From an uncultured SAR86 cluster bacterium (lineage in GTDB: Bacteria > Pseudomonadota > Gammaproteobacteria > Magnimaribacterales > Magnimaribacteraceae), in the NCBI GenBank assembly GCA_902542325.1, contig CACBUE010000001.1:124001-188000 (forward strand): a stretch of 64,000 nt of DNA, read 5' to 3'. Every line of letters begins with the position of its first letter. Position 1 is the first letter of the stretch. Made by a program: the position numbers and the translations under genes. The notes beneath the pieces are model-generated. The model had not been told where the DNA came from. It ran no database searches and saw only the letters and a list, made by a program, of their open reading frames with translations. Shown here piece by piece: positions 1 through 64,000 of this stretch.

Positions 1-786
1 GGTTCAAAAGTTTTAGGTAAATCGAATTTTAGGATGGCGATAGCATCTTTAAGGCCTGCAATAGTAATAATAGCAATAGCTTTTTTATTTCAAGAGACTT
101 TACATCCTTCATTGTCACAAGCTAACGAGGAAAATAGATTAGTAAAGCAAGAAAGATTCGATTCAGAGGATGGTTATTGGTTTGCTTCTGAGTCTTCAAT
201 TAATTTTTTTAAAACTTCTCCGAGTAAAGATTCTATTAATGATGTTACGACTTATCAATATGGAGAAAAGGGGAATATTAATCAAATAATAGATTCGAAA
301 TATGCTAAACGTCAAAATGGCATCTGGACTCTATTTGATTTAACAATAACGGACTTTCAAAAAAATTCTATTCGCCTTCAAGAAAAAAAAATATGGCCAG
401 AAGGTCCTAAAGATAGTGATATGAGAAGAATTCTATCTCCTAGGTATCTTTCAATTAGTGAGCTCAATGAAGCTTTAAAGTTAAACATATCTGAATATAG
501 AAGAAATAGCTTATCTCTGGAGTATTGGAAGAAAATATTCCATCCTATTACAACAATATTATTAATTTTGTTAGCTGCATCTTTCGTCTTTGGGAGAGTA
601 AGAGATGAGTCTATTGGTAAAAGAATTCTTACTGGAGTTTTATTCGCATTTTCCTTGAATATTTGTCAAAACCTCTTTGCAAGTATGGCAGCAGTCTCAC
701 TTTTAAGCCCATTCTATGCAGTTACTTTACCTATAGCAGCAGTTATTGTTTTAACAACTATATTCTGGAAACTTAAATCTAATTAA
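1..786 (+). CDS. lptG: LPS export system permease LptG (5' part cut by window edge)
   Basis: The reading frame is open from the first base, so the ATG at base 34 is internal and the true start lies left of the window. What remains shows one transmembrane segment (about the first 30 codons), a periplasmic domain of about 120 residues, and three closing membrane helices. The segment YWKKIFHPITTILLILLAAS followed by SFVFGRVRDES and RILTGVLFAFS matches the family C-terminus (in E. coli, WSKIFQPLSV...SFIFGPLRS...RVVTG). LptG pairs with LptF in the inner-membrane LptB2FG ABC transporter that extracts lipopolysaccharide toward LptC and the LptA bridge. LptF is presumably just upstream. The stop overlaps the end of the convergent RDD gene by 8 bases. 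Family assignment is firm. Confidence 0.88.
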   Translation, partial: GSKVLGKSNFRMAIASLRPAIVIIAIAFLFQETLHPSLSQANEENRLVKQERFDSEDGYWFASESSINFFKTSPSKDSINDVTTYQYGEKGNINQIIDSKYAKRQNGIWTLFDLTITDFQKNSIRLQEKKIWPEGPKDSDMRRILSPRYLSISELNEALKLNISEYRRNSLSLEYWKKIFHPITTILLILLAASFVFGRVRDESIGKRILTGVLFAFSLNICQNLFASMAAVSLLSPFYAVTLPIAAVIVLTTIFWKLKSN

Positions 787-1189
787 TCTTAGCAATTCTT
801 GTTTTTGTTGCTAAATCAGCCAGAGATTTTTTTTCTTCGTTAAAAAAAATATATAAGTAGCCAAGACCAAAGAATAAGAAAGAAAAGGTAGAAAAAGCGC
901 AACGTAAGAGACAAATTCTTATTGTTAACTTTTCTTCAGAAATAAGTTTTATTTTCCATGCTTGCATACCTACAGTCTGTCCATCATTTACCAACCAAAA
1001 ATAAGAGTAAAAGATTGGTCCAGAGAAAATAGTAACGAAAAGCTGCAGTAAATCTATAATTCCGCCGTTTTCAGGAGCTCCGCCGTTTAAAAATACGAGT
1101 AATAAAGTTAAAGAAAAGATTATCCCTAAAATCAGTAAACTGTCATAAACAAGGGAAAATATTCTTTTAAAAAAGCCTGAATTTTCCAT
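779..1189 (-). CDS. RDD family membrane protein
   Basis: A 136-residue protein with the RDD family layout: an Arg near the N-terminus (RIFSLVYDSL, about residues 9-18), a paired Asp, and a C-terminal Asp in SLADLATKTRI (about 122-132). It has three predicted membrane segments (about 19-36, 48-65 and 95-114) separated by the motif DGQTVGMQAWKIKL, which is typical of the family. RDD proteins are small integral membrane proteins of poorly defined role; some are linked to sodium/proton exchange, which cannot be inferred here. It is convergent with lptG, and RDD genes often sit beside lptFG in gammaproteobacteria. Family call is good, function unknown. Confidence 0.8.
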   Translation of the reverse strand: MENSGFFKRIFSLVYDSLLILGIIFSLTLLLVFLNGGAPENGGIIDLLQLFVTIFSGPIFYSYFWLVNDGQTVGMQAWKIKLISEEKLTIRICLLRCAFSTFSFLFFGLGYLYIFFNEEKKSLADLATKTRIAKIN

Positions 1190-1246
1190 AATAATTTGGA
1201 GAAGATATTTTTTTTGATTATTCTATGTACAAATTGAGAGTTTATT

Positions 1247-2734
1247 ATGCATGATATATCCAAATCTAGTGATACCTTTTTCTTAGGCCATCCCAAAGGT
1301 CTCGTAACGCTTTTTTTAACTGAAATGTGGGAAAGAATGTCCTTCTATGGAATGAGAGGATTACTTGTTTTGTTCATGACAAGGGAGGTAGCTGAAGGAG
1401 GCATGAATCTTAATGCTCCTGAGGCTATGGCAATCTATGGAATATATGGCGCTTCAGTGTATTTTCTATGTGTTCCTGGCGGATGGATTGCAGATAAGCT
1501 TTTTGGAGCCCAGAAAACTGTTCTATATGGTGCTATTATTATAACAATTGGTCACTTTGTGCTGGCAATTCCCTATGATAAAACCTTTTTTCTTGGTTTA
1601 GTTCTTGTCTCAATCGGTACAGGTCTTTTAAAGCCAAACATCTCAACTATCGTCGGCCAACTCTATAAGCCAGGAGATGTAAGAATCGATTCCGGCTACA
1701 CGATATTTTATATGTCCATCAATATAGGAAGTATGCTCGGATTCCTTGTTTGTGGCTATCTTGGAGAGAAGGTAGGGTGGCATTGGGGTTTCGGTGCCGC
1801 TGGTGTAGGAATGACTTTTGGTGTTTTACAGTATATTTTTACTAGAAATTCATTAGGAGAAGCAGGAAAAAATCCTAACTTAGCTCCTACTGAAGATGTA
1901 TCAAAGTACGTGAAGATATTTAAATATAGTGCAATAGCTATTTTCTTACTAGTTACTTCAGGCTTTGCTGGACTTTGGAGTGTCGATCCACAACTACTCA
2001 ATCAACTTACTGTTTATTTGATATTAATCGTGGCTATTTCTTACTTCATATATTTATTCTTTTTTGCAGGGCTGGGTACTGATGAAATTGAAAATATCAA
2101 AATGTTATTAATATTATTTTTCGGAGCTGTATTATTTTGGGCCGGATTTGACCAAGGGGGCTCATCTTTAAATCTTTTTGCTAAAGACTATACGGATCTA
2201 TTTATCTTTGGGTGGGAGATGCCAGCGACCTTTCTTCAGGTCGCAAATCCTTTGATGGTAGTAATTTTTGCTCCTTTTTTTGCAGCATTTTGGATCTCTC
2301 TTGGTAAAAAGAACTTAGATCCTGATACACCCCAAAAATTTGCTTTGGGATGTTTCCTCATGGCTATTGGTTTTTTAGTAATTATTTTTGGTGTTGAGGC
2401 TGCTATGCAGAACGAAAAAGCTGGTATTCAGTTTCTTCTCATAACATATCTTTTTCATACACTAGGCGAGCTATGTTTGAGTCCAGTGGGCCTTTCAGCT
2501 ACTGCGAAATATTCTCCAATTAGATACAGAGGCCAAATGATGGGAATTTGGTTTCTATCGTCTTCTTTAGCGGCTGGTCTTGCGGGCCTACTTGCAAGCA
2601 AATCATTTGAGGCTGGTATAGCTTCAATGCCAGATCTCTTTATGCAAATTATTATTGCCCTGTTCGTTGTAGGAATTTTACTCCTCATATCAAATAGATT
2701 CGTAAAGGCTACTGAAATAAAGGAAGGGAACTAG
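1247..2734 (+). CDS. Proton-dependent oligopeptide transporter (POT/PTR2 family)
   Basis: A 495-residue major-facilitator protein with about 12-14 hydrophobic helices. The POT proton-coupling motif ExxER is present in helix 1 (EMWERMSFYGMR, residues 26-37), followed by the PTR2-type segment FYMSINIGSMLG (about 157-168) and GWHWGFGAAGVGM. The family imports di- and tripeptides with protons across the inner membrane. E. coli Dtp proteins are about 490-500 residues, so the length is complete. It is transcribed alone, between the divergent RDD gene and the convergent dapE. Peptide uptake fits an organism living on dissolved organic nitrogen. Substrate range cannot be read from sequence, so no dtp letter is assigned. 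Confidence 0.88.
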   Translation: MHDISKSSDTFFLGHPKGLVTLFLTEMWERMSFYGMRGLLVLFMTREVAEGGMNLNAPEAMAIYGIYGASVYFLCVPGGWIADKLFGAQKTVLYGAIIITIGHFVLAIPYDKTFFLGLVLVSIGTGLLKPNISTIVGQLYKPGDVRIDSGYTIFYMSINIGSMLGFLVCGYLGEKVGWHWGFGAAGVGMTFGVLQYIFTRNSLGEAGKNPNLAPTEDVSKYVKIFKYSAIAIFLLVTSGFAGLWSVDPQLLNQLTVYLILIVAISYFIYLFFFAGLGTDEIENIKMLLILFFGAVLFWAGFDQGGSSLNLFAKDYTDLFIFGWEMPATFLQVANPLMVVIFAPFFAAFWISLGKKNLDPDTPQKFALGCFLMAIGFLVIIFGVEAAMQNEKAGIQFLLITYLFHTLGELCLSPVGLSATAKYSPIRYRGQMMGIWFLSSSLAAGLAGLLASKSFEAGIASMPDLFMQIIIALFVVGILLLISNRFVKATEIKEGN

Positions 2735-2755
2735 GGAAATACTAGTTAAATTTCA

Positions 2756-3886
2756 CTAATTAGTGAGGAGTTTACTTAATATTGTTTTGTATATTTTATG
2801 CAATTCCTCAAGATCCTTCTTTTTTACGCTCTCATTTACTTTATGAATAGATGCATTACCTGGCCCAAGCTCAACAACTTGGGATCCAGTAGGTGCAATA
2901 AATCTACCGTCTGATGTGCCTCCATCAGTAGTGCATTTAGGTTCTGATCCTGTCACATCTTTTATTGAGCTTTTCACTGCTGCGATGAGTTCTTCTTCAG
3001 TAGTAAGAAATGGCTTACCTCCAACTTCCCAAAATACCTCACATTCAACTTCATGTTTATTGATTATGGACTCAACATCATCTTTTATTTGTTGTACGGA
3101 AGTTGAGGGAGAGTGACGTACATTTAAACTTAACTCTAAGCTTCCTGGGATAACATTTGTTGCTCCGGTACCTGAGTTGAGATTAGATATTTGTAAAACA
3201 CTATCTTGAAACTTGCCTGTGTCATCTTCCCATCTAAGCTTAGATAGTTCAGCAAGAGGAGAGGAGAAATTGTGTATAGGGTTACTTGCTTTTTCTGGAT
3301 AGGCTACATGACCTTGAGTTCCTTTAACTATAATCTTTGCTGAAACTGATCCTCTTCTACCAATCTTTATAACATCTCCCACATTAATATCAGCTGTTGG
3401 CTCTCCAACAAGACACCATTTAATTTTTTCATTCTTTTCTTCTAAATAATCAACAACTTTTGTGACTCCATCTACTGCGGGACCCTCTTCATCACTTGTT
3501 AGTAAAACAGCTATTCTTCCTGATAAGGTTGGTTCTTCAGCTAAGAATTCTTCAATAGAAGTTACAAAAGCAGCAACGCTTCCTTTCATATCTGCAGCTC
3601 CTCTTCCAACTAGCAAAGAGTCTTTATCAGTTGCTACGAAAGGATCGCTCTCCCAGTCTTCAAGTGGGCCGGTAGGGACTACATCAGTGTGACCTAGAAA
3701 AGCAAAAATAGGACCAGAATCTCCAAAGGTAGCCCAAAGGTTGTCTACATCTCCATACTTAAGGTGTTCAGCAGAAAAACCAATTTTTTCCAATCTTGTA
3801 GAAATAATATTTTGGCATCCAGCATCGTCAGGCGTCACAGACTTCTTTGATATTAACTCTTTGGCAAGTTCTAACACTTTACTCAT
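2756..3886 (-). CDS. dapE: Succinyl-diaminopimelate desuccinylase
   Basis: DapE removes succinate from N-succinyl-LL-diaminopimelate to give LL-DAP, for lysine and peptidoglycan synthesis in the cytoplasm. The 376-residue protein is the usual family size. Dizinc ligands are visible: H66 and D68 in FLGHTDVVPTG, D99 in GAADMKGSVAAF, and the catalytic pair E133-E134 in SDEEGPAVDG; the C-terminal metal histidine is in NASIHKVNES. It is the last gene of map-glnD-dapC-dapD-dapE, 9 bases after dapD. Its end abuts the convergent peptide transporter, with a short palindrome (TCACTAATTAGTGA) over the stop codon that may weakly terminate both transcripts. Confidence 0.96.
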   Translation of the reverse strand: MSKVLELAKELISKKSVTPDDAGCQNIISTRLEKIGFSAEHLKYGDVDNLWATFGDSGPIFAFLGHTDVVPTGPLEDWESDPFVATDKDSLLVGRGAADMKGSVAAFVTSIEEFLAEEPTLSGRIAVLLTSDEEGPAVDGVTKVVDYLEEKNEKIKWCLVGEPTADINVGDVIKIGRRGSVSAKIIVKGTQGHVAYPEKASNPIHNFSSPLAELSKLRWEDDTGKFQDSVLQISNLNSGTGATNVIPGSLELSLNVRHSPSTSVQQIKDDVESIINKHEVECEVFWEVGGKPFLTTEEELIAAVKSSIKDVTGSEPKCTTDGGTSDGRFIAPTGSQVVELGPGNASIHKVNESVKKKDLEELHKIYKTILSKLLTN

Positions 3887-3895
3887 TTCTTTGAT

Positions 3896-4882
3896 TTAGT
3901 CGTTTTTATGCAGTGTTTCGTTCAAAACAACACTTTTTCCATTGGGTTTGCATTGAATGGCTCCAGTAAGGGAGTTTCGTATGAATAATAGGTCATCTTT
4001 ACCAGATAAGGTGGATGCCTTTACAGTTTCGATCATCTCATTTTTTGAATTAAGAATTTCTACTTTAGATCCTCCTGTTAAGTACAAGCCCGCTTCTAAT
4101 ATACACCTGTTTCCTAGAGGAATACCTAACCCAGAATTGGCACCCAATAAACAATCTTCGCCAACAGAAATTTTGACCTCATTTCCGCCTGACAAAGTAC
4201 CCATCGTTGAACAACCGCCACCCAAATCTGAGTTTTTTCCTATAATCACACCTGCTGAAATTCTACCTTCTATCATGGCTGAGCCCAACGTTCCTGCATT
4301 AAAGTTAACAAAACCTTCGTGCATTACTGTTGTTCCTTCAGACAAATGGGCTCCTAACCTTACTCTAGAACTATCAGCTATTCTTACCCCTTCAGGAATT
4401 ATGTAATCGGTCAGGCAAGGGAATTTATCTACCGATCTAACAAAGACTTCTCCATTTCTAGATCTAAATAAATTCAAGTCCTTCACATCAACAGGACCAA
4501 GATTGGTCCATGCAACGTTTGCTAAAGATCCGAATATATTTTCTAGGTTAATACTGTTTGGTTTTGAGACTTTCAATGATAATAGATAAAGCTTTAAATA
4601 AGCATCACATATATTTGAGATAGGTACATCCTTATCAATTTTATGAAATATCAATTTCTGTCTACTTGTAACAGATAATGTATTGCTGATACTCTCAAAA
4701 AACTCATTATTTTCTTCTCCGCTTGCCATTGAATAAAGAGAATTAAATCCTGGATTATCAATGTTTAAAGTATTCAGAAGTTCCTGGTCTTCATTTAAAA
4801 TCAAGTGATATCTAACATCTAGCAAATCATTACTTGAATTTAATGTAGAAACACCAACAGCAACCAACGGGAAAATATTCAT
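3896..4882 (-). CDS. dapD: Tetrahydrodipicolinate N-succinyltransferase (long gammaproteobacterial type)
   Basis: DapD transfers succinyl from succinyl-CoA to tetrahydrodipicolinate, the entry step of the succinylase DAP route. The 328-residue protein resembles the Pseudomonas-type enzyme (about 344 residues) rather than the 274-residue E. coli type. A poorly conserved N-terminal domain (about 1-120) precedes VAWTNLGPVDV, then a left-handed beta-helix rich in hexapeptide repeats, with GTTVMHEGFVNFNAGTLG, GKNSDLGGGCSTMGTLSGG and GANSGLGIPLGNR, all close to the family consensus. The C-terminus IRRNSLTG-type segment with ECKPN-like spacing (here IRNSLTGAIQCKPNG) is also typical. It lies between dapC and dapE, so three consecutive DAP steps are co-transcribed. 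Confidence 0.94.
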   Translation of the reverse strand: MNIFPLVAVGVSTLNSSNDLLDVRYHLILNEDQELLNTLNIDNPGFNSLYSMASGEENNEFFESISNTLSVTSRQKLIFHKIDKDVPISNICDAYLKLYLLSLKVSKPNSINLENIFGSLANVAWTNLGPVDVKDLNLFRSRNGEVFVRSVDKFPCLTDYIIPEGVRIADSSRVRLGAHLSEGTTVMHEGFVNFNAGTLGSAMIEGRISAGVIIGKNSDLGGGCSTMGTLSGGNEVKISVGEDCLLGANSGLGIPLGNRCILEAGLYLTGGSKVEILNSKNEMIETVKASTLSGKDDLLFIRNSLTGAIQCKPNGKSVVLNETLHKND

Positions 4883-4928
4883 CTGTATATTATAAGTTCT
4901 GGTTAACTTTAGAGATAGATTAAAAAAT

Positions 4929-6116
4929 CTAATTTAAAGATTGCATGGTTCTATTTACTGCAGAAAAGGCCTTATTGATAGTATCAACATCATGCACTAC
5001 AGCTAATCTTAAAAAGCCTTCACCAGGATTAATGTCACCAATATTCTTACCTAAGTACGATCCAGGTAAACTAAGCACTGACTCCTGTTCATATAGCAAC
5101 TTTGCGAAGGCCTGATCATCACAAGATAATTTTAGCCAAATATAAAATCCTCCATCAGGTCTCTTCACATCATCAAACTCATCTAAGCAAGAAATAGCTG
5201 CTTTATACTTCTTATCATATTCAGCTCTGTTAGATTCAACATGCTTACTATCTTGCCAGGCCCAAGTACTGGCTAATTGAGTTGGCAAAGAAAGAGTAAC
5301 GCCATGATAAGTTCTATATAAACTTAGTTTTTTTATTATCGCTTCCGAAGCACAAATAAAACCTGATCGAAGACCGGCAAGACTAGATCTTTTAGAGAGG
5401 CTATGAAATATGACTGACCTAGAATCTGCCATAGTTACATCATCACATTCTAATAATCCCAAAGGAGGATTTGATGAACTATCATAAATATCGATATAAC
5501 ATTCATCAGAGCATAAGAGAAAATCATATTTTTCCGCTTTTTCAAGCAGTTCAATATATTCTTTTTTATCAAAACAATATCCAGTGGGGTTTGAGGGAGA
5601 ACATATTATAAAAAGTTGACAATCTTCCCATACGTCCTCAGGTATGCTTTCAAGGTCAGGTTTAAATCCTTCAGACTCGATAGAATTTAAGTAGAAGGGC
5701 TCTGCACCTGCCATAATCGCAGCACCTTCATAAATTTTGTAAAACGGATTTGGTAAAATTACCCTTGGATTCTTTTTTGTAGTATCTATTGTCGACTGAA
5801 TAAATGAAAAAATTCCTTCTCTACTACCTGAAAGAGGTAAAACATGAATATCGGGATTAATATTGCTTATAGAAAATCTTTCATTTAAGTAATTACAGTA
5901 ACTCTCTCTCAAATAAAATTCTCCTGATGAAGTTGGATACTTAGAATAGGATAAAGAGTTTTCATTGATAATATTCAGTGCATGCATAGGCGCTCGTTCT
6001 TTGGGTTCTCCTATATGAAGTCCAACGACATCTAATGGATCTTTTTTTATATCTTTCAGTAAATCTGAGAGGTACTGGAACGGGTACTCTGTTAAAAAAT
6101 CTAATTGTTTATTCAT
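4929..6116 (-). CDS. dapC: Succinyldiaminopimelate transaminase (class I aminotransferase)
   Basis: A PLP-dependent fold-type I aminotransferase of 395 residues. The Schiff-base lysine is K242 in HSLSKRSSLAGLRSGF. The segment IICSPSNPTGY (about 170-180) and SDECYIDIY (about 203-211) provide the PLP-contacting Asn, Asp and Tyr. The opening YPFQYLSDLLKDI and GLHIGEPKERAP match proteobacterial DapC. The operon position directly before dapD and dapE, and after glnD as in Pseudomonas, strongly supports the transamination between the DapD and DapE steps rather than another aspartate-type transaminase. ATG start, 8 bases after the glnD stop. Confidence 0.92.
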   Translation of the reverse strand: MNKQLDFLTEYPFQYLSDLLKDIKKDPLDVVGLHIGEPKERAPMHALNIINENSLSYSKYPTSSGEFYLRESYCNYLNERFSISNINPDIHVLPLSGSREGIFSFIQSTIDTTKKNPRVILPNPFYKIYEGAAIMAGAEPFYLNSIESEGFKPDLESIPEDVWEDCQLFIICSPSNPTGYCFDKKEYIELLEKAEKYDFLLCSDECYIDIYDSSSNPPLGLLECDDVTMADSRSVIFHSLSKRSSLAGLRSGFICASEAIIKKLSLYRTYHGVTLSLPTQLASTWAWQDSKHVESNRAEYDKKYKAAISCLDEFDDVKRPDGGFYIWLKLSCDDQAFAKLLYEQESVLSLPGSYLGKNIGDINPGEGFLRLAVVHDVDTINKAFSAVNRTMQSLN

Positions 6117-6124
6117 TTATCCTC

Positions 6125-8701
6125 TCAATTTAATGAAACCTTGATATCTTCTATAAGATTATTTAAGTCATTTCTCTTTATAAAAGGCGTATCTTGCTTT
6201 GAACTTATGCTAAATCTATCTTCTGCCTTTTCACCATAGGTTGCAATTCTTGCTTTTTTAATTAATGCTCCATGCTTTAAAAAGACTTGGCATATTGATG
6301 CCAGTAAACCAGGTCTATCTGTAGTACTGATTTCTAAATCCGTCCATCTATTTTTCATATCGTGCTTAAAACTGATTTCAGTATCAGTTTTAAAATGCCT
6401 TAGATGTCTCGGTTGTCTTCTTTGTACAATTTTAGGTTTCAGGATTCTTGGAGTTATTGCCTCTTCTAATTTATCTATTAAAACCTTAGCTTTTTCAGAA
6501 TCCAATTCAACCCTTTTTCCGTTATCACTTATAGTTATTAGATCAGTACAATATCCATTTTTCATGCCGAAGAGTTTAGCATCAACAAAATTAATATTTT
6601 CCGAATCCAAGATTCCTATAATTGTTGCAAAAAGGTTAGCTCTATCTTGAGTATTGATGAAAATGGTAGTCAAAGAATCCGTATCTTTTTGAAATAGTGT
6701 TATATTTGATGCTCGTTTAGACAGGAGGATATTTTGAGCATGAATCTGAAGGTCTTTATGATCTGAAGCTTCAAAGTAATCTTCATAAAAATTACTCCAA
6801 AGTTTTCTTACATCCTGTTGCCTAAAATCTCCCAAAAGTTCCATAGCTTTGGCTTTTTCCTCTGTTATTGATTTATTAAGAAGAATCTCGTCTTCAAAAT
6901 AAAGTTTAGTTCGGTCATAAAGCTGTTTTAAAAGAGAGGCGTTCCAAGAATTCCATAATCTTGGATTTGTTGCACTTACATCAGCTGCAGTAAGGCAATA
7001 CATATAATTGAGAGTATCTAGATCTTTAATCTTTTTCGCAAAATCCTTTATAACCTCATTATCTGTAAGATCCTTTTTTTGTGAAGTAACAGACATTAAA
7101 AGGTGATTTTCAACTAACCATTCAATTTTTTTTGTATCTTCTTCAGAAAAAAAATGCTTTTTACAGAAATTCCTTACGATGGTTTTTCCTAATTCTGAAT
7201 GATCTGAACCTCTTCCTTTACCAATATCATGATATAAACCAGATATGTAAAGTACTTCTAGTTTAGGAAGCTTATCAATTAATTTTGATGCTAAAGGGAA
7301 TTTATCCTTAGATTTTCCAAGTGACATCCATCGCATATTCCTCAGAACTTGCAGAGTGTGAGCATCTACAGTGTATATGTGAAATAAGTCATACTGCATC
7401 TGTCCAGTAATCCTTCCAAATTCTGGAAGGTATCTTCCCAATATCCCTAAATTTTTCATATTTTCCAATTGCGTAACTAAAAGTCTTTTGGATTTAAGAA
7501 GTTTTAAGAAAAGTTTAATATTTTGTTTTTTTGATCTAAATTTTGAATCAATAAGATCTCTATCCCTTTTAAGAGCTCTTAAAGTTTCAGATCCAATATC
7601 TTCAATATAAGTATTCTCACTTAATTTGATGAAGAGATCTAAGAGAAGACTGGGATCCTTTTTAAAACCATTTAGATCATATAGATGAATAAGATTATTT
7701 TTAACAAAGAAATTTTTATCTATTTTCCTCTTTCTCGAATATTTAGTTAACCCATAATTTTCTTTCAACCCCTGAATAAATGTAGAATTTATTTCAGAAA
7801 TATTTAATGAGGATCGATAATATCTATGCATCAATTTTTCAGCTGCTTGTTTTGGGCTCTTAATAGAAGGGAATAATTTCTCCGCAATTGGTATTTGATG
7901 CTCAAATAGTAGCCTGTCTTCCTCCCTATTAGCTTCGATGTGGAGTAGATATCTGATTACCCAAAGCCAATACTTAGATTTGTTAAGCTCTTGTCTTTCT
8001 TCGAAAGTGAGAACACCAGTAAACTTTTCTTCATCAGCCGTGTTCCTAAGATTATTTTTAATTAACCAATCAATTGTATGAATATCCCTAAGTCCTCCTG
8101 GCGAGGATTTAATATCTGGTTCAAGATTATATGAAGTATTATCGAAACTTTCATGACGCTCTATTTGTTCCTGAAGTTTTGCTTGAATAAAAGACTTATT
8201 TCTCCACAAGTTTTTAGTGTCTATTATTCTTAGATATTCTTTATGTAATTGCTCATCGCCAGTTAGTCTTCTGTACTCGAGCATGTTTGTCATTGTAAAG
8301 AGATCTTCTCTTGCTTGATTCCTTGCTTCATCTGCAGTTCTTACGCTATGTCCAATTTCTAAACCTAAATCCCATAATGAGCTAATGAATTCTTCAACTT
8401 TCTTTTGGTCAGACTTCGATAAATTATTTTTTGATAAAAGGAGTAAATCTATATCAGAGTAGGGATGAAGTTCTCCTCTCCCATAGCCACCGACAGAGAA
8501 AATACCAAAGTTTTTAATCTCATTTAGCTTAGTTTGATTGGCTATAGATTGAATTAATGCATCAGTATTATTAGATCTTTTGTTTAAGAAATATTTAATT
8601 CCTCTTACCTGTCTTCCTCTATCACCAAAAAGCCATTTTTCAAATTGTTTCGATAATTCTTTATTATCAATATTCTTTTTCTTAACTATATTTTCAAACA
8701 T
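6125..8701 (-). CDS. glnD: Bifunctional PII uridylyltransferase/uridylyl-removing enzyme
   Basis: GlnD is the cytoplasmic glutamine sensor: it uridylylates PII when nitrogen is scarce and removes UMP when glutamine is high. The 858-residue protein has all parts in order: nucleotidyltransferase domain with GGYGRGELHPYSDIDLLLL (residues 71-89), a GlnD PII-UTase middle domain, an HD hydrolase domain with SGLYHDIGKGRGSDH (about 490-505), and two C-terminal ACT domains (about 680-760 and 785-858; the second contains TDRPGLLASICQVF). Slightly shorter than E. coli GlnD (890). It sits between map and dapC, as in pseudomonads. Together with rpoN at 50-51 kb it suggests an intact Ntr-type nitrogen response. 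Confidence 0.95.
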   Translation of the reverse strand: MFENIVKKKNIDNKELSKQFEKWLFGDRGRQVRGIKYFLNKRSNNTDALIQSIANQTKLNEIKNFGIFSVGGYGRGELHPYSDIDLLLLSKNNLSKSDQKKVEEFISSLWDLGLEIGHSVRTADEARNQAREDLFTMTNMLEYRRLTGDEQLHKEYLRIIDTKNLWRNKSFIQAKLQEQIERHESFDNTSYNLEPDIKSSPGGLRDIHTIDWLIKNNLRNTADEEKFTGVLTFEERQELNKSKYWLWVIRYLLHIEANREEDRLLFEHQIPIAEKLFPSIKSPKQAAEKLMHRYYRSSLNISEINSTFIQGLKENYGLTKYSRKRKIDKNFFVKNNLIHLYDLNGFKKDPSLLLDLFIKLSENTYIEDIGSETLRALKRDRDLIDSKFRSKKQNIKLFLKLLKSKRLLVTQLENMKNLGILGRYLPEFGRITGQMQYDLFHIYTVDAHTLQVLRNMRWMSLGKSKDKFPLASKLIDKLPKLEVLYISGLYHDIGKGRGSDHSELGKTIVRNFCKKHFFSEEDTKKIEWLVENHLLMSVTSQKKDLTDNEVIKDFAKKIKDLDTLNYMYCLTAADVSATNPRLWNSWNASLLKQLYDRTKLYFEDEILLNKSITEEKAKAMELLGDFRQQDVRKLWSNFYEDYFEASDHKDLQIHAQNILLSKRASNITLFQKDTDSLTTIFINTQDRANLFATIIGILDSENINFVDAKLFGMKNGYCTDLITISDNGKRVELDSEKAKVLIDKLEEAITPRILKPKIVQRRQPRHLRHFKTDTEISFKHDMKNRWTDLEISTTDRPGLLASICQVFLKHGALIKKARIATYGEKAEDRFSISSKQDTPFIKRNDLNNLIEDIKVSLN

Positions 8702-8710
8702 CTAAGCGTT

Positions 8711-9469
8711 TTATCTTTCTTCTGCTCTTTGTGTGAGAATTTCTGCCCCATTTTTATTTACATAAATAGTATGCTCCCATTGTGCTGAATTCTTGCCATC
8801 CCTAGTTTCAACTGTCCATCCATCTTCTAATAGATTAGTATGTTTCGAGCCTAAATTTATCATAGGTTCAATTGTGAAACACATGCCCTCAATAATTTCT
8901 TGTCCTGTATTAGCTTCCCCATAATGAAGTATCTGAGGCTCATCATGATAGATTTTGCCAATTCCATGACCGCAGTATTCTTCAACCACAGTATAGTAAT
9001 TTTTTTCAGCATGAGTTTGTATTGCATGACCAATATCCCCAAGGCTTGCTCCGGGTCTTACAACTTCTATACCTTTATAGAGACATTCTTGTGTAATTTT
9101 AACAAGCCTTTCGTTGTGTGCTTGGACTTTTCCTACAAGATACATTTTTGAAGTATCCCCGTGCCATCCATCTTTGATTACTGTGACATCAATATTCATA
9201 ATGTCTCCACTTTTAAGAATTCGATTATCATCTGGTATGCCATGACATATAACTTGATTGATACTCGTACATAATGTTTTCTCAAAACCTCTATATCCTA
9301 TATTTGCAGGAATAGCCTTTTGAACATCTACAATATAGTCGTAACAAATTTTATCTAATTCTCCAGTTGAGATTCCTGGTTTAATAAAATCTCCAATCAT
9401 CTCCAATACTTCAGCAGCAAGACTGCCTGCCTTTCTCATTCCATTGAGTTCTTCTAAATTTTTTATCAC
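8711..9469 (-). CDS. map: Methionine aminopeptidase type I
   Basis: Removes the N-terminal methionine from nascent proteins; a cytosolic dimetal enzyme. The 252-residue length is typical for type Ia. Family segments in order: CTSINQVICHGIPDD, GDIMNIDVTVIKDGWHGDTSKMY (metal Asp residues and the substrate His), EEYCGHGIGKIYHDEPQILHY (metal His), GMCFTIEPMI (metal Glu) and the final Glu in SAQWEHTIYV. The start codon is GTG with only a weak A-rich upstream region. It heads a minus-strand operon with glnD (9-base gap). In most relatives map diverges from rpsB-tsf; here it diverges from pyrF-carAB. Confidence 0.95.
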   Translation of the reverse strand: MIKNLEELNGMRKAGSLAAEVLEMIGDFIKPGISTGELDKICYDYIVDVQKAIPANIGYRGFEKTLCTSINQVICHGIPDDNRILKSGDIMNIDVTVIKDGWHGDTSKMYLVGKVQAHNERLVKITQECLYKGIEVVRPGASLGDIGHAIQTHAEKNYYTVVEEYCGHGIGKIYHDEPQILHYGEANTGQEIIEGMCFTIEPMINLGSKHTNLLEDGWTVETRDGKNSAQWEHTIYVNKNGAEILTQRAEER

Positions 9470-9492
9470 TTTTTCTTTAATTTTCTAAGGTT

Positions 9493-9522
9493 TTGATAGA
9501 CAGGGAAACATACATTTATTAT
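9493..9522 (+). promoter_or_regulatory. Putative sigma-70 promoter for pyrF-carA-carB
   Basis: TTGATA (9493-9498) and TATTAT (9517-9522) are separated by 18 bases, a reasonable sigma-70 match. The expected transcription start is about 9528-9530, giving an RNA beginning near GGUUUUAAUG. The T-run directly at the start site resembles pyrimidine-gene promoters where UTP level controls slippage (E. coli carAB P1 and pyrBI are the known models); that parallel is inference. Confidence 0.5.
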
Positions 9523-9523
9523 A
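9518..9523 (-). promoter_or_regulatory. Putative map promoter -10 element
   Basis: Read on the minus strand this is a perfect TATAAT, about 50 bases upstream of the map GTG start. No good -35 box lies 16-18 bases upstream on that strand (the best nearby, TTGGCA, gives a spacer of only 12), so this is a one-element call. It overlaps the -10 of the opposing pyrF promoter almost base for base. Confidence 0.4.
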
Positions 9524-9534
9524 GTGTGGTTTTA

Positions 9535-9627
9535 ATGCCAATAGGCCTTAAAAATCAAAAATGCGAACTTCAGATACCTTTCTGGTTCGCTTTTTTTTCA
9601 TCAAATTTTATCAATTCTCCTGATTAA
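9535..9627 (+). promoter_or_regulatory. Possible pyrF leader peptide reading frame (30 codons)
   Basis: An open frame starts at ATG 9535, only about five bases after the predicted transcription start, runs straight through the terminator hairpin at 9563-9598, and stops with TAA three bases before the pyrF ATG. It contains a Phe-rich stretch (FWFAFF) encoded by the U-rich part of the hairpin tail. No Shine-Dalgarno sequence is visible, so it would be translated as a near-leaderless message. The layout resembles the pyrBI leader of enteric bacteria, where a ribosome translating the leader prevents termination when UTP is low. The coincidence of frame and hairpin could still be chance. Confidence 0.35.
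9563..9598 (+). terminator. Rho-independent terminator/attenuator upstream of pyrF
   Basis: GCGAAC (9563-9568) pairs with GTTCGC (9585-9590); an inner CAG/CTG extends the stem beyond a two-base bulge, and eight T residues follow directly. It lies between the predicted pyrF promoter and the pyrF start, with no complete gene ahead of it, so it most likely acts as an attenuator or ends a short untranslated RNA. Confidence 0.65.
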
Positions 9628-9630
9628 AGT

Positions 9631-10314
9631 ATGGAAAATAGAATCATTATTCCGTTAGATGTTGATTACATTAATGCTTTAAACATTGCCAAAACTCTTG
9701 ATCCAAAAATCTGCAGGTTAAAGGTAGGTAACCAATTATTCACTTCATCGGGCCCTCAAGTAATTAATGACCTGAAAGGACTGGGATTTGAAATATTTTT
9801 AGACCTAAAATTTCACGATATTCCAAATACTGTCTACGGAGCAGTAAGATCCGCTGCAGATCTTGGAGTATGGATGGTAAATGTTCATGCCTCTGGAGGC
9901 ATTAAAATGCTGGAAGCCTCAAGAAGGGCATTAGAAGGCTATGATCAACCCCCTTTATTAATTGGTGTCACTGTCTTAACAAGTCTATCAGAAGATGCTC
10001 TCAAAGAAGTTGGCTTGCAGGGAGTTTCAGAGCAAGTTTTAAGACTAGCCACCTTAGCTAGAGAATGTGAGTTAGATGGAGTTGTGTGTGCATCTTCAGA
10101 TGCAAAAGATATCAAAGACAAATTTGGTGAAGATTTTTTAACAGTAACTCCTGGAATAAGGCCATTCCAATCTGATTTAGATGATCAAAGCAGAGTATCA
10201 ACACCTGAAGAAGCAATTAAGAATGGTTCTGATTTTCTTGTAATAGGAAGACCCATTACTGGTTCCCAAAATCCCAGAGCCACTCTTGAAGAAATCAATT
10301 TAAAAATTGCATGA
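9631..10314 (+). CDS. pyrF: Orotidine 5'-phosphate decarboxylase
   Basis: Catalyses the last step of UMP synthesis, decarboxylating OMP. At 227 residues it is the standard bacterial size. The catalytic cluster is visible as [10 protein letters not shown], with D58, K60 and D63; a TIM-barrel phosphate-gripper segment VTPGIRP lies near residues 171-177 and the ending IGRPIT is typical. ATG start; its last bases overlap the carA start (ATGA), so the two are translationally coupled. Joining pyrF to carAB unites the last and first steps of pyrimidine synthesis in one transcript. Confidence 0.96.
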
Positions 10315-11426
10315 GTAAAGAAAAAGCAATACTTGCATTAGAAGACGGAACAATCTTCGAGGGAATAAGTATTGGCGCTTCAGGACAGGTTAATGGTGAA
10401 ATTGTTTTCAATACTTCTATGACAGGTTATCAAGAAATTCTTACAGATCCTTCATATGCCAAGCAAATAGTAACCTTAACTTACCCGCATATTGGAAATA
10501 CAGGAACAAATAGTGAGGATACTGAATCAGATAAAATTTGGTGTTCTGGATTGGTAATAAGGTCGCTTTCTCAGGCGGAAAGTAGTTGGCGCAATACTGA
10601 AACTTTATCTAATTACCTCATTAGAAATAATATTCAAGGAATATCTGATATAGATACAAGAAAATTGACAAGAATAATAAGAGAAAAAGGTGCTCAGTCA
10701 GCATCAATATTTACTGGTAACTCAGTTGACTCAAACAACGCAGTAGATTTAGCGAAAGATTTTGAAGGTTTAGCTGGTTTAGATCTCGCAAAAGAAGTTA
10801 CAACAGAATCTAGTTATGATTGGAAAGAAGGAACATGGAGAGGATGTAATGGTGAATCTGATTTTAGAGTTGCAGTTTTAGATTTCGGAATTAAAAAAAA
10901 TATATTAAGAATATTAGTTGATCAAGGGTATGAATTAAAAATTTTCCCCGCTAAAACTTCTTGCCAAGAAATTTTAGATTTCAAACCAAATGGGGTGTTT
11001 TTATCTAACGGACCTGGCGATCCCGAACCATGTATCTATGCCATTGATACAATTAAAGAATTAATCCAAATCAGTATGCCCATATTCGGCATTTGTCTAG
11101 GTCATCAATTACTCGCAATAGCATTGGGTGGCAAGACATCAAAAATGAAATTTGGTCATCATGGTGCAAATCATCCTGTCCAAGATCTCAAAACTAGCAA
11201 AGTTTCAGTAAGCTCTCAGAATCATGGCTTCACAGTCGAAGAAAATTCCTTACCTACAAATGTTGAGATAACTCATAAATCGTTATTTGATGGAACTATT
11301 CAAGGAATCCAGCATTCATCTAAACCTTTTTTCAGTTTTCAAGGCCATCCGGAAGCCAGCCCTGGACCTCATGATCTGGCATATCTATTCTCAACATTTG
11401 ATAAAAATATGACTAAAAATGCCTAG
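10311..11426 (+). CDS. carA: Carbamoyl-phosphate synthase small subunit
   Basis: The glutaminase subunit: hydrolyses glutamine and channels ammonia to CarB for carbamoyl phosphate, shared by arginine and pyrimidine synthesis. The 371-residue chain has the N-terminal CPSase-small domain (about 1-150, with [18 protein letters not shown]) and a class I glutamine amidotransferase domain with nucleophile C262 in [11 protein letters not shown] and the His/Glu pair in [13 protein letters not shown]. It overlaps pyrF by 4 bases and carB by 8 bases, consistent with a coupled operon and equimolar subunits. Confidence 0.97.
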
Positions 11427-14400
11427 AAGAAAGGACATAAATTCAATTTTAATAATAGGAGCCGGTCCTATCGTAATTGGTCAGGCATGTGAATTTGATT
11501 ATTCTGGAGCACAAGCTTGTAAGGCATTAAAAGAAGATGGTTATAGAGTTATTTTAATCAACTCAAATCCTGCAACAATTATGACAGACCCAAGCATGTC
11601 AGATGCCACATACATTGAACCAATTCACTGGGAGACTATTGAGAAAATAATTGAAAAAGAAAAACCAGATGCATTATTACCAACAATGGGAGGTCAAACT
11701 GCGTTAAATGCTGCTCTTGATTTAGATAGTAGGGGTATTTTAAAAAAACATAATGTTGAGATGATAGGAGCAACTAAAGAGGCAATTGATAAGGCTGAGG
11801 ATAGAGAATTATTTGCAGCTTGTATGGAAAAGATAGGATTAAAGGTTCCTGAATCTGGTTTGGCGCACAATAATGAAGAGGCACACATTCTTTTGGAAAG
11901 AATTGGTTTCCCCTGTGTGTTAAGACCAAACTTCACTATGGGTGGTTCTGGTGGAGGAATTGCTTACAACATCGAGGAATTTGACGAAATTTGTAAAAGA
12001 GGGTTAGAACTTTCACCTACTTCTGAAATATTTATTGATAAATTTCTTGGTGGTTGGAAAGAATATGAAATGGAAGTTGTCAGAGATAAGAATGATAATT
12101 GCATAATCGTTTGTAGCATCGAAAATCTTGATCCAATGGGAGTTCATACAGGAGACTCAATAACTGTTGCTCCCTCTCAAACTCTTACAGATAAGGAATA
12201 TCAAATTATGAGAAATGCTTCCATTGATATTCTCAGAGAAATAGGAGTCGAAACAGGAGGTTCAAATGTCCAATTCACCATTAATCCAGAAGATGGCGAG
12301 ATGTTAATTATTGAGATGAATCCAAGAGTTTCCAGATCTTCAGCTCTAGCCTCAAAAGCAACTGGCTTCCCGATAGCTAAAGTTGCTGCAAAACTAGCTG
12401 TTGGCTATACATTAGACGAATTGAGTAATGATATTACTGGTGATGTTATACCGGCGTCTTTTGAACCTTCTATAGACTATGTAGTAACCAAGATTCCTAG
12501 ATTTAACTTTGAAAAGTTTATCCAAACAGATCCAGTCTTATCAACACAGATGAAATCTGTAGGAGAAGTGATGGCTATTGGTAGAACATTTCAAGAGTCG
12601 CTACAAAAAGCAATTAGAGGTTTAGAAACCGGAAGAAGCGGTCTTGATCCGATTTTTAGAGAGGATGATGAATTTGAGACGCTTAAACAAAAAATAAGTA
12701 TACCTAGCCCGGATAGACTTTGGTTTGTAGCAGATGGATTTAGAAATGGTTTAACACCTGAGGAAGTATTTGAGTATTCAAAGATAGATCCTTGGTTTTT
12801 GATTCAAATTAAAGACCTCATAGACATAGAAGTAAGTCTTGAGGATGTTTCCTTAAAAGATTTAGATTATGAGCAATTATATGGTTTAAAGAGAAAAGGC
12901 TTTTCTGATTCAAGAATCGGTGAATTGATTGGAAGTTCAGAAGATCAAGTTAGACAACTTAGAAAATCATTAAATCTCAATCCTGTATTCAAAAGAGTTG
13001 ATACATGTGCTGCCGAGTTTGAATCCTCTACTGCCTATATGTACTCAACATATGAAGAAGAATGTGAAGCTAACGTAACTCAAAATAAAAAAATTATGGT
13101 CTTGGGAGGAGGTCCCAATAGGATAGGGCAAGGTATAGAATTTGACTACTGTTGCGTCCATGCTGCTCTTGGCTTGAGAGAAGAAGGGTACGAAACAATA
13201 ATGGTCAATTGTAACCCTGAAACAGTTTCAACTGATTTTGATACGTCAGATAGATTATATTTTGAGCCAATCACTGTCGAAGATGTTCTTGCCATTACTG
13301 ATATCGAAAATCCCAAGGGTGTTATTGTTCAATATGGCGGACAAACGCCTTTGAAGATAGCAGAAGAGCTTGAAAAGAATGGTGTTCCAATTTTGGGCAC
13401 ATCCCCTGATTCCATTGATCTGGCAGAAGATAGAGGGAGATTCCAAGAATTTGTAAATAAACATAACTTGAAACAACCCCCAAATGGAATTGCTTCTAGT
13501 GTTGAGGAAGCGATGGAAGTTTCCGAACAAGTTGGTTTCCCTCTTGTAGTAAGACCTTCTTATGTGCTTGGCGGGAGAGCTATGGAGGTGGTCCATAAAA
13601 AAACAGATCTGGAAAATTATCTCGTTGAAGCAGTTCAGGCAAGTGCAAAAAGTCCTGTACTTCTAGATGGATTTCTCAATCAAGCAGTAGAAATGGACAT
13701 TGAGGCAGTATGCGATGGTGAAACAGTTATTATTGGTGGGATTCTCCAACATATTGAACAGGCAGGGATACATTCTGGTGATTCTGCATGTTCTTTACCA
13801 CCTTACAGTTTATCTGAAGAATTGGTTGCTGAAATCACTCACATGGTTAAAAAAATAGCCATCGAGATTGGAGCCATAGGATTGATAAATGTTCAGTTAG
13901 CTTACTATAATGAAGAATTGTATTTACTTGAAGTAAATCCAAGAGCGTCTAGGACAATTCCCTTTGTCTCAAAATGTATAGGAAGATCATTAGCTAAAGC
14001 TGGAGCATTATGCATGGCAGGTATTAGCCTCAAGGATCAAAATTTCAATAAGGAAATAGTTCCAGAATATTTTTCTGTTAAAGAGGCAGTTTTTCCTTTC
14101 AATAAATTTTTAGGCGTTGACCCAATTTTAGGTCCTGAAATGAAATCAACTGGAGAAGTAATGGGAGTGGGTTCTAGTTTTTCCGAAGCCTATGCTAAGG
14201 CGCAGTTAGGTGCAGGAGAGATTATTCCTAAAGAAGGATCTGTCTTTTTAAGCGTGAGGGATTCAGATAGACCTTTCGTTGCAGAAATTGCAAAGGAGTT
14301 TCTTGATTTAGGATTTAAAATTATTGCTACAAAAGGTACTGCGAGACATATTGAAGAAGCAGGGATAAATGTTGAGATTATAAAAAAAGTAGCTGAAGGA

Positions 14401-14634
14401 AGACCTCACGTTGTAGATGCCATGAAAAACGGACAAGTTAACCTTATCGTCAATACTACAGAAGGAAAACAATCTATACTCGATTCAGCTTCAATAAGAA
14501 GAACCGCATTAGAAGAAAAAATTTATTGCACCACTACATTAGAAGGCGGAAGGGCAGTTTGCTCCGTAATACGTAATAAAGATCTTTGGTCGGTTGAGAG
14601 ACTTCAAGATCTTCATGATAATATTTCCCAATGA
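11419..14634 (+). CDS. carB: Carbamoyl-phosphate synthase large subunit
   Basis: Synthesises carbamoyl phosphate from bicarbonate, ammonia and two ATP in a heteromer with CarA. The 1071-residue protein is full length (E. coli 1073). Two homologous ATP-grasp halves are evident: [20 protein letters not shown] (N-half, about 13-32) and [20 protein letters not shown] (C-half, about 560-579), with repeated [17 protein letters not shown] / [14 protein letters not shown]. The last about 130 residues form the MGS-like allosteric domain that binds UMP and ornithine in relatives. It overlaps greA by 4 bases. In most relatives dapB precedes carAB; it is not here. Confidence 0.98.
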
Positions 14635-15101
14635 ATCCAATTACAAAAGAAGGAGAAGTTCTTTTAAGAGAAGAGCTCAAAAAACTTAAATCAGAAGATA
14701 GACCTAGGATAATAGATGCCATCTCGACTGCTAGAGAATTTGGTGACTTAAAAGAAAATGCTGAATATCATGCTGCAAAAGAAGAACAGAGTTTAGCTGA
14801 AGCCAGAATTCGCGATATTGAATCAAAACTTTCTAGTGCCCAAGTAATTGATGTCACAGCCATAGAATCTTCAGATAAGGTAATATTTGGAACAACAGTA
14901 AAAGTTTATAACTCCAATTTAGAAAAATCATTTACTTATAAAATTGTCGGAGAGGACGAAGCAGATGCTAGTGCGGGTAAAATCTCGTTCGCCTCACCCT
15001 TGGCAAAAAAATTAATTGGGAAGTTCGAAGGAGATGTACTCCAATTAGAAACTCCAGGCGGACTCACTGAATATGAGATTGAGAAAGTAGAATATCTTTG
15101 A
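14631..15101 (+). CDS. greA: Transcription elongation factor GreA
   Basis: GreA rescues backtracked RNA polymerase by stimulating cleavage of the transcript 3' end. The 156-residue protein shows the N-terminal antiparallel coiled coil (about 1-75) with the acidic tip in [20 protein letters not shown], and the C-terminal FKBP-like globular domain ending in the [13 protein letters not shown] segment. GreA is favoured over GreB by length and by EYHAAKEEQ. Start overlaps the carB stop (ATGA), and rlmE follows after 7 bases, so it lies in the middle of a long operon. Confidence 0.96.
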
Positions 15102-15108
15102 GTTTGCG

Positions 15109-15705
15109 GTGTCAATTAAAACAAATTATAGAGATGGAGATTTTTTTTCAAAAAAATCAAAAAAAGAAGGCTACAGATCAAGAGCCTCATACAAGTTAAA
15201 AGAAATACTCAAAACTGATATTAGTATAAAGAAAGGCCAGTCAGTATTGGATCTGGGTTCATACCCTGGTAGTTGGTCGCAGGTAGCTATTGAGCTAGTT
15301 GGTTCGAGAGGGAAAGTAGCAGCAATCGACATACAAGAAATGAAACTACAAAATTGTTTCTTCCTTCACAAGTCAATTGAAGAAATTGTTGAAAGTGATT
15401 TTCAAGAAATTTCTGAATTTGTTCCATTTGACCTTGTTTTATCTGACATGGCCCCCAATATAAGTGGTATTAGAGAAAGAGATAATGCTTTGATGATAGG
15501 CTTAGTGAATAGCATCCTATCTGTGATTGATAACTTTTTAAAAATCAAAGGTTCTGTTTTAATAAAGGTATTCCAAGGTGAAAGTTTGGACTATACTAGT
15601 CAGGCCCTCAAAAAAAGATTCAATAAAGTAAAAATTTCTAAACCTAAAGCGTCTAGACCAAACTCGAGAGAAATTTATATAATTGGAAAGGAATTAAAAA
15701 AATAA
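15109..15705 (+). CDS. rlmE: 23S rRNA (uridine-2'-O)-methyltransferase RlmE
   Basis: FtsJ/RrmJ-type enzyme that methylates U2552 in the A-loop of 23S rRNA using SAM. The 198 residues contain the catalytic K-D-K-E tetrad context: [11 protein letters not shown] near the N-terminus, [14 protein letters not shown] (SAM site; many relatives have DLGAAPGGWSQ), [13 protein letters not shown] and the distal [10 protein letters not shown]. The start codon is GTG. Directly followed by ftsH after one base, an rlmE-ftsH pairing conserved across proteobacteria. The yhbY gene that often lies on the opposite strand near here is absent. Confidence 0.94.
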
Positions 15706-15706
15706 C

Positions 15707-17608
15707 ATGAGCGAACTTCTTAAAAATTTATTAATGTGGCTATTTATAGCTATTACTGTTTTTTCTGTATTTAACAACTTCAGTACAGAAGAATCTAATC
15801 AAGAATTATCTTATTCTGAATTCATATCACAGGTAGAAAGTGATCAAGTATTGAGTGTTGAGTTTTCATCAGATAATTACACTCTTAAAGGTAAGACCGT
15901 AAATGGTGAGTCATTCGAGACAGTTAGACCGCCTTTCTTACAGGATGACTTGAGTGAAATCCTGAGTGATCATAGAGTTGCTGTAACCGGTGAAAGACCA
16001 GAAGAGCAATCCTTATTTAAACAACTCCTTATTGCTAGTTTTCCGATACTTATTATATTGGCGGTCTTCATATTTTTCATGAGGCAAATGCAAGGCGGAT
16101 TAGGCGGAAAGTCTGGCCCGATGAGTTTTGGAAAAAGTAAAGCAAAAATGCTTGAAGGAGGTAAAGTTAAAACCTCTTTCGCTGATGTAGCGGGTATTGA
16201 AGAAGCTAAAGAAGAGGTACAAGAGGTTGTAGATTTCTTAAAGGACCCAACCAAATTCCAAAAACTAGGAGGAAAAATTCCAACTGGAATATTGATGACT
16301 GGTTCTCCAGGAACCGGCAAAACTCTTTTAGCTAAAGCGATTGCTGGTGAGGCCGGTGTCCCTTTCTTTAGTATATCTGGTTCAGACTTTGTTGAAATGT
16401 TTGTGGGAGTTGGCGCATCAAGAGTTAGAGATATGTTTGATCAGGCCAAAAAACAAGCTCCTTGTATTGTGTTTATTGACGAAATAGATGCTGTAGGAAG
16501 ACATAGAGGGGCTGGAATGGGTGGAGGTCATGATGAAAGAGAGCAAACACTTAATCAACTTTTAGTAGAAATGGATGGGTTTGAAGACAACGAAGCGATT
16601 ATTATAATTGCCGCAACAAACAGACCAGATGTTCTCGATCCCGCTCTACTGAGACCAGGAAGGTTCGATAGACAAGTTGTTGTTCCTCTTCCAGATATTA
16701 GAGGTAGAGAACAAATACTAAAAGTTCACATGAAAAAGGTTCCAATAGCTCAGGACGTCAATGCTTCTCTAATAGCAAGAGGAACTCCAGGATTTTCTGG
16801 TGCCGATCTAGCAAACTTGGTTAACGAAGCTGCGTTAGTTGCCGCAAGAACAGCTAAAAAGCTGGTAGGTATGGAACAGTTAGAATTTGCAAAAGATAAG
16901 GTTATGATGGGCAGCGAAAGAAGATCAATGGTCATGTCCGAAGATGAAAAGCTCAAAACGGCATACCACGAATCAGGACATGCGATTGTTGGTAGATCGC
17001 TTGAAGAACATGATCCAGTATACAAAGTAACCATAATCCCAAGAGGTAGGGCCTTGGGTGTTACCATGTTTTTACCTGAAGAAGACAAGTATAGTTATAG
17101 CCATCAAAGTATTCTCGATAGAATCTGTGGTCTATATGGGGGAAGAATTGCTGAAGAACTAATTTATGGGAAAAAAGGTGTGACAACAGGGGCATCAAAT
17201 GACATTGAAAGAGCAACAGAAATGGCACATAACATGGTTACGAAATGGGGACTTTCTGAAAAACTTGGACCTATAAAATATGGTGATGAAACTGATGAGC
17301 CCTTTTTAGGAAGGTCTGCGGGAGCTTCAAAACAAGGTATTTCTGATGATACTGCTCACGAGATTGATAATGAGGTGAAAGAAATTCTATCTGATTGTTA
17401 TCAGAATGCAAAAGACATTCTCACTGATAATATTGATGCTCTTCATGGAATGTCGAAGGCATTAATGGATTACGAAACTTTAGATGTCGATCAAATTGAC
17501 GATATTATGGCGGGAGGAAAACCTAGGGCACCCAAATCAAACGAAAGCTCCAAGCCAGTTAATCCTGAAGATGGTAATACTGTAGGCGATACTGCCGAAC
17601 AAAATTAA
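15707..17608 (+). CDS. ftsH: ATP-dependent zinc metalloprotease FtsH
   Basis: Membrane-anchored AAA+ protease for membrane-protein quality control and turnover of regulators such as LpxC and RpoH in relatives. The 633 residues contain two N-terminal transmembrane helices (about 8-24 and 109-125) flanking a periplasmic domain, Walker A GSPGTGKT (199-206; most relatives have GPPGTGKT), Walker [13 protein letters not shown], the arginine finger region RPGRFDRQ, and the zinc site HESGH (421-425). The C-terminus is a hydrophilic tail. The usual next gene folP is missing, so glmM follows 42 bases later. Confidence 0.97.
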
Positions 17609-17650
17609 TATTTTGGTGAAATAATATCTATAGACTAAAATCTACTCTCA

Positions 17651-19012
17651 ATGAGTAAACTTGCGTCTATAAAAGACAAATCATCAGTCCTTTCTACTTT
17701 AAGTAAGGATAGAAAGTTCGGTACTGACGGCATTCGTGGTCCAGTAACCTCAACAATGAATCCTCTCTTTGTTACCAAACTTGGATGGGCTGCAGGATCT
17801 ATTCTTAAAGATGAGGGCATGTCCAAAGTTCTTATAGGCAAAGATACAAGAATCTCAGGTTATATGTTTGAATCAGCCTTACAAGCAGGTTTTATCTCCG
17901 CAGGAATGGATGTAACACTCTTAGGTCCTCTGCCAACTCCAGGTGTTTCTTATTTAGCAAATTCTAATAATCAAGTAGGCTTAGTCATTAGTGCTTCACA
18001 TAATCTATTTGAAGATAATGGTATTAAGTTTTTTGATAAAGATGGTCAGAAATTTTCAGCTGAATTAGAAAAAAGAATCGAGACCAAACTCACTCAAGAA
18101 ATGGTTGCAGTCGAATCAATAAATCTTGGTAAAGCCTCTAGAATGAATGATGCTCAGGGGCGTTATATTGAATTCTGTAAATCATCCTTCACTGACTTAG
18201 ATTTAAATGGATTATCAATTCTTTTAGATTGTGCAAACGGAGCAACTTATTCAGTTGCCCCGAAAGTTTTTTCAGAGCTAGGAGCAAAAGTTGAGACAAT
18301 CGGCTCATCTCCTGATGGAATTAATATCAATCAAAATTGTGGCTCGACTAATCCTGATTTCTTGAAGGAAGAATTAATGAAGGGTTCTTATGACCTAGGA
18401 ATTGCTTTTGATGGAGATGGAGATAGGATTTTGATAGTCAACTCTGAAGGAGAAATTCTTGATGGAGACGATATTTTATATATTTTATCTAATAACCTCG
18501 CACCTAATTCAGGAGTTGTTGGCACTTTGATGACAAATAAGGCTTTGGAAATATATTTTGAAAAAAATGGTATTCCTTTTTTACGTGCAGAAGTAGGCGA
18601 TAAATATGTGTTACAGAGATTATTGGAGGAATCATGGGTGCTTGGTGGAGAGCCTTCTGGTCATATAATCTGTTTAGATTCTGCTCCAACTGGCGATGCC
18701 ATTGTTGCTGCATTGAACCTATTGAATGCGATTAAAGATAATAATTTTTCTGTAAAAAAATCCTTGGATGGATTTCAAAAGTTTCCTCAAACCCTAATCA
18801 ATCTCAAGGTAAATAACCCTAACAAAATAATAATTAGTGATAAATTTTGGTCAGAAGTTACTCGAATAGAAAAACAACTTGGACAAAATGGAAGAGTGCT
18901 TATAAGACCTTCTGGAACGGAGCCCTTAATAAGGCTAATGGTAGAGTCTGATCGAACTGGTGCTTCAAATGATTTCTGCAATGCTTTGGCAGATTTAGCT
19001 CAAACTATATGA
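17651..19012 (+). CDS. glmM: Phosphoglucosamine mutase
   Basis: Interconverts glucosamine-6-P and glucosamine-1-P for UDP-GlcNAc, feeding peptidoglycan and LPS. The 453-residue protein shows the phosphoserine loop SASHN with S116, the magnesium loop FDGDGDR, the sugar loop GGEPSGH and the phosphate site RPSGTEPLIR. Compared with relatives starting close to KYFGTDGIRG, this one carries about 18 extra N-terminal residues before FGTDGIRG; no ATG, GTG or TTG lies closer, so the extension appears genuine. The stop overlaps the tpiA start by 4 bases. Confidence 0.96.
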   Translation: MSKLASIKDKSSVLSTLSKDRKFGTDGIRGPVTSTMNPLFVTKLGWAAGSILKDEGMSKVLIGKDTRISGYMFESALQAGFISAGMDVTLLGPLPTPGVSYLANSNNQVGLVISASHNLFEDNGIKFFDKDGQKFSAELEKRIETKLTQEMVAVESINLGKASRMNDAQGRYIEFCKSSFTDLDLNGLSILLDCANGATYSVAPKVFSELGAKVETIGSSPDGININQNCGSTNPDFLKEELMKGSYDLGIAFDGDGDRILIVNSEGEILDGDDILYILSNNLAPNSGVVGTLMTNKALEIYFEKNGIPFLRAEVGDKYVLQRLLEESWVLGGEPSGHIICLDSAPTGDAIVAALNLLNAIKDNNFSVKKSLDGFQKFPQTLINLKVNNPNKIIISDKFWSEVTRIEKQLGQNGRVLIRPSGTEPLIRLMVESDRTGASNDFCNALADLAQTI

Positions 19013-19767
19013 TCATTGCAAATTGGAAAATGAACGGTACTAGACAATCCGTTGCAACATGGATCCAGGCTGTCTCCAATAACATTAATATAAAAGACGT
19101 AAATCCTTGTATTTTCTGTCCCCCAACCTGCTATTTAGAATATGCAAGAAGATTAGTTGATGAAAATGATTACCACATTGAAATTGGATCACAAATTGTA
19201 AATCATAGTTTTGAGGATGAATCTTTAACTGGTGGAATAAGTACAACAATGCTCAAAGATTTAAGCGTTGAGTATGTGCTTGTTGGCCATTCTGAACAAA
19301 GAAATTTTTTAAAGGAAAGCAATAATGTAATTACTAAGAAAATAGAAAAAGCTTTAGAAGATGAGCTGTCGGTAATTTATTGCATTGGTGAAGATATTGA
19401 TACTAAGAATAAAAATGAAGCTTATTCATTTTTGAGTGAGCAATTAGATGTATTTTGCCAACTCCAAATCACACACGAAGATAAACTTAGGTCCATTACA
19501 GTTGCCTATGAACCGATATGGGCCATTGGATCAGGGCTAAATGCAGAGAAAGACTACATAGAAGAAACGCATGGATTCATTAAAAAATATATAAATGATC
19601 ATCTAGAGTGGGATAAGCTTGATATTTATCCTGCAGTTCTTTACGGAGGTAGTGTAAACTTGAACAATTGCGAAGAAATAATTTCTTCAACTAATGTTGA
19701 TGGTCTTTTGATTGGAGGAGCTTCCTTAAATTCAGAAACCTTTTCTAAAATATATAATTTAAGCTAA
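19009..19767 (+). CDS. tpiA: Triosephosphate isomerase
   Basis: Interconverts dihydroxyacetone phosphate and glyceraldehyde 3-phosphate. The 252 residues form a TIM barrel with the substrate-binding ANWKMNG at the N-terminus (lysine about residue 5), catalytic His in VLVGHSEQR, catalytic Glu in VAYEPIWAIGSG and the phosphate loop LYGGSVN / LIGGASL. The start overlaps glmM by 4 bases; the stop overlaps secG by one base. The glmM-tpiA-secG order is seen in several gammaproteobacteria. Confidence 0.96.
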   Translation: MIIANWKMNGTRQSVATWIQAVSNNINIKDVNPCIFCPPTCYLEYARRLVDENDYHIEIGSQIVNHSFEDESLTGGISTTMLKDLSVEYVLVGHSEQRNFLKESNNVITKKIEKALEDELSVIYCIGEDIDTKNKNEAYSFLSEQLDVFCQLQITHEDKLRSITVAYEPIWAIGSGLNAEKDYIEETHGFIKKYINDHLEWDKLDIYPAVLYGGSVNLNNCEEIISSTNVDGLLIGGASLNSETFSKIYNLS

Positions 19768-20066
19768 TGGAAAATTTACTTATATTCTTTTACATACTTA
19801 TTTCTATTTCCCTTATATTAATAATACTTTTACAGCAAGGTAAGGGGTCTGATATTGGAAGTGCTTTCGGAGCAGGCTCTAGTAACACAATGTTTGGATC
19901 AAGCTCTTCTTCAAATCCTCTAACTAAAGTAACCGCTATTCTTGCAGCAATTTTTCTAATTCTTAGTTTATCCATTACCTATATCTCTCGAAGTTCTATG
20001 ATCGAAGAGTCACCGATTATAGAGGTAGAATTTGATGAAACGGGTATACTTCCTGAAGATAATTAA
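19767..20066 (+). CDS. secG: Preprotein translocase subunit SecG
   Basis: Small auxiliary subunit of the SecYEG channel. The 99-residue protein has two transmembrane segments (about 3-21 and 50-69) joined by the conserved cytosolic loop QQGKGSDIGSAFGAGSSNTMFG, of which the first half is near-invariant in the family. Followed 8 bases later by the tRNA-Leu gene, the same arrangement as secG-leuU in E. coli. Confidence 0.95.
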   Translation: MENLLIFFYILISISLILIILLQQGKGSDIGSAFGAGSSNTMFGSSSSSNPLTKVTAILAAIFLILSLSITYISRSSMIEESPIIEVEFDETGILPEDN

Positions 20067-20074
20067 GGCAACTG

Positions 20075-20160
20075 GCCGAAGTGGTGGAACTGGTAGACAC
20101 GCTACCTTGAGGGGGTAGTGAGCATTGCTCGTGGAGGTTCGAATCCTCTCTTCGGCACCA
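20075..20160 (+). tRNA. leuU: tRNA-Leu (anticodon GAG)
   Basis: An 86-base class II tRNA with encoded CCA. Acceptor GCCGAAG pairs with CTTCGGC; the anticodon stem CTACC/GGTAG encloses the loop TTGAGGG, giving anticodon GAG at 20109-20111; the long variable arm is GTGAGCATTGCTCGT-like; the T-loop GGTTCGAATCC is canonical. It is close to E. coli leuU in sequence and lies in the same secG-leuU-metY-rimP context. Probably co-transcribed with secG. Confidence 0.97.
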
Positions 20161-20168
20161 TATCTTTC

Positions 20169-20197
20169 TTGATTCTTTCGTTGCATCTAACTATACT
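20169..20197 (+). promoter_or_regulatory. Putative sigma-70 promoter for tRNA-fMet
   Basis: TTGATT (20169-20174) and TATACT (20192-20197) with a 17-base spacer. The predicted start is about 20203-20205, six to eight bases before the mature tRNA. The bases after the -10 (CCGACCCC) form a GC-rich discriminator, the hallmark of stable-RNA promoters under stringent (ppGpp) control in relatives. Confidence 0.6.
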
Positions 20198-20210
20198 CCG
20201 ACCCCTTTGT

Positions 20211-20287
<77 letters not shown>

Positions 20288-20290
20288 AGT

Positions 20291-20312
20291 AAGCCCTATA
20301 TGGGCTTTTTTT
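20291..20312 (+). terminator. Rho-independent terminator after tRNA-fMet
   Basis: AAGCCC (20291-20296) pairs with GGGCTT (20302-20307) across a TATAT loop, and the T-run extends to 20312. It starts four bases after the tRNA CCA and ends 9 bases before rimP, so it likely trims the tRNA transcript and is partly read through into the nusA operon. Confidence 0.75.
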
Positions 20313-20320
20313 GTAGGTAA

Positions 20321-20764
20321 ATGATGGACATAGATTACATAAAAAAAATGTTGGAAGAGGATATTGAAAGACTAGGCTGTAAAGTCTGGGGCCTAGAGTT
20401 ATTCGGAAGAAGGTCCAATCAAACTTTAAGAATCTTCATAGACAAAAATGAAGGTATATCTGTCGAAGACTGTGAAAAGGTTAGCAAGCATGTAAGTAAA
20501 GTGCTTGATACAGAGAATGACTTTTCCGAAAACTATATGTTAGAAGTTTCATCTCCAGGATTGGATAGGAAATTTTTTTACAACGAGCAATATAAAGATT
20601 ATCTAAATGAGGCTTTAAAGGTCACTTTTTTTGATAGTCAAAACAAAAAAACAATTCAAGGACGTTTAGAGGAAGTAGATAAAACAAGTATAAAACTTGA
20701 AATGAAAGAAGGCCAAATGCAAATTGCTTTTTCTTCTATTATTCAAGCAAATCTTATAATCTAA
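20321..20764 (+). CDS. rimP: Ribosome maturation factor RimP
   Basis: Assists 30S subunit assembly. The 147-residue protein has the N-terminal alpha-beta domain with LGCKVWGLELFGRRSNQTLRIF-like spacing, IFIDKNEGISVEDCEKVS (about 47-64), the family signature YMLEVSSPGLDRKFF (about 83-97) and a C-terminal SH3-like barrel (about 100-147). ATG-ATG at the start: either the first or second Met could initiate. It is the first protein gene of the nusA operon, 11 bases before nusA. Confidence 0.93.
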   Translation: MMDIDYIKKMLEEDIERLGCKVWGLELFGRRSNQTLRIFIDKNEGISVEDCEKVSKHVSKVLDTENDFSENYMLEVSSPGLDRKFFYNEQYKDYLNEALKVTFFDSQNKKTIQGRLEEVDKTSIKLEMKEGQMQIAFSSIIQANLII

Positions 20765-20775
20765 GAGGCAATATT

Positions 20776-22236
20776 ATGCAAAAAGAGATTTTATTAGTAG
20801 CAGAGGCAGTTTCAGGGGAAAAAGGCCTGCCTCAGGAAGCTATATTCGAGGCCATAGAGCAAGCTTTAGCGACTGCTACAAAAAAAAGGTACTCTGAAAA
20901 CTCGAATATAGAGGTGATAATTGATCCAAAAACTGGGGACTATGAAACTTTTCGTTTATGGGAGGTGGTTTCCGTAGAAGATATCGAAGATCAAGGCATC
21001 CAAGTTATTCATGATGATCAAAATAGTGAATTAGGTTCATTTGTAAAAGAGAAGGTAGAAAATGTAGAATTCGGTCGAATCGCTGCGCAGGCTGCTAAAC
21101 AGGTAATAGTTCAGAAAGTAAGGGAAGCTGAAAGAGCACAGGTTGTTGAAAAATACCGCAATGTTTTAGGCGAATTAATCAATGGCACTGTAAAAAAAGT
21201 GACTAGAGAGTTTTTGATTATAGACTTAGGTGAAGGGGCCGAGGCAATTTTGTCTAGAAATGAGTTAATACCTGGAGAAGTATTTAGGATTGGCGATAGA
21301 CTTAGGGCTGTCCTTCAAGAAGAGGATAGAGAAAATCGGGGACCTCAACTAGCTCTAAGTAGGAAATGTCCAGAAATGGTTGGAGAATTATTTAAGTTAG
21401 AGGTTCCTGAAATTTCTGAACAAGTAATAGAAATCAAGGCTATAGCTCGTGATCCAGGTTCAAGAACTAAAATTGCAGTAAAAACAAATGATAATAGAAT
21501 AGATCCTGTTGGAGCTTGTGTGGGAATGAGAGGATCTAGAGTACAGGCAGTATCAAATGAATTAGGTAATGAAAGACTTGACATTGTAATTTGGGATGAC
21601 GATCCAGCTCAATTACTTATTAACTCAATGGGTCCTGTTGAGATAACGTCTATAGTTCTTGACGAAACTAAAGGTTCTATGGATGTGGCTGTTACTCAAG
21701 ATACCTTGGCTCAAGCAATAGGAAAAAGTGGCCAAAACGTTCGTCTTAGCAGTCAAATTACTGGTTGGAAATTGAATGTTATTGATCAGGAAGTTGCTGA
21801 TCAACAAAATCAAGAGAAATCTGAGAGTATTTCAAATATATTAGTAGATAAATTAGATGTTGATGAAGATTTAGCAAATACGCTTATATCTAATGGATAT
21901 AATTCCTTAGAATCTATTTCTTCTTCAGAAATTGAGGAACTTTCGCGAATTGACGGCTTTGATGATGATATTAGTAGCCTTTTAATAAATAGGGCTAAAG
22001 AAGTCTTAATTACAATGGCTATGGAAGTTTCTACAGATGATGGAAAGTCAGGAGATCTTATGTCGGTTGAAGGAATGGAAATGACACTTGCATTGGAACT
22101 AACTCAAAAAGGAATTAATGATAGAGAAGAACTTGCAGAGCAATCTATTGAAGAACTTACAAGCATAATAGATATTTCTGAAGAGGATGCTGGAGATTTA
22201 ATTATGCGAGCAAGAGCTCATTGGTTTGAGGATTAA
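20776..22236 (+). CDS. nusA: Transcription termination/antitermination factor NusA
   Basis: Binds RNA polymerase and modulates pausing, termination and antitermination. The 486 residues comprise an N-terminal RNAP-binding domain (about 1-125), an S1 domain (about 135-200, LINGTVKKVTREFLIIDLGEGAEA), tandem KH domains (about 200-345, with GACVGMRGSRVQAV and AIGKSGQNVRLSSQ), and two C-terminal acidic repeats (about 360-486), as in gammaproteobacterial NusA (495 in E. coli). Followed by infB after 5 bases. Confidence 0.97.
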   Translation: MQKEILLVAEAVSGEKGLPQEAIFEAIEQALATATKKRYSENSNIEVIIDPKTGDYETFRLWEVVSVEDIEDQGIQVIHDDQNSELGSFVKEKVENVEFGRIAAQAAKQVIVQKVREAERAQVVEKYRNVLGELINGTVKKVTREFLIIDLGEGAEAILSRNELIPGEVFRIGDRLRAVLQEEDRENRGPQLALSRKCPEMVGELFKLEVPEISEQVIEIKAIARDPGSRTKIAVKTNDNRIDPVGACVGMRGSRVQAVSNELGNERLDIVIWDDDPAQLLINSMGPVEITSIVLDETKGSMDVAVTQDTLAQAIGKSGQNVRLSSQITGWKLNVIDQEVADQQNQEKSESISNILVDKLDVDEDLANTLISNGYNSLESISSSEIEELSRIDGFDDDISSLLINRAKEVLITMAMEVSTDDGKSGDLMSVEGMEMTLALELTQKGINDREELAEQSIEELTSIIDISEEDAGDLIMRARAHWFED

Positions 22237-22241
22237 AAAAA

Positions 22242-24596
22242 ATGTCAGCGGTAACAGTAGAAAATTTAGCGAAAATAATAGGTTCCGAAGGTGACACTCT
22301 TCTATCTCAAATGAAAGAAGCAGGCCTCTCTCATACTGATGTTAAAGATGAGGTTACTGATAAAGATAAAAAGACTCTATTAGAGTTTCTTAAAGAACAG
22401 CAAAATAAATCTTCTAAGACTATTTCTCTTAATAAAAGTGCAACTAAGACTGAACCTGCTTCATCCGGAACAGTTTCAATTACTAGAAAAACTATTACAA
22501 AAGATAGGTCTGAAAAACAGACTTCGGAAGCTAAAAAAACTTCCTCAACAATTGATTTCGATGAAATAGAGAAAAAAAGACAAGCTGGAGAGGCCAATAA
22601 AAAGGCGGAAGAAGAGCAAAGAAATAAAGAAATAGAGCAAAAGACTCTTGTTACTAGGCGAAAAGCTAAGACTGGTGAGTCTCCTGTAACGAAATCTGAA
22701 CCTAAGAAAGTCGTTCAAATTGAAAAAAGGACACTCAAACCTTCTAGAGCAGAACTATCCAAAAAGGAGCAAAGAGAGTTAGAGGGAGAAAATTTTCTTT
22801 CTAATGTCGAAAAGCAAGAGTTTGAAAAACCTGCTGATTTAGTTTCAAAAAATATTCAAATTCCCGAAACTATTACAGTAAGTGAACTTGCCGAAAGTCT
22901 CTCTGTAAAAGGGGCTGAGGTAGTAAAAAAACTAATGTCTATGGGTGTTATGGCAACTTTAAATCAACCTTTAGATCAAGACACTGCCATATTGGTCACA
23001 GAAGAATTAGGTCACAAGGGAGAACCGGCTGTCAAAGTTGAAGTAGAAGATCAACTGATGGAACTGGTTACTTATGATGGAGAAGAAGAACGTAGGAATC
23101 CGGTAGTATCTGTTCTGGGCCATGTAGATCATGGAAAGACAACTTTATTGGATTTTATTCGCAAGGCTAATGTTGCAGCTGGAGAAGATGGAGGTATTAC
23201 TCAAAAAATAGGAGCCTATCAGGCTAATACAGACCAAGGCACGATTGCATTTATTGATACTCCTGGCCATGCAGCCTTCTCAGAAGTGCGAGCAAGAGGA
23301 GCCAATTCTACTGATATTGTTATTCTTGTCGTTGCTGCAGATGACGGACTGCAACCACAAACAGAGGAGGCAATTAGTCATGCCAAAGCTGCTGGCGTTC
23401 CGATAGTAGTCGCAGTAAATAAAATGGATAGGGAAGAAGCTGATATCGAAAAAGTAAAAACAGAACTTTCCAACAAAGAACTTATTCCAGAAGATTGGGG
23501 AGGTCAAACTCAATTTTTACCTATTTCGGCTCTTAAGGGTGACGGTATAAAAGAATTGCTAGAAGCCGTCTCTCTCGAAGCTGAAGTGTTAGAGCTTAAA
23601 GCACATCATAAAGGCCCGGCATTTGGTGTGGTTTTAGATTCAACTACAGAAGTCGGCAAAGGAGCTGTTGCAACGATACTTGTTCAAAAGGGGACCCTAA
23701 AAAAGGGCGATATGATTCTTGTTGGTGAACAGACAAAAAGAGTAAGAAGCTTAGTAGATGAAAATGGTTTGACTTTGAAAGAGGCCGGACCATCAGTCCC
23801 TGCTTCGATAACCGGTCTTGACGTTCCGCCTAAGGCAGGAGAAGAGTTTGTCGTTGTTTCAAGTGAGAAAATGGCTAAAGAAATCTCCAATGAAAGAGCT
23901 GCAAAAGCTAGAGAAGAAAGATTGGCCCGTAACCAAATCTCTAATCTTGAGATGCTTTTTGAGTCTGAACTAGGAAATCACACTATCTTGAATATTGTTT
24001 TGAAAGCAGACACACATGGTTCCTTAGAAGCAATCATAGGTTCTATAAAGAATATAGAAAATGAAGAAGTAAAAATAAATATTGTCCATGAGTCAGTAGG
24101 TTCTGTAAATGCAAATGATGTTAACCTAGCCATGACGACAGGGGCATTCGTGATGGGCTTTAATGTTAGAGCAGATAATGCTGCAAAATCTTTATCAGAA
24201 AAAGAATCGATCGAAATTCTTTATTACAGCATCATCTATGATCTGATAGATGGTATTAAAACTTCGGTTGAAGGCCATTTAGCTCCCGAGGTAAAGGAAG
24301 AGATACTCGGTACTGCTGAAGTAAAAGATATTTTTAAATCTCCCAAATTTGGACAGATTGCTGGTTCAATTGTTATTGAAGGTACAATTAAAAGAAATAA
24401 ACCAATAAGAGTACTTCGAGATAATATAGTTATATTTGAAGGGGAACTAGATTCTTTAAAAAGATTTAAAGATGATACAAACGAAGTTCCCATGGGAACT
24501 GAATGTGGAATAGGTGTAGCTAACTATAGAGATGTGAAAGTTGGAGATAAAATAGAAGTCTTTGATAGGATTGAAGTAAAAAGAACACTTGATTAA
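22242..24596 (+). CDS. infB: Translation initiation factor IF-2
   Basis: GTPase that places formyl-Met-tRNA on the 30S subunit. The 784 residues include IF2_N modules at both ends of a Lys/Glu-rich linker (about 50-210), the G domain with GHVDHGKT (293-300), DTPGHAAF (G3) and NKMD (G4), then domains II-IV. E. coli IF-2 is 890 residues; the difference lies in the poorly conserved linker. ATG start five bases after nusA; the stop overlaps the rbfA start by one base. Confidence 0.97.
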
Positions 24597-24907
24597 TGCC
24601 ATCACAAGACTTTAAGCGTTCTGATAGGATCGCTGACCTGATAAAAGTTGAAATTTCACAAGTTTTATCTTTAGAAGTAAAAGACCCTCGCGTTCAAGGA
24701 ATAACTGTTTTGAATGTCATGCTGACATCTGATATGAAGAAGGCTGATATTTTCATTTCTCAAACTAATAGCTTTAATGAAATCGATTTAGAAGAATTAA
24801 AGAAAGGACTGGAAAAGGCCAAAGGTTTTATCAGAAAAAAGCTCAGTCAAAATTTAAACTTAAGAAGAATTCCAGAGATTTTTTTTAAGATAGAAGAGTT
24901 TTTCTAG
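24596..24907 (+). CDS. rbfA: Ribosome-binding factor A
   Basis: KH-type protein that binds the 30S subunit and helps 16S 5'-end maturation. The 103-residue protein begins FKRSDRIADLIKVEISQVL and contains VKDPRVQGITVLNVMLTSDM, both typical, and ends soon after LRRIPEIFFK. It is about 20-30 residues shorter than E. coli RbfA, lacking the flexible C-terminal tail, which is dispensable in some relatives. Located between infB and truB, as expected. Confidence 0.92.
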   Translation: MPSQDFKRSDRIADLIKVEISQVLSLEVKDPRVQGITVLNVMLTSDMKKADIFISQTNSFNEIDLEELKKGLEKAKGFIRKKLSQNLNLRRIPEIFFKIEEFF

Positions 24908-24911
24908 TTTC

Positions 24912-25778
24912 ATGAATGGATTTTTAATTTTAGACAAGCCTGAAGGTTTAACATCTGCTCAATGCGTTTATAAACTTCGCTCCAAACTAGGAATCAAGAA
25001 AATAGGACATTGTGGAACACTTGATCCATTAGCAACGGGCCTTCTTCCGGTATGTATTGGAGAGGCTACGAAGTTTAGTAATTATGCTTCTGATCTGGAT
25101 AAAGTTTATGAAGTAGGAATAGAGTTTGGAATAGAAACAGATACAGGAGATATTACTGGAAATATAGTCTCAAAAACTGATTTTCCAGGTTTTAAAGAAG
25201 ACTTTCCGCAATTTTTAACTGACCTAGAAGGAATTCAAAACCAGATACCTCCCATGTACTCAGCAATAAAGTTAAATGGTAATCCTTTATATTATTGGGC
25301 TAGGAAGGGAGTTTATCTCCACAGAATGCCTAGAAAGGTAGACATACAAAAAATTGAATTGATAGATAAATCTATTAACACAGCAATTTTGAAAGTATCC
25401 TGCTCTAAAGGAACATATATAAGGAGCCTTATCGAAAAGTTAGGCAGGAATTTGAACTCTTTCGCTACGGTAATATCCCTAAGACGATTAGAAGTTGGAG
25501 ACATGCATTTAAATCAGAAATCTTGTAGTTTTGAAGATTCGTACCAATCACTAGTCGATAAAGTTTTGCCTTGCGATGTTATGTTGAGTGATTTGCATAA
25601 AGTAAAGATAAAAAAAGAAGATGTAAAAAAAGTTAGAAATGGCCTATCAATAGACTATAATGCGCTCCTTAAAATTAAAGGATTAGTAAGAATATATACT
25701 GAAAAAGAACTATTCTTAGGTATTGGGGAGGTCAGTGGTAATAAACTTCAACCTAAAAGACTTATATCTACGAATTAA
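24912..25778 (+). CDS. truB: tRNA pseudouridine(55) synthase
   Basis: Makes pseudouridine 55 in the T-loop of elongator tRNAs. The 288-residue protein has the catalytic Asp in KIGHCGTLDPLATGLLPVCIG (the D of TLDPLA, about residue 39), the motif GIQNQIPPMYSAIKLNGNPLY, and KGTYIRSLIEKLG. The C-terminal third is weakly conserved. Four bases after rbfA and 21 bases before rpsO. Confidence 0.95.
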   Translation: MNGFLILDKPEGLTSAQCVYKLRSKLGIKKIGHCGTLDPLATGLLPVCIGEATKFSNYASDLDKVYEVGIEFGIETDTGDITGNIVSKTDFPGFKEDFPQFLTDLEGIQNQIPPMYSAIKLNGNPLYYWARKGVYLHRMPRKVDIQKIELIDKSINTAILKVSCSKGTYIRSLIEKLGRNLNSFATVISLRRLEVGDMHLNQKSCSFEDSYQSLVDKVLPCDVMLSDLHKVKIKKEDVKKVRNGLSIDYNALLKIKGLVRIYTEKELFLGIGEVSGNKLQPKRLISTN

Positions 25779-25799
25779 TTTCAATTAGAGGAAAAAAAA

Positions 25800-26069
25800 T
25801 TGGCACTAAGTAATACAGAAAAGAAAGAAATAGTAACAAAGTTCGCAAGAACAGATAAAGACACAGGATCACCTGAAGTACAAGTAGCACTACTGTCTGC
25901 AAATATAGATGCACTTCAATCTCATTTCAAAGCTAACGCTAAGGATCATCATTCCAGAACAGGATTAATTAGAATGGTGAATCAACGTAGAAAACTTCTT
26001 GATTACATAAAAACATCCAAACCAGAGACTTATACAAAGTTAATCTCGGATTTGGGTCTAAGAAGATAA
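25800..26069 (+). CDS. rpsO: 30S ribosomal protein S15 (uS15)
   Basis: Primary 16S rRNA-binding protein of the 30S platform. The 89-residue length is exact for the family, with [15 protein letters not shown] and [20 protein letters not shown]. The start codon is TTG, preceded by AGAGGAAAAA at a suitable distance; no in-frame ATG lies nearby, and the N-terminus [11 protein letters not shown] matches relatives. rpsO-pnp is a conserved pair whose intergenic region carries RNase-processing and terminator signals in E. coli; here it is only 66 bases without an obvious strong hairpin. Confidence 0.96.
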
Positions 26070-26135
26070 TAAATCCCTAATATCGTTAATCATTTAATTA
26101 CTGGGCAATATGGCTCTGTAAAATAGGAAAATAAA

Positions 26136-28220
26136 ATGGAAAGTTATAAAAAATCATTCATGTTGGGTGACAAAGAAATTACCCTAGAATCTGGAAAAGT
26201 TGCTAGGCAAGCCACTGGAGCAGTAATTGCTACATGCGAGGATACGCAAGTTTTAGCCACAGTTGTTGTAGGTAAAGCACCTGGTGAACATCAAGACTTT
26301 TTCCCGTTGACAGTTAATTATCAAGAGAAGACATATGCTACAGGTAAAATACCTGGAGGTTTCTTTAAGAGAGAAGGTAGGCCCACTGAAAAAGAAACAC
26401 TTACTTCTAGATTAATAGATAGACCTTTAAGGCCTTTATTTAATGATGATTTCCTTTATGAAGTTCAGGTAATTTGTACTGTCATCTCCTCTGATAAGAA
26501 TGTCGATCCTGATATTCTATCTTTTCTAGCAGCCTCTGCAGCTGTGGCTATATCGGGACTGCCATTTAATGGTCCCCTCGGAGCTATAAGGGTAGGATTT
26601 ATTGATGGCAACTACTGCATTAATCCAACAAGGAGCGAACTAGAAGAATCTCATTTAGATATGGTTATTGCAGGAAGCGATGCAGCTGTAATTATGGTCG
26701 AATCAGAAGCTAAAGAACTTTCCGAAGATCAGATGTTGGGAGGAATTTTATTTGCTCATCAAGAAATGCAAGTAGCAATTGAAGCAATAAAAGAAATGGT
26801 AACTGATATCGGGAAACCTGAATTTGAATATGAACCAAAAGTCTTAAGTTCAGAAGTGGTTGAGTTAGTAAAAAATAATTATTCTGATCTAATTTCTGAT
26901 GCTTATGCTTTGCAAATCAAACAAGAAAGGGTCCAGGCTCTATCAGAAATAAGAGGAAAGATTCTAGAAGAGAATGTCTCAGAAGATGAAGGGTCATTTT
27001 CACAAAATGATTTGCTTGATGCATTCAAAAAAATAGGTAAAACCATAGTTAGAACCAGACTCATCGAAGGTGCCCCGAGAATCGATGGAAGGGATTTAGA
27101 TACTGTTAGACCTTTGTTTATTGAAACTGGTGTATTGAAGAATACTCATGGTTCTGCGTTATTTACCCGAGGCGAAACGCAAGCAATTGTTACCTCGACT
27201 CTTGGTTCTCCTAGACAAGCTCAACTGATAGATGCTTTAGAAGGTGAGTTTAAAGACCAATTCATGCTTCATTATAACTTTCCTCCTTATTCGGTAGGGG
27301 AGGCAGGATTTATGTCTGGTCCAAAAAGAAGAGAGATAGGGCACGGTAAACTAGCAAGGAGAGCTTTAGAAGCTGTTTTACCTTCGCCCGACGATTTCCC
27401 TTATACAATAAGAGTAGTATCTGAAATAACAGAGTCTAATGGTTCCAGCTCAATGGCGAGTGTCTGTGGTTCAAGTCTTGCACTTATGGATGCAGGTATT
27501 CCTCTTAAGGCCGCGGTGGCTGGCATAGCTATGGGATTGGTTAAAGAAGAAGAAGGATTCGCAGTTATTACTGATATTTTAGGTGATGAAGATCATCTTG
27601 GTGATATGGACTTTAAAGTTGCAGGAACTTCAGAAGGTATAACTGCTCTTCAAATGGATATCAAAATAGATGGAATTACTGAAGAAATATTCGAAGTTGC
27701 TCTAGAGAAAGCACATACTGCTAGGAATCATATACTTTCGAGTATGAACGAAGTAATTTCTTCTTCTAGAGAAAAGTTATCTGAAAAAGCACCTCAAGCT
27801 GTTGTACTTCAGATTAATACTAAAAAGATACGTGACGTTATAGGTAAAGGTGGCGAAACAATTAGAGGACTTACTGAAGAAACTGGCGCAATTATTGAGG
27901 TAGAGGATAGCGGTAAAGTTACCATTTATGGAGATACTCCAGAATCCAGAGAGTCTGCACAAAAAAGAATTGAGGAAATTACTGCTGAACCAGAAGTAAA
28001 TAAGATTTATACAGGTACTGTAGCTAATATCAAAGACTTCGGTGCTTTTGTAACAATTATGCCCGGAAGAGATGGATTAGTTCATGTGTCAGAAATCTCA
28101 GAAGAAAGAGTAGAAAATGTTTCAGATTATTTTGTTGAGGGTGAAGAAGTGAAGGTTAAAGTTCTAGAAGTAGATAGGCAAGGCAAAATAAGATTAACTA
28201 TGAAAGGACTAGACGATTAA
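26136..28220 (+). CDS. pnp: Polyribonucleotide nucleotidyltransferase (PNPase)
   Basis: Phosphorolytic 3'-5' exoribonuclease, part of mRNA decay. The 694 residues contain two RNase PH domains (about 1-230 and 315-540; the second carries the catalytic [16 protein letters not shown]), an alpha-helical linker, a KH domain ([20 protein letters not shown], about 563-582) and an S1 domain ([15 protein letters not shown], about 624-638). E. coli PNPase is 711, so it is complete. Last gene of the rimP operon; a terminator follows at 28290. Confidence 0.97.
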
Positions 28221-28289
28221 TTTGTAATATTTCAAATTATGTGCTAAGTGGCCAATTGTTTTAATACTTTTCATCCTGTTAAATTTGAT

Positions 28290-28316
28290 AGTCCAGAATT
28301 ATCTGGGCTTTTGTTT
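28290..28316 (+). terminator. Rho-independent terminator after pnp
   Basis: AGTCCAGA (28290-28297) pairs with TCTGGGCT (28302-28309), one G-U included, around a 4-base loop, followed by TTTTGTTT. It lies 70 bases after the pnp stop and 23 bases before the first small membrane protein gene, so it should end the nusA-pnp transcript. Confidence 0.7.
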
Positions 28317-28338
28317 AACAAAAAATGGGTGAGATATT

Positions 28339-28551
28339 ATGATGGAAAATGCAAAACGCATAGTAAGCGACTTAACGGGTATAGGTGTAGCTTTGATTGC
28401 TCTTGGTGTTGTGCTTGGAGTTGTCATTGGTACTGATGTAGCTTTTGTACCTAATGTACTTGAAAATCTTCTAGGAGCAGTAGCAATGCTCGGAGACTCA
28501 GGTCTTGTAGGTATTATAGTTCTATTAATTGTTATGGAATTGCTTAGATAG
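28339..28551 (+). CDS. Small two-helix membrane protein, unrecognised (copy 1)
   Basis: A 70-residue protein with a polar N-terminal helix (MMENAKRIVSDLTG) and two hydrophobic segments (about 14-34 and 52-68) around a central loop VAFVPNVLENLLGAVAMLG. A good ribosome-binding site (GGTGAG) lies just ahead. I do not recognise the family. It is related to the next gene: both share the order N-terminal amphipathic helix, first membrane helix, a V-x-F-x-x-x-V-L-(E/D)-N motif, then a GS/DSGL(V/G) turn and a last hydrophobic helix. ATG-ATG start. Its position between two terminators suggests its own short transcript. Confidence 0.72.
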   Translation: MMENAKRIVSDLTGIGVALIALGVVLGVVIGTDVAFVPNVLENLLGAVAMLGDSGLVGIIVLLIVMELLR

Positions 28552-28571
28552 TTATTAATATGCTGAAAATA

Positions 28572-28603
28572 GAAGGGGGTTCACAGAACCCCTTTCTTCT
28601 TTA
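28572..28603 (+). terminator. Strong hairpin terminator between the two small membrane genes
   Basis: An 11-base-pair stem, GAAGGGGGTTC (28572-28582) with GAACCCCTTTC (28586-28596), one G-U pair, three-base loop ACA, followed by the T-rich TTCTTT. It would end most transcripts of copy 1 before copy 2, or allow the two to be expressed at different levels. Confidence 0.75.
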
Positions 28604-28624
28604 TAGCTAAGGAGCAGGAAAAAA

Positions 28625-28858
28625 ATGACAGACATAATAAATAGAATATCTAGAGTTTTGTGGGACATAACAAAATTTCTAGGATTAATTGTGGCAGTAG
28701 CCATATTAGTATCAATGTTGTTTGGTAGTAATGTGCCTTTCTTCGGGGGAGTACTTGATAATACTCAAATTATCATGGAAACTCTGGGATCTGAAGGTTT
28801 GGGTCTCATAATCGCAATAATCATTATATTGAGTGTATGGAACTCTAGATCAAATTAA
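28625..28858 (+). CDS. Small two-helix membrane protein, unrecognised (copy 2)
   Basis: A 77-residue protein with an amphipathic start (MTDIINRISRVLWDITKFLG), a first membrane helix (about 18-34), a loop NVPFFGGVLDNTQIIMETLG and a second membrane helix (about 57-71). It shares length, topology and the V-x-F...V-L-D/E-N plus GSEGLG/GDSGLV patterns with the preceding gene, so a tandem duplication is likely. A ribosome-binding site (AAGGAG) precedes the ATG. Function unknown; nothing in the sequence suggests enzyme activity. Could form small oligomers in the inner membrane. Confidence 0.72.
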   Translation: MTDIINRISRVLWDITKFLGLIVAVAILVSMLFGSNVPFFGGVLDNTQIIMETLGSEGLGLIIAIIIILSVWNSRSN

Positions 28859-28871
28859 AAAAGGATTTTGT

Positions 28872-28899
28872 AAAAAGGCGTCCTTGGATGTCTTTTTTT
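28872..28899 (+). terminator. Rho-independent terminator after copy 2
   Basis: Eleven pairs (28872-28882 with 28887-28897, two G-U) with loop CTTG, and a run of T to 28899. It begins 13 bases after the copy 2 stop and ends two bases before the probable ATG of the hydrolase. Confidence 0.65.
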
Positions 28900-28901
28900 C
28901 A

Positions 28902-29696
28902 ATGAAAAAATTAGTAAACATAGAAGATAATATAAAAATTGGCACAACAGGTTCGAGAGACCTAACTGGCGATTTATTTTGTCCGCCTAAAGGTGAAGCT
29001 AATGGTTCTGGGATAGTAATTATCCATGGAGGAGGCTGGAGAGAAGGAGACAAAAATCAATTACGTGGTTATGGAATATTACTTGCTAGGGAAGGGTTTA
29101 CCTGCCTCTCAGCTTCTTATAGATTATCTCAAGAAGAGATTTGGCCTGCACAGATACAAGATGTGAATTGTGCAATACGTTATATGAGGGCAAATTCAGA
29201 TAAATTAAAAATAGATCCAAATAGAATTGGTGTTACAGGAAATTCTGCTGGTGGCCACCTTTCATTAATGTCAGCTCTATCAGATATAGATCCAAGTTTT
29301 GAAGGTGAAGGTGGAAATAATCATGTTACTTCAGAAGTAAAAGCTGTATGCGCCATATATCCTCCGGCACAAATAAGAAAATATGAGGATACGGATGCCA
29401 TATTCGATGCTTACAAGGCCTTAATGGGTAATGATGCTTCACAAGATGACTTTGATAAAGCTAGCCCTATTTTACAAATAAATAATCAGTTTCCTCCTAC
29501 AATGCTGATTCATGGTTCAACTGATTCGGTTGTAAAACTATCTGACTCGACAGATTTATATTCAAAGTTAACTGATCTAAATATACCAACTGAACTTCAT
29601 ATATTTTCTCAGGAGGAGCATGCCTTTGATTCTCAGAAGGGATATGGAAGATCTGTTGCAGATCTGCAGAATTTATTTTTTAAGAAGTATCTTTAA
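28902..29696 (+). CDS. Alpha/beta hydrolase, HSL/BD-FAE-like carboxylesterase
   Basis: From the ATG at 28902 the protein has 264 residues. It shows the hormone-sensitive-lipase type oxyanion motif HGGGW (42-46), nucleophile S115 in GNSAGGH, and later the acid in HGSTDSVVKL and the base in EEHAFD. A longer frame opens at 28833, but its extra 23 codons overlap the preceding gene and the terminator, so the shorter start is preferred, although it lacks a clear Shine-Dalgarno. No signal peptide: a cytoplasmic esterase or acyl-peptide/formamidase-like enzyme. Substrate unknown. Convergent with the tRNA gene at 29703. Confidence 0.82.
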   Translation: MKKLVNIEDNIKIGTTGSRDLTGDLFCPPKGEANGSGIVIIHGGGWREGDKNQLRGYGILLAREGFTCLSASYRLSQEEIWPAQIQDVNCAIRYMRANSDKLKIDPNRIGVTGNSAGGHLSLMSALSDIDPSFEGEGGNNHVTSEVKAVCAIYPPAQIRKYEDTDAIFDAYKALMGNDASQDDFDKASPILQINNQFPPTMLIHGSTDSVVKLSDSTDLYSKLTDLNIPTELHIFSQEEHAFDSQKGYGRSVADLQNLFFKKYL

Positions 29697-29702
29697 GGCC
29701 AA

Positions 29703-29779
29703 TGGTGGTTGTGGGTGGGCTTGAACCACCGACCTCGGCATTATGAATGCCGCGCTCTAACCAGCTGAGCTACACAACC
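29703..29779 (-). tRNA. Elongator tRNA with anticodon CAT (tRNA-Met, or tRNA-Ile2)
   Basis: A 77-base tRNA with encoded CCA on the minus strand. Acceptor GGTTGTG pairs fully with CACAACC, so it is not an initiator. The anticodon stem CGGCA/TGCCG holds the loop TTCATAA with anticodon CAT; the T-arm GGTGGTTCAAGCCCACC is canonical. The CAT anticodon could be decoded as Met, or as Ile if lysidine-modified by TilS. Discriminator A73 and overall pattern lean toward elongator Met, but sequence alone does not settle it. Confidence 0.9.
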
Positions 29780-29788
29780 GTGTTGCGA

Positions 29789-29817
29789 ATTTTAGAGATC
29801 AGTTAGGATAAAGTCGA
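29789..29817 (-). promoter_or_regulatory. Putative promoter for the CAT tRNA
   Basis: On the minus strand TCGACT and TAAAAT are separated by 17 bases, with the -10 ending nine bases before the tRNA 5' end. It lies downstream of the ychF stop, so the tRNA can be made independently of the ychF operon. Confidence 0.45.
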
Positions 29818-29824
29818 GTAACTA

Positions 29825-30913
29825 TTAAACATTAAACCTAAAATGCATTACATCACCATCTTTAACAATGTATTCATTACCCTCAGAACGAAGTTTTCCT
29901 GCTTCCTTTGCTCCCAACTCACCTGAATATTCGACATAATCATCATAACCGATCGTTTCAGCTCTAATAAATCCCTTTTGAAAGTCAGTATGAATAACTC
30001 CAGCTGCTTCAGGAGCTGTAGAACCTTGCTTCGTTGTCCAGGCTCTAACTTCTTTTTCCCCAGCAGTAAAGTAAGTTATCAAAGATAACATCTTATAGCT
30101 TTCTCTTATAAGTTTATTGAGGCCTGGTTCTTCCAGTCCCATACCCTTTAAGAATTCCATTCCTTCTTCAAAATCAAGTTCAGCAATTTCAGCTTCAAGT
30201 TGATTACACATAGGAATAACCGTGGAGTCTCTTTCTTCAGCATAGCTAACCAGATCTTCAAGCAAAATATTATCAGAATCCAAATCTTCAACATTTCCTA
30301 CATATAAACATGGTTTTACGGTTATTAAGCCTAACTCTTTAAAGGCTTCTTGGTCATTTTTAAAACTCTCGGTATTTCTACCTAAAATTCCGCTACTTAA
30401 TTCCGCAGAAAGATTCTGGAATTTATCTCTTTGAATCATTACCTCTTTGTCACCTGATCTAGCGGCCTTTTCCAGTCTAAGTAATGCGTTTGACAAAGTT
30501 TCAATATCGGCTAGAAGAAGTTCAGTTTCTACTGTTTCTAGATCCACCACAGGGTTCACTTCATCATGTACATGTGTAATGTCAGGATTTTCGAAGCATC
30601 TAATAACATGAAGAATTGCCTGTGTTTCTCTTATATGAGAAAGAAATTTATTTCCTAAACCTTCTCCTTCAGACGCACCTTTCACTAGTCCTGCTATATC
30701 TACGAATTCAGTTGTTGTAGGTATTATTTTTTCAGGATTTACTATATTAGCAACCTTATTAAGTCTTGGATCTGGCACAGGTACGATGCCTTTATTAGGT
30801 TCAATAGTACAAAAAGGAAAATTTTGCGCTTCGATCCCTGCAGCTGTTAAAGCATTAAATAATGTTGATTTGCCAACATTCGGAAGTCCAACTATCCCAC
30901 ACTTAAGACTCAT
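29825..30913 (-). CDS. ychF: Redox-regulated ATPase/GTPase YchF
   Basis: Obg-family P-loop protein that binds ATP preferentially and associates with ribosomes. The 362-residue length is exact for the family. GLPNVGKSTLFNAL (about 8-21), NFPFCTIEPNKG (switch region), FVDIAGLVKGASEGEGLGN (G3 region), and a C-terminal TGS domain with GFIRAETIGYDDYVE are visible. It overlaps pth by 11 bases, the conserved pth-ychF pair. Confidence 0.96.
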   Translation of the reverse strand: MSLKCGIVGLPNVGKSTLFNALTAAGIEAQNFPFCTIEPNKGIVPVPDPRLNKVANIVNPEKIIPTTTEFVDIAGLVKGASEGEGLGNKFLSHIRETQAILHVIRCFENPDITHVHDEVNPVVDLETVETELLLADIETLSNALLRLEKAARSGDKEVMIQRDKFQNLSAELSSGILGRNTESFKNDQEAFKELGLITVKPCLYVGNVEDLDSDNILLEDLVSYAEERDSTVIPMCNQLEAEIAELDFEEGMEFLKGMGLEEPGLNKLIRESYKMLSLITYFTAGEKEVRAWTTKQGSTAPEAAGVIHTDFQKGFIRAETIGYDDYVEYSGELGAKEAGKLRSEGNEYIVKDGDVMHFRFNV

Positions 30914-31499
30914 TATTTTCTTCTTTAGTAGTATGGTAATTCATCACAGTCTTTTGCCAGCCATCTTGGATTATTTTTTCTCCCAGATCTAGGTAATTAA
31001 TAAGATTACTCATTAATTTTTCTCTTTCTTTAACTGAAGCCTTATTTAAGACATATGAAATGATATCTTTATCTTTCTCTGGTTTGCCTATTCCAATTCT
31101 TAATCTTTTAAAAGAACTGTCTCCTTGTAAATGATCAATTATATTTCTAAGACCATTATGGCCACCATGTCCGCCTGACTCTTTTAGCTTAATTTCTGAA
31201 TTAGGCAGATCCAGTTCATCATGGGCGATTAAAATTTGTTCTGTTCTAAGATTAAAAAATTTTTTTGTTTTTGATACACACAATCCACTTTCATTCATAA
31301 AGGTAGAAGGCGTTACAAAGATTAACTTATAGTTTTCATTAACAAATTCAGCAAATTGACCATGGATTTTTCTTTCTTTTTTTAGAGTTAAAGAGTATTT
31401 ATTGCAAAGCAAATCGACGTAATCAGCTCCAGCATTATGTCGTGTAAGGTCATAATCTTTACCAGGATTACCTAACCCTAATATTAATAGTGGTTCCAT
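30903..31499 (-). CDS. pth: Peptidyl-tRNA hydrolase
   Basis: Releases tRNA from prematurely dropped peptidyl-tRNA. The 198 residues contain LGLGNPGKDYDLTRHNAGADY with catalytic H21, FVTPSTFMNESG, AHDELDLPNSEIKLKESGGHGGHNGLR-type segment and RLRIGIGKP, all characteristic. ATG start. It follows rplY by 14 bases and overlaps ychF. Confidence 0.96.
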   Translation of the reverse strand: MEPLLILGLGNPGKDYDLTRHNAGADYVDLLCNKYSLTLKKERKIHGQFAEFVNENYKLIFVTPSTFMNESGLCVSKTKKFFNLRTEQILIAHDELDLPNSEIKLKESGGHGGHNGLRNIIDHLQGDSSFKRLRIGIGKPEKDKDIISYVLNKASVKEREKLMSNLINYLDLGEKIIQDGWQKTVMNYHTTKEENNES

Positions 31500-31513
31500 G
31501 AAGTATTGAAGTA

Positions 31514-32200
31514 TTATTCGTCAGTCTCTTCTTGACCGTCTGTAGATTCTCCAGCATCTTCTTCTCCAGAAGATTCTCCGTCTTCTTCCGTTTCAATGAT
31601 TTCAGGCTCAACATCAAGTACTTTTGCCTCTGTTACTGAAACTACAGCCTGATCTCTGTCATCGCCTAGTGCAAGAGATGGAATTTCTACTCCTTCAGGT
31701 AGATTAAGAGCTGATAAAAATATTGAGTCCCCAACATCTAGTTCAGCAACATCTACTTCAAGATATTCTGGAAGATTGGAAGCTAGACAACTTATATCGA
31801 TGTCATTAATTAAACGAGAAATTGCACCACCATGCATTTTTACGCCCATGCAGTTATCTTCATTTAAGAACCTTACAGGAACTGAAATACTAATTTTTGT
31901 ATCAGGATTAACTCTTTGAAGGTCAGCATGAAGAACTCTATGAGTAGCAGGATGCCTTTGAATTTCTTTCAGAATAACATTTTGCTCATCACCTGAAATA
32001 TTTATGTTCAAGATTTGAGTAGCAAATCCAGGAATCTCGGATGCTTTCGCAATATCCTTCTCTAGAATAGATATTCTTATAGGATCTTTTTCTCCACCAT
32101 ATATCACGGCTGGTACTGAACCCATTCTTCTTAACTGTCTACTAGAAGATTTACCTTCGACTTCTCTGTTGGTTGCATTTAAATTGACTTGTTCACTCAT
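31514..32200 (-). CDS. rplY: 50S ribosomal protein bL25, long (CTC/TL5) form
   Basis: Binds 5S rRNA. The 228-residue protein has the N-terminal 5S-binding domain (about 1-92, with GKSSSRQLRRMGSVPAVIYGG and the HADLQRVN ending) and a second beta domain (about 95-190) found in CTC-type L25, then an acidic tail rich in Glu and Ser (about 195-228). E. coli L25 has only the first domain (94 residues). The CTC form is common in other gammaproteobacteria such as Pseudomonas. Lies between prs and pth, the conserved order. Confidence 0.94.
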   Translation of the reverse strand: MSEQVNLNATNREVEGKSSSRQLRRMGSVPAVIYGGEKDPIRISILEKDIAKASEIPGFATQILNINISGDEQNVILKEIQRHPATHRVLHADLQRVNPDTKISISVPVRFLNEDNCMGVKMHGGAISRLINDIDISCLASNLPEYLEVDVAELDVGDSIFLSALNLPEGVEIPSLALGDDRDQAVVSVTEAKVLDVEPEIIETEEDGESSGEEDAGESTDGQEETDE

Positions 32201-32211
32201 AATTCTATTGA

Positions 32212-33168
32212 TTACATAAGCATTTCACTTATTGATTCCTCTTTATTTAATCTCTTTATGGCCTCAGCTAAAGTCGGTGCCAAAGATATACATCTTATCT
32301 TTTTACAGGATTTAGCTTCTTCCGAGAGCGGTATAGTATCTGTTACAACTAATTGATCAAGTGAAGATTGATTTATTTTTTCTATTGCCTCTCCTGATAA
32401 AACAGGATGAGTGATATAAGCACTTACACTTCTAGCATCCTTGGCCTTTAATGCATCAGCTGCATTGCATAATGTTCCACATGTATCTGCCATATCGTCA
32501 TAAAGCAAACAATCTTTTTTTGAAACATCTCCTATCACATTCATCACCTCAGATTTGTTCGCTTCGTCTCTTCTTTTATCGATAATTGCCAAGTCACCAA
32601 TATCTAAAAACTTAGATAAAGCTCTTGACCTCACTACGCCTCCGACATCAGGACTTACAACTAATATGTCCTTGAATTTTTGTTTTTTGATGTCCTCATA
32701 GATAACTTTTGTCCCGTATATATTATCTACTGGTATATCGAAAAATCCTTGAATCTGTTCAGAATGAAGCTCTACTGTTAATACTCTATCAATTCCAGAT
32801 CTTTCTAAGATACCTGCAATAACTTTAGCACTAATTGGAACTCTTTGAGACCTTACCCGTCTGTCTTGCCTTGCATATCCATAATATGGAATAACAGCTG
32901 TAATTCTACCTGCAGAAGACCACCTAAGAGCATCAACCATTAGTATTAATTCAATTAAATTCACATGAGAAGGACTACAAGTTGGCTGGATTATGTAAAC
33001 GTCTTTGCCTCTTACGTTTTCGTTAATTTTCACGCTGATTTCGCCATCACTAAAACGACCGATATCTGCTTTTCCTTGCTTTAGAGCAAGTTTTTTACAA
33101 ATTTTTTCAGTAAGCTCAAGGTTAGCTGTTCCGCTAAAGACAGCTATTTTTTGATGTCTTTTCTCCAT
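32212..33168 (-). CDS. prs: Ribose-phosphate pyrophosphokinase
   Basis: Makes PRPP from ribose 5-phosphate and ATP for nucleotides, histidine and tryptophan. The 318 residues include [30 protein letters not shown] (ATP site), the catalytic flexible loop region, [13 protein letters not shown] and the PRPP-binding loop [11 protein letters not shown]. Family length is about 315. ATG start 16 bases after the tRNA-Gln gene on the same strand, the tRNA-Gln-prs arrangement typical near ispE. Confidence 0.97.
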
Positions 33169-33184
33169 TTGTCTCTCCTATAGA

Positions 33185-33259
33185 TGGCTGGGGTGGCTGG
33201 ATTCGAACCAGCGCATGGCGGCATCAAAAGCCGCTGCCTTACCGCTTGGCCACACCCCA
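33185..33259 (-). tRNA. tRNA-Gln (anticodon TTG)
   Basis: A 75-base tRNA with encoded CCA on the minus strand. It starts TGGGGTG and ends CACCCCAGCCA, with the weak U1-A72 pair characteristic of tRNA-Gln. The anticodon loop CTTTTGATG region yields TTG. Located between ispE and prs as in many gammaproteobacteria, so it is processed from the lolB-ispE-prs transcript or has its own start within ispE. Confidence 0.97.
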
Positions 33260-33278
33260 TTCATATATTTGGCGTATT

Positions 33279-34091
33279 TTATTCTATTATTTGCATTAAG
33301 GGTGAACGTTCTAAGCTTTTTGTTAAAACTAACTTAGGAAAATGTTTCTGTGCTGACTCAGCAGCAGATTTATCGTCAAACTCCAGAAAAATAGTAGAGC
33401 CAGTCCCTGATAATTTAGGTTCTCCAATCAATCTAAGTTTATTAAAAGCTTCATCCATTTCCGAATAAGTCCTTCTTATCCATACTTCAAAACTATTAAA
33501 TGACTGGTCACTAGTAAAGTTCTTTTTGCTGATTTTAGGCCTAGGTACAAAACTAGCTTGCTCAAAAGCATTTTTAGTACTTATTTTTAATGCGGGCAAA
33601 AATAACAAGTAATATTTCTTTTGATATGGATACTCAGCCAGAATTTCACCCCTTCCTTCTGCCCAGGCAGTCTTACCGTATAGAAAGAAAGGAACATCTG
33701 AACCTAACTTTAGAGCAATCTCTGCAAGATCTTGGTCTGATATATCCAAATTCCAAAATTTTCTTAAGCCTAGTAGTGTTGATGCTGCATCGGAACTCCC
33801 GCCCCCTAAACCCTTTTGATCAGGAATAGACTTTACGAGTTCAATTTTGACGCCTTCTTTTACAGAGAATAAATCCTTTAGGAGGTTTGCCGCTTTTAAA
33901 ACAATATTTTGTTTTATAGGATTGGATTCAATTAATTCAATAGAATATGAATTCTTTTTAAGCGTTATATCGTCAAATAATTCAATTAGAGTAAATAATG
34001 AGGATAAGTCATGGAATCCATCATTTCTTTTTTTTACTACCTCAAGATGTAAGTTAAGTTTTGCGGGTGCTCTTAATTTTAATTCTTCCAT
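33279..34091 (-). CDS. ispE: 4-diphosphocytidyl-2-C-methylerythritol kinase
   Basis: GHMP kinase of the MEP isoprenoid pathway, phosphorylating CDP-ME. The 270 residues open with LRAPAKLNLHLEVVKKRNDGFHDLSSLF, contain the glycine-rich ATP loop IPDQKGLGGGSSDAASTLLG (about 87-106) and LGSDVPFFLYGKTAWAEGRGE, and end with LSGTGSTIFLEFD. Slightly shorter than E. coli IspE (283). It overlaps lolB by 13 bases and precedes tRNA-Gln. Confidence 0.95.
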   Translation of the reverse strand: MEELKLRAPAKLNLHLEVVKKRNDGFHDLSSLFTLIELFDDITLKKNSYSIELIESNPIKQNIVLKAANLLKDLFSVKEGVKIELVKSIPDQKGLGGGSSDAASTLLGLRKFWNLDISDQDLAEIALKLGSDVPFFLYGKTAWAEGRGEILAEYPYQKKYYLLFLPALKISTKNAFEQASFVPRPKISKKNFTSDQSFNSFEVWIRRTYSEMDEAFNKLRLIGEPKLSGTGSTIFLEFDDKSAAESAQKHFPKLVLTKSLERSPLMQIIE

Positions 34092-34594
34092 ATTTTTTTA
34101 ACTTTCATAAGAAGATTTAAGTCTCTATATAAAAGAGTGACTTCTGAAGGATAATTATCAAATCCTTTAGTTTCTATTTCCAATCCTATTTCCTCATCTT
34201 GTAGATCTTTTGATTCTAGTCCTAGTAATAATTCTAAAAAACTCTCAACTTTTAATTTAGGCAAGTCGTAAGGCAAGATATTATTTTCAATAAATTCATT
34301 TATATTTAGTGTCTCCCTTCTATCTAGGATGATTACTTTCTCTGGTAGAAGATAGTTTTTTCCAATATTCAACGAAACAGTATTTCCATCTTTGCTAAGA
34401 ACGAAATAACCTGTTTCCTTGCTATCCATATACGAAAGCTTAAACTTACCTTCTATTTTAAAATTTTCTTGGACATTTTTAATTTCACTCGAAAATTTTT
34501 GAGGTTCCATTGGGATTGAAGTGCATCCAAGAGATATAATTATTAGAGATGAAACGATTACATATTGTGAAAATAATCTTCTTAGATTGATCAT
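34079..34594 (-). CDS. lolB: Outer-membrane lipoprotein receptor LolB (by position and lipobox)
   Basis: From the ATG at 34594 the protein has 171 residues: signal sequence and lipobox IIISLGC (Cys about residue 24), then a beta-rich domain with FKIEGKFKLSYMDSKETGYF resembling the LolB opening. LolB receives lipoproteins from LolA and inserts them in the outer membrane. A TTG 18 bases upstream could extend the protein by six residues, but the ATG gives a cleaner signal peptide. Sequence similarity is modest, and the call leans on the lolB-ispE-tRNA-Gln-prs order. It diverges from prfA across only about 30 bases. Confidence 0.82.
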   Translation of the reverse strand: MINLRRLFSQYVIVSSLIIISLGCTSIPMEPQKFSSEIKNVQENFKIEGKFKLSYMDSKETGYFVLSKDGNTVSLNIGKNYLLPEKVIILDRRETLNINEFIENNILPYDLPKLKVESFLELLLGLESKDLQDEEIGLEIETKGFDNYPSEVTLLYRDLNLLMKVKKIWKN

Positions 34595-34624
34595 AAATTC
34601 TATTATCAGCAAAGGTTTACATAA

Positions 34625-35713
34625 ATGATAGAGAGTATTTTAACTAAATTAGGTGATGTTTCTTTTAGATATGAAGAAATAGAATCTCTTTTGAGTAAAC
34701 CAGATATAACCTCTAATCAGGAAGAGTTTATAAAACTTTCAAAAGAATACGCAGATTTATCTCCTGTTGTGAATGCATTCAATGCATTTAAAAAAGCTGA
34801 AGGTGATATGAATGAAGCCAAAGTACTTATGAAAGATTCTGATCCTGAAATAAAACAAATGGCAGAAATTGAATTCGAGGAACTAAAGCAAAGTATTGAC
34901 GACCTTGAAAATGAACTTAAACGCTTACTACTTCCCAAAGATCCTGATGATTCAAAAGATGTTTTTCTTGAAATAAGAGCTGGTACAGGAGGCGATGAAG
35001 CTGCTCTTTTCTCTGGTGATCTATACAGAATGTATTCTAGATTATCTGAAAGGAATAACTGGAAGATGGAAATAATCAACGTGAGAGAGGGCGATCATGG
35101 TGGTTTCAAGGAACTTGTTACAAGAATAGAGGGTTCCGATGTTTACAAGCAACTAAAGTTTGAAGCTGGAGTTCATAGAGTACAAAGAGTTCCTTCTACA
35201 GAATCTCAAGGAAGGGTACATACATCAGCATGTTCGGTTGCTGTTTTAGCAGAACAAGATGACTTAGCGGAAATAAATATAGATAAAAATGATTTGAGGG
35301 TTGATACCTTCCGAGCATCAGGTGCTGGAGGTCAGCATGTTAATAAAACAGATTCTGCCGTTAGATTAACTCACATACCGTCAGGTATAGTAGTAGAGTG
35401 CCAGGATGGTCGCTCCCAACATAAAAATAAAGAGAAAGCCCTTTCATTGCTTCAGTCGAAATTACAAAATGCTGAGAAAGAGAAAGTAGAATCTGAACAA
35501 GCTGAAAATAGAAGAGTCATGGTAGGGTCTGGAGATAGATCTGAAAAAATAAGAACTTATAACTTCCCGCAAAACAGAATTACTGATCATCGTATTGAGT
35601 TTTCTGTTCACAACTTACCCGGTTTTTTAGATGGAGATATGGAGGTTATGATTACAGCTTTACTCGAAGAGAACCAAGCAAGAGCTCTAGCTAATCTTGA
35701 ATCTTCAAGCTGA
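34625..35713 (+). CDS. prfA: Peptide chain release factor RF1
   Basis: Terminates translation at UAA and UAG. The 362 residues include the codon-recognition tripeptide region (RVPSTESQGRVHTSACSV, containing the PxT-type PST) and the catalytic GGQ in ASGAGGQHVNKTDSAVRL (about residue 235). PST rather than SPF separates RF1 from RF2. Preceded by AAAGGT; one base overlap with prmC, whose product methylates this GGQ glutamine. hemA, normally upstream, is not present. Confidence 0.96.
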   Translation: MIESILTKLGDVSFRYEEIESLLSKPDITSNQEEFIKLSKEYADLSPVVNAFNAFKKAEGDMNEAKVLMKDSDPEIKQMAEIEFEELKQSIDDLENELKRLLLPKDPDDSKDVFLEIRAGTGGDEAALFSGDLYRMYSRLSERNNWKMEIINVREGDHGGFKELVTRIEGSDVYKQLKFEAGVHRVQRVPSTESQGRVHTSACSVAVLAEQDDLAEINIDKNDLRVDTFRASGAGGQHVNKTDSAVRLTHIPSGIVVECQDGRSQHKNKEKALSLLQSKLQNAEKEKVESEQAENRRVMVGSGDRSEKIRTYNFPQNRITDHRIEFSVHNLPGFLDGDMEVMITALLEENQARALANLESSS

Positions 35714-36546
35714 TGGATGATTATTCTGCTTTAAACCAGATAAAACTTCTCACGCAATCAAGTATTGTAAGTTCTCAACTAGATATTGAGTTACTAGTAT
35801 TACATCTATTAGAAATTGATAGGAATACTCTATATAGAGATAACCCTCCATTAACAGTTGAAATTAGAAATAAACTTAAAGAACTTACTCAGCGAAGAGA
35901 AAAAGGTGAGCCTCTAGCTTATTTAGTAAATAATATCGAATTCTGGAATCTTAGTCTTTACGTCGATCAAAATGTCTTAGTTCCTAGACCAGAAACAGAA
36001 ATCTTAGTTCAAAAAGTCTTAGAAATATTTGATAAGAAAAAAATTAGAGTCTTGGATTTAGGAACCGGCTCAGGTGCTATTGGACTATCTTTAGCTAAGG
36101 AAAGAGCAAACTGGGAAGTTGTCTGTTCAGATTTAAGTTACGAAGCTCTAAAAGTGACATCGAAAAATATGACAAGGAATTCATTAGATGTATCTCTAGT
36201 CAATTCAAACTGGTCATCTGCTTTTAAGAATGAATATTTTGATGTGATTGTTTCCAATCCTCCTTATATAAATCCTTCTGACCCAAGAGTTTATTCTGAT
36301 GGGTTAAAGTTTGAGCCAAAACATGCACTGATATCTGATTCAGAAGGACTATATGACATTGAGAGAATTGTTAAAGAAACTTCGGAAATTCTTAATAATG
36401 CTGGCTACTTATTCATTGAACATGGCTATGATCAATCAGACTTGGTTGTCTCAATATTTAAGAGATGTGGTTTTTCTCAAATTAGAACGTTTAAAGATTT
36501 AAACGGTGATGATAGAGTCTGCTTAGGAAAGATAAACAGATGTTAA
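35713..36546 (+). CDS. prmC: Release factor glutamine methyltransferase PrmC
   Basis: Methylates the GGQ glutamine of RF1 and RF2. The 277 residues have an N-terminal helical domain (about 1-85), SAM motif VLDLGTGSGAIGLSLAKE (about 115-132), and the catalytic NPPY in IVSNPPYINPSDP (about 180-192). The RPETEILVQ segment is also typical. Overlaps prfA by a base and the downstream GH84 gene by 7 bases. Confidence 0.95.
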   Translation: MDDYSALNQIKLLTQSSIVSSQLDIELLVLHLLEIDRNTLYRDNPPLTVEIRNKLKELTQRREKGEPLAYLVNNIEFWNLSLYVDQNVLVPRPETEILVQKVLEIFDKKKIRVLDLGTGSGAIGLSLAKERANWEVVCSDLSYEALKVTSKNMTRNSLDVSLVNSNWSSAFKNEYFDVIVSNPPYINPSDPRVYSDGLKFEPKHALISDSEGLYDIERIVKETSEILNNAGYLFIEHGYDQSDLVVSIFKRCGFSQIRTFKDLNGDDRVCLGKINRC

Positions 36547-37652
36547 AAGGTTATATAGAAGGTTATTACGGTCGCCTATTTTCTGAGGACGAAAGGGCCA
36601 AAGTAATTAATCATATGGGTAAACTCAAAATGGACTTTTATTTATATGGACCTAAGGAAGATTTGTACCACAGAATAGAATGGGGAAAGACATATCCTGC
36701 TAAAGAACAAAAAACCTTAAGGAGTCTTGTTGACGGATGTAAGAAAAATAAAATAAAACCTATCTTTGCTATTTCGCCAGGTCTTCAATCCTCTAAATTA
36801 TCAAAAAACTTCGTAAAAACTCTTACTTCTAAATTAATACAAGCTCATCAGCTTGGTTTTAATGACTTTGCAATATTTTTTGATGATATTGAGCATAAAA
36901 AAGATAAAGAACTTGCCAAATTTCATCTGACAATCATTAATTTAGTTTCCTCCATCGACTTTCTTAAAAAAAATTCTTTAATGGTTTGCCCTACGGTTTA
37001 CTGCAAAAGTTTTGCCAAAGGAAATATACAAAAAAACGAATATCTAAAAGCTCTTGCAGAGGATATTGACCCTTCTATATCGATATTATGGACAGGAGAC
37101 GAAGTTGTAAGCCAGTCTATTCCGCAAAAGGGAATCAAAGAATTAAAGAGTTTATTTTCAAACCCAATAATAATTTGGGACAACTATTATGCCAATGATT
37201 ACTGCCCTTCAAGATTTTATATAGGACCTTATAAAGGAAGAAAATCTTTAAGTAACTTAACAAAAGCTATAGGAATAAACCCTACTGGTATGCCCTATAC
37301 AGATATGATGTGCCTTTCTAGATTCATGAAAGAGGAAACAGATAAACAGATCTTGAAAAATTTCGATATACCTTCTGAGTTCATCAAAATTTTACCTTAC
37401 TTCTCAGATCCTTTTAAAAACTTTCCCTTGTTAAAACCCAGGGATATAGAAAAGCTTCAGAAAACTCAATACAAACTTTGCATTGAATGGAAGAGTGACT
37501 TGCAGCTCGAATGGGCACCTTTTTTATGGCAATTTTATTCTGATTTGATGTTATTAAAGAAATTAAAGAAGGAAGATAGCAAATTTAATCTTGAAGAGTG
37601 GGTAAAGCGAAGATATTCTGATCCACTAAAAAAGACAATACTTAGAAACTAG
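36540..37652 (+). CDS. GH84 beta-N-acetylglucosaminidase, eukaryotic O-GlcNAcase-like
   Basis: A 370-residue protein matching glycoside hydrolase family 84, strikingly close to the catalytic domain of animal nuclear/cytosolic O-GlcNAcase. It begins GYIEGYYGRLF and has LYGPKEDLYHR (36-45 region), FAISPGL, the adjacent catalytic Asp pair D115-D116 in FFDDIEH, Y154 in CPTVYCKSF, ILWTGDEVVS (182-191), and substrate-binding IIWDNYYANDY with D214, N215 and D220. No signal peptide or membrane helix is visible, so it should act in the cytoplasm. Family members cleave terminal beta-GlcNAc by substrate-assisted catalysis. It overlaps prmC by 7 bases. Substrate here is unknown: glycoprotein, glycan fragment or GlcNAc recycling are possible. 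Confidence 0.87.
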   Translation: MLKGYIEGYYGRLFSEDERAKVINHMGKLKMDFYLYGPKEDLYHRIEWGKTYPAKEQKTLRSLVDGCKKNKIKPIFAISPGLQSSKLSKNFVKTLTSKLIQAHQLGFNDFAIFFDDIEHKKDKELAKFHLTIINLVSSIDFLKKNSLMVCPTVYCKSFAKGNIQKNEYLKALAEDIDPSISILWTGDEVVSQSIPQKGIKELKSLFSNPIIIWDNYYANDYCPSRFYIGPYKGRKSLSNLTKAIGINPTGMPYTDMMCLSRFMKEETDKQILKNFDIPSEFIKILPYFSDPFKNFPLLKPRDIEKLQKTQYKLCIEWKSDLQLEWAPFLWQFYSDLMLLKKLKKEDSKFNLEEWVKRRYSDPLKKTILRN

Positions 37653-37660
37653 GAGAGAAA

Positions 37661-39283
37661 ATGTTAGGAAATATGATGAGTGGTCAGTTGTTGATATCTG
37701 GCCTTATTGAGCATGCTGAGAAGTATCATAATGATGCAGAGATAGTTTCTAGGACAGTTGAAGGACCAATTCATAGATATACATATGGGGATGCAGCTAA
37801 GAGATCTCGACAGTTGGCCAATGCCCTAGAAAAGCTTGGATTAAAAGAGGGTGATACTGTAGGAACACTTGCTTGGAATACGTTTAGGCATTTTGAGTTA
37901 TATTTTGGCGTATCTGGAATAGGATGTGTTGTTAATACAGTCAACCCAAGGCTTTTTCCTGAACAATTAACATACATTATTAATCATGCAGAGAATCAAT
38001 ATCTATTTATAGATCTATCATTTGTTGAGCTTGTAGAGTCTCTAGAATCTGAGTTAAAGGATGTCAAAGGTTATGTCATTTTGACGGATAAAGAGAATAT
38101 GCCAGAAACTAAATTAAATAATGCTATGTGTTATGAAGATTTAATATCTGAAGAATCAGATGAATTTAGTTGGCCAGAATTTGATGAAAATACTGCTTCT
38201 AGCCTATGTTATACATCCGGGACAACCGGCAATCCAAAAGGTGTTCTGTACTCTCACAGATCAACAATCTTGCATGCTTGGATAGTTAGTTCTGGTAATG
38301 TCGCTAGTGTATCTAGTTCTACTTGCATTTTACCTGTCGTACCAATGTTTCATGTTAATGCATGGGGCATTCCATATGCTGGAGCAATGTTCGGTGCGAA
38401 GTTAGTTTTTCCAGGACCGGCACTTGACGGGGCCTCCGTTTATGAATTGATAGATAATGAAAAGCCAGATCTATTAATGGGTGTTCCAACGGTCTGGTTA
38501 GGTCTTTTACAACATCTTAATGAAACTAATCAAACTTTAGATTGCGTTGAAACAGCATTAGTAGGTGGTTCAGCTGCTCCTAGAGCTATGATTCAAGAAT
38601 TTGAAGAAAAACATGATGTCTTTTTGATGCATGGATGGGGTATGACTGAAATGAGCCCGCTTGGGACGGCAACTAGTAGGACAAAAGATATGGAAGGTAT
38701 GGACATTGAAAAAAGATATGACCTTCAACAAAAGCAAGGTAAAGCCTTTTTTGGGGTTGATATGACTATTGCTGATGATGATGGAAATGAACTTCCACAT
38801 GATGGTGTAGCTTTTGGAAGATTATTGGTAAAAGGACCCACCATTGTTGAGCGTTATTACAAAGCTGAAGAAAGTGCCATGGATACCAAGGGTTGGTTTG
38901 ATACCGGTGATGTTGCAAAGATACATCCAGAGGGCTATATGGAAATTGTTGATAGAAGTAAGGATGTTATTAAATCAGGTGGTGAATGGATTAGTTCAAT
39001 AGATCTTGAAAATGCTGCAGTAGGCCATCCAGAAGTAGCTGAAGCCTGTGTAATAGGGGTTTTACATGCCAAATGGGATGAGAGACCACTGTTGCTAATA
39101 GTAAAAGCTGCTGGTCAAAATCCTACCAAGGAAGATATTAATTCGTATCTAGAAGACAAAGTTGCTAAATGGTGGTTACCTGATGATATTGTTTTTGTAG
39201 AAGAGTTACCTCATACAGCTACTGGAAAGCTTTTGAAAACTGGCTTAAGAGAAGATTTTAAAAATCATTTAATAAATAAATAG
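37661..39283 (+). CDS. Acyl-CoA synthetase, AMP-forming (AlkK/DmdB-like)
   Basis: Activates a carboxylic acid to its CoA thioester through an acyl-adenylate. The 540 residues show the P-loop [16 protein letters not shown] (184-199), the motif [13 protein letters not shown], the [18 protein letters not shown] and [15 protein letters not shown] hinge region, and the C-terminal catalytic lysine in [13 protein letters not shown]. The start [19 protein letters not shown] is typical of the subgroup including medium-chain AlkK and the methylmercaptopropionate-CoA ligase DmdB; which acid is used cannot be read from sequence. Good ribosome-binding site (AGGAGA); 8 bases after the GH84 gene and 9 before the MaoC gene. 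Confidence 0.9.
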
Positions 39284-39292
39284 GAGAAAGCA

Positions 39293-39748
39293 ATGATTGG
39301 ATTAGTACCAGCAGAAAAATTAGTAGACTACGTAGGTCAAGAAATAGGTTCTTCAGATTGGTTTGAAGTAGATCAAGACAGAATTGATATGTTTGCAGAT
39401 GCTACATTAGACCATCAATTTATTCATATCGACTCTGAGAAGGCGACACCTTTATTTGGTTCAACAATTGCACATGGATTCCTATCTCTATCATTGGTAC
39501 CTCACTTAACATCGCAAGCAGTACTTGCTCCTGAAAACTTAAAAATGGTATTTAATTATGGACTCGATAAGGTCCGATTTATTAATCCTGTAAATGTAGG
39601 TTCTAAAGTACGAACCCATAGTAAGTGCGTATCAGTAGATGATAAGGGCGATGGAAGATATTTAATGAAGACTGAAGTCACTATGGAGATTGAAGGAGTA
39701 GAAAAACCTGCTTACATAGCTGAAACTTTATCTATGTTCGTTACTTAA
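39293..39748 (+). CDS. MaoC-family (R)-hydratase/dehydratase
   Basis: A 151-residue hotdog-fold protein with the hydratase-2 catalytic pattern D40-x4-H45 (LDHQFIHID) and the overhanging AHG (60-62). The family hydrates trans-2-enoyl-CoA to (R)-3-hydroxyacyl-CoA or the reverse. The sequence of the opening SDWFEVDQDRIDMFADATLD resembles the NodN/MaoC-like stand-alone hydratases. Being sandwiched between an acyl-CoA ligase and two TetR-like regulators suggests a short acyl-CoA pathway, but thiolase or dehydrogenase partners are not nearby. Confidence 0.88.
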   Translation: MIGLVPAEKLVDYVGQEIGSSDWFEVDQDRIDMFADATLDHQFIHIDSEKATPLFGSTIAHGFLSLSLVPHLTSQAVLAPENLKMVFNYGLDKVRFINPVNVGSKVRTHSKCVSVDDKGDGRYLMKTEVTMEIEGVEKPAYIAETLSMFVT

Positions 39749-39754
39749 GACTAT

Positions 39755-40339
39755 ATGCCTAAACCTGCTAGCAATCTTAAGGACAAAGTAGTAAACAGAG
39801 CTGTAAATTCTCTCAGGAGGAATAAAAGAATTGAACAGATAAGCTTTGCGGCCATTGCTAAAGAGTTAGATACTACTATTGATGAAATAAGCTCTTTCTA
39901 CACAAACACTGAAGACATATTCCTAGAAGCTCAGAAGAAAGATTGGGAATCTCTGCATAGATATTGGGATAAACATATAAAAAAGGCTAGTACTCCCGGA
40001 GATTTCAAAAATGCTTTTGAAATTTTTTTTGAAAGATTCGTAAATACATTAAGCAAGGATGCTGATTTAAGGTTAGAACTTTCTTGTTATTTACCAAAAT
40101 GCGTTAAGTACAGAGAGAGCAATAGGAAAAGAGTTAAGCTAAAGTTTCATAGACTTATAAAAAGAGGTTGGCCTGGAAAAAATGAGAAAGTATTGGAGAG
40201 GCAAACAGAACTTGTAACAGTATTATTTTACGGTTTTATTGATCATATAGTTCATATACCTAAAATTGAGCGAACCAAAATTCTTAGAGATTTTAGAAAC
40301 ATGCTTAACTTACATCTTCAAGATAGAAAGTTTTTTTAA
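39755..40339 (+). CDS. TetR-like regulator (twin 1)
   Basis: A 194-residue mostly helical protein. Residues about 29-56 (ISFAAIAKELDTTIDEIS, then SFYTNTEDIF) fit the TetR helix-turn-helix followed by the helix 4 FYxNxExxF motif, though the canonical Gly-Val-Ser turn is replaced, making the DNA-binding domain divergent. The rest is a probable ligand/dimer domain. It is homologous to the next gene along its whole length. TetR regulators of acyl-CoA genes commonly bind acyl-CoA esters; that is inference here. Seven bases after the MaoC gene. Confidence 0.7.
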   Translation: MPKPASNLKDKVVNRAVNSLRRNKRIEQISFAAIAKELDTTIDEISSFYTNTEDIFLEAQKKDWESLHRYWDKHIKKASTPGDFKNAFEIFFERFVNTLSKDADLRLELSCYLPKCVKYRESNRKRVKLKFHRLIKRGWPGKNEKVLERQTELVTVLFYGFIDHIVHIPKIERTKILRDFRNMLNLHLQDRKFF

Positions 40340-40340
40340 G

Positions 40341-40925
40341 ATGAAAGTTGATATTCAAAAGAAGGTAAAAATAATACAAAAGTCTATGGAGACTATTAGG
40401 AAGTCAGATAGAACACTTCATACAATTTCTTTTCCCAGATTAGCTCAAGAACTTAATATGCCATTGGAAGAATTGACATCCTTTTTTATGAATGTTGAAG
40501 ATTTATTTTTAAATGAGCAAAAAAGAGTGAATAGGAAAATGGAAAAATTCCTGGATGAAGGAATACAGAGTGCAAAAACTGCCAATCAAGCAAAAGAACT
40601 TCTAGAATCAGCAACCTTAAAATTAATTGATCTTTTACCTGATTACAGTGATTTAGTATTCTCGGCTTCTTTCTACCTTCCTAAATGCATTGAAGAAAGA
40701 GCTCGAGCAAAAAAATATTATAAACAGGCTTTTAGAAAAATAATTAAAAAAGGGTGGCCTGGAAAGATAGATTCAGTGCTAGACAGACAAACAGAGTTAG
40801 TTCTTTTGTCTGTTTACGGTTTTTATGAATACTGCGCTAAAGTAAGTCAAAAAGAACGTATAGCCATACATAAAGATTTCACTAATATGATAAATCTGCA
40901 TTTACAAGACAGATTATTTTTCTAA
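40341..40925 (+). CDS. TetR-like regulator (twin 2)
   Basis: A 194-residue paralogue of the previous protein. They share an ISFxxxAxEL...SFxxNxEDxF N-terminal motif, a (Y)LPKC segment, KKGWPGK/KRGWPGK, LxRQTELV, and end with [10 protein letters not shown] versus NLHLQDRKFF. Frame extends upstream to 40266, but that would overlap twin 1 by 74 bases; the ATG one base after the twin 1 stop is preferred. Could heterodimerise with twin 1. Convergent with gatB, overlapping its end by 12 bases. Confidence 0.7.
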
Positions 40926-42359
40926 TTTAGATTTAAGAATATCGTTAACTTGCTTAGGATTGGCTTTTCCCTGAGAAGCTTTCATTACTTGCCCTACAAA
41001 GAATCCAAATAACCTATCTTTGCCTGATCTATACTGTTCAAGTTGTTGAGGATTGTTTTCGATAACTTCATCAATCATTGATTCTATTTCTTGATCATCA
41101 GTTACCTGCTCTAGGCCTTCTTCCTTGATAATGTCATCTACTTCTTTTCCAGTAGTCCATATTTTTTCGAAGATATCTTTGGCAATCTTGCCCGAGATTG
41201 TTCCGTCTTCTATTCTACTTATGAGTTGGCCAAGTTTATTTGAAGATACTTTAGATTCCTTAATATTTAAATTTTCATTGTTTAATTCTGCAGATAGTTC
41301 TCCCATTATCCAATTCGCGCTTAATTTGGGAGAATTTGATACTTTTGTGACTTCTTCAAAAAATTCAGCTATGTCTTTATCAGCCGCTAACAGATCTGCA
41401 TCATATTGACTGAGACTAAATTCAGAAACAAACCTTTCTTTCTTTTCAGTTGGCATTTCTGGCATAGTTGTCAGGACCTCTTCGATAAATTCCTTTTCTA
41501 GGTTGACTGGCAATAAATCTGGTTCAGGAAAATATCTGTAGTCATTTGCAAACTCCTTAGATCGCATTGGTCTGGTTGTATTTGCTTGAGAATCATAAAG
41601 TCTTGTTTCTTGAGTTATTTCATTACCGGACTCTATTTCGTGAATTTGTCTTTCAATTTCATATTGAATTGCCTTTTCTACAAAACGAAATGAATTTACA
41701 TTCTTTGTTTCAGTTCTCGTACCGAGTTTTTTTTCTCCTATTTTTCTCACAGAAACATTAGCATCACATCTCATTGAACCTTCCGCCATATTTCCATCAG
41801 ATATTTCTAAATATCTAATAATTGAATGTATTGACTTTAGATATGCTACTGCCTCTTCAGGAGTATTTATTTCCGGTTCTGATACTATCTCCAAAAGGGG
41901 TGTTCCAGCCCGATTTAAGTCAATTCCAGACTGCCCCTCGAAATCATCATGAAGGGATTTACCTGCATCCTCTTCAAGATGTGCTCTGGTAACGCCAATT
42001 CTTTTACCGCCATTCTCTGTTTCAATGTCTAGATAGCCATTTTCCACAATTGGTTTATCCATTTGACTGATCTGATATCCTTTAGGCGAGTCTGGATAGA
42101 AGTAATTCTTTCTAGCAAAGCTGGTAGGACTATTAATTTCTGCATTTAGTGCTTTACCAAGCTTAACTGCCATTTTAAGTACTTCTTCATTCAGAACAGG
42201 AAGTACACCTGGCATTGCTAAATCAATGTTACAAGCCTGAGTATTAGGCAGCGCACCAAAGTCAGTACTCGCGCCAGAAAAAAGTTTAGATTTTGTAGAA
42301 AGTTGAACATGAATTTCCAATCCAATTACTGCTTCCCAATCCTCTGAGTAGTTCTTCAT
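40914..42359 (-). CDS. gatB: Asp/Glu-tRNA amidotransferase subunit B
   Basis: Kinase/tRNA-binding subunit of GatCAB, which amidates misacylated Asp-tRNA-Asn and/or Glu-tRNA-Gln. The 481 residues include [40 protein letters not shown], the [19 protein letters not shown] segment and a C-terminal YqeY-like tail domain (about 330-481) with [16 protein letters not shown]. In gammaproteobacteria with GlnRS the physiological role is usually Asn-tRNA formation; whether glnS or asnS exists here cannot be seen. One base after gatA. Confidence 0.96.
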
Positions 42360-42360
42360 T

Positions 42361-43815
42361 TTAGATATTTGGCATTTTCATGTGCCAGTCCGTATTTGAT
42401 TGAAAAGAATGAGCAAACTGAAGTAATTTACTCTCCTCAAGAGAGTTACCAACTAGTTGCATGCCTAAGGGCAGTCCATTATGTTCTCCACAAGGAATTG
42501 ATAACCCTGGTAAACCTGCCAAGTTTGCTGGAATGGTGAAGATATCCTGTAAATACATTTCAACAGGATCATTCGTTTTTTCTCCAGATTTAAATGATGT
42601 GCCAGGAGTTGTGGGAGATAAAATAACATCTACACTTTTAAATGCTTCACTAAAGTCGTTAGCTACTAACTGTCTGCATTTTTGTGCTTTCAGATAGAAG
42701 GCATCATAGTATCCAGCAGACAGAGCATAGGTCCCAATAAGTATTCTCCTTTTCACTTCTGCTCCAAATCCTTCCTCTCTTGTTCTCATAAATAGATCTT
42801 CTATATCTTTAGGGTCTTCACACCTATATCCATATCTCACACCGTCGTATCGAGATAGATTAGCCGAGCATTCTGCGGGAGCGATAATGTAGTAGATTGG
42901 AAGAGAAAGATTGATATTCCCAAGTGAAATATCAACTATCTCAGCTCCTAAGCTTTTATATACTTCTATCGCTTCTTCAATAGATTTCAAAACATAAGGC
43001 GCCATTTCTTTTTCAAAAAACTCTTTTGGAAGACCAATTTTCATTCCTTTTATTGGATTATTTAAATTATTAGTTAGATCAGGTTGATCTAATTTAAGAC
43101 TTGTAGAATCTTTAGGGTCATGACCAGACATAGCCTCTAAAATTAGAGCGGCATCTTCTGCAGATTTTGCTATAACACCACCTTGATCTAAGCTAGAAGC
43201 AAAGGCAATCATTCCATATCTTGAAACTCTTCCATAAGTTGGTTTTATACCTGTTAAACCGCATAAAGAGGCAGGTTGTCTAATAGACCCTCCGGTATCG
43301 GTTGCAGTAGCTATTGGAGCCAGCTCAGCGGAAACACATGAAGCAGAGCCTCCTGATGAGCCTCCAGGAACATATTCTATATTCCATGGGTTCTTTACTG
43401 GACCAAAATAACTTGTTTCATTAGACGAACCCATTGCAAATTCATCCATATTAGTTTTGCCTAACATCACCATGCCATTTTTATCTAATTTCTCATAAAC
43501 GGTAGAAGAATAAGGTGCTTCAAAATTTGAAAGCATTTTTGAGCCACAAGTTGTGAGCACACCTTTTGTACAAAATATATCTTTATGAGCAATCGGTAAC
43601 CCATCTAGAGAGAAATTATTATTAGTCTTATACCTATCATCTGCAGCTTTGGCTTGAGAGAGTGCCTGGTCTTCTGTCACAGTAATAAACGAATTTAATT
43701 GGCCATCAAGCTCTGAGATTCTATTTAAGTAGTGTGATGTAAGCTCTGTTGAAGTGAAATCTCCCTTTTTCAAACCCTCTAATTGCTTACTAAGACTAAG
43801 TTTATGCAAATCCAC
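42361..43815 (-). CDS. gatA: Asp/Glu-tRNA amidotransferase subunit A
   Basis: Amidase-signature enzyme that frees ammonia from glutamine for GatB. The 484 residues contain the Ser-cisSer-Lys triad setting: lysine in [14 protein letters not shown] (about 79), serines in [15 protein letters not shown] (about 151-176) and [27 protein letters not shown]-type sequence (first 20: [20 protein letters not shown]). Length equals relatives. It is one base from gatC and gatB. Confidence 0.96.
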
Positions 43816-43816
43816 T

Positions 43817-44113
43817 CTAATTTTCTCCCTCTATAACTTTGGGGACGAGAAATAGTCCTGATTTCACTGATGGTGCATTTTTAAGTAATTCATCTCTAAG
43901 ATCTTCTTCGGTTACCTCATCTTTCCTTGTAGGTTGAGATAAGTCTAAAGGATGCGACATAGCGTTAACTTCTGAAGTATTAGCTGCATCTAATTCTTTA
44001 AATAGACCTAGAATATCTTCCAACTCCTTTTTGAGAGAAGGTAAAGAATCTTCTTTAACACTAATTCGTGCTAAGTATGCTATTTCTCTCAATTCTTGAT
44101 CACTTAATGCCAT
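43817..44113 (-). CDS. gatC: Asp/Glu-tRNA amidotransferase subunit C
   Basis: Small (98-residue) stabilising subunit of GatCAB. It shows the typical helix pair ([18 protein letters not shown], then [17 protein letters not shown]) and the [17 protein letters not shown] and [10 protein letters not shown] endings. First gene of gatCAB, divergent from mreB with 118 bases between, no strong promoter motif identified. Confidence 0.94.
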
Positions 44114-44231
44114 ATACAGATTTTATTCTATGTAAAAAGATGAGTAATGTAGCATATTGTAGCTTGCTCAAAAACATTGCTGTTGCTAAGGTACGATAAT
44201 ACGAGGCTAGAATTTTTTCGAAGGGAAATAA

Positions 44232-45269
44232 ATGTTAAAAAGATTAAGAGGTTTGTTCTCAAATGACCTGTCCATTGACTTGGGTACAGCCAATACTCTT
44301 GTTTACGTCAAAGAAAGGGGAATAATCTTAGATGAGCCGTCAGTGGTGGCGATCAGAAACAATCAAGGTCAAAGAACAGTTGTTGCTGTTGGGGCAGAAG
44401 CCAAGAAGATGTTAGGACGTACGCCTGGAAATATAACTGCTATCAGACCACTTAAAGACGGAGTCATTGCAGACTTTCAGGTAACTGAAGAGATGCTTAA
44501 ACACTTTGTACAAAGAGTGCATGAAGACAGCTTTGTAAGACCTAGCCCAAGAATTCTAGTATGCGTGCCATGTGAATCTACACAAGTTGAAAGAAGAGCT
44601 ATAAGAGAGTCAGTCCTAAAAGCAGGAGCCAGAGAAGTTCGTTTGATAGAAGAACCTATGGCTGCAGCAATAGGTGCAGGCTTACCTGTTGAGGAAGCCA
44701 GTGGTTCTATGGTTGTTGATATTGGCGGTGGAACAACTGAGGTTGCTATTTTGGCTTTAAATGGAGTCGTTTATGCTCATTCCTTGAAGGTTGGGGGGGA
44801 TAAATTAGACGAGTCAATCATTTCTTACGTTAGAAGGAATCAAGGTGTTTTACTGGGAGATGCAACAGCTGAGAAAGTTAAGCACATCATCGGAACTGCT
44901 TCCCCTGATTCCGATGTTATTGAAATGGAAGTAAGGGGTAGAAATCTAGCAGAAGGAATACCAATTACTTTCACTATGAATAGCAAACAAGCTTATGATG
45001 CTATGTTAGAACCTCTTTCATCTATCATTCAAGCTATTAGAACGGCCCTAGAAGCATCGCCACCTGAGTTAAGCGCAGATATTAGTGAACGAGGTATTGT
45101 ACTGACTGGAGGCGGAGCTATGCTAAGAGACCTAGATGTTTTGATTTCTAGCCAAACAGGCTTACCAGTTATTGTTGCTGAGGATCCATTAACTTGTGTT
45201 GCTAAAGGCGGTGGCAGTGCATTAGAAATAATGGATAAGTACGATATTGATCTGCTATCTACAGAATAA
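44232..45269 (+). CDS. mreB: Rod shape-determining actin-like protein MreB
   Basis: Polymerising actin homologue that guides lateral cell-wall synthesis in the Rod complex. The 345 residues include the phosphate-1 motif [17 protein letters not shown], phosphate-2 [16 protein letters not shown], and the adenosine loop [12 protein letters not shown]. Length is typical (347 in E. coli). First gene of mreBCD; presence of the trio implies a rod-shaped or curved cell. Confidence 0.97.
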
Positions 45270-45314
45270 TAATTTTAGATATTTTTACTGATACTCTCTG
45301 AGTATTACTGATCT

Positions 45315-46166
45315 ATGCTCAAAAGAGAACATAAAGTATCAAATATTAGTAGTGAGGCCATCTTCGCTATCCCTGCAATGAAACCGTCTAGAGTTATTTT
45401 TGCTTCAATATTTTGTCTTTCTCTTATGATTACAGATATCAGGTATGAATCTGGATCTTATATAAGATCATTCAGTAATGACATGCTAAAACCAATAACT
45501 TTCTTAACAAGATTTCCGTTACAGATTTACGAGAATTTTAATCTTTTCTTTTCATCAAGGACCAACCTTGAAAAGAAACTTCAGTCTTTGCAAAAAGAAA
45601 ACCTTAAGCTTAAAGCAACAAATCAATTCATGGAGAAAATTTCGATTGATAATAGCAAGCTTAATGCTCTTTGGTCTTCTTTAACTATTGATAAGGAAAG
45701 ATTTCTAATTTCTAAAAAAAGTTTTTTATCTTCTAATGAATATCAACCTCTTCTAGTTCTTGATATAAATAAACAGATTGTTAAAAAGGATAGTGCAGTA
45801 GTTTCGGAGCAAGGCTTGGCTGGTAGAGTAAGCAGCGTTGGTTTTTCCTCAGCAGAAGTTTTATTAGTTCAAGATATTAAATCTTCTATACCGGTAATTT
45901 CAAGTGACTCTTCATTACATGCGACCTTAGAGGGAAAGGGACTGGGAAGGAATGGAAAACTAAAATTTATCAGTAAAACGGCGGAATTTTCGGCTGGAGA
46001 AAGAGTCTATACTTCTGGACTTGGGGAGATTTTTCCTGACGGCATACTAGTAGGTGAGGTTGTATCAGTTACCGATCCAGTAGATAGTGAATTCTTAGAA
46101 GTTGAAATATTTTTTTATTCTGACCCTATTAATCAAGACTATTTTCTGATTTATAAACATGAATAA
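45315..46166 (+). CDS. mreC: Rod shape-determining protein MreC
   Basis: Bitopic inner-membrane protein linking MreB/MreD to the periplasmic RodA-PBP2 synthase. The 283 residues show a cytosolic N-terminus, one membrane helix (about 26-43), a coiled coil (about 85-115) and a periplasmic beta-barrel region with VVSEQGLAGRVSSVGFSSAEVLL and VYTSGLGEIFPDGILVGEV. Lies 45 bases after mreB; its end overlaps mreD by 8 bases. Confidence 0.94.
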   Translation: MLKREHKVSNISSEAIFAIPAMKPSRVIFASIFCLSLMITDIRYESGSYIRSFSNDMLKPITFLTRFPLQIYENFNLFFSSRTNLEKKLQSLQKENLKLKATNQFMEKISIDNSKLNALWSSLTIDKERFLISKKSFLSSNEYQPLLVLDINKQIVKKDSAVVSEQGLAGRVSSVGFSSAEVLLVQDIKSSIPVISSDSSLHATLEGKGLGRNGKLKFISKTAEFSAGERVYTSGLGEIFPDGILVGEVVSVTDPVDSEFLEVEIFFYSDPINQDYFLIYKHE

Positions 46167-46662
46167 ATCTAATAAAAATCAACTTTGGATCTATCTTTCT
46201 CTTATTCTTGCTATGGTTGTGGATATTTTTGTTTTTCCAGAATCCATCTTACAGTGGAAACCTTTGTTGACTTTGCTGGTATTGATTTATTGGAATATGG
46301 CTTTGCCAGATAAAGTTGGAATCTTAGAAGCACTATCCTTTGGGTTAATTATGGATTTGTTAAATGGTTCTATATTAGGTCTGCATGGATTACTATTTGT
46401 ATTAATTACTTACATATGCCAGCGATTCTTTTATCAATTTAGAGTCTCTCCTATTTGGCAGCAATCAGTTATCCTTTTCTTTCTTTTCTTCATATTCAAG
46501 ATGGCATTTACTTTCGATTTACTAGATGTGAGTGAAGGTTTGAATATAGCTGACAGTTTATACCTGACTAATGCCTTTATCTTTTCATTAATCTCATCAA
46601 TTTTTTGGGTACCTACTTTTATTCTTCTTAGAGCATTCAGAAGAAAGAAAATAAAAACATAA
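46159..46662 (+). CDS. mreD: Rod shape-determining protein MreD
   Basis: Integral membrane partner of MreC. The 167-residue protein is strongly hydrophobic with about five or six helices and the family motif ALSFGLIMDLLNGSILGLHG (about 57-76). Similar to gammaproteobacterial MreD (162 in E. coli). Overlaps mreC; the yhdP-like gene follows after 7 bases where maf and rng normally intervene. Confidence 0.9.
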   Translation: MNKSNKNQLWIYLSLILAMVVDIFVFPESILQWKPLLTLLVLIYWNMALPDKVGILEALSFGLIMDLLNGSILGLHGLLFVLITYICQRFFYQFRVSPIWQQSVILFFLFFIFKMAFTFDLLDVSEGLNIADSLYLTNAFIFSLISSIFWVPTFILLRAFRRKKIKT

Positions 46663-46669
46663 GCTTACT

Positions 46670-49600
46670 GTGAAGAAGATATTTTCTATTACTGTTTGGA
46701 TAATTTTTGTTTATACGTGTATTTTGCTTTCTCTTTCACTGGCTACGACGCAGAAAACTTTTTACTCTTTTATATTCAAGTCCTTTCTGGGTATTGATCC
46801 TTCATTTAATATTACTGAATCAAACTGGCACCCAATAAAGCCATCGATCTTAATCACTTATCTAAAATCAGAAAATGATCGTCAATTGATCTCTGCAGAT
46901 GAAATTTTTCTTCAGTTTTCTTTATTTAATATTTCGAGGGCAAAGTTCATCTCAAGATTAAGTATAGATAATATTACTATTCAGAATCAGGCATATGCCA
47001 ACGAAACAGGAGAAATCTTTTCTTTAGTGAAGACCTTAAGATCAATTGACGAATTGAGTATTAATAATCTTAAAATAAATCTTCCTGATGACACTAATTT
47101 ACTCAATCTAAACTTAGATTCCTCACTATATAAAAGCGAACCTAAACTAAATCTTTATCTTAAGGATAAACAACAAAATATTTTAGAAATAGGAATCCTT
47201 TCAAGCGAAAATTCAAATGGAGCCTTAATAAAGGGTTACATAAAAACAAATAAATTTGAATTGGATGATAGCCTTATCAGCTTCATTTGTAAGACTTGTA
47301 AATTTGATGCTGAGTTACAAACTCAAATGAATTTTACTATCTTTCAACAGGAGATTTTAAATTTTCAAGGAAATATGGCCTTAAAAACAAATGAGAACCT
47401 ATTTGGATTTAATTCTATTTCCTCAAGCTTTCAGTTAAGAAATAAAGACGAAGAATTAATACAAGTTAGTACAGTTTTGAATAATGATGATCAAATAGCG
47501 GTCCCTAATTATTTCATCAATTTTACAACTTACACTCCTAAGGTAATCTTTCCAAAATTAAATCTTTCCAATAGCAAGTTGATCAATACTATTTTAGAAG
47601 AAGTTGGCATTGAACTTTCTGTGGGTGGACTTTTACAAAATCTGATAATTAATTTTGATACTAGCAAAGAAATTTTAAAAGCCAATATTCAAGACTTAGA
47701 AATAAGTAATAATTCCATGGACTTGAAAGGTTTGGTTGGGAAATTATCTATTTACAAAGGTAAGGGTGAGTTGGCTCTCAATTCTCCTTTTATTCGAGCT
47801 TCATCGTCTGATTTTTTGGACAAAGATTTAGAATTTTATGACTTCAATTCTTTACTAAATTTCAGTTATTCCAATAAGAAATTTGAGATAAATCCATCTA
47901 GCTTTACTTCCACCTTAGATGATCAGGAAATTGAAGGGCTGTTATCTTTTTTGACCATCCCTACTAAGGGTCTTGGAGATGTTAATTTAAGATTAAGAAG
48001 CAATAAGCTGAATGATAAATCCGCTTTATCGCTTTTCCCTAATACAGCCTATTTGTCTTCTACAAAAGAGGGTATTGATTTACTAATCGATAGCGCTCTA
48101 TTTGAAGACTTAAACTTAATCTACAGAGGCCCAGTGGATGGTATATATACCGACAATTCATCTTCTTTCGTCATGCAAGCTTCAGGGCAAGATATTTCTC
48201 TAAATGTTAATGGGTATAAGATCTTGGGTGCAAATGCAGACTTATCTTTAAATAATTTTATTTTAAATGGGAAAATTTTTAAAGGAAATTTCTTAGGCTC
48301 TGAACTTGAAGCAGATTTTAGAACTTTTCAATTAGGTTCGAGTCTATATTTTGATGTAAGCGGAACTTCTGAAGGGCCTTTTTCCACCTTACTTAAACTT
48401 CCTGGCTATAACCTCCAGGATCTAGATTCCGAGGGTTTTCATGAAACAGACTTTTATTTTAGTTCGCCACTAAAAAAAGAATTTTCTTTACTAGATAAAA
48501 ACTCTCAATTGGAGGTTACTACTAAGATAGAAAAAGGAGAGTTGAATGCCTCAAATTTTGGATTTAACTTAACGAATATATTTTCTACAATAATTTACGA
48601 TAATAAAACAGGTTTTAAAGAAGGTTATGTTTCTTTAAAAGTTAATTCTATCCCTATTATTCTCGATTTAGATCTAGAGAATACAGGCAGAGGGTATAGT
48701 CTTTTTTCTTCTAAGAATTCCTTTCAAATCAAAAATTTATTTCCGATTGGTTTAAGAGATTCAATCTCTGGGACTTCATCAACAGCAATTCAAGTTGCTG
48801 TTCCATCATTGATAAGAGGTCAGGATATAAAAAAATCATACTTAGAGGTTTCTTCTAACCTCTTTGGAACTGAAATGGACTTTCCTGATCCTTTTTTTAA
48901 ATCAAAAGAAGATTCAACAGACCTCAACATACTATTTTATCCCTCATACAGTAAGGAATACTCAAGACTCCAATTTAAACTTGGAGAAATTATCAGAGGA
49001 AAATTAAACCTTTTTAAGGGTAATGCAGAGGGATTTATTATCGCAGGAAAAGAAAAGCAATCGATCAGTACTGAGAGTGGAAAGATTTCTCTAATAGGTA
49101 ATATTGATAAACTTGATTTATCTATTTTTTCCCTTCTTGGAAAATCTGTTGATAACAAAGTATCAGATATAGATATTAAAAAACTCCAAATAAATGAGGT
49201 ATTTTTATCAAATTTTTACCTTCCAAAAACAATAATCAAATCTAGAAATTCTAATCAGTTTCTCGAGTTGATAGTCTCTAATGATAGTTTATCTGGTAGC
49301 CTCTATCTTCCGAAGAAAACTAACCAAGTTCCAATAATTGATCTTGATTACATCAATTTAAATTTTTCTGAATCAACATCAGGTTCATCTTTCTTAGATT
49401 TCTACAAAAATTTATCAATGCCATTGAAGTTTAAAACAGATTCTTTAGTAATAAATTCTTTTGAATTTGGAAACTGGGCGTTTGAATTATCTAATTCAAA
49501 TTCTTCCTTTATATTAAACGAAATTAATGGAACTTATGGAAAATGGGGCCTTACAAAGAATAAGAATAATATTTCGAGATTAAATATTACAAAAAATGAA

Positions 49601-50284
49601 TTAGGCTGGAATACTAATTTACAGTCTAAAATTTATTCGGGATCTCCTGAAAAGGCCTTTAAGCAGATAGGAATAGATCCTAACTTTGAAATGGATACAA
49701 TTTTTTTGGAAACAAACGTATCTTGGCGATCTTTACCTTGGGAATTTGATTATGTAAAAGTATTTGGTGATGTGTATATTGAAGTTGAAGGATTGTTAAT
49801 TAAGAACAGAGAAGATCTCCAAGCTCAAAATAATATTCTACGATTGGTGAATATATTTAATGTAACTGACTCCTTTGAGAAGGTAACAAATTTAGATTTT
49901 AGAAAATTATACAAATCGGGTTTCAGTGCCGATAGTGTGAAAGGAGACATATTGCTGACCAAGAACTCTATTAAATTAAAAAAACCTTTGGTGTTTAAAA
50001 GTGGATCTAGCGAGTTTAAGTGGAAAGGAGTTATTGGAAGGGACAAAAAAGGTTATCTAGATAGTCTTGCCTTAGAAGTTATTATGACTTTACCTCTTAG
50101 GGAGTACCTTCCAGCATACGCTTTCTTATTAGGAGGCCCAATAACTGCCGGAGTAGTTTATATAGCCGGTAAAGCATTTGAAAGAAATTTAGACCAAATA
50201 AGTTCTGGATCTTGGTCAATCACTGGAACCTTACAAGAGCCCAAGACTGAATTTAATGGATGGTTTGAAGAATCTAATGATTAA
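46670..50284 (+). CDS. YhdP-like AsmA-superfamily protein (DUF3971)
   Basis: A 1204-residue protein with one N-terminal transmembrane helix (about 5-25) and a very long periplasmic region of beta-rich segments, ending in the family-typical AYAFLLGGPITAGVVYIAGK and WSITGTLQEPKTEF. E. coli YhdP (1266 residues) bridges inner and outer membranes and moves phospholipid to the outer membrane along with TamB and YdbH. Start codon is GTG. It directly follows mreBCD. Conservation is low in the middle, so the YhdP call rests on length, architecture, the C-terminus and location. Confidence 0.8.
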   Translation: MKKIFSITVWIIFVYTCILLSLSLATTQKTFYSFIFKSFLGIDPSFNITESNWHPIKPSILITYLKSENDRQLISADEIFLQFSLFNISRAKFISRLSIDNITIQNQAYANETGEIFSLVKTLRSIDELSINNLKINLPDDTNLLNLNLDSSLYKSEPKLNLYLKDKQQNILEIGILSSENSNGALIKGYIKTNKFELDDSLISFICKTCKFDAELQTQMNFTIFQQEILNFQGNMALKTNENLFGFNSISSSFQLRNKDEELIQVSTVLNNDDQIAVPNYFINFTTYTPKVIFPKLNLSNSKLINTILEEVGIELSVGGLLQNLIINFDTSKEILKANIQDLEISNNSMDLKGLVGKLSIYKGKGELALNSPFIRASSSDFLDKDLEFYDFNSLLNFSYSNKKFEINPSSFTSTLDDQEIEGLLSFLTIPTKGLGDVNLRLRSNKLNDKSALSLFPNTAYLSSTKEGIDLLIDSALFEDLNLIYRGPVDGIYTDNSSSFVMQASGQDISLNVNGYKILGANADLSLNNFILNGKIFKGNFLGSELEADFRTFQLGSSLYFDVSGTSEGPFSTLLKLPGYNLQDLDSEGFHETDFYFSSPLKKEFSLLDKNSQLEVTTKIEKGELNASNFGFNLTNIFSTIIYDNKTGFKEGYVSLKVNSIPIILDLDLENTGRGYSLFSSKNSFQIKNLFPIGLRDSISGTSSTAIQVAVPSLIRGQDIKKSYLEVSSNLFGTEMDFPDPFFKSKEDSTDLNILFYPSYSKEYSRLQFKLGEIIRGKLNLFKGNAEGFIIAGKEKQSISTESGKISLIGNIDKLDLSIFSLLGKSVDNKVSDIDIKKLQINEVFLSNFYLPKTIIKSRNSNQFLELIVSNDSLSGSLYLPKKTNQVPIIDLDYINLNFSESTSGSSFLDFYKNLSMPLKFKTDSLVINSFEFGNWAFELSNSNSSFILNEINGTYGKWGLTKNKNNISRLNITKNELGWNTNLQSKIYSGSPEKAFKQIGIDPNFEMDTIFLETNVSWRSLPWEFDYVKVFGDVYIEVEGLLIKNREDLQAQNNILRLVNIFNVTDSFEKVTNLDFRKLYKSGFSADSVKGDILLTKNSIKLKKPLVFKSGSSEFKWKGVIGRDKKGYLDSLALEVIMTLPLREYLPAYAFLLGGPITAGVVYIAGKAFERNLDQISSGSWSITGTLQEPKTEFNGWFEESND

Positions 50285-50285
50285 T

Positions 50286-51569
50286 TTATAAAAGATATCT
50301 TTCTCTTGAGGACGGAATTTCAAGTTCTAGTCGGTATTTTGCAATAGTTCTTCTGGATAAAACTACACCGAAGCTATCTTTAAGTACAAATTTAAGATTT
50401 TCATCGCTAAGCGGGTTAGATTTATCTTCATTTTGAATTATTTGGCTCAACAAAATTTGCAGATCCCCTCCAGTAACATCTTTACCTTCTTTGTGTTTGT
50501 TTATTCTCCGCTCTAACAATGCAATTAATGGAACTACTTTATCTGGGAGTTGAATATATTTATTCCTAACAATTCTAGATACTGTTGATGTACTTAATTC
50601 CAGTTTATTTGCTATCTCTTTATTTGATATCGCTCTTTTCCCAGATTCACCATTGAGAAAATTCTTTTGAGCTTCGACAATAAATTCAGAAACTACCAGA
50701 AGTGTTTGTTGTCTCCTTTCCAAACCATTTAGAAAAGACTTAGAAGTAATCGTCTCCTCATTTTCTACAGAATTTATTTTACTCTTGACTCTTTCTAATA
50801 ATTTTTTGGACATAAACTCATCATTCAATGAAACTTGCCATTCGTTTTTATCTTTTAAAGCCACTAGATCTGGTCTTATATAATTTTCTACAGTACTACC
50901 AAAACTACCTGTTGGATTTAAAGTTAATTTATCTAAATTCTTTTTGATCTCGTTAGATAATTGATGGATTTCAATTTTCTCTGCTATCAAATCTCCAAGG
51001 ATTTCTTTCAAAGTTATCTTTTCTTCATTACTCAGCTCTAAATTTTCTATTTGTATATATAAAGATTCATTAATATTTCTAAAAGCACAACCAGGAGGTT
51101 CAAAATTTTGGATAATTCCAAGTACCTTTTCTATATCTTTATCAGAAATCTTATCTTGAAGGTCTTCAAAAACTATACTTTTTATATCTTGATAATTTAT
51201 TTCGGGATCTAATCTCCCATTACTTTCCACAGAGTCTATAAGATATTCTCCGATAAGGTTTTCGGCTTCGTCAAATGGTGTAAGCTCAAGTTGCTGCAAA
51301 AGTTTCTGTCTAATGTCTGAATCTAATTCTTCTGTGAGAATATTTTGATAATCATTTCCCTGATATAGAACATTTTTGTATCTATCTATAAGGTATTCAT
51401 CTTTGAAATGAGCAATTTTCTTATCATCTTCATCAAAATAGTTATCTATAAGATCATTTAATTTTGAACTTATTTCAAAACCACTTAACGATAATAGTTT
51501 TATTTGATTGCCAAGGCTGGCTGTTATTTTTACAGAAAGTTTTTGTTTTTGTCTTAGACTTTGTTTCAC
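50286..51569 (-). CDS. rpoN: RNA polymerase sigma-54 factor
   Basis: Alternative sigma factor for -24/-12 promoters, needing AAA+ activators. The 427 residues contain a divergent region I (about 1-45; fewer Gln residues than usual and no NPLLE-type ending), the core-binding domain (about 100-250), the HTH LSTSTVSRIVRNKYIQLP (about 327-344) and the RpoN box as SRRTIAKYRLELEIP, close to the usual ARRTVAKYRE. About 50 residues shorter than E. coli RpoN, mostly in the acidic region II. Overlaps lptB by 4 bases. Supports nitrogen regulation alongside glnD. Confidence 0.93.
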   Translation of the reverse strand: MKQSLRQKQKLSVKITASLGNQIKLLSLSGFEISSKLNDLIDNYFDEDDKKIAHFKDEYLIDRYKNVLYQGNDYQNILTEELDSDIRQKLLQQLELTPFDEAENLIGEYLIDSVESNGRLDPEINYQDIKSIVFEDLQDKISDKDIEKVLGIIQNFEPPGCAFRNINESLYIQIENLELSNEEKITLKEILGDLIAEKIEIHQLSNEIKKNLDKLTLNPTGSFGSTVENYIRPDLVALKDKNEWQVSLNDEFMSKKLLERVKSKINSVENEETITSKSFLNGLERRQQTLLVVSEFIVEAQKNFLNGESGKRAISNKEIANKLELSTSTVSRIVRNKYIQLPDKVVPLIALLERRINKHKEGKDVTGGDLQILLSQIIQNEDKSNPLSDENLKFVLKDSFGVVLSRRTIAKYRLELEIPSSRERYLL

Positions 51570-52294
51570 AACACAGTATCAAAATCTTTACCAAGATAAA
51601 CTTCTTTTACCAGTTTATCATTGGCTATTTCTGAAGGTTCTCCATTAGCTATAATTTTTCCCTTATTCACGATAAGTACTTTAGTACATATGTTCATGGT
51701 ATCCCGAACATTATGGTCACTTATTACGACACCAATTCCCTTTTCATTCAAGTTATGGATAATACTTTTTAGATCCGAAACAGCTATTGGATCTATACCG
51801 GCAAAGGGTTCATCCAAAAGAATAAACTTTGGGTTTGAAGCAACTGATCTAGCTATTTCAGTCCTTCTTCTTTCGCCACCTGACAACTTTATTCCAAGTG
51901 TCTTTGACAATCCATGCAAACCAAAATCTCCTAATAGTGAATCCAGTTCCTTTTGACTTTCTTTATGATTTAAATCTTTTCTTTGTTCTAAAGCTGAAAG
52001 AATATTGGCTTCAACCGTTAGTCCTTTGAATATTGAAGATTCTTGAGGGAGGTAAGTGAGTCCAAGTGAAGTTCTTTCAGAAATAGATTTTTGATTAAGT
52101 TCTTTTCCTGACAAATAAATTTTTCCTGAGTCAATCGCAACAAGACCTGCGATCATATAAAAAAGAGTCGTTTTGCCTGCTCCATTTGGTCCTAAAATAC
52201 CAATAGTCTCACCACTAGTTATTTCAAAAGATATTCCATCAACAACAGCTTTTTTATCATAAGTTTTGCGCAGATTTTCAACAACAAGATTCAT
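51566..52294 (-). CDS. lptB: LPS export ABC transporter ATP-binding protein LptB
   Basis: ATPase of the LptB2FG complex. The 242 residues have Walker A GPNGAGKTTLF (about 35-45), the Q-loop LPQESSIFKGLTVEANI, signature LSGGERRRTEIARSVA, Walker B FILLDEPFAGIDPIAV and the H-loop ISDHNVRDT, all LptB-type. Its partner gene lptG lies at the left end of the window. Four-base overlaps tie it to rpoN and to the LptA-like gene. Confidence 0.96.
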   Translation of the reverse strand: MNLVVENLRKTYDKKAVVDGISFEITSGETIGILGPNGAGKTTLFYMIAGLVAIDSGKIYLSGKELNQKSISERTSLGLTYLPQESSIFKGLTVEANILSALEQRKDLNHKESQKELDSLLGDFGLHGLSKTLGIKLSGGERRRTEIARSVASNPKFILLDEPFAGIDPIAVSDLKSIIHNLNEKGIGVVISDHNVRDTMNICTKVLIVNKGKIIANGEPSEIANDKLVKEVYLGKDFDTVL

Positions 52295-52992
52295 GAATTG
52301 TTCTCAATACTAGAATTTATAGATTTAAGTATTTTGTTGAGACTGTAGTCATAATGAATAAGATCAGACTTAATTATAAATCCATCTTGATCTAAAAGTG
52401 CTTCTTCTTCGAGGATAATTTTATTGTCCTCAGAGATAATGTAGAGCTTTTTGGCATATCCTTTGCTTATTGATCCTATATTCCTAATTTGGAAAGCACC
52501 TTCCCTAAATTCTGCATGCAAATTACCAGCTTTTTGCGTCATCTCTATTCCCAAAGATTTAATCTCAAGATTGTTTAGGTTTGTAAGTACATCTTGTACG
52601 CTTGAAAATGTCTCATTTGTAAGATTCAAGGTGATTTCTTCACTTGAGATAATTAATTTATCTTTTTTATTTAATGCCTCAAGTTCCGCAGAATCTTTAA
52701 ACCTTATAAATCCAATATTTTTGTTATAAATTGCCTCTTTAGAATTGATATTTACCAATAATTTATTTGAATTCAGGTTGAAACTTGGAATTTGAATTGT
52801 AAATTCAGAACCATTGACAGAGCTAGATGATTCACCTGTTAGAATTATTTGCCTTTCTGGTGAAGTAATAGAAAAGGATGGCTTGTCTAGAACGGAAATG
52901 TATTTAAGATCTTCAAGTTCATTACAAAAACTAAAATTACAGAAAAGAGAAACTAAAATAATAAAAAAATGTTTTGTAATACTGGACATCAA
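52291..52992 (-). CDS. LptA/LptC-like periplasmic LPS transport protein
   Basis: A 233-residue protein with an N-terminal signal or anchor (KHFFIILVSLFCNFSFC, about 7-23) and a beta-rich remainder. Residues about 28-150 look LptC-like (SFSITSPERQIILTGESS, EAIYNKNIGFIRFKDSAELE, SLGIEMTQKAGNLHAEFR), and about 155-225 resemble half an LptA unit (GYAKKLYIISEDNKIILEEE, SDLIHYDYSLNKI). It occupies the place of lptC plus lptA between kdsD and lptB, with 4-base overlaps on both sides. It could be LptA, LptC or a merged form; similarity is too low to choose. kdsC is also absent from the cluster. Confidence 0.65.
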   Translation of the reverse strand: MMSSITKHFFIILVSLFCNFSFCNELEDLKYISVLDKPSFSITSPERQIILTGESSSSVNGSEFTIQIPSFNLNSNKLLVNINSKEAIYNKNIGFIRFKDSAELEALNKKDKLIISSEEITLNLTNETFSSVQDVLTNLNNLEIKSLGIEMTQKAGNLHAEFREGAFQIRNIGSISKGYAKKLYIISEDNKIILEEEALLDQDGFIIKSDLIHYDYSLNKILKSINSSIENNS

Positions 52993-53957
52993 ATCAAACC
53001 TGATTCAATAAGATCATGCATTCTAATGATTCCTACCAAGGCTTTATTCTTATCAAGAACCGCAAGTGAATAGATCTTATTGACTTGCATTATCTCCAAA
53101 GCATCAATAGCTAAACTATGAACTAAAATTGTTTTAGTTTTTGAAGTCATAAAAGTTGAAATCTTTTTTTCTAATGGATCTTTTTCATTATTGAGTGTCC
53201 TTCTTAGATCACCATCTGTGAAAATACCTATCAACTTCTTTTTATCAACTACTAGCGCTACTCCTAGACCTTTTGAACTGATTTCAATCAAAGTTTCCGA
53301 GAGAGTATTCTCTTTAGAGACTAGTGGCAATTCATCGCCTTTAGCCATCAAATCTTCTACAGTAATAATCAATCTTTTTCCGAGTTTCCCTCCTGGATGA
53401 GATTTTGCAAAATCCTCACTTCCAAAATTCTTAGCCTCCAGAAGAGCTACTGCAATAGCATCTCCTAGTGCTAAGGCCGCAGTGGTGCTTGTTGTAGGTG
53501 CAAGATCCAAAGGACAAGCCTCTTCGGATATACCTGTATCCAAATTAATCATTACGTTTTTGGCAATGAAAGAGCTTCTTGAGCCCGTTATGGAGAAGAA
53601 ATCACAGCCTACGGATTTGAGATAAGGAATTAAGTTAATGACTTCTTCGCTTTGACCAGAATGAGAAAAAATTATTACTTTATCGCTTTTATTTATTTCT
53701 CCTATATCCCCATGCAGCGCTTCACCCGCATTTATGAAACTAGAGTGTGACCCAGTGCTAGAAAGTGTTGCAGATACTTTTCTTGCTATATGTCCTGATT
53801 TTCCAATCCCTAAAGTTATTATTTTACCCTTAGTTTTGAGCAACTTATCACAAACCTCATTAAATTCCGAAGATAATGTTTTTGACAGATTTTCTAGTCC
53901 CTTAGATTCGATTTTAATAGTTTTTCTTGCTGATTTTAGGTGATCAATTTTTTTCAT
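52989..53957 (-). CDS. kdsD: Arabinose-5-phosphate isomerase
   Basis: Converts ribulose-5-P to arabinose-5-P, the first step to KDO for the LPS inner core. The 322 residues have an SIS domain (about 35-170) with VIIFSHSGQSEEVINLIPYL, EACPLDLAPTTSTTAALALGDA and FAKSHPGGKLGKRL, then a pair of CBS domains (about 200-320). Exactly the expected architecture and position after yrbG. kdsC phosphatase is not adjacent as it is in E. coli. Confidence 0.95.
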   Translation of the reverse strand: MKKIDHLKSARKTIKIESKGLENLSKTLSSEFNEVCDKLLKTKGKIITLGIGKSGHIARKVSATLSSTGSHSSFINAGEALHGDIGEINKSDKVIIFSHSGQSEEVINLIPYLKSVGCDFFSITGSRSSFIAKNVMINLDTGISEEACPLDLAPTTSTTAALALGDAIAVALLEAKNFGSEDFAKSHPGGKLGKRLIITVEDLMAKGDELPLVSKENTLSETLIEISSKGLGVALVVDKKKLIGIFTDGDLRRTLNNEKDPLEKKISTFMTSKTKTILVHSLAIDALEIMQVNKIYSLAVLDKNKALVGIIRMHDLIESGLI

Positions 53958-53971
53958 ATACGTAAATCTAT

Positions 53972-54919
53972 CTAATAAGCGAAGTAAAGTGAAACAAAGT
54001 ATGAGCTTAAAAATAGCAAACTGAGCAAGATACTAGCGTTTCTCTCCTTTTTTGAAACAGAAAAAATATAGCAGGCAAATATAAAAGTTATTATGAAGAG
54101 AATGAATAATAAGGGTGACCATTCAGAATATGACCAACCTAAAGACATTTTTGGATTCATAAATAAACCTGGTATAGCTAAAACACATAATCCATTAAAA
54201 ATATTTGAGCCTATTAAAGTCCCAGTAACGGTTTCATATCTCCCTTTTAAGGCTAATGAAACAGATGCAGCTATTTCAGGCAAACTAGTTCCTATTGCTA
54301 ACACTGTATACCCAATAAATAACTCACCTAAACTAAATTCATCCAATATTTGATTAGCTCCAAAAGTAATTAACCATGCTGCAAAAACGAGAAAGACCAG
54401 AGATAGAATAAGTTTCAAAGATACATATTTAGGTAAATCTATATCATTTTCTTTTTCATCAGAAACACCATTCTTATACCAGAAAGAAATAACCAGAATT
54501 AGAGAAGTTAAGAGAATGAATGAGGATGCAATATTAAATGGATCGATAGCAATAATTAACCAAATAAGTAAGCCAGAGACCAATAAAATCAATAAGTTTT
54601 TTTGAATAGCCACCTCTTGTTTTATTCTAAGTTTTTTCAGGGAAACTATCAGAAGCATAGAACCAAAAACGAGTGAAAGATTAGCTACATTTGATCCAAT
54701 TACATTACCAATGACCATAGAACCTTTATTTTCGAGTGAGACAAAGAAAGTTGTAAGCATTTCTGGTGCTGATGTTCCAAAAGCGATTACCGTGGAGCCA
54801 ATAAAGAAAGGAGAGAAACCAAATTCTCTTGATGCATGAACAGAATAATTTTCTAATTTTTCGGCACTAACCCATATAAGGGCAATTCCTGAAGTTATTG
54901 CTAATAATGCAATGATCAT
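53972..54919 (-). CDS. yrbG: Calcium/sodium antiporter family protein YrbG
   Basis: CaCA-superfamily exchanger. The 315 residues carry the two alpha-repeats typical of the family: FIGSTVIAFGTSAPEMLTTF (about 39-58) and FIGYTVLAIGTSLPEIAAS (about 196-215), each with the ion-binding Glu, among about ten helices. The true ions are unproven for most bacterial members. It is the first gene of the yrbG-kdsD-lptAB-rpoN run, conserved in enterics. Confidence 0.92.
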   Translation of the reverse strand: MIIALLAITSGIALIWVSAEKLENYSVHASREFGFSPFFIGSTVIAFGTSAPEMLTTFFVSLENKGSMVIGNVIGSNVANLSLVFGSMLLIVSLKKLRIKQEVAIQKNLLILLVSGLLIWLIIAIDPFNIASSFILLTSLILVISFWYKNGVSDEKENDIDLPKYVSLKLILSLVFLVFAAWLITFGANQILDEFSLGELFIGYTVLAIGTSLPEIAASVSLALKGRYETVTGTLIGSNIFNGLCVLAIPGLFMNPKMSLGWSYSEWSPLLFILFIITFIFACYIFSVSKKERNASILLSLLFLSSYFVSLYFAY

Positions 54920-54999
54920 AAATATTATATTAGTCCTAAATAAGACTTATACCAGATGGTATAATAGTTAGTTACCAAATCAAATCATATTTATCTATT

Positions 55000-55608
55000 A
55001 TGAAAATTGCCCCACTTAAATTTTTTGTTTTATTCAACTTATTTATCTCAAGCCTTCAAATCCTTTCAGAGGAAGTTTCAGCTCATGAGTATGCTGAAAG
55101 AACTCATAGCAATATAATTGAAATTATAAGGACAAGGAATCAACTCTTTCTAGATAATCCAGATCTTTTTACAAAAGAAATAAGCGATGCGTTTGGGCCA
55201 ATAGTAGATTTTAAAAGAATATCGAGAAACGTAATGGGCAAATATGCTAAAGATGCTACTCAGAAACAGTTAGAGGATTTCTCGGAAGTATTCGAAAATA
55301 GTTTGCTAGATACTTATGCTAGCACTCTCGTAGAATTTAAGGATGAAAAAATTAATGTATTACCCCCAACAAGTCCCTCTAATTCAAAGACAAAGGTCAG
55401 AGTAAATATCGAAATAGTAACTTCATCAAGTACATATCCTGGAAGATACAGTATGTATTTAGATAAAAACAATGATTGGAAAATAATAAATATTGAAATT
55501 AATGGTATGAATCTTGGAAAAATTTTTAGAAATCAATTCTACTCTCTGATGGAAAAAAATATGGAAGATATAAATTTAGTTATAGAAAAATGGGTAACTT
55601 CAGTTTAG
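55000..55608 (+). CDS. mlaC: MlaC-type periplasmic phospholipid-binding protein
   Basis: Shuttles phospholipid across the periplasm between outer-membrane MlaA and the inner-membrane MlaFEDB transporter. The 202 residues have a signal peptide (about 1-28) and the Ttg2/MlaC domain with FGPIVDFKRISRNVMGKYAKD-like sequence (about 65-85) and DKNNDWKIINIEINGMNLG (about 149-167; family form is WKVYDV.I.GVSL). It precedes murA, as mlaC-mlaB-ibaG-murA does in relatives, but mlaF, mlaE, mlaD, mlaB and ibaG are absent here. Confidence 0.9.
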   Translation: MKIAPLKFFVLFNLFISSLQILSEEVSAHEYAERTHSNIIEIIRTRNQLFLDNPDLFTKEISDAFGPIVDFKRISRNVMGKYAKDATQKQLEDFSEVFENSLLDTYASTLVEFKDEKINVLPPTSPSNSKTKVRVNIEIVTSSSTYPGRYSMYLDKNNDWKIINIEINGMNLGKIFRNQFYSLMEKNMEDINLVIEKWVTSV

Positions 55609-56868
<1,260 letters not shown>

Positions 56869-56876
56869 AGATAACC

Positions 56877-57500
56877 ATGAATAAATCTAACTCATTGATA
56901 TTAGCTTTGCCCAAGGGGAGAGTATATGAAGACTTTATACCTCTGTTAGAAAAAACTCAGTTCGCTATTAAGGATGATGTAAAAAAATCCAGAAAGATGT
57001 TGCTTGATACGAAACATCCTAGTGTAAAAGTATTAATTATCAGAGGATGGGATGTACCCACATACATTACTTCTGGCGCTGCCCACATAGGCATTGTTGG
57101 AAAAGATATCCTCATGGAAAAAGAAGAAGAGGAGTTTGTTGAGTTAGCGGATCTTGGTCTTGGTAAATGCAGATTATCTTTGGCAGGTTATGAAGACGTC
57201 CTAACAGGTTCTGCAAGATTAAAAGTAGCTACCAAATATCCTAAGAGCTCTACAAAATTTATGAATTCTATTGGAATACAGCCTGAAATAATTTATCTAA
57301 ATGGCGCACAAGAAATAGCTCCTGTACTTGGTTTGTCAGATGCAATTATTGACTTAGTAGATTCTGGTAAAACTCTTACTGCGAATGGTCTTACAGAAAT
57401 TCAAACCATTGCAGATATTTCAACGAGATTGATTGCCAACAAGGCTTCAATGAAAACAAAATCTAAAATTATTAACGAGATAATGGAAGCACTTAAATAA
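56877..57500 (+). CDS. hisG: ATP phosphoribosyltransferase, short form (HisG-S)
   Basis: First step of histidine synthesis, joining PRPP to ATP. The 207-residue size marks the short form, which lacks the regulatory C-terminal domain and needs the HisZ partner for activity and feedback. ALPKGRVYEDFIPLLEK, GAAHIGIVGKDIL and the PRPP site EIIYLNGAQEIAPVLGLSDAIIDLVDSGKTL-type segment (key part DAIIDLVDSGKTL) are conserved. The murA-hisG-hisD order is seen in Pseudomonas. One-base overlap with hisD. Confidence 0.95.
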   Translation: MNKSNSLILALPKGRVYEDFIPLLEKTQFAIKDDVKKSRKMLLDTKHPSVKVLIIRGWDVPTYITSGAAHIGIVGKDILMEKEEEEFVELADLGLGKCRLSLAGYEDVLTGSARLKVATKYPKSSTKFMNSIGIQPEIIYLNGAQEIAPVLGLSDAIIDLVDSGKTLTANGLTEIQTIADISTRLIANKASMKTKSKIINEIMEALK

Positions 57501-58798
57501 TGCTAATTTTTAATCAGTTAGATACTAAAGATAGTTCATTCTCAAAAAGTTTTGATGCTTATTTAGTAGAAAGGAATAAGGTTTCTGGAGAAGTTTCTCA
57601 ATTGGTTTCAGAAATTATCCTTAAAATCAGGAGAAAAGGCGATAATGCCTTAAAAGACTTAACGAAAGAATTTGATGGCTTTGATTCTGATGTTTTTAAA
57701 ATTTCGAGAAAAGAAATTAATCAAGTATTAAAAAGTTGTGATAAAGATATTTTTAAGTCTCTTGAGTATTCTTTTGAAAAAATACTTAATTATCAATCGC
57801 GATGTTTTGCCTCTTTAAATTTGGAGGATACTGATAATGAGATAACCAGAAAGTTTAGGGTGATAGAATCTGTAGGTATTTATGTACCAGGAGGCAAGGC
57901 CTCTTATCCTTCGACTGTATTAATGGGAGCTGCACCGGCTATAGCCTGCGGTGTAAGAGATATTTCAATAACTTCTCCTGCTCAAAATGGAATTTCAAAT
58001 ACACTAACAATAGCTGCTGCAAAAGTTGCTGGCATTGAAACAATTTATAGGATTGGTGGAGCTCAGGCAATTGCAGCTTTAGCTATAGGAACAGATCAGA
58101 TAACTAAGGTAGATAAAATAATTGGACCAGGAAATATATTTGTTGCTGAGGCAAAAAAACAACTTTTTGGCGAAGTGGGTATTGATTCAATTGCCGGTCC
58201 CTCTGAAATTCTTATCCTTGCTGATAGCTCTTCAAATCCAGAAACAATAGCTTGGGATCTTATGGCTCAATCTGAACACGACTCAGATGCATCTAGTGTT
58301 TTGATCTCAGATAGTGAAGACATAATAGCTAATGTAAAAGAAATCATATCAACTGAAATAGATTCACTTGAGAGATGTTCCATTATTAAAGAATCAATCA
58401 GCTCAAATGGACTGATAATTAAAATCGATAATTTTTCTGAAGCCAAACAATTAGTAAACAAGATTGCCCCTGAACATTTACATTTAGCTTTTGATCATGT
58501 TAATTATCGAGATGAAAATTCATTAATAGCAGGCTTGATTCTGAAAGGTGAGAATTCAGCCAACTCCTTTTCTGATTATGTTCTAGGTCCTAGCCACATA
58601 CTTCCTACTAATTCATCTTCGAGATTTAGCTCACCTCTATCAGTAGAAGATTTCCTAGTGAGTTATAGCCACGTTTCCCTTGACAGGGAAAAGAATATTA
58701 AAAAATTCAATGAGTATATTGACCACACCTCTAGGATAGCGAAAGCCGAGGGTTTAACAGCTCATGCTATAGCGGCAGAGAAAAGATTTAAAAATTAA
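57500..58798 (+). CDS. hisD: Histidinol dehydrogenase
   Basis: Two-step oxidation of histidinol to histidine with NAD and zinc. The 432 residues include the signature VGIYVPGGKASYPSTVLMGA, RIGGAQAIAALAIGT, GPGNIFVAEAKKQLFG, the zinc ligands in MAQSEHDSDA and the catalytic pair region APEHLHLAFD. Length is typical. It overlaps the end of the convergent protease gene by 4 bases. hisC, usually next, is absent. Confidence 0.96.
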   Translation: MLIFNQLDTKDSSFSKSFDAYLVERNKVSGEVSQLVSEIILKIRRKGDNALKDLTKEFDGFDSDVFKISRKEINQVLKSCDKDIFKSLEYSFEKILNYQSRCFASLNLEDTDNEITRKFRVIESVGIYVPGGKASYPSTVLMGAAPAIACGVRDISITSPAQNGISNTLTIAAAKVAGIETIYRIGGAQAIAALAIGTDQITKVDKIIGPGNIFVAEAKKQLFGEVGIDSIAGPSEILILADSSSNPETIAWDLMAQSEHDSDASSVLISDSEDIIANVKEIISTEIDSLERCSIIKESISSNGLIIKIDNFSEAKQLVNKIAPEHLHLAFDHVNYRDENSLIAGLILKGENSANSFSDYVLGPSHILPTNSSSRFSSPLSVEDFLVSYSHVSLDREKNIKKFNEYIDHTSRIAKAEGLTAHAIAAEKRFKN

Positions 58799-59856
58799 TC
58801 TGCTTGTCCAGTTATCAAAGATAAATTTAAGACATCCGAGCCTCTTTTTACCTCAAGTATTACTTCCTCTCCTGGTTTAGACCTCGCAAATGTTTTATAT
58901 AAATTATCATAAGAAGGACTTTCTGAATTTATTGAATTGATGACATCACCTTTCATAAGACCACTTCTGTAAGCTGGGCCATTCTCTACTACCTCTGAAA
59001 TCATTAGTTGACCTTTTCTTAAGAGATTTAGCCTCTCAATACTAAAACCTAACCAACCCCGTCTGACTTCACCATACTGAATTAACTCACTAATGATTTC
59101 CAAGGCAACCGTTGAAGGTATGGCTAGGCCTATTCCTTCTGACCCTCCACTGGACGACCTAATAAGTGTATTAATTCCAACCAACCTTCCTTTTGAATCT
59201 ATTAAGGCACCTCCGGAGTTCCCTCTATTTATCGAAGCATCTGTTTGAATATAATTTGAATATGGATTGTCAAATTCTCTACCTGTTGCGCTAACAATTC
59301 CCATACTTACCGATTGGCCAAGCCCATAAGGATTACCTATAGCAAGAACGATGTCACCAATATTCAATTTATCTGAATCTTCAATTTCTATAGAGGGGAA
59401 TAAAATCTTATCATCTTGAATTTTTAAAACTGCCAGGTCGGTTCCTTTATCAATGCCAATCAACTGAGCGATAAACTTACGACCATCATATAATTCTATT
59501 GTCACCCGAAGGGAGTTATCTCCAACCACATGTTGATTTGTTAATATATAACCATCTGAACTCAGAATAACTCCTGACCCTAGACTTGTTTTTACCTGTT
59601 GCCCTTTATTATTGAATATGGAATTAAATCTCCTTTGAGTGGGTAATTTTTTTTCTATGATTTGCTCGCTATAGATGTTTACTACAGCCGGTGAGGCCTT
59701 TTCTACTGCGTAGTTGTAGGAAAAAGCTGTACTACTAAATTCATCTTTAACAGATTTATCATCGTCATTTAAAAACATTAGCGATATTACGAAGCCTATT
59801 GAAGCACCTGCAAGTGAAAAAATAGAAAAATTAAATATTGATTTAGCTTTACTCAT
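58795..59856 (-). CDS. DegS/AlgW-type membrane-anchored serine protease
   Basis: A 353-residue HtrA-family protease with one N-terminal membrane helix (about 10-29), a trypsin-like domain with triad H109 (TNQHVV), D140 (GTDLAVLKI) and S214 (GNSGGALID), and a single PDZ domain (about 258-350). One PDZ plus a membrane anchor is the DegS/AlgW layout; DegP and DegQ have two. In relatives it senses misfolded porins and starts the RseA-sigma-E cascade. Placement next to hisD matches algW in Pseudomonas. degS or algW are both reasonable names. Confidence 0.9.
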   Translation of the reverse strand: MSKAKSIFNFSIFSLAGASIGFVISLMFLNDDDKSVKDEFSSTAFSYNYAVEKASPAVVNIYSEQIIEKKLPTQRRFNSIFNNKGQQVKTSLGSGVILSSDGYILTNQHVVGDNSLRVTIELYDGRKFIAQLIGIDKGTDLAVLKIQDDKILFPSIEIEDSDKLNIGDIVLAIGNPYGLGQSVSMGIVSATGREFDNPYSNYIQTDASINRGNSGGALIDSKGRLVGINTLIRSSSGGSEGIGLAIPSTVALEIISELIQYGEVRRGWLGFSIERLNLLRKGQLMISEVVENGPAYRSGLMKGDVINSINSESPSYDNLYKTFARSKPGEEVILEVKRGSDVLNLSLITGQAD

Positions 59857-59931
59857 ATATTTTTTTACTAATTAATCTTATTATCAAACCTTACAATACT
59901 TAAAATACATCGTAAATTTATAAACTTCTAG

Positions 59932-59960
59932 TTGAATATGAACGGTGTAAGCATTAAAAT
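59932..59960 (+). promoter_or_regulatory. Putative sigma-70 promoter for rplM-rpsI-petABC
   Basis: TTGAAT (59932-59937) and TAAAAT (59955-59960) with a 17-base spacer, about 37 bases before the rplM ATG. The start region GCGCCAGCCTGCGCG is GC-rich for this genome and can fold into a small GCGC/GCGC hairpin, which could serve stringent control or the L13-mediated leader regulation known in E. coli. Confidence 0.6.
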
Positions 59961-59996
59961 GCGCCAGCCTGCGCGTTTAGTCAACAAAACATATCA

Positions 59997-60425
59997 ATGA
60001 GAACAGAAAGTTATAAAAGAACAGATATTGAAGAAACCTGGATCATTATAGATGCAACAGGAAAAACACTTGGTAGGTTTGCCAGCAAGATCGCAGATAT
60101 TTTGTCAGGTAAAAACAAGCCTGAGTATACTCCAAATGCTGATTTAGGTGACTACGTAGTTGTTATTAATGCTGCTGAAATTAATGTCACTGGTAAGAAA
60201 TTAGACCAAAAAATGTATTATAGGCATTCAGGTTACCCAGGAGGAATAAAATCCAAACCTCTGCGTAAAGTTATCGAAGAAACACCAACAGAAGCTATAA
60301 AAAAGGCCGTTAAGGGAATGCTGCCAAAAAGCAAATTAGGCAGACAAATGCTTACTAAACTAAAGGTTTATAGTGATGAAAATCACCCTCATTCAGCTCA
60401 AAAGCCAATCACATTAGAATTATAG
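59997..60425 (+). CDS. rplM: 50S ribosomal protein L13 (uL13)
   Basis: Early-assembly 50S protein. The 142 residues equal E. coli L13, with WIIIDATGKTLGRFASKIAD, YRHSGYPGGIKS and VKGMLPKSKLGRQMLTKLKVY. ATG start at the end of a short leader without a strong Shine-Dalgarno. It is 9 bases ahead of rpsI, its constant partner. Confidence 0.97.
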   Translation: MRTESYKRTDIEETWIIIDATGKTLGRFASKIADILSGKNKPEYTPNADLGDYVVVINAAEINVTGKKLDQKMYYRHSGYPGGIKSKPLRKVIEETPTEAIKKAVKGMLPKSKLGRQMLTKLKVYSDENHPHSAQKPITLEL

Positions 60426-60434
60426 GAAAATAAA

Positions 60435-60821
60435 TTGGAACAAATTATTACAGTCGGTAGACGAAAGAGATCAACTGCAAGGGTATTTCTTCAGAAAGGT
60501 TCAGGCGAAATAACTGTAAACAAGAAAAAACTAGAAGTTTATTTTGGAAGAGAAGTTGCTCAAATGGTTGTTAGGCAACCTCTGGTTTCAACGGAATTAT
60601 CGAAGGGTATAGATGTTAAAGCTACAGTTTCAGGAGGGGGAAGCTTCGGTCAAGCAGGAGCAATAAGACTTGGAATTGCTCGAGCTCTGGTTGAATACGA
60701 TGAGACTTTGAAACCCATTCTAAAAAAAGAAGGTTTCTTAACTAGAGATTCAAGAAAAGTTGAAAGGAAAAAAGTAGGTCTAAGGAAAGCAAGAAAAAGA
60801 CCGCAATACTCAAAAAGGTAA
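60435..60821 (+). CDS. rpsI: 30S ribosomal protein S9 (uS9)
   Basis: 30S head protein whose C-terminal tail touches P-site tRNA. The 128 residues contain [51 protein letters not shown] and the basic tail ending KRPQYSKR. Start codon is TTG, preceded by AGGAAAA; the frame has no nearby ATG and the N-terminus fits relatives. One base precedes petA. Confidence 0.96.
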
Positions 60822-60822
60822 T

Positions 60823-61419
60823 ATGCAACCAAAATCTCCTCCTAACCCAGGAAGAAGAAAATTTCTTATAAGCGCAACATCTGCGGTTGGTGCAGTGGGC
60901 GTCGCTGGTGCAGTAGTTCCCTTTATCAGTGCTTTTAACCCCAGTGCAGCAGCTGAAGCAGCTGGTGCTCCAGCAGTCGCTGATATAGGAAAACTAGCTC
61001 CAGGAGAAATGATTATCGTTGAATGGAGAGGAACTCCAATCTACGTAGTAAAGCATTCAGATGAGTCCATACAGGAAATCGACAAGAATTTAGAGAGACT
61101 TGCCGACCCCAACTCGGAAACTGAAGTTCAACCTGACTATGCAAAAAATAAATATAGATCAAGAAAGCCCGGCATATCAGTTTTATCTGCAGTTTGTACT
61201 CACCTTGGTTGTGCCCCTAAATATTATCCTCAACTAGGAGTTGTAGATTTTGATTCCGAGTGGCAAGGAGGATTCTTTTGCCCTTGTCACGGTTCAAAGT
61301 TCGATTTAGCCGGAAGAGTTTACGCAGGAGTTCCTGCCCCCGATAATTTAGCTGTGCCCCCACACTATTTTAAATCTGATGATATTTTAGTCATTGGAGA
61401 AGACGGAGATGTAGCGTAA
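60823..61419 (+). CDS. petA: Cytochrome bc1 Rieske iron-sulfur subunit
   Basis: Carries the 2Fe-2S cluster moving electrons from quinol to cytochrome c1. The 198 residues start with a Tat signal-anchor (GRRKFLISATSAVG, twin Arg at about 11-12) and membrane helix, and contain the cluster ligands C125-T-H127-L-G-C130 and C153-P-C155-H156-G. The ending APDNLAVPPHYF is typical. Starts directly after rpsI and overlaps petB by one base. An intact bc1 complex shows respiratory electron flow via cytochrome c. Confidence 0.96.
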   Translation: MQPKSPPNPGRRKFLISATSAVGAVGVAGAVVPFISAFNPSAAAEAAGAPAVADIGKLAPGEMIIVEWRGTPIYVVKHSDESIQEIDKNLERLADPNSETEVQPDYAKNKYRSRKPGISVLSAVCTHLGCAPKYYPQLGVVDFDSEWQGGFFCPCHGSKFDLAGRVYAGVPAPDNLAVPPHYFKSDDILVIGEDGDVA

Positions 61420-62657
61420 TGGTCACAAAATTAATGAACTGGTTCGATGATAGATTGCCTTTAACCGCAACTATAGAGAGACACCTGACAAAATATCCTG
61501 CTCCAATAAATATGAATATATGGTACCTAGCAGGTGTACTTCTTGTGGTAGTGCTTGTAATACAACTTGCATCAGGTATTTGGCTCTTGATGAATTATGA
61601 ACCAACAGCTGAAGGTGCTTTCGCCTCTATCCAATACATCATGAGAGACGTTAAATACGGCTATATAATAAGATACATGCACACAACAGGAGCATCTGCT
61701 TTCTTTGCATTGATATTTTTGCATATGTTTCGTGGAATGATGTATGGCTCCTATCAAAAACCAAGAGAGCTTTTGTGGGTTCTGGGTTGGATTACATACT
61801 TCTTACTCTGCGCACTAGGATTTACTGGATATGTCCTTCCTTGGGGACAAATGTCTTTTTGGGCAGCTCAAGTAATTATGTCTCTCTTCGGATCGATTCC
61901 TTATATCGGAGAAGATTTACTTACATGGATAAGGGGTGATTATCTTATTTCAGGAATAACACTAAATAGGCTTTTTGCCTTTCATGTTGTTCTCTTGCCG
62001 TTAGCATTGATAGCCGTTGTATTTGTTCATATATTGGCGCTTCATGAAGTCGGTTCTAATAATCCAGATGGAGTGGATGTCAAGAAATTTAAAGACGCTG
62101 ATGGTGTTCCTTTAGATACAAAACCATTTTTTCCCTATGATGTAATGCATGACTTATATGCAATTGGTGTATTTTTAATCTTCTTTGTAGCAATTATGTT
62201 CTTTTATCCAGACGGGGGTGGGTACGTGATTGAATATGTTAACTATGAAGCAGCTGATAACTTAAAGACACCTGAGCATATTGTTCCTTCCTGGTACTAC
62301 ACTCCTTACTATGCAATGTTAAGAGCAGTCACTTTTCCTTTATTTGGACTGACAGCGAAATTCCTAGGATTTGTTGTAATGGCCGCAGGTATTGCAATTT
62401 TTGTAGCTCTACCATGGTTAGATAGAAGCCCAGTTAAATCAATAAAATATAAGGGTATCTACAGCAAATTCTTCTTGGCTTTATTTGTAGTTAGTTTCCT
62501 GGTATTAGGCTATCTCGGTGCAGTCCCATCTACACCTGCAAGAACAATTGCTGCACAAATATTCACTGTATGCTACTTTGCTTACTTTTTGTTAATGCCC
62601 ATATATTCAAAATACGAAACATGTAAACCTGTACCTGACAGGGTGCAATTGGGATGA
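61419..62657 (+). CDS. petB: Cytochrome bc1 cytochrome b subunit
   Basis: Membrane core of the bc1 complex, with two b hemes and Qo/Qi quinone sites. The 412-residue protein has eight or more helices; heme-ligand pairs are in YMHTTGASAFFALIFLHMF and AFHVVLLPLALIAVVFVHIL. The Qo-site PEWY motif reads P290-S-W-Y (IVPSWYYTPYYAMLR), so the usual Glu is Ser. Overlaps petA by one base and petC by 4 bases. Confidence 0.95.
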   Translation: MVTKLMNWFDDRLPLTATIERHLTKYPAPINMNIWYLAGVLLVVVLVIQLASGIWLLMNYEPTAEGAFASIQYIMRDVKYGYIIRYMHTTGASAFFALIFLHMFRGMMYGSYQKPRELLWVLGWITYFLLCALGFTGYVLPWGQMSFWAAQVIMSLFGSIPYIGEDLLTWIRGDYLISGITLNRLFAFHVVLLPLALIAVVFVHILALHEVGSNNPDGVDVKKFKDADGVPLDTKPFFPYDVMHDLYAIGVFLIFFVAIMFFYPDGGGYVIEYVNYEAADNLKTPEHIVPSWYYTPYYAMLRAVTFPLFGLTAKFLGFVVMAAGIAIFVALPWLDRSPVKSIKYKGIYSKFFLALFVVSFLVLGYLGAVPSTPARTIAAQIFTVCYFAYFLLMPIYSKYETCKPVPDRVQLG

Positions 62658-63493
62658 ATAAAAAAAATCGAATTCTCACCTTTGTTGTAATTATTGCAGC
62701 TAGTTTGGGTTCTTTAAAAGTTCTTGCTGCAGCTGGAGCTGCTTGTGGTAGTTTCCTGTCTGAGGATGGTCTCACAAAGGGAGAATGCAAAGAGGCATAT
62801 ATAAATCCGAAGGATAAAGCCTCACTTCAACGTGGTGCACAAGTCTATATGAATTACTGTTTAGGTTGTCATTCTTTGAAATATGCAAGATACAAAAAGG
62901 TGTCTGAAGATTTGGAAATCCCACTTAGCATGTTCCAGGAAAATCTGATATTTGGTGATCAGAAGATGGGAGATTTAATCCAAGTAGGAATGGACCCAAA
63001 AGAAGCAAAAGAATGGTTTGGAAATGCACCCCCGGACTTAACCCTTGAAGCTGGCTTAAGAGGACCTGACTGGATATATACTTACCTTACAAGCTTCTAT
63101 ATTGATGAATCAAGACCGTTAGGTGTGAATAACAAGGTTTATGAAAATGTTGGAATGCCTCATGTTTTAATTGATATGCAAGGAACTCCTAGATCAGTAT
63201 GTAAACAGATTCCTGCATTTGCAGATAATGGCGGCATAAAGCAGGATCCCCTAACCGGTGAACAGCTTACAGAAGAAAGATGTGGTTTTCTCCAGGTTGA
63301 TAATGGCACGGGTGAAATGAGCACCGAACAGTTTGATAAGACTATGCTAGATCTTACTAACTTCCTAGCTTACATGACTGATCCACTGAAGGTTGAAAGA
63401 GAGACTATTGGAACTTATGTTTTACTATATCTCTTTATTTTTACAATGCTTAGCTATCTTCTCTATAGAGAATTTAAGAAAGATCTTCACTAA
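62654..63493 (+). CDS. petC: Cytochrome c1 subunit of the bc1 complex
   Basis: Periplasm-facing heme c subunit accepting electrons from the Rieske protein. The 279 residues have a signal peptide (about 1-25), heme site C69-LG-C72-H73 followed by SLKYARYKK, the distal Met region NVGMPHVLIDMQG, and a C-terminal anchor helix (about 252-270) ending in YREFKKDLH. Slightly longer than most proteobacterial c1 proteins. 21 bases before sspA. Confidence 0.95.
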   Translation: MNKKNRILTFVVIIAASLGSLKVLAAAGAACGSFLSEDGLTKGECKEAYINPKDKASLQRGAQVYMNYCLGCHSLKYARYKKVSEDLEIPLSMFQENLIFGDQKMGDLIQVGMDPKEAKEWFGNAPPDLTLEAGLRGPDWIYTYLTSFYIDESRPLGVNNKVYENVGMPHVLIDMQGTPRSVCKQIPAFADNGGIKQDPLTGEQLTEERCGFLQVDNGTGEMSTEQFDKTMLDLTNFLAYMTDPLKVERETIGTYVLLYLFIFTMLSYLLYREFKKDLH

Positions 63494-63514
63494 TTTCCCT
63501 AAATAGGAGTTTTT

Positions 63515-64000
63515 ATGGTTTCACTTAGTAATAGAACGTCAATGGCACTTTTCTCAGATCCAATGGACCATTATAGTCAAAGAGTAAGGATAGTTATGGA
63601 AGAAAAGGGTGTCACTAGCGAAATCATTGATTCTGATACTAATAATTTAAGTAACGAGATTCTAGAAGTAAGTCCTTATGCAGAATTACCTGTATTGGTT
63701 GATAGAGATGTTTGTTTATATGACTCTTTGATCCTAATGGAGTACTTAGATGAACGGTTCCCTCATCCACCACTTCTGCCTGTGTATCCAGTCTCAAGAG
63801 CACATATTCGATTATTTATCCAAAGAATAGAAAAAGATTGGTGTGAGATATTTGATGAATTAATTCAAGGAAATCAAACGGAGGCTAAAGCTAAGAAATT
63901 ACGAACAGAATTAAAATCTCAAATATTGGGAATGTCTCAAATACTCAAAGAGAAACCTTTTTTTATGTCAGATGAATTCAGCCTTGTAGATTGTTGCATA
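63515..64000 (+). CDS. sspA: Stringent starvation protein A (3' end cut by window edge)
   Basis: GST-fold protein that binds RNA polymerase; in E. coli it helps phage P1 late transcription and acid tolerance. The frame runs from ATG 63515 (after AGGAGT) to the right edge, 162 codons with no stop. N-terminal thioredoxin-like part: MALFSDPMDHYSQRVRIVME, then SPYAELPVLVDRDVCLYDSL and EYLDERFPHPPLLPVYPVSR, all strongly SspA-like. The petABC-sspA order is standard in gammaproteobacteria; sspB would be expected next. Confidence 0.93.
   Translation, partial: MVSLSNRTSMALFSDPMDHYSQRVRIVMEEKGVTSEIIDSDTNNLSNEILEVSPYAELPVLVDRDVCLYDSLILMEYLDERFPHPPLLPVYPVSRAHIRLFIQRIEKDWCEIFDELIQGNQTEAKAKKLRTELKSQILGMSQILKEKPFFMSDEFSLVDCCI

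Follow-up and report, generated by a model that had tools for sequence, protein, structure and literature searches.

Which kind of control does the short leader in front of pyrF, carA and carB exert in this SAR86 genome, and does it belong to this particular gene order? SAR86 is an abundant and mostly uncultured marine group with small genomes. For the window, by which we mean the whole analysed stretch of 64,000 nt, the initial annotation had described a promoter, a T-run at the start site, a 30-codon frame from 9535, a GC hairpin and eight T residues. All of these elements and their coordinates are correct to the base. A second hairpin at 9530-9553, which includes the leader AUG, was absent from that description and is added here. 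The locus is composed as follows.

8711..9469, minus strand: map (methionyl aminopeptidase, TIGR00500), divergent neighbour of the leader
9497..9525, plus strand: promoter, -35 element TAGACA (9497-9502), 17-nt spacer, -10 element TATAGT (9520-9525)
9526..9534, plus strand: 9-nt stretch GTGGTTTTA from the -10 element to the ATG
9530..9553, plus strand: hairpin 1, in which a downstream arm pairs with the T-run of the start site and with part of the AUG of the leader (TTTTAA-GCC/GGC-TTAAAA)
9535..9627, plus strand: leader ORF of 30 codons, ATG 9535-9537, TAA 9625-9627
9563..9598, plus strand: intrinsic terminator (attenuator), stem 9563-9590, T-tract 9591-9598 (eight T)
9631..10314, plus strand: pyrF (NF001273), between the carAB leader and carA
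10311..11426, plus strand: carA (TIGR01368)
11419..14634, plus strand: carB (NF003671)

The genes pyrF, carA, carB and map, and also greA, are matched by NCBIfam models. Read directly, the leader TAA and the pyrF ATG at 9631 are separated by 3 nt. The fold of 9530-9600 reaches -20.4 kcal/mol, compared with -7.8 ± 2.4 kcal/mol for shuffled sequences, and the terminator alone (9556-9591) is predicted at -12.1 kcal/mol (z -4.6). Its stem consists of GCGAAC/GTTCGC plus CAGA/TCTG with a 2-nt bulge; this bulge is the likely reason why a terminator scan of the window overlooked the hairpin at 9563-9598. The corresponding promoter scan returned 5 promoter-like sites in the window, with 7.6 ± 3.0 expected, and gives no support on its own. 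Two promoter matches overlap in front of the leader, of which conservation favours TAGACA-17-TATAGT. The alternative -10 element TATTAT is not kept in the leaders of families f2 and f3 and was rejected. The ATG at 9561 was likewise discarded as the start of a second frame, since several relatives do not have it. The observation of the leader as such is confirmed to lie far beyond chance.

A location before pyrimidine genes would also suit control by PyrR or by a metabolite-binding RNA. We regard this as scarcely credible: just two simple hairpins are predicted in the leader, it has no Rfam match at gathering score, and PyrR is over the cut-off in 0/10 genomes, with weak matches below it in 2/10.

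For comparison 144 leaders were read, each from one of the 182 genomes of families f1-f3 of the SAR86 order. The 38 unread genomes comprise some in which the carA start was either not listed or incomplete, and others that were listed but not fetched. Sixteen leaders of the window's genus (g1) were found via a PyrF search, PyrF being present in 17/19 genomes of this genus and 16 of them reaching the start. A covariance model of the conserved block, which has matches in 44/203 genomes of the order, recovered the same 16 g1 genomes; minor minus-strand matches of this model (R1) fall at the same place. Thirteen other f1 leaders and 15 f2 leaders came from the leader model itself and are hence biased toward conserved leaders. 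In contrast, 16 f2 leaders and 84/107 f3 leaders were chosen by CarA positions, independent of the leader.

In this set the arrangement of the promoter and the leader frame is essentially invariant. The order TRGACN - 17 nt - TANAGT - 9 nt - ATG is present in 143/144 leaders across families f1-f3, and the sole exception (L189) is cut by a contig end. The 9-nt stretch does not vary in length, and its positions 8 and 9 are T and A, respectively, in 143/143 leaders. Within g1 the region from the -10 element to the T-tract is almost invariant while the stretch from the T-tract to pyrF diverges, and all 16 leaders keep both the block and the open frame. Conservation of hairpin and frame among relatives had been set beforehand as the test of the proposed device; both are kept.

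The comparison also changes the assignment of the leader to its target. Outside g1 and two g6 genomes the leader match directly precedes carA, with map on the other side; map adjoins the leader in 28/28 loci fetched. The gene pyrF lies between leader and carA in 16/16 g1 leaders and in 2/4 of the g6 leaders read. As the leader of other genera is followed immediately by carA, pyrF is ruled out as the native target. What had been taken for a specific pyrF-carAB device is thus a carAB leader, in which pyrF intervenes only in g1 and part of g6. Most likely pyrF joined a pre-existing carAB leader, as far as we infer the order of events.

The leader frame is kept together with the position of its stop. 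In all 16 g1 leaders it is open through the terminator and stops at -3 to +16 of the pyrF start. Among the 143 leaders with complete geometry, 135 have the leader stop within -15 to +17 of the downstream start (carA or pyrF), and an exact 4-nt overlap of the leader stop with the carA start is found in 67/84 f3 leaders. Of the 143, 126 have frame 0 open as far as the downstream start, 1 has frame +1 and 8 have frame +2 open, 6 of these 8 belonging to f2g9. Counted on 48 representatives, which are <70% identical and phylogenetically non-independent, the respective numbers are 43, 0 and 1, as compared with 15.5 ± 3.0 open frames (maximum 26) in 1000 rounds of shuffling. Under the stricter shuffle of the tail only, 17/17 f1 representatives compare with 11.9 ± 1.6 and 31/31 f3 representatives with 10.1 ± 2.4, and 0/1000 rounds reach the observed value in either family. 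For f2 without g9 the frame is open in 6/6 representatives, yet 468/1000 rounds equal this, and chance is not rejected here. The retained frame and stop position are hence directly supported for f1 and f3.

In f2g9 all 8 leaders stop at -22 or -43, that is inside or before the terminator, and coupling to carA therefore fails in this genus. The leader frame of f2g9 (e.g. L066, L072) has just 8 or 15 codons, and the carA ATG is located ~6 nt past the T-tract.

No consistent signal was obtained from tests for selection on the leader peptide, which use pairwise counts that are not independent. In three f3 genera 335/1460, 122/385 and 58/473 single-change codons are synonymous, with 295, 95 and 112 expected. 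Third codon positions are the most variable in f1g1 and f3g20, but not in f3g13 or f3g15. Moreover, a run of Arg codons as for arginine-codon attenuation is not present; Arg accounts for 1.4, 3.3 and 2.4% of the leader residues in f1, f2 and f3, respectively. A frame that is kept without consistent constraint on its peptide suggests that what matters is translating it and not the peptide made.

The intrinsic terminator, by contrast, is a feature of two families. Defined as a fold of less than -7 kcal/mol followed by at least 7 T, it is present in 59/59 f1 and f2 leaders and in 0/84 f3 leaders, though f3 keeps the frame. The stems of f1 and f2 vary in sequence between genera with the pairing retained. 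RNAalifold found no covariation within the genus, where the block barely varies; the comparison between families is therefore needed. The layout likened to pyrBI by the initial annotation, a leader frame running through an intrinsic terminator with its stop beside the next gene, is thus preserved by the relatives. A short and highly conserved leader with a terminator in f1 and f2 might as well be released as a small RNA that acts in trans, a role that has been proposed for Pseudomonas syringae P32 (PMC4997734). We hold this to be highly unlikely, as 84/84 f3 leaders have no terminator and the frame and its stop position are kept.

The fixed distance from promoter to ATG has a further consequence for the 5’ end of the RNA. 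Transcription prefers to start at a purine following a pyrimidine. According to the E. coli work described in PMC5730371, the modal start lies 7 bp after the -10 element, within a range of about 6-9, and seldom departs from the mode by more than 2 bp in the downstream or 1 bp in the upstream direction. These rules combined with the invariant spacing predict a 5’ end that lies 1-4 nt upstream of the leader AUG. For the window the RNA is predicted to begin at 9531-9534, with A9534 favoured. The leader frame would thus be nearly leaderless itself.

Close to this predicted 5’ end the leader AUG is predicted to be paired. All three of its bases are paired in hairpin 1 in 120/143 folds (6/29 f1, 30/30 f2, 84/84 f3), and in the other 23 f1 leaders two of three are. 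The span of the arms amounts to 24 nt in f1, about 23 nt in f2 and 35 nt in f3. The predicted stability of hairpin 1 drops stepwise as the transcript start shifts from position 5 to position 10. With a start at position 6 the mean energies are -5.7 (f1), -8.2 (f2) and -4.9 kcal/mol (f3); with a start at position 9 they are -3.3, -3.3 and -1.7 kcal/mol. Hairpins of -5 to -8 kcal/mol may block a ribosome only modestly.

Position 7 after the -10 element is informative with respect to the nature of this conservation. Its pair in hairpin 1 is U-A in 28/29 f1 and 83/84 f3 leaders; in f2 it is C-G in 25/30 and U-G in 5/30. This bears on the possibility, considered by the initial annotation, that RNA polymerase slips on the start-site T-run depending on UTP, a reiterative transcription known from E. 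coli carAB P1. A TTTT run at positions 5-8 is indeed present in f1 including the window, in f3 and in f2g8, and slippage may still act in f1 and f3. The run is not shared by all leaders, however: C at position 7 breaks it in 25/30 f2 leaders, and a T-to-C change in the E. coli run abolishes the effect according to PMC6245113. As this C is matched by a hairpin G in 25/25 cases, it is the pairing that is kept and not the run. As an account of the leader family we judge slippage decidedly improbable.

Compensating changes preserve dyad symmetry as well as a hairpin, and the palindrome at 9530-9553 could accordingly be a DNA operator for a repressor. Searching 10 SAR86 genomes for a loose form of the dyad (TTYTAATG...CNTTARAA) gives 48 matches, compared with 20 for a backwards control, palindromes being counted on both strands. 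Four matches fall into the genome of the window and one of these is the leader. Yet the arm spans given above differ between the families, albeit by roughly one turn of the helix. In addition, 3/3 genomes contain the full leader composite exactly once, and the AUG inside the dyad opens a preserved frame. We thus consider an operator improbable. Some dyad matches are near-perfect palindromes distant from carA (L229-L254 and others). The 48 matches of the loose pattern against 20 control matches over 10 genomes do not establish a dyad regulon.

How could the leader then act? We favour a scheme in which translation of the leader decides carAB expression, by means of the attenuator in f1 and f2 and by coupling, with the pyrimidine pool as the presumed signal; on the present evidence this is probable. 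The RNA would begin 1-4 nt before the leader AUG, which hairpin 1 would pair wholly or partly. A ribosome that is loaded would travel along the leader and block formation of the terminator in f1 and f2. In most leaders, f2g9 excepted, it would end on or beside the start of carA (or pyrF) such that a hand-over is possible. If no ribosome is loaded, transcription would halt at the attenuator in f1 and f2 and the downstream start would be less used. Downstream Shine-Dalgarno cores are found in 0/59 f1 and f2 leaders and in 63/84 f3 leaders. Such cores are rare in the window anyway (before the first ATG in only 10/42 mechanically listed ORFs of 200 aa or more), so that their absence before carA or pyrF is weak support.

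The signal may be read out in different ways. Classical attenuation of the pyrBI type would assume that the leader AUG is freely used and that RNA polymerase becomes slow when UTP is scarce; the ribosome would then draw level with it and prevent the terminator, and hairpin 1 would serve as a pause hairpin. The frame running through the terminator, as in pyrL (PMC5021804, PMC4824070), and the terminator found throughout f1 and f2 argue for it. It cannot on its own explain the 84/84 f3 leaders that have geometry, frame and hairpin but no terminator, it offers no reason for pairing the AUG, and in g1 the segment separating the two stems is rich in A. We consider it rather unlikely.

Within the scheme of leader translation we favour the 5’ end of the RNA as the place where the signal enters. 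A pyrimidine start would yield the stronger hairpin over the AUG, and a start with A a nearly leaderless AUG with a weak hairpin. Of the readings considered, start-site choice under a 5’ hairpin seems to fit the fixed spacing and the C-G pair best. In its full form, which we put forward tentatively, high pyrimidine levels would lead to a start with U or C at positions 6-8 and to a 5’-terminal hairpin that buries the AUG; low levels would lead to a start with A at position 9 and to use of the AUG near the 5’ end. A single decision on the first nucleotide would set attenuation (f1 and f2) as well as coupling, with no protein regulator involved.

Several known systems resemble the SAR86 leader in part. 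For E. coli pyrBI a closely following ribosome is reported to prevent the terminator from forming (PMC5021804, PMC4824070). As in pyrBI, the leader frame of the window and of f1 and f2 overlaps an intrinsic terminator, apart from f2g9 where the frame ends inside or before the stem. Unlike in pyrBI, only 1-4 nt are predicted to precede the SAR86 leader frame in the RNA, its AUG is predicted to be paired, its stop is mostly at or in the next start, and the gene controlled would be carA or pyrF-carA. Family f3, being devoid of a terminator, would be pyrBI-like at most in part. In pyrC and pyrD of E. coli and Salmonella a hairpin at the 5’ end conceals a translation start to a degree set by the first nucleotide (principle described in PMC7818426), and folding predicts a comparable dependence for the SAR86 leader. 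Unlike there, the SAR86 start that would be hidden belongs to the leader frame and not to the enzyme gene. E. coli carAB P1 likewise drives carAB and has a short T-run around the start of transcription (GUUUGC; PMC6245113), but slippage requires an unbroken run, which most f2 leaders lack. The Polynucleobacter carA motif is also a conserved RNA element 5’ of carA (PMC8632094). Going by its description, it differs in being an imperfect, extended hairpin of betaproteobacteria that immediately precedes the ribosome site of carA, and the account of the motif in PMC8632094 mentions no leader frame.

The closest published system is seemingly carAB of Pseudomonas aeruginosa and P. stutzeri. According to Kwon et al. 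1994, as cited in PMC4997734, it has a single promoter, a stem-loop needed for the pyrimidine response and a leader peptide. The title of Kwon et al. 1994 states the absence of an untranslated region, while PMC4997734 itself refers to an upstream untranslated region. The P. aeruginosa leader, known to us from this second-hand description, may be of the same kind, which limits the novelty of the SAR86 leader. No paper on a SAR86 attenuator was found in the open PMC literature, by which absence from print is not established.

Beyond f1-f3 the leader appears to be missing. In family f4 no such leader is found in 20 carA upstream stretches, one of which is only 32 nt long. In f4 (L159-L178) the carA ATG lies ~13 nt after a TATAGT-like box, and carA itself is maybe nearly leaderless. 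Among 369 genomes sampled across the class, the three f1-f3 genomes carry the composite pattern once each; the pattern is absent from the f4 genome and from 365/365 genomes outside the order. Moreover, a TRGAC-type promoter pattern is absent upstream of pyrB in 9/9 genomes.

Among 79 named carA loci of bacteria other than SAR86 none has a frame starting 4-13 nt after the promoter and ending at carA. A TRGAC-type promoter is found within 300 nt in 44 of these loci (a count with no chance control). The TRGAC-type -35 element with 16-18 nt to TANNNT in those 44/79 (L080-L158) is maybe a shared feature of carA promoters. In the 200 nt upstream of carA, 29 of the 79 proteobacterial loci exhibit a terminator-like hairpin, compared with 4 on the opposite strand and 0.6 in mononucleotide shuffles. 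Several of those 29 hairpins are of the form GCGAG...CTCGC plus a T-run. From these sequences attenuators in front of carA look widespread. The near-leaderless coupled frame, on the other hand, is peculiar to SAR86 in the genomes and loci sampled.

With regard to the biology of SAR86, a leader in which promoter and AUG are a fixed distance apart seems to govern the first pyrimidine step in three of the four families read. Two families have the terminator and the third lacks it, with frame and hairpin kept, so that a comparison of the families can separate the essential part (leader translation) from the optional one (the attenuator). If the start-site choice outlined above holds true, control of the pyrC type and of the pyrBI type would be joined in one leader of ~100 nt. 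The SAR86 leader makes it possible to test whether a near-leaderless upstream frame acts as regulator.
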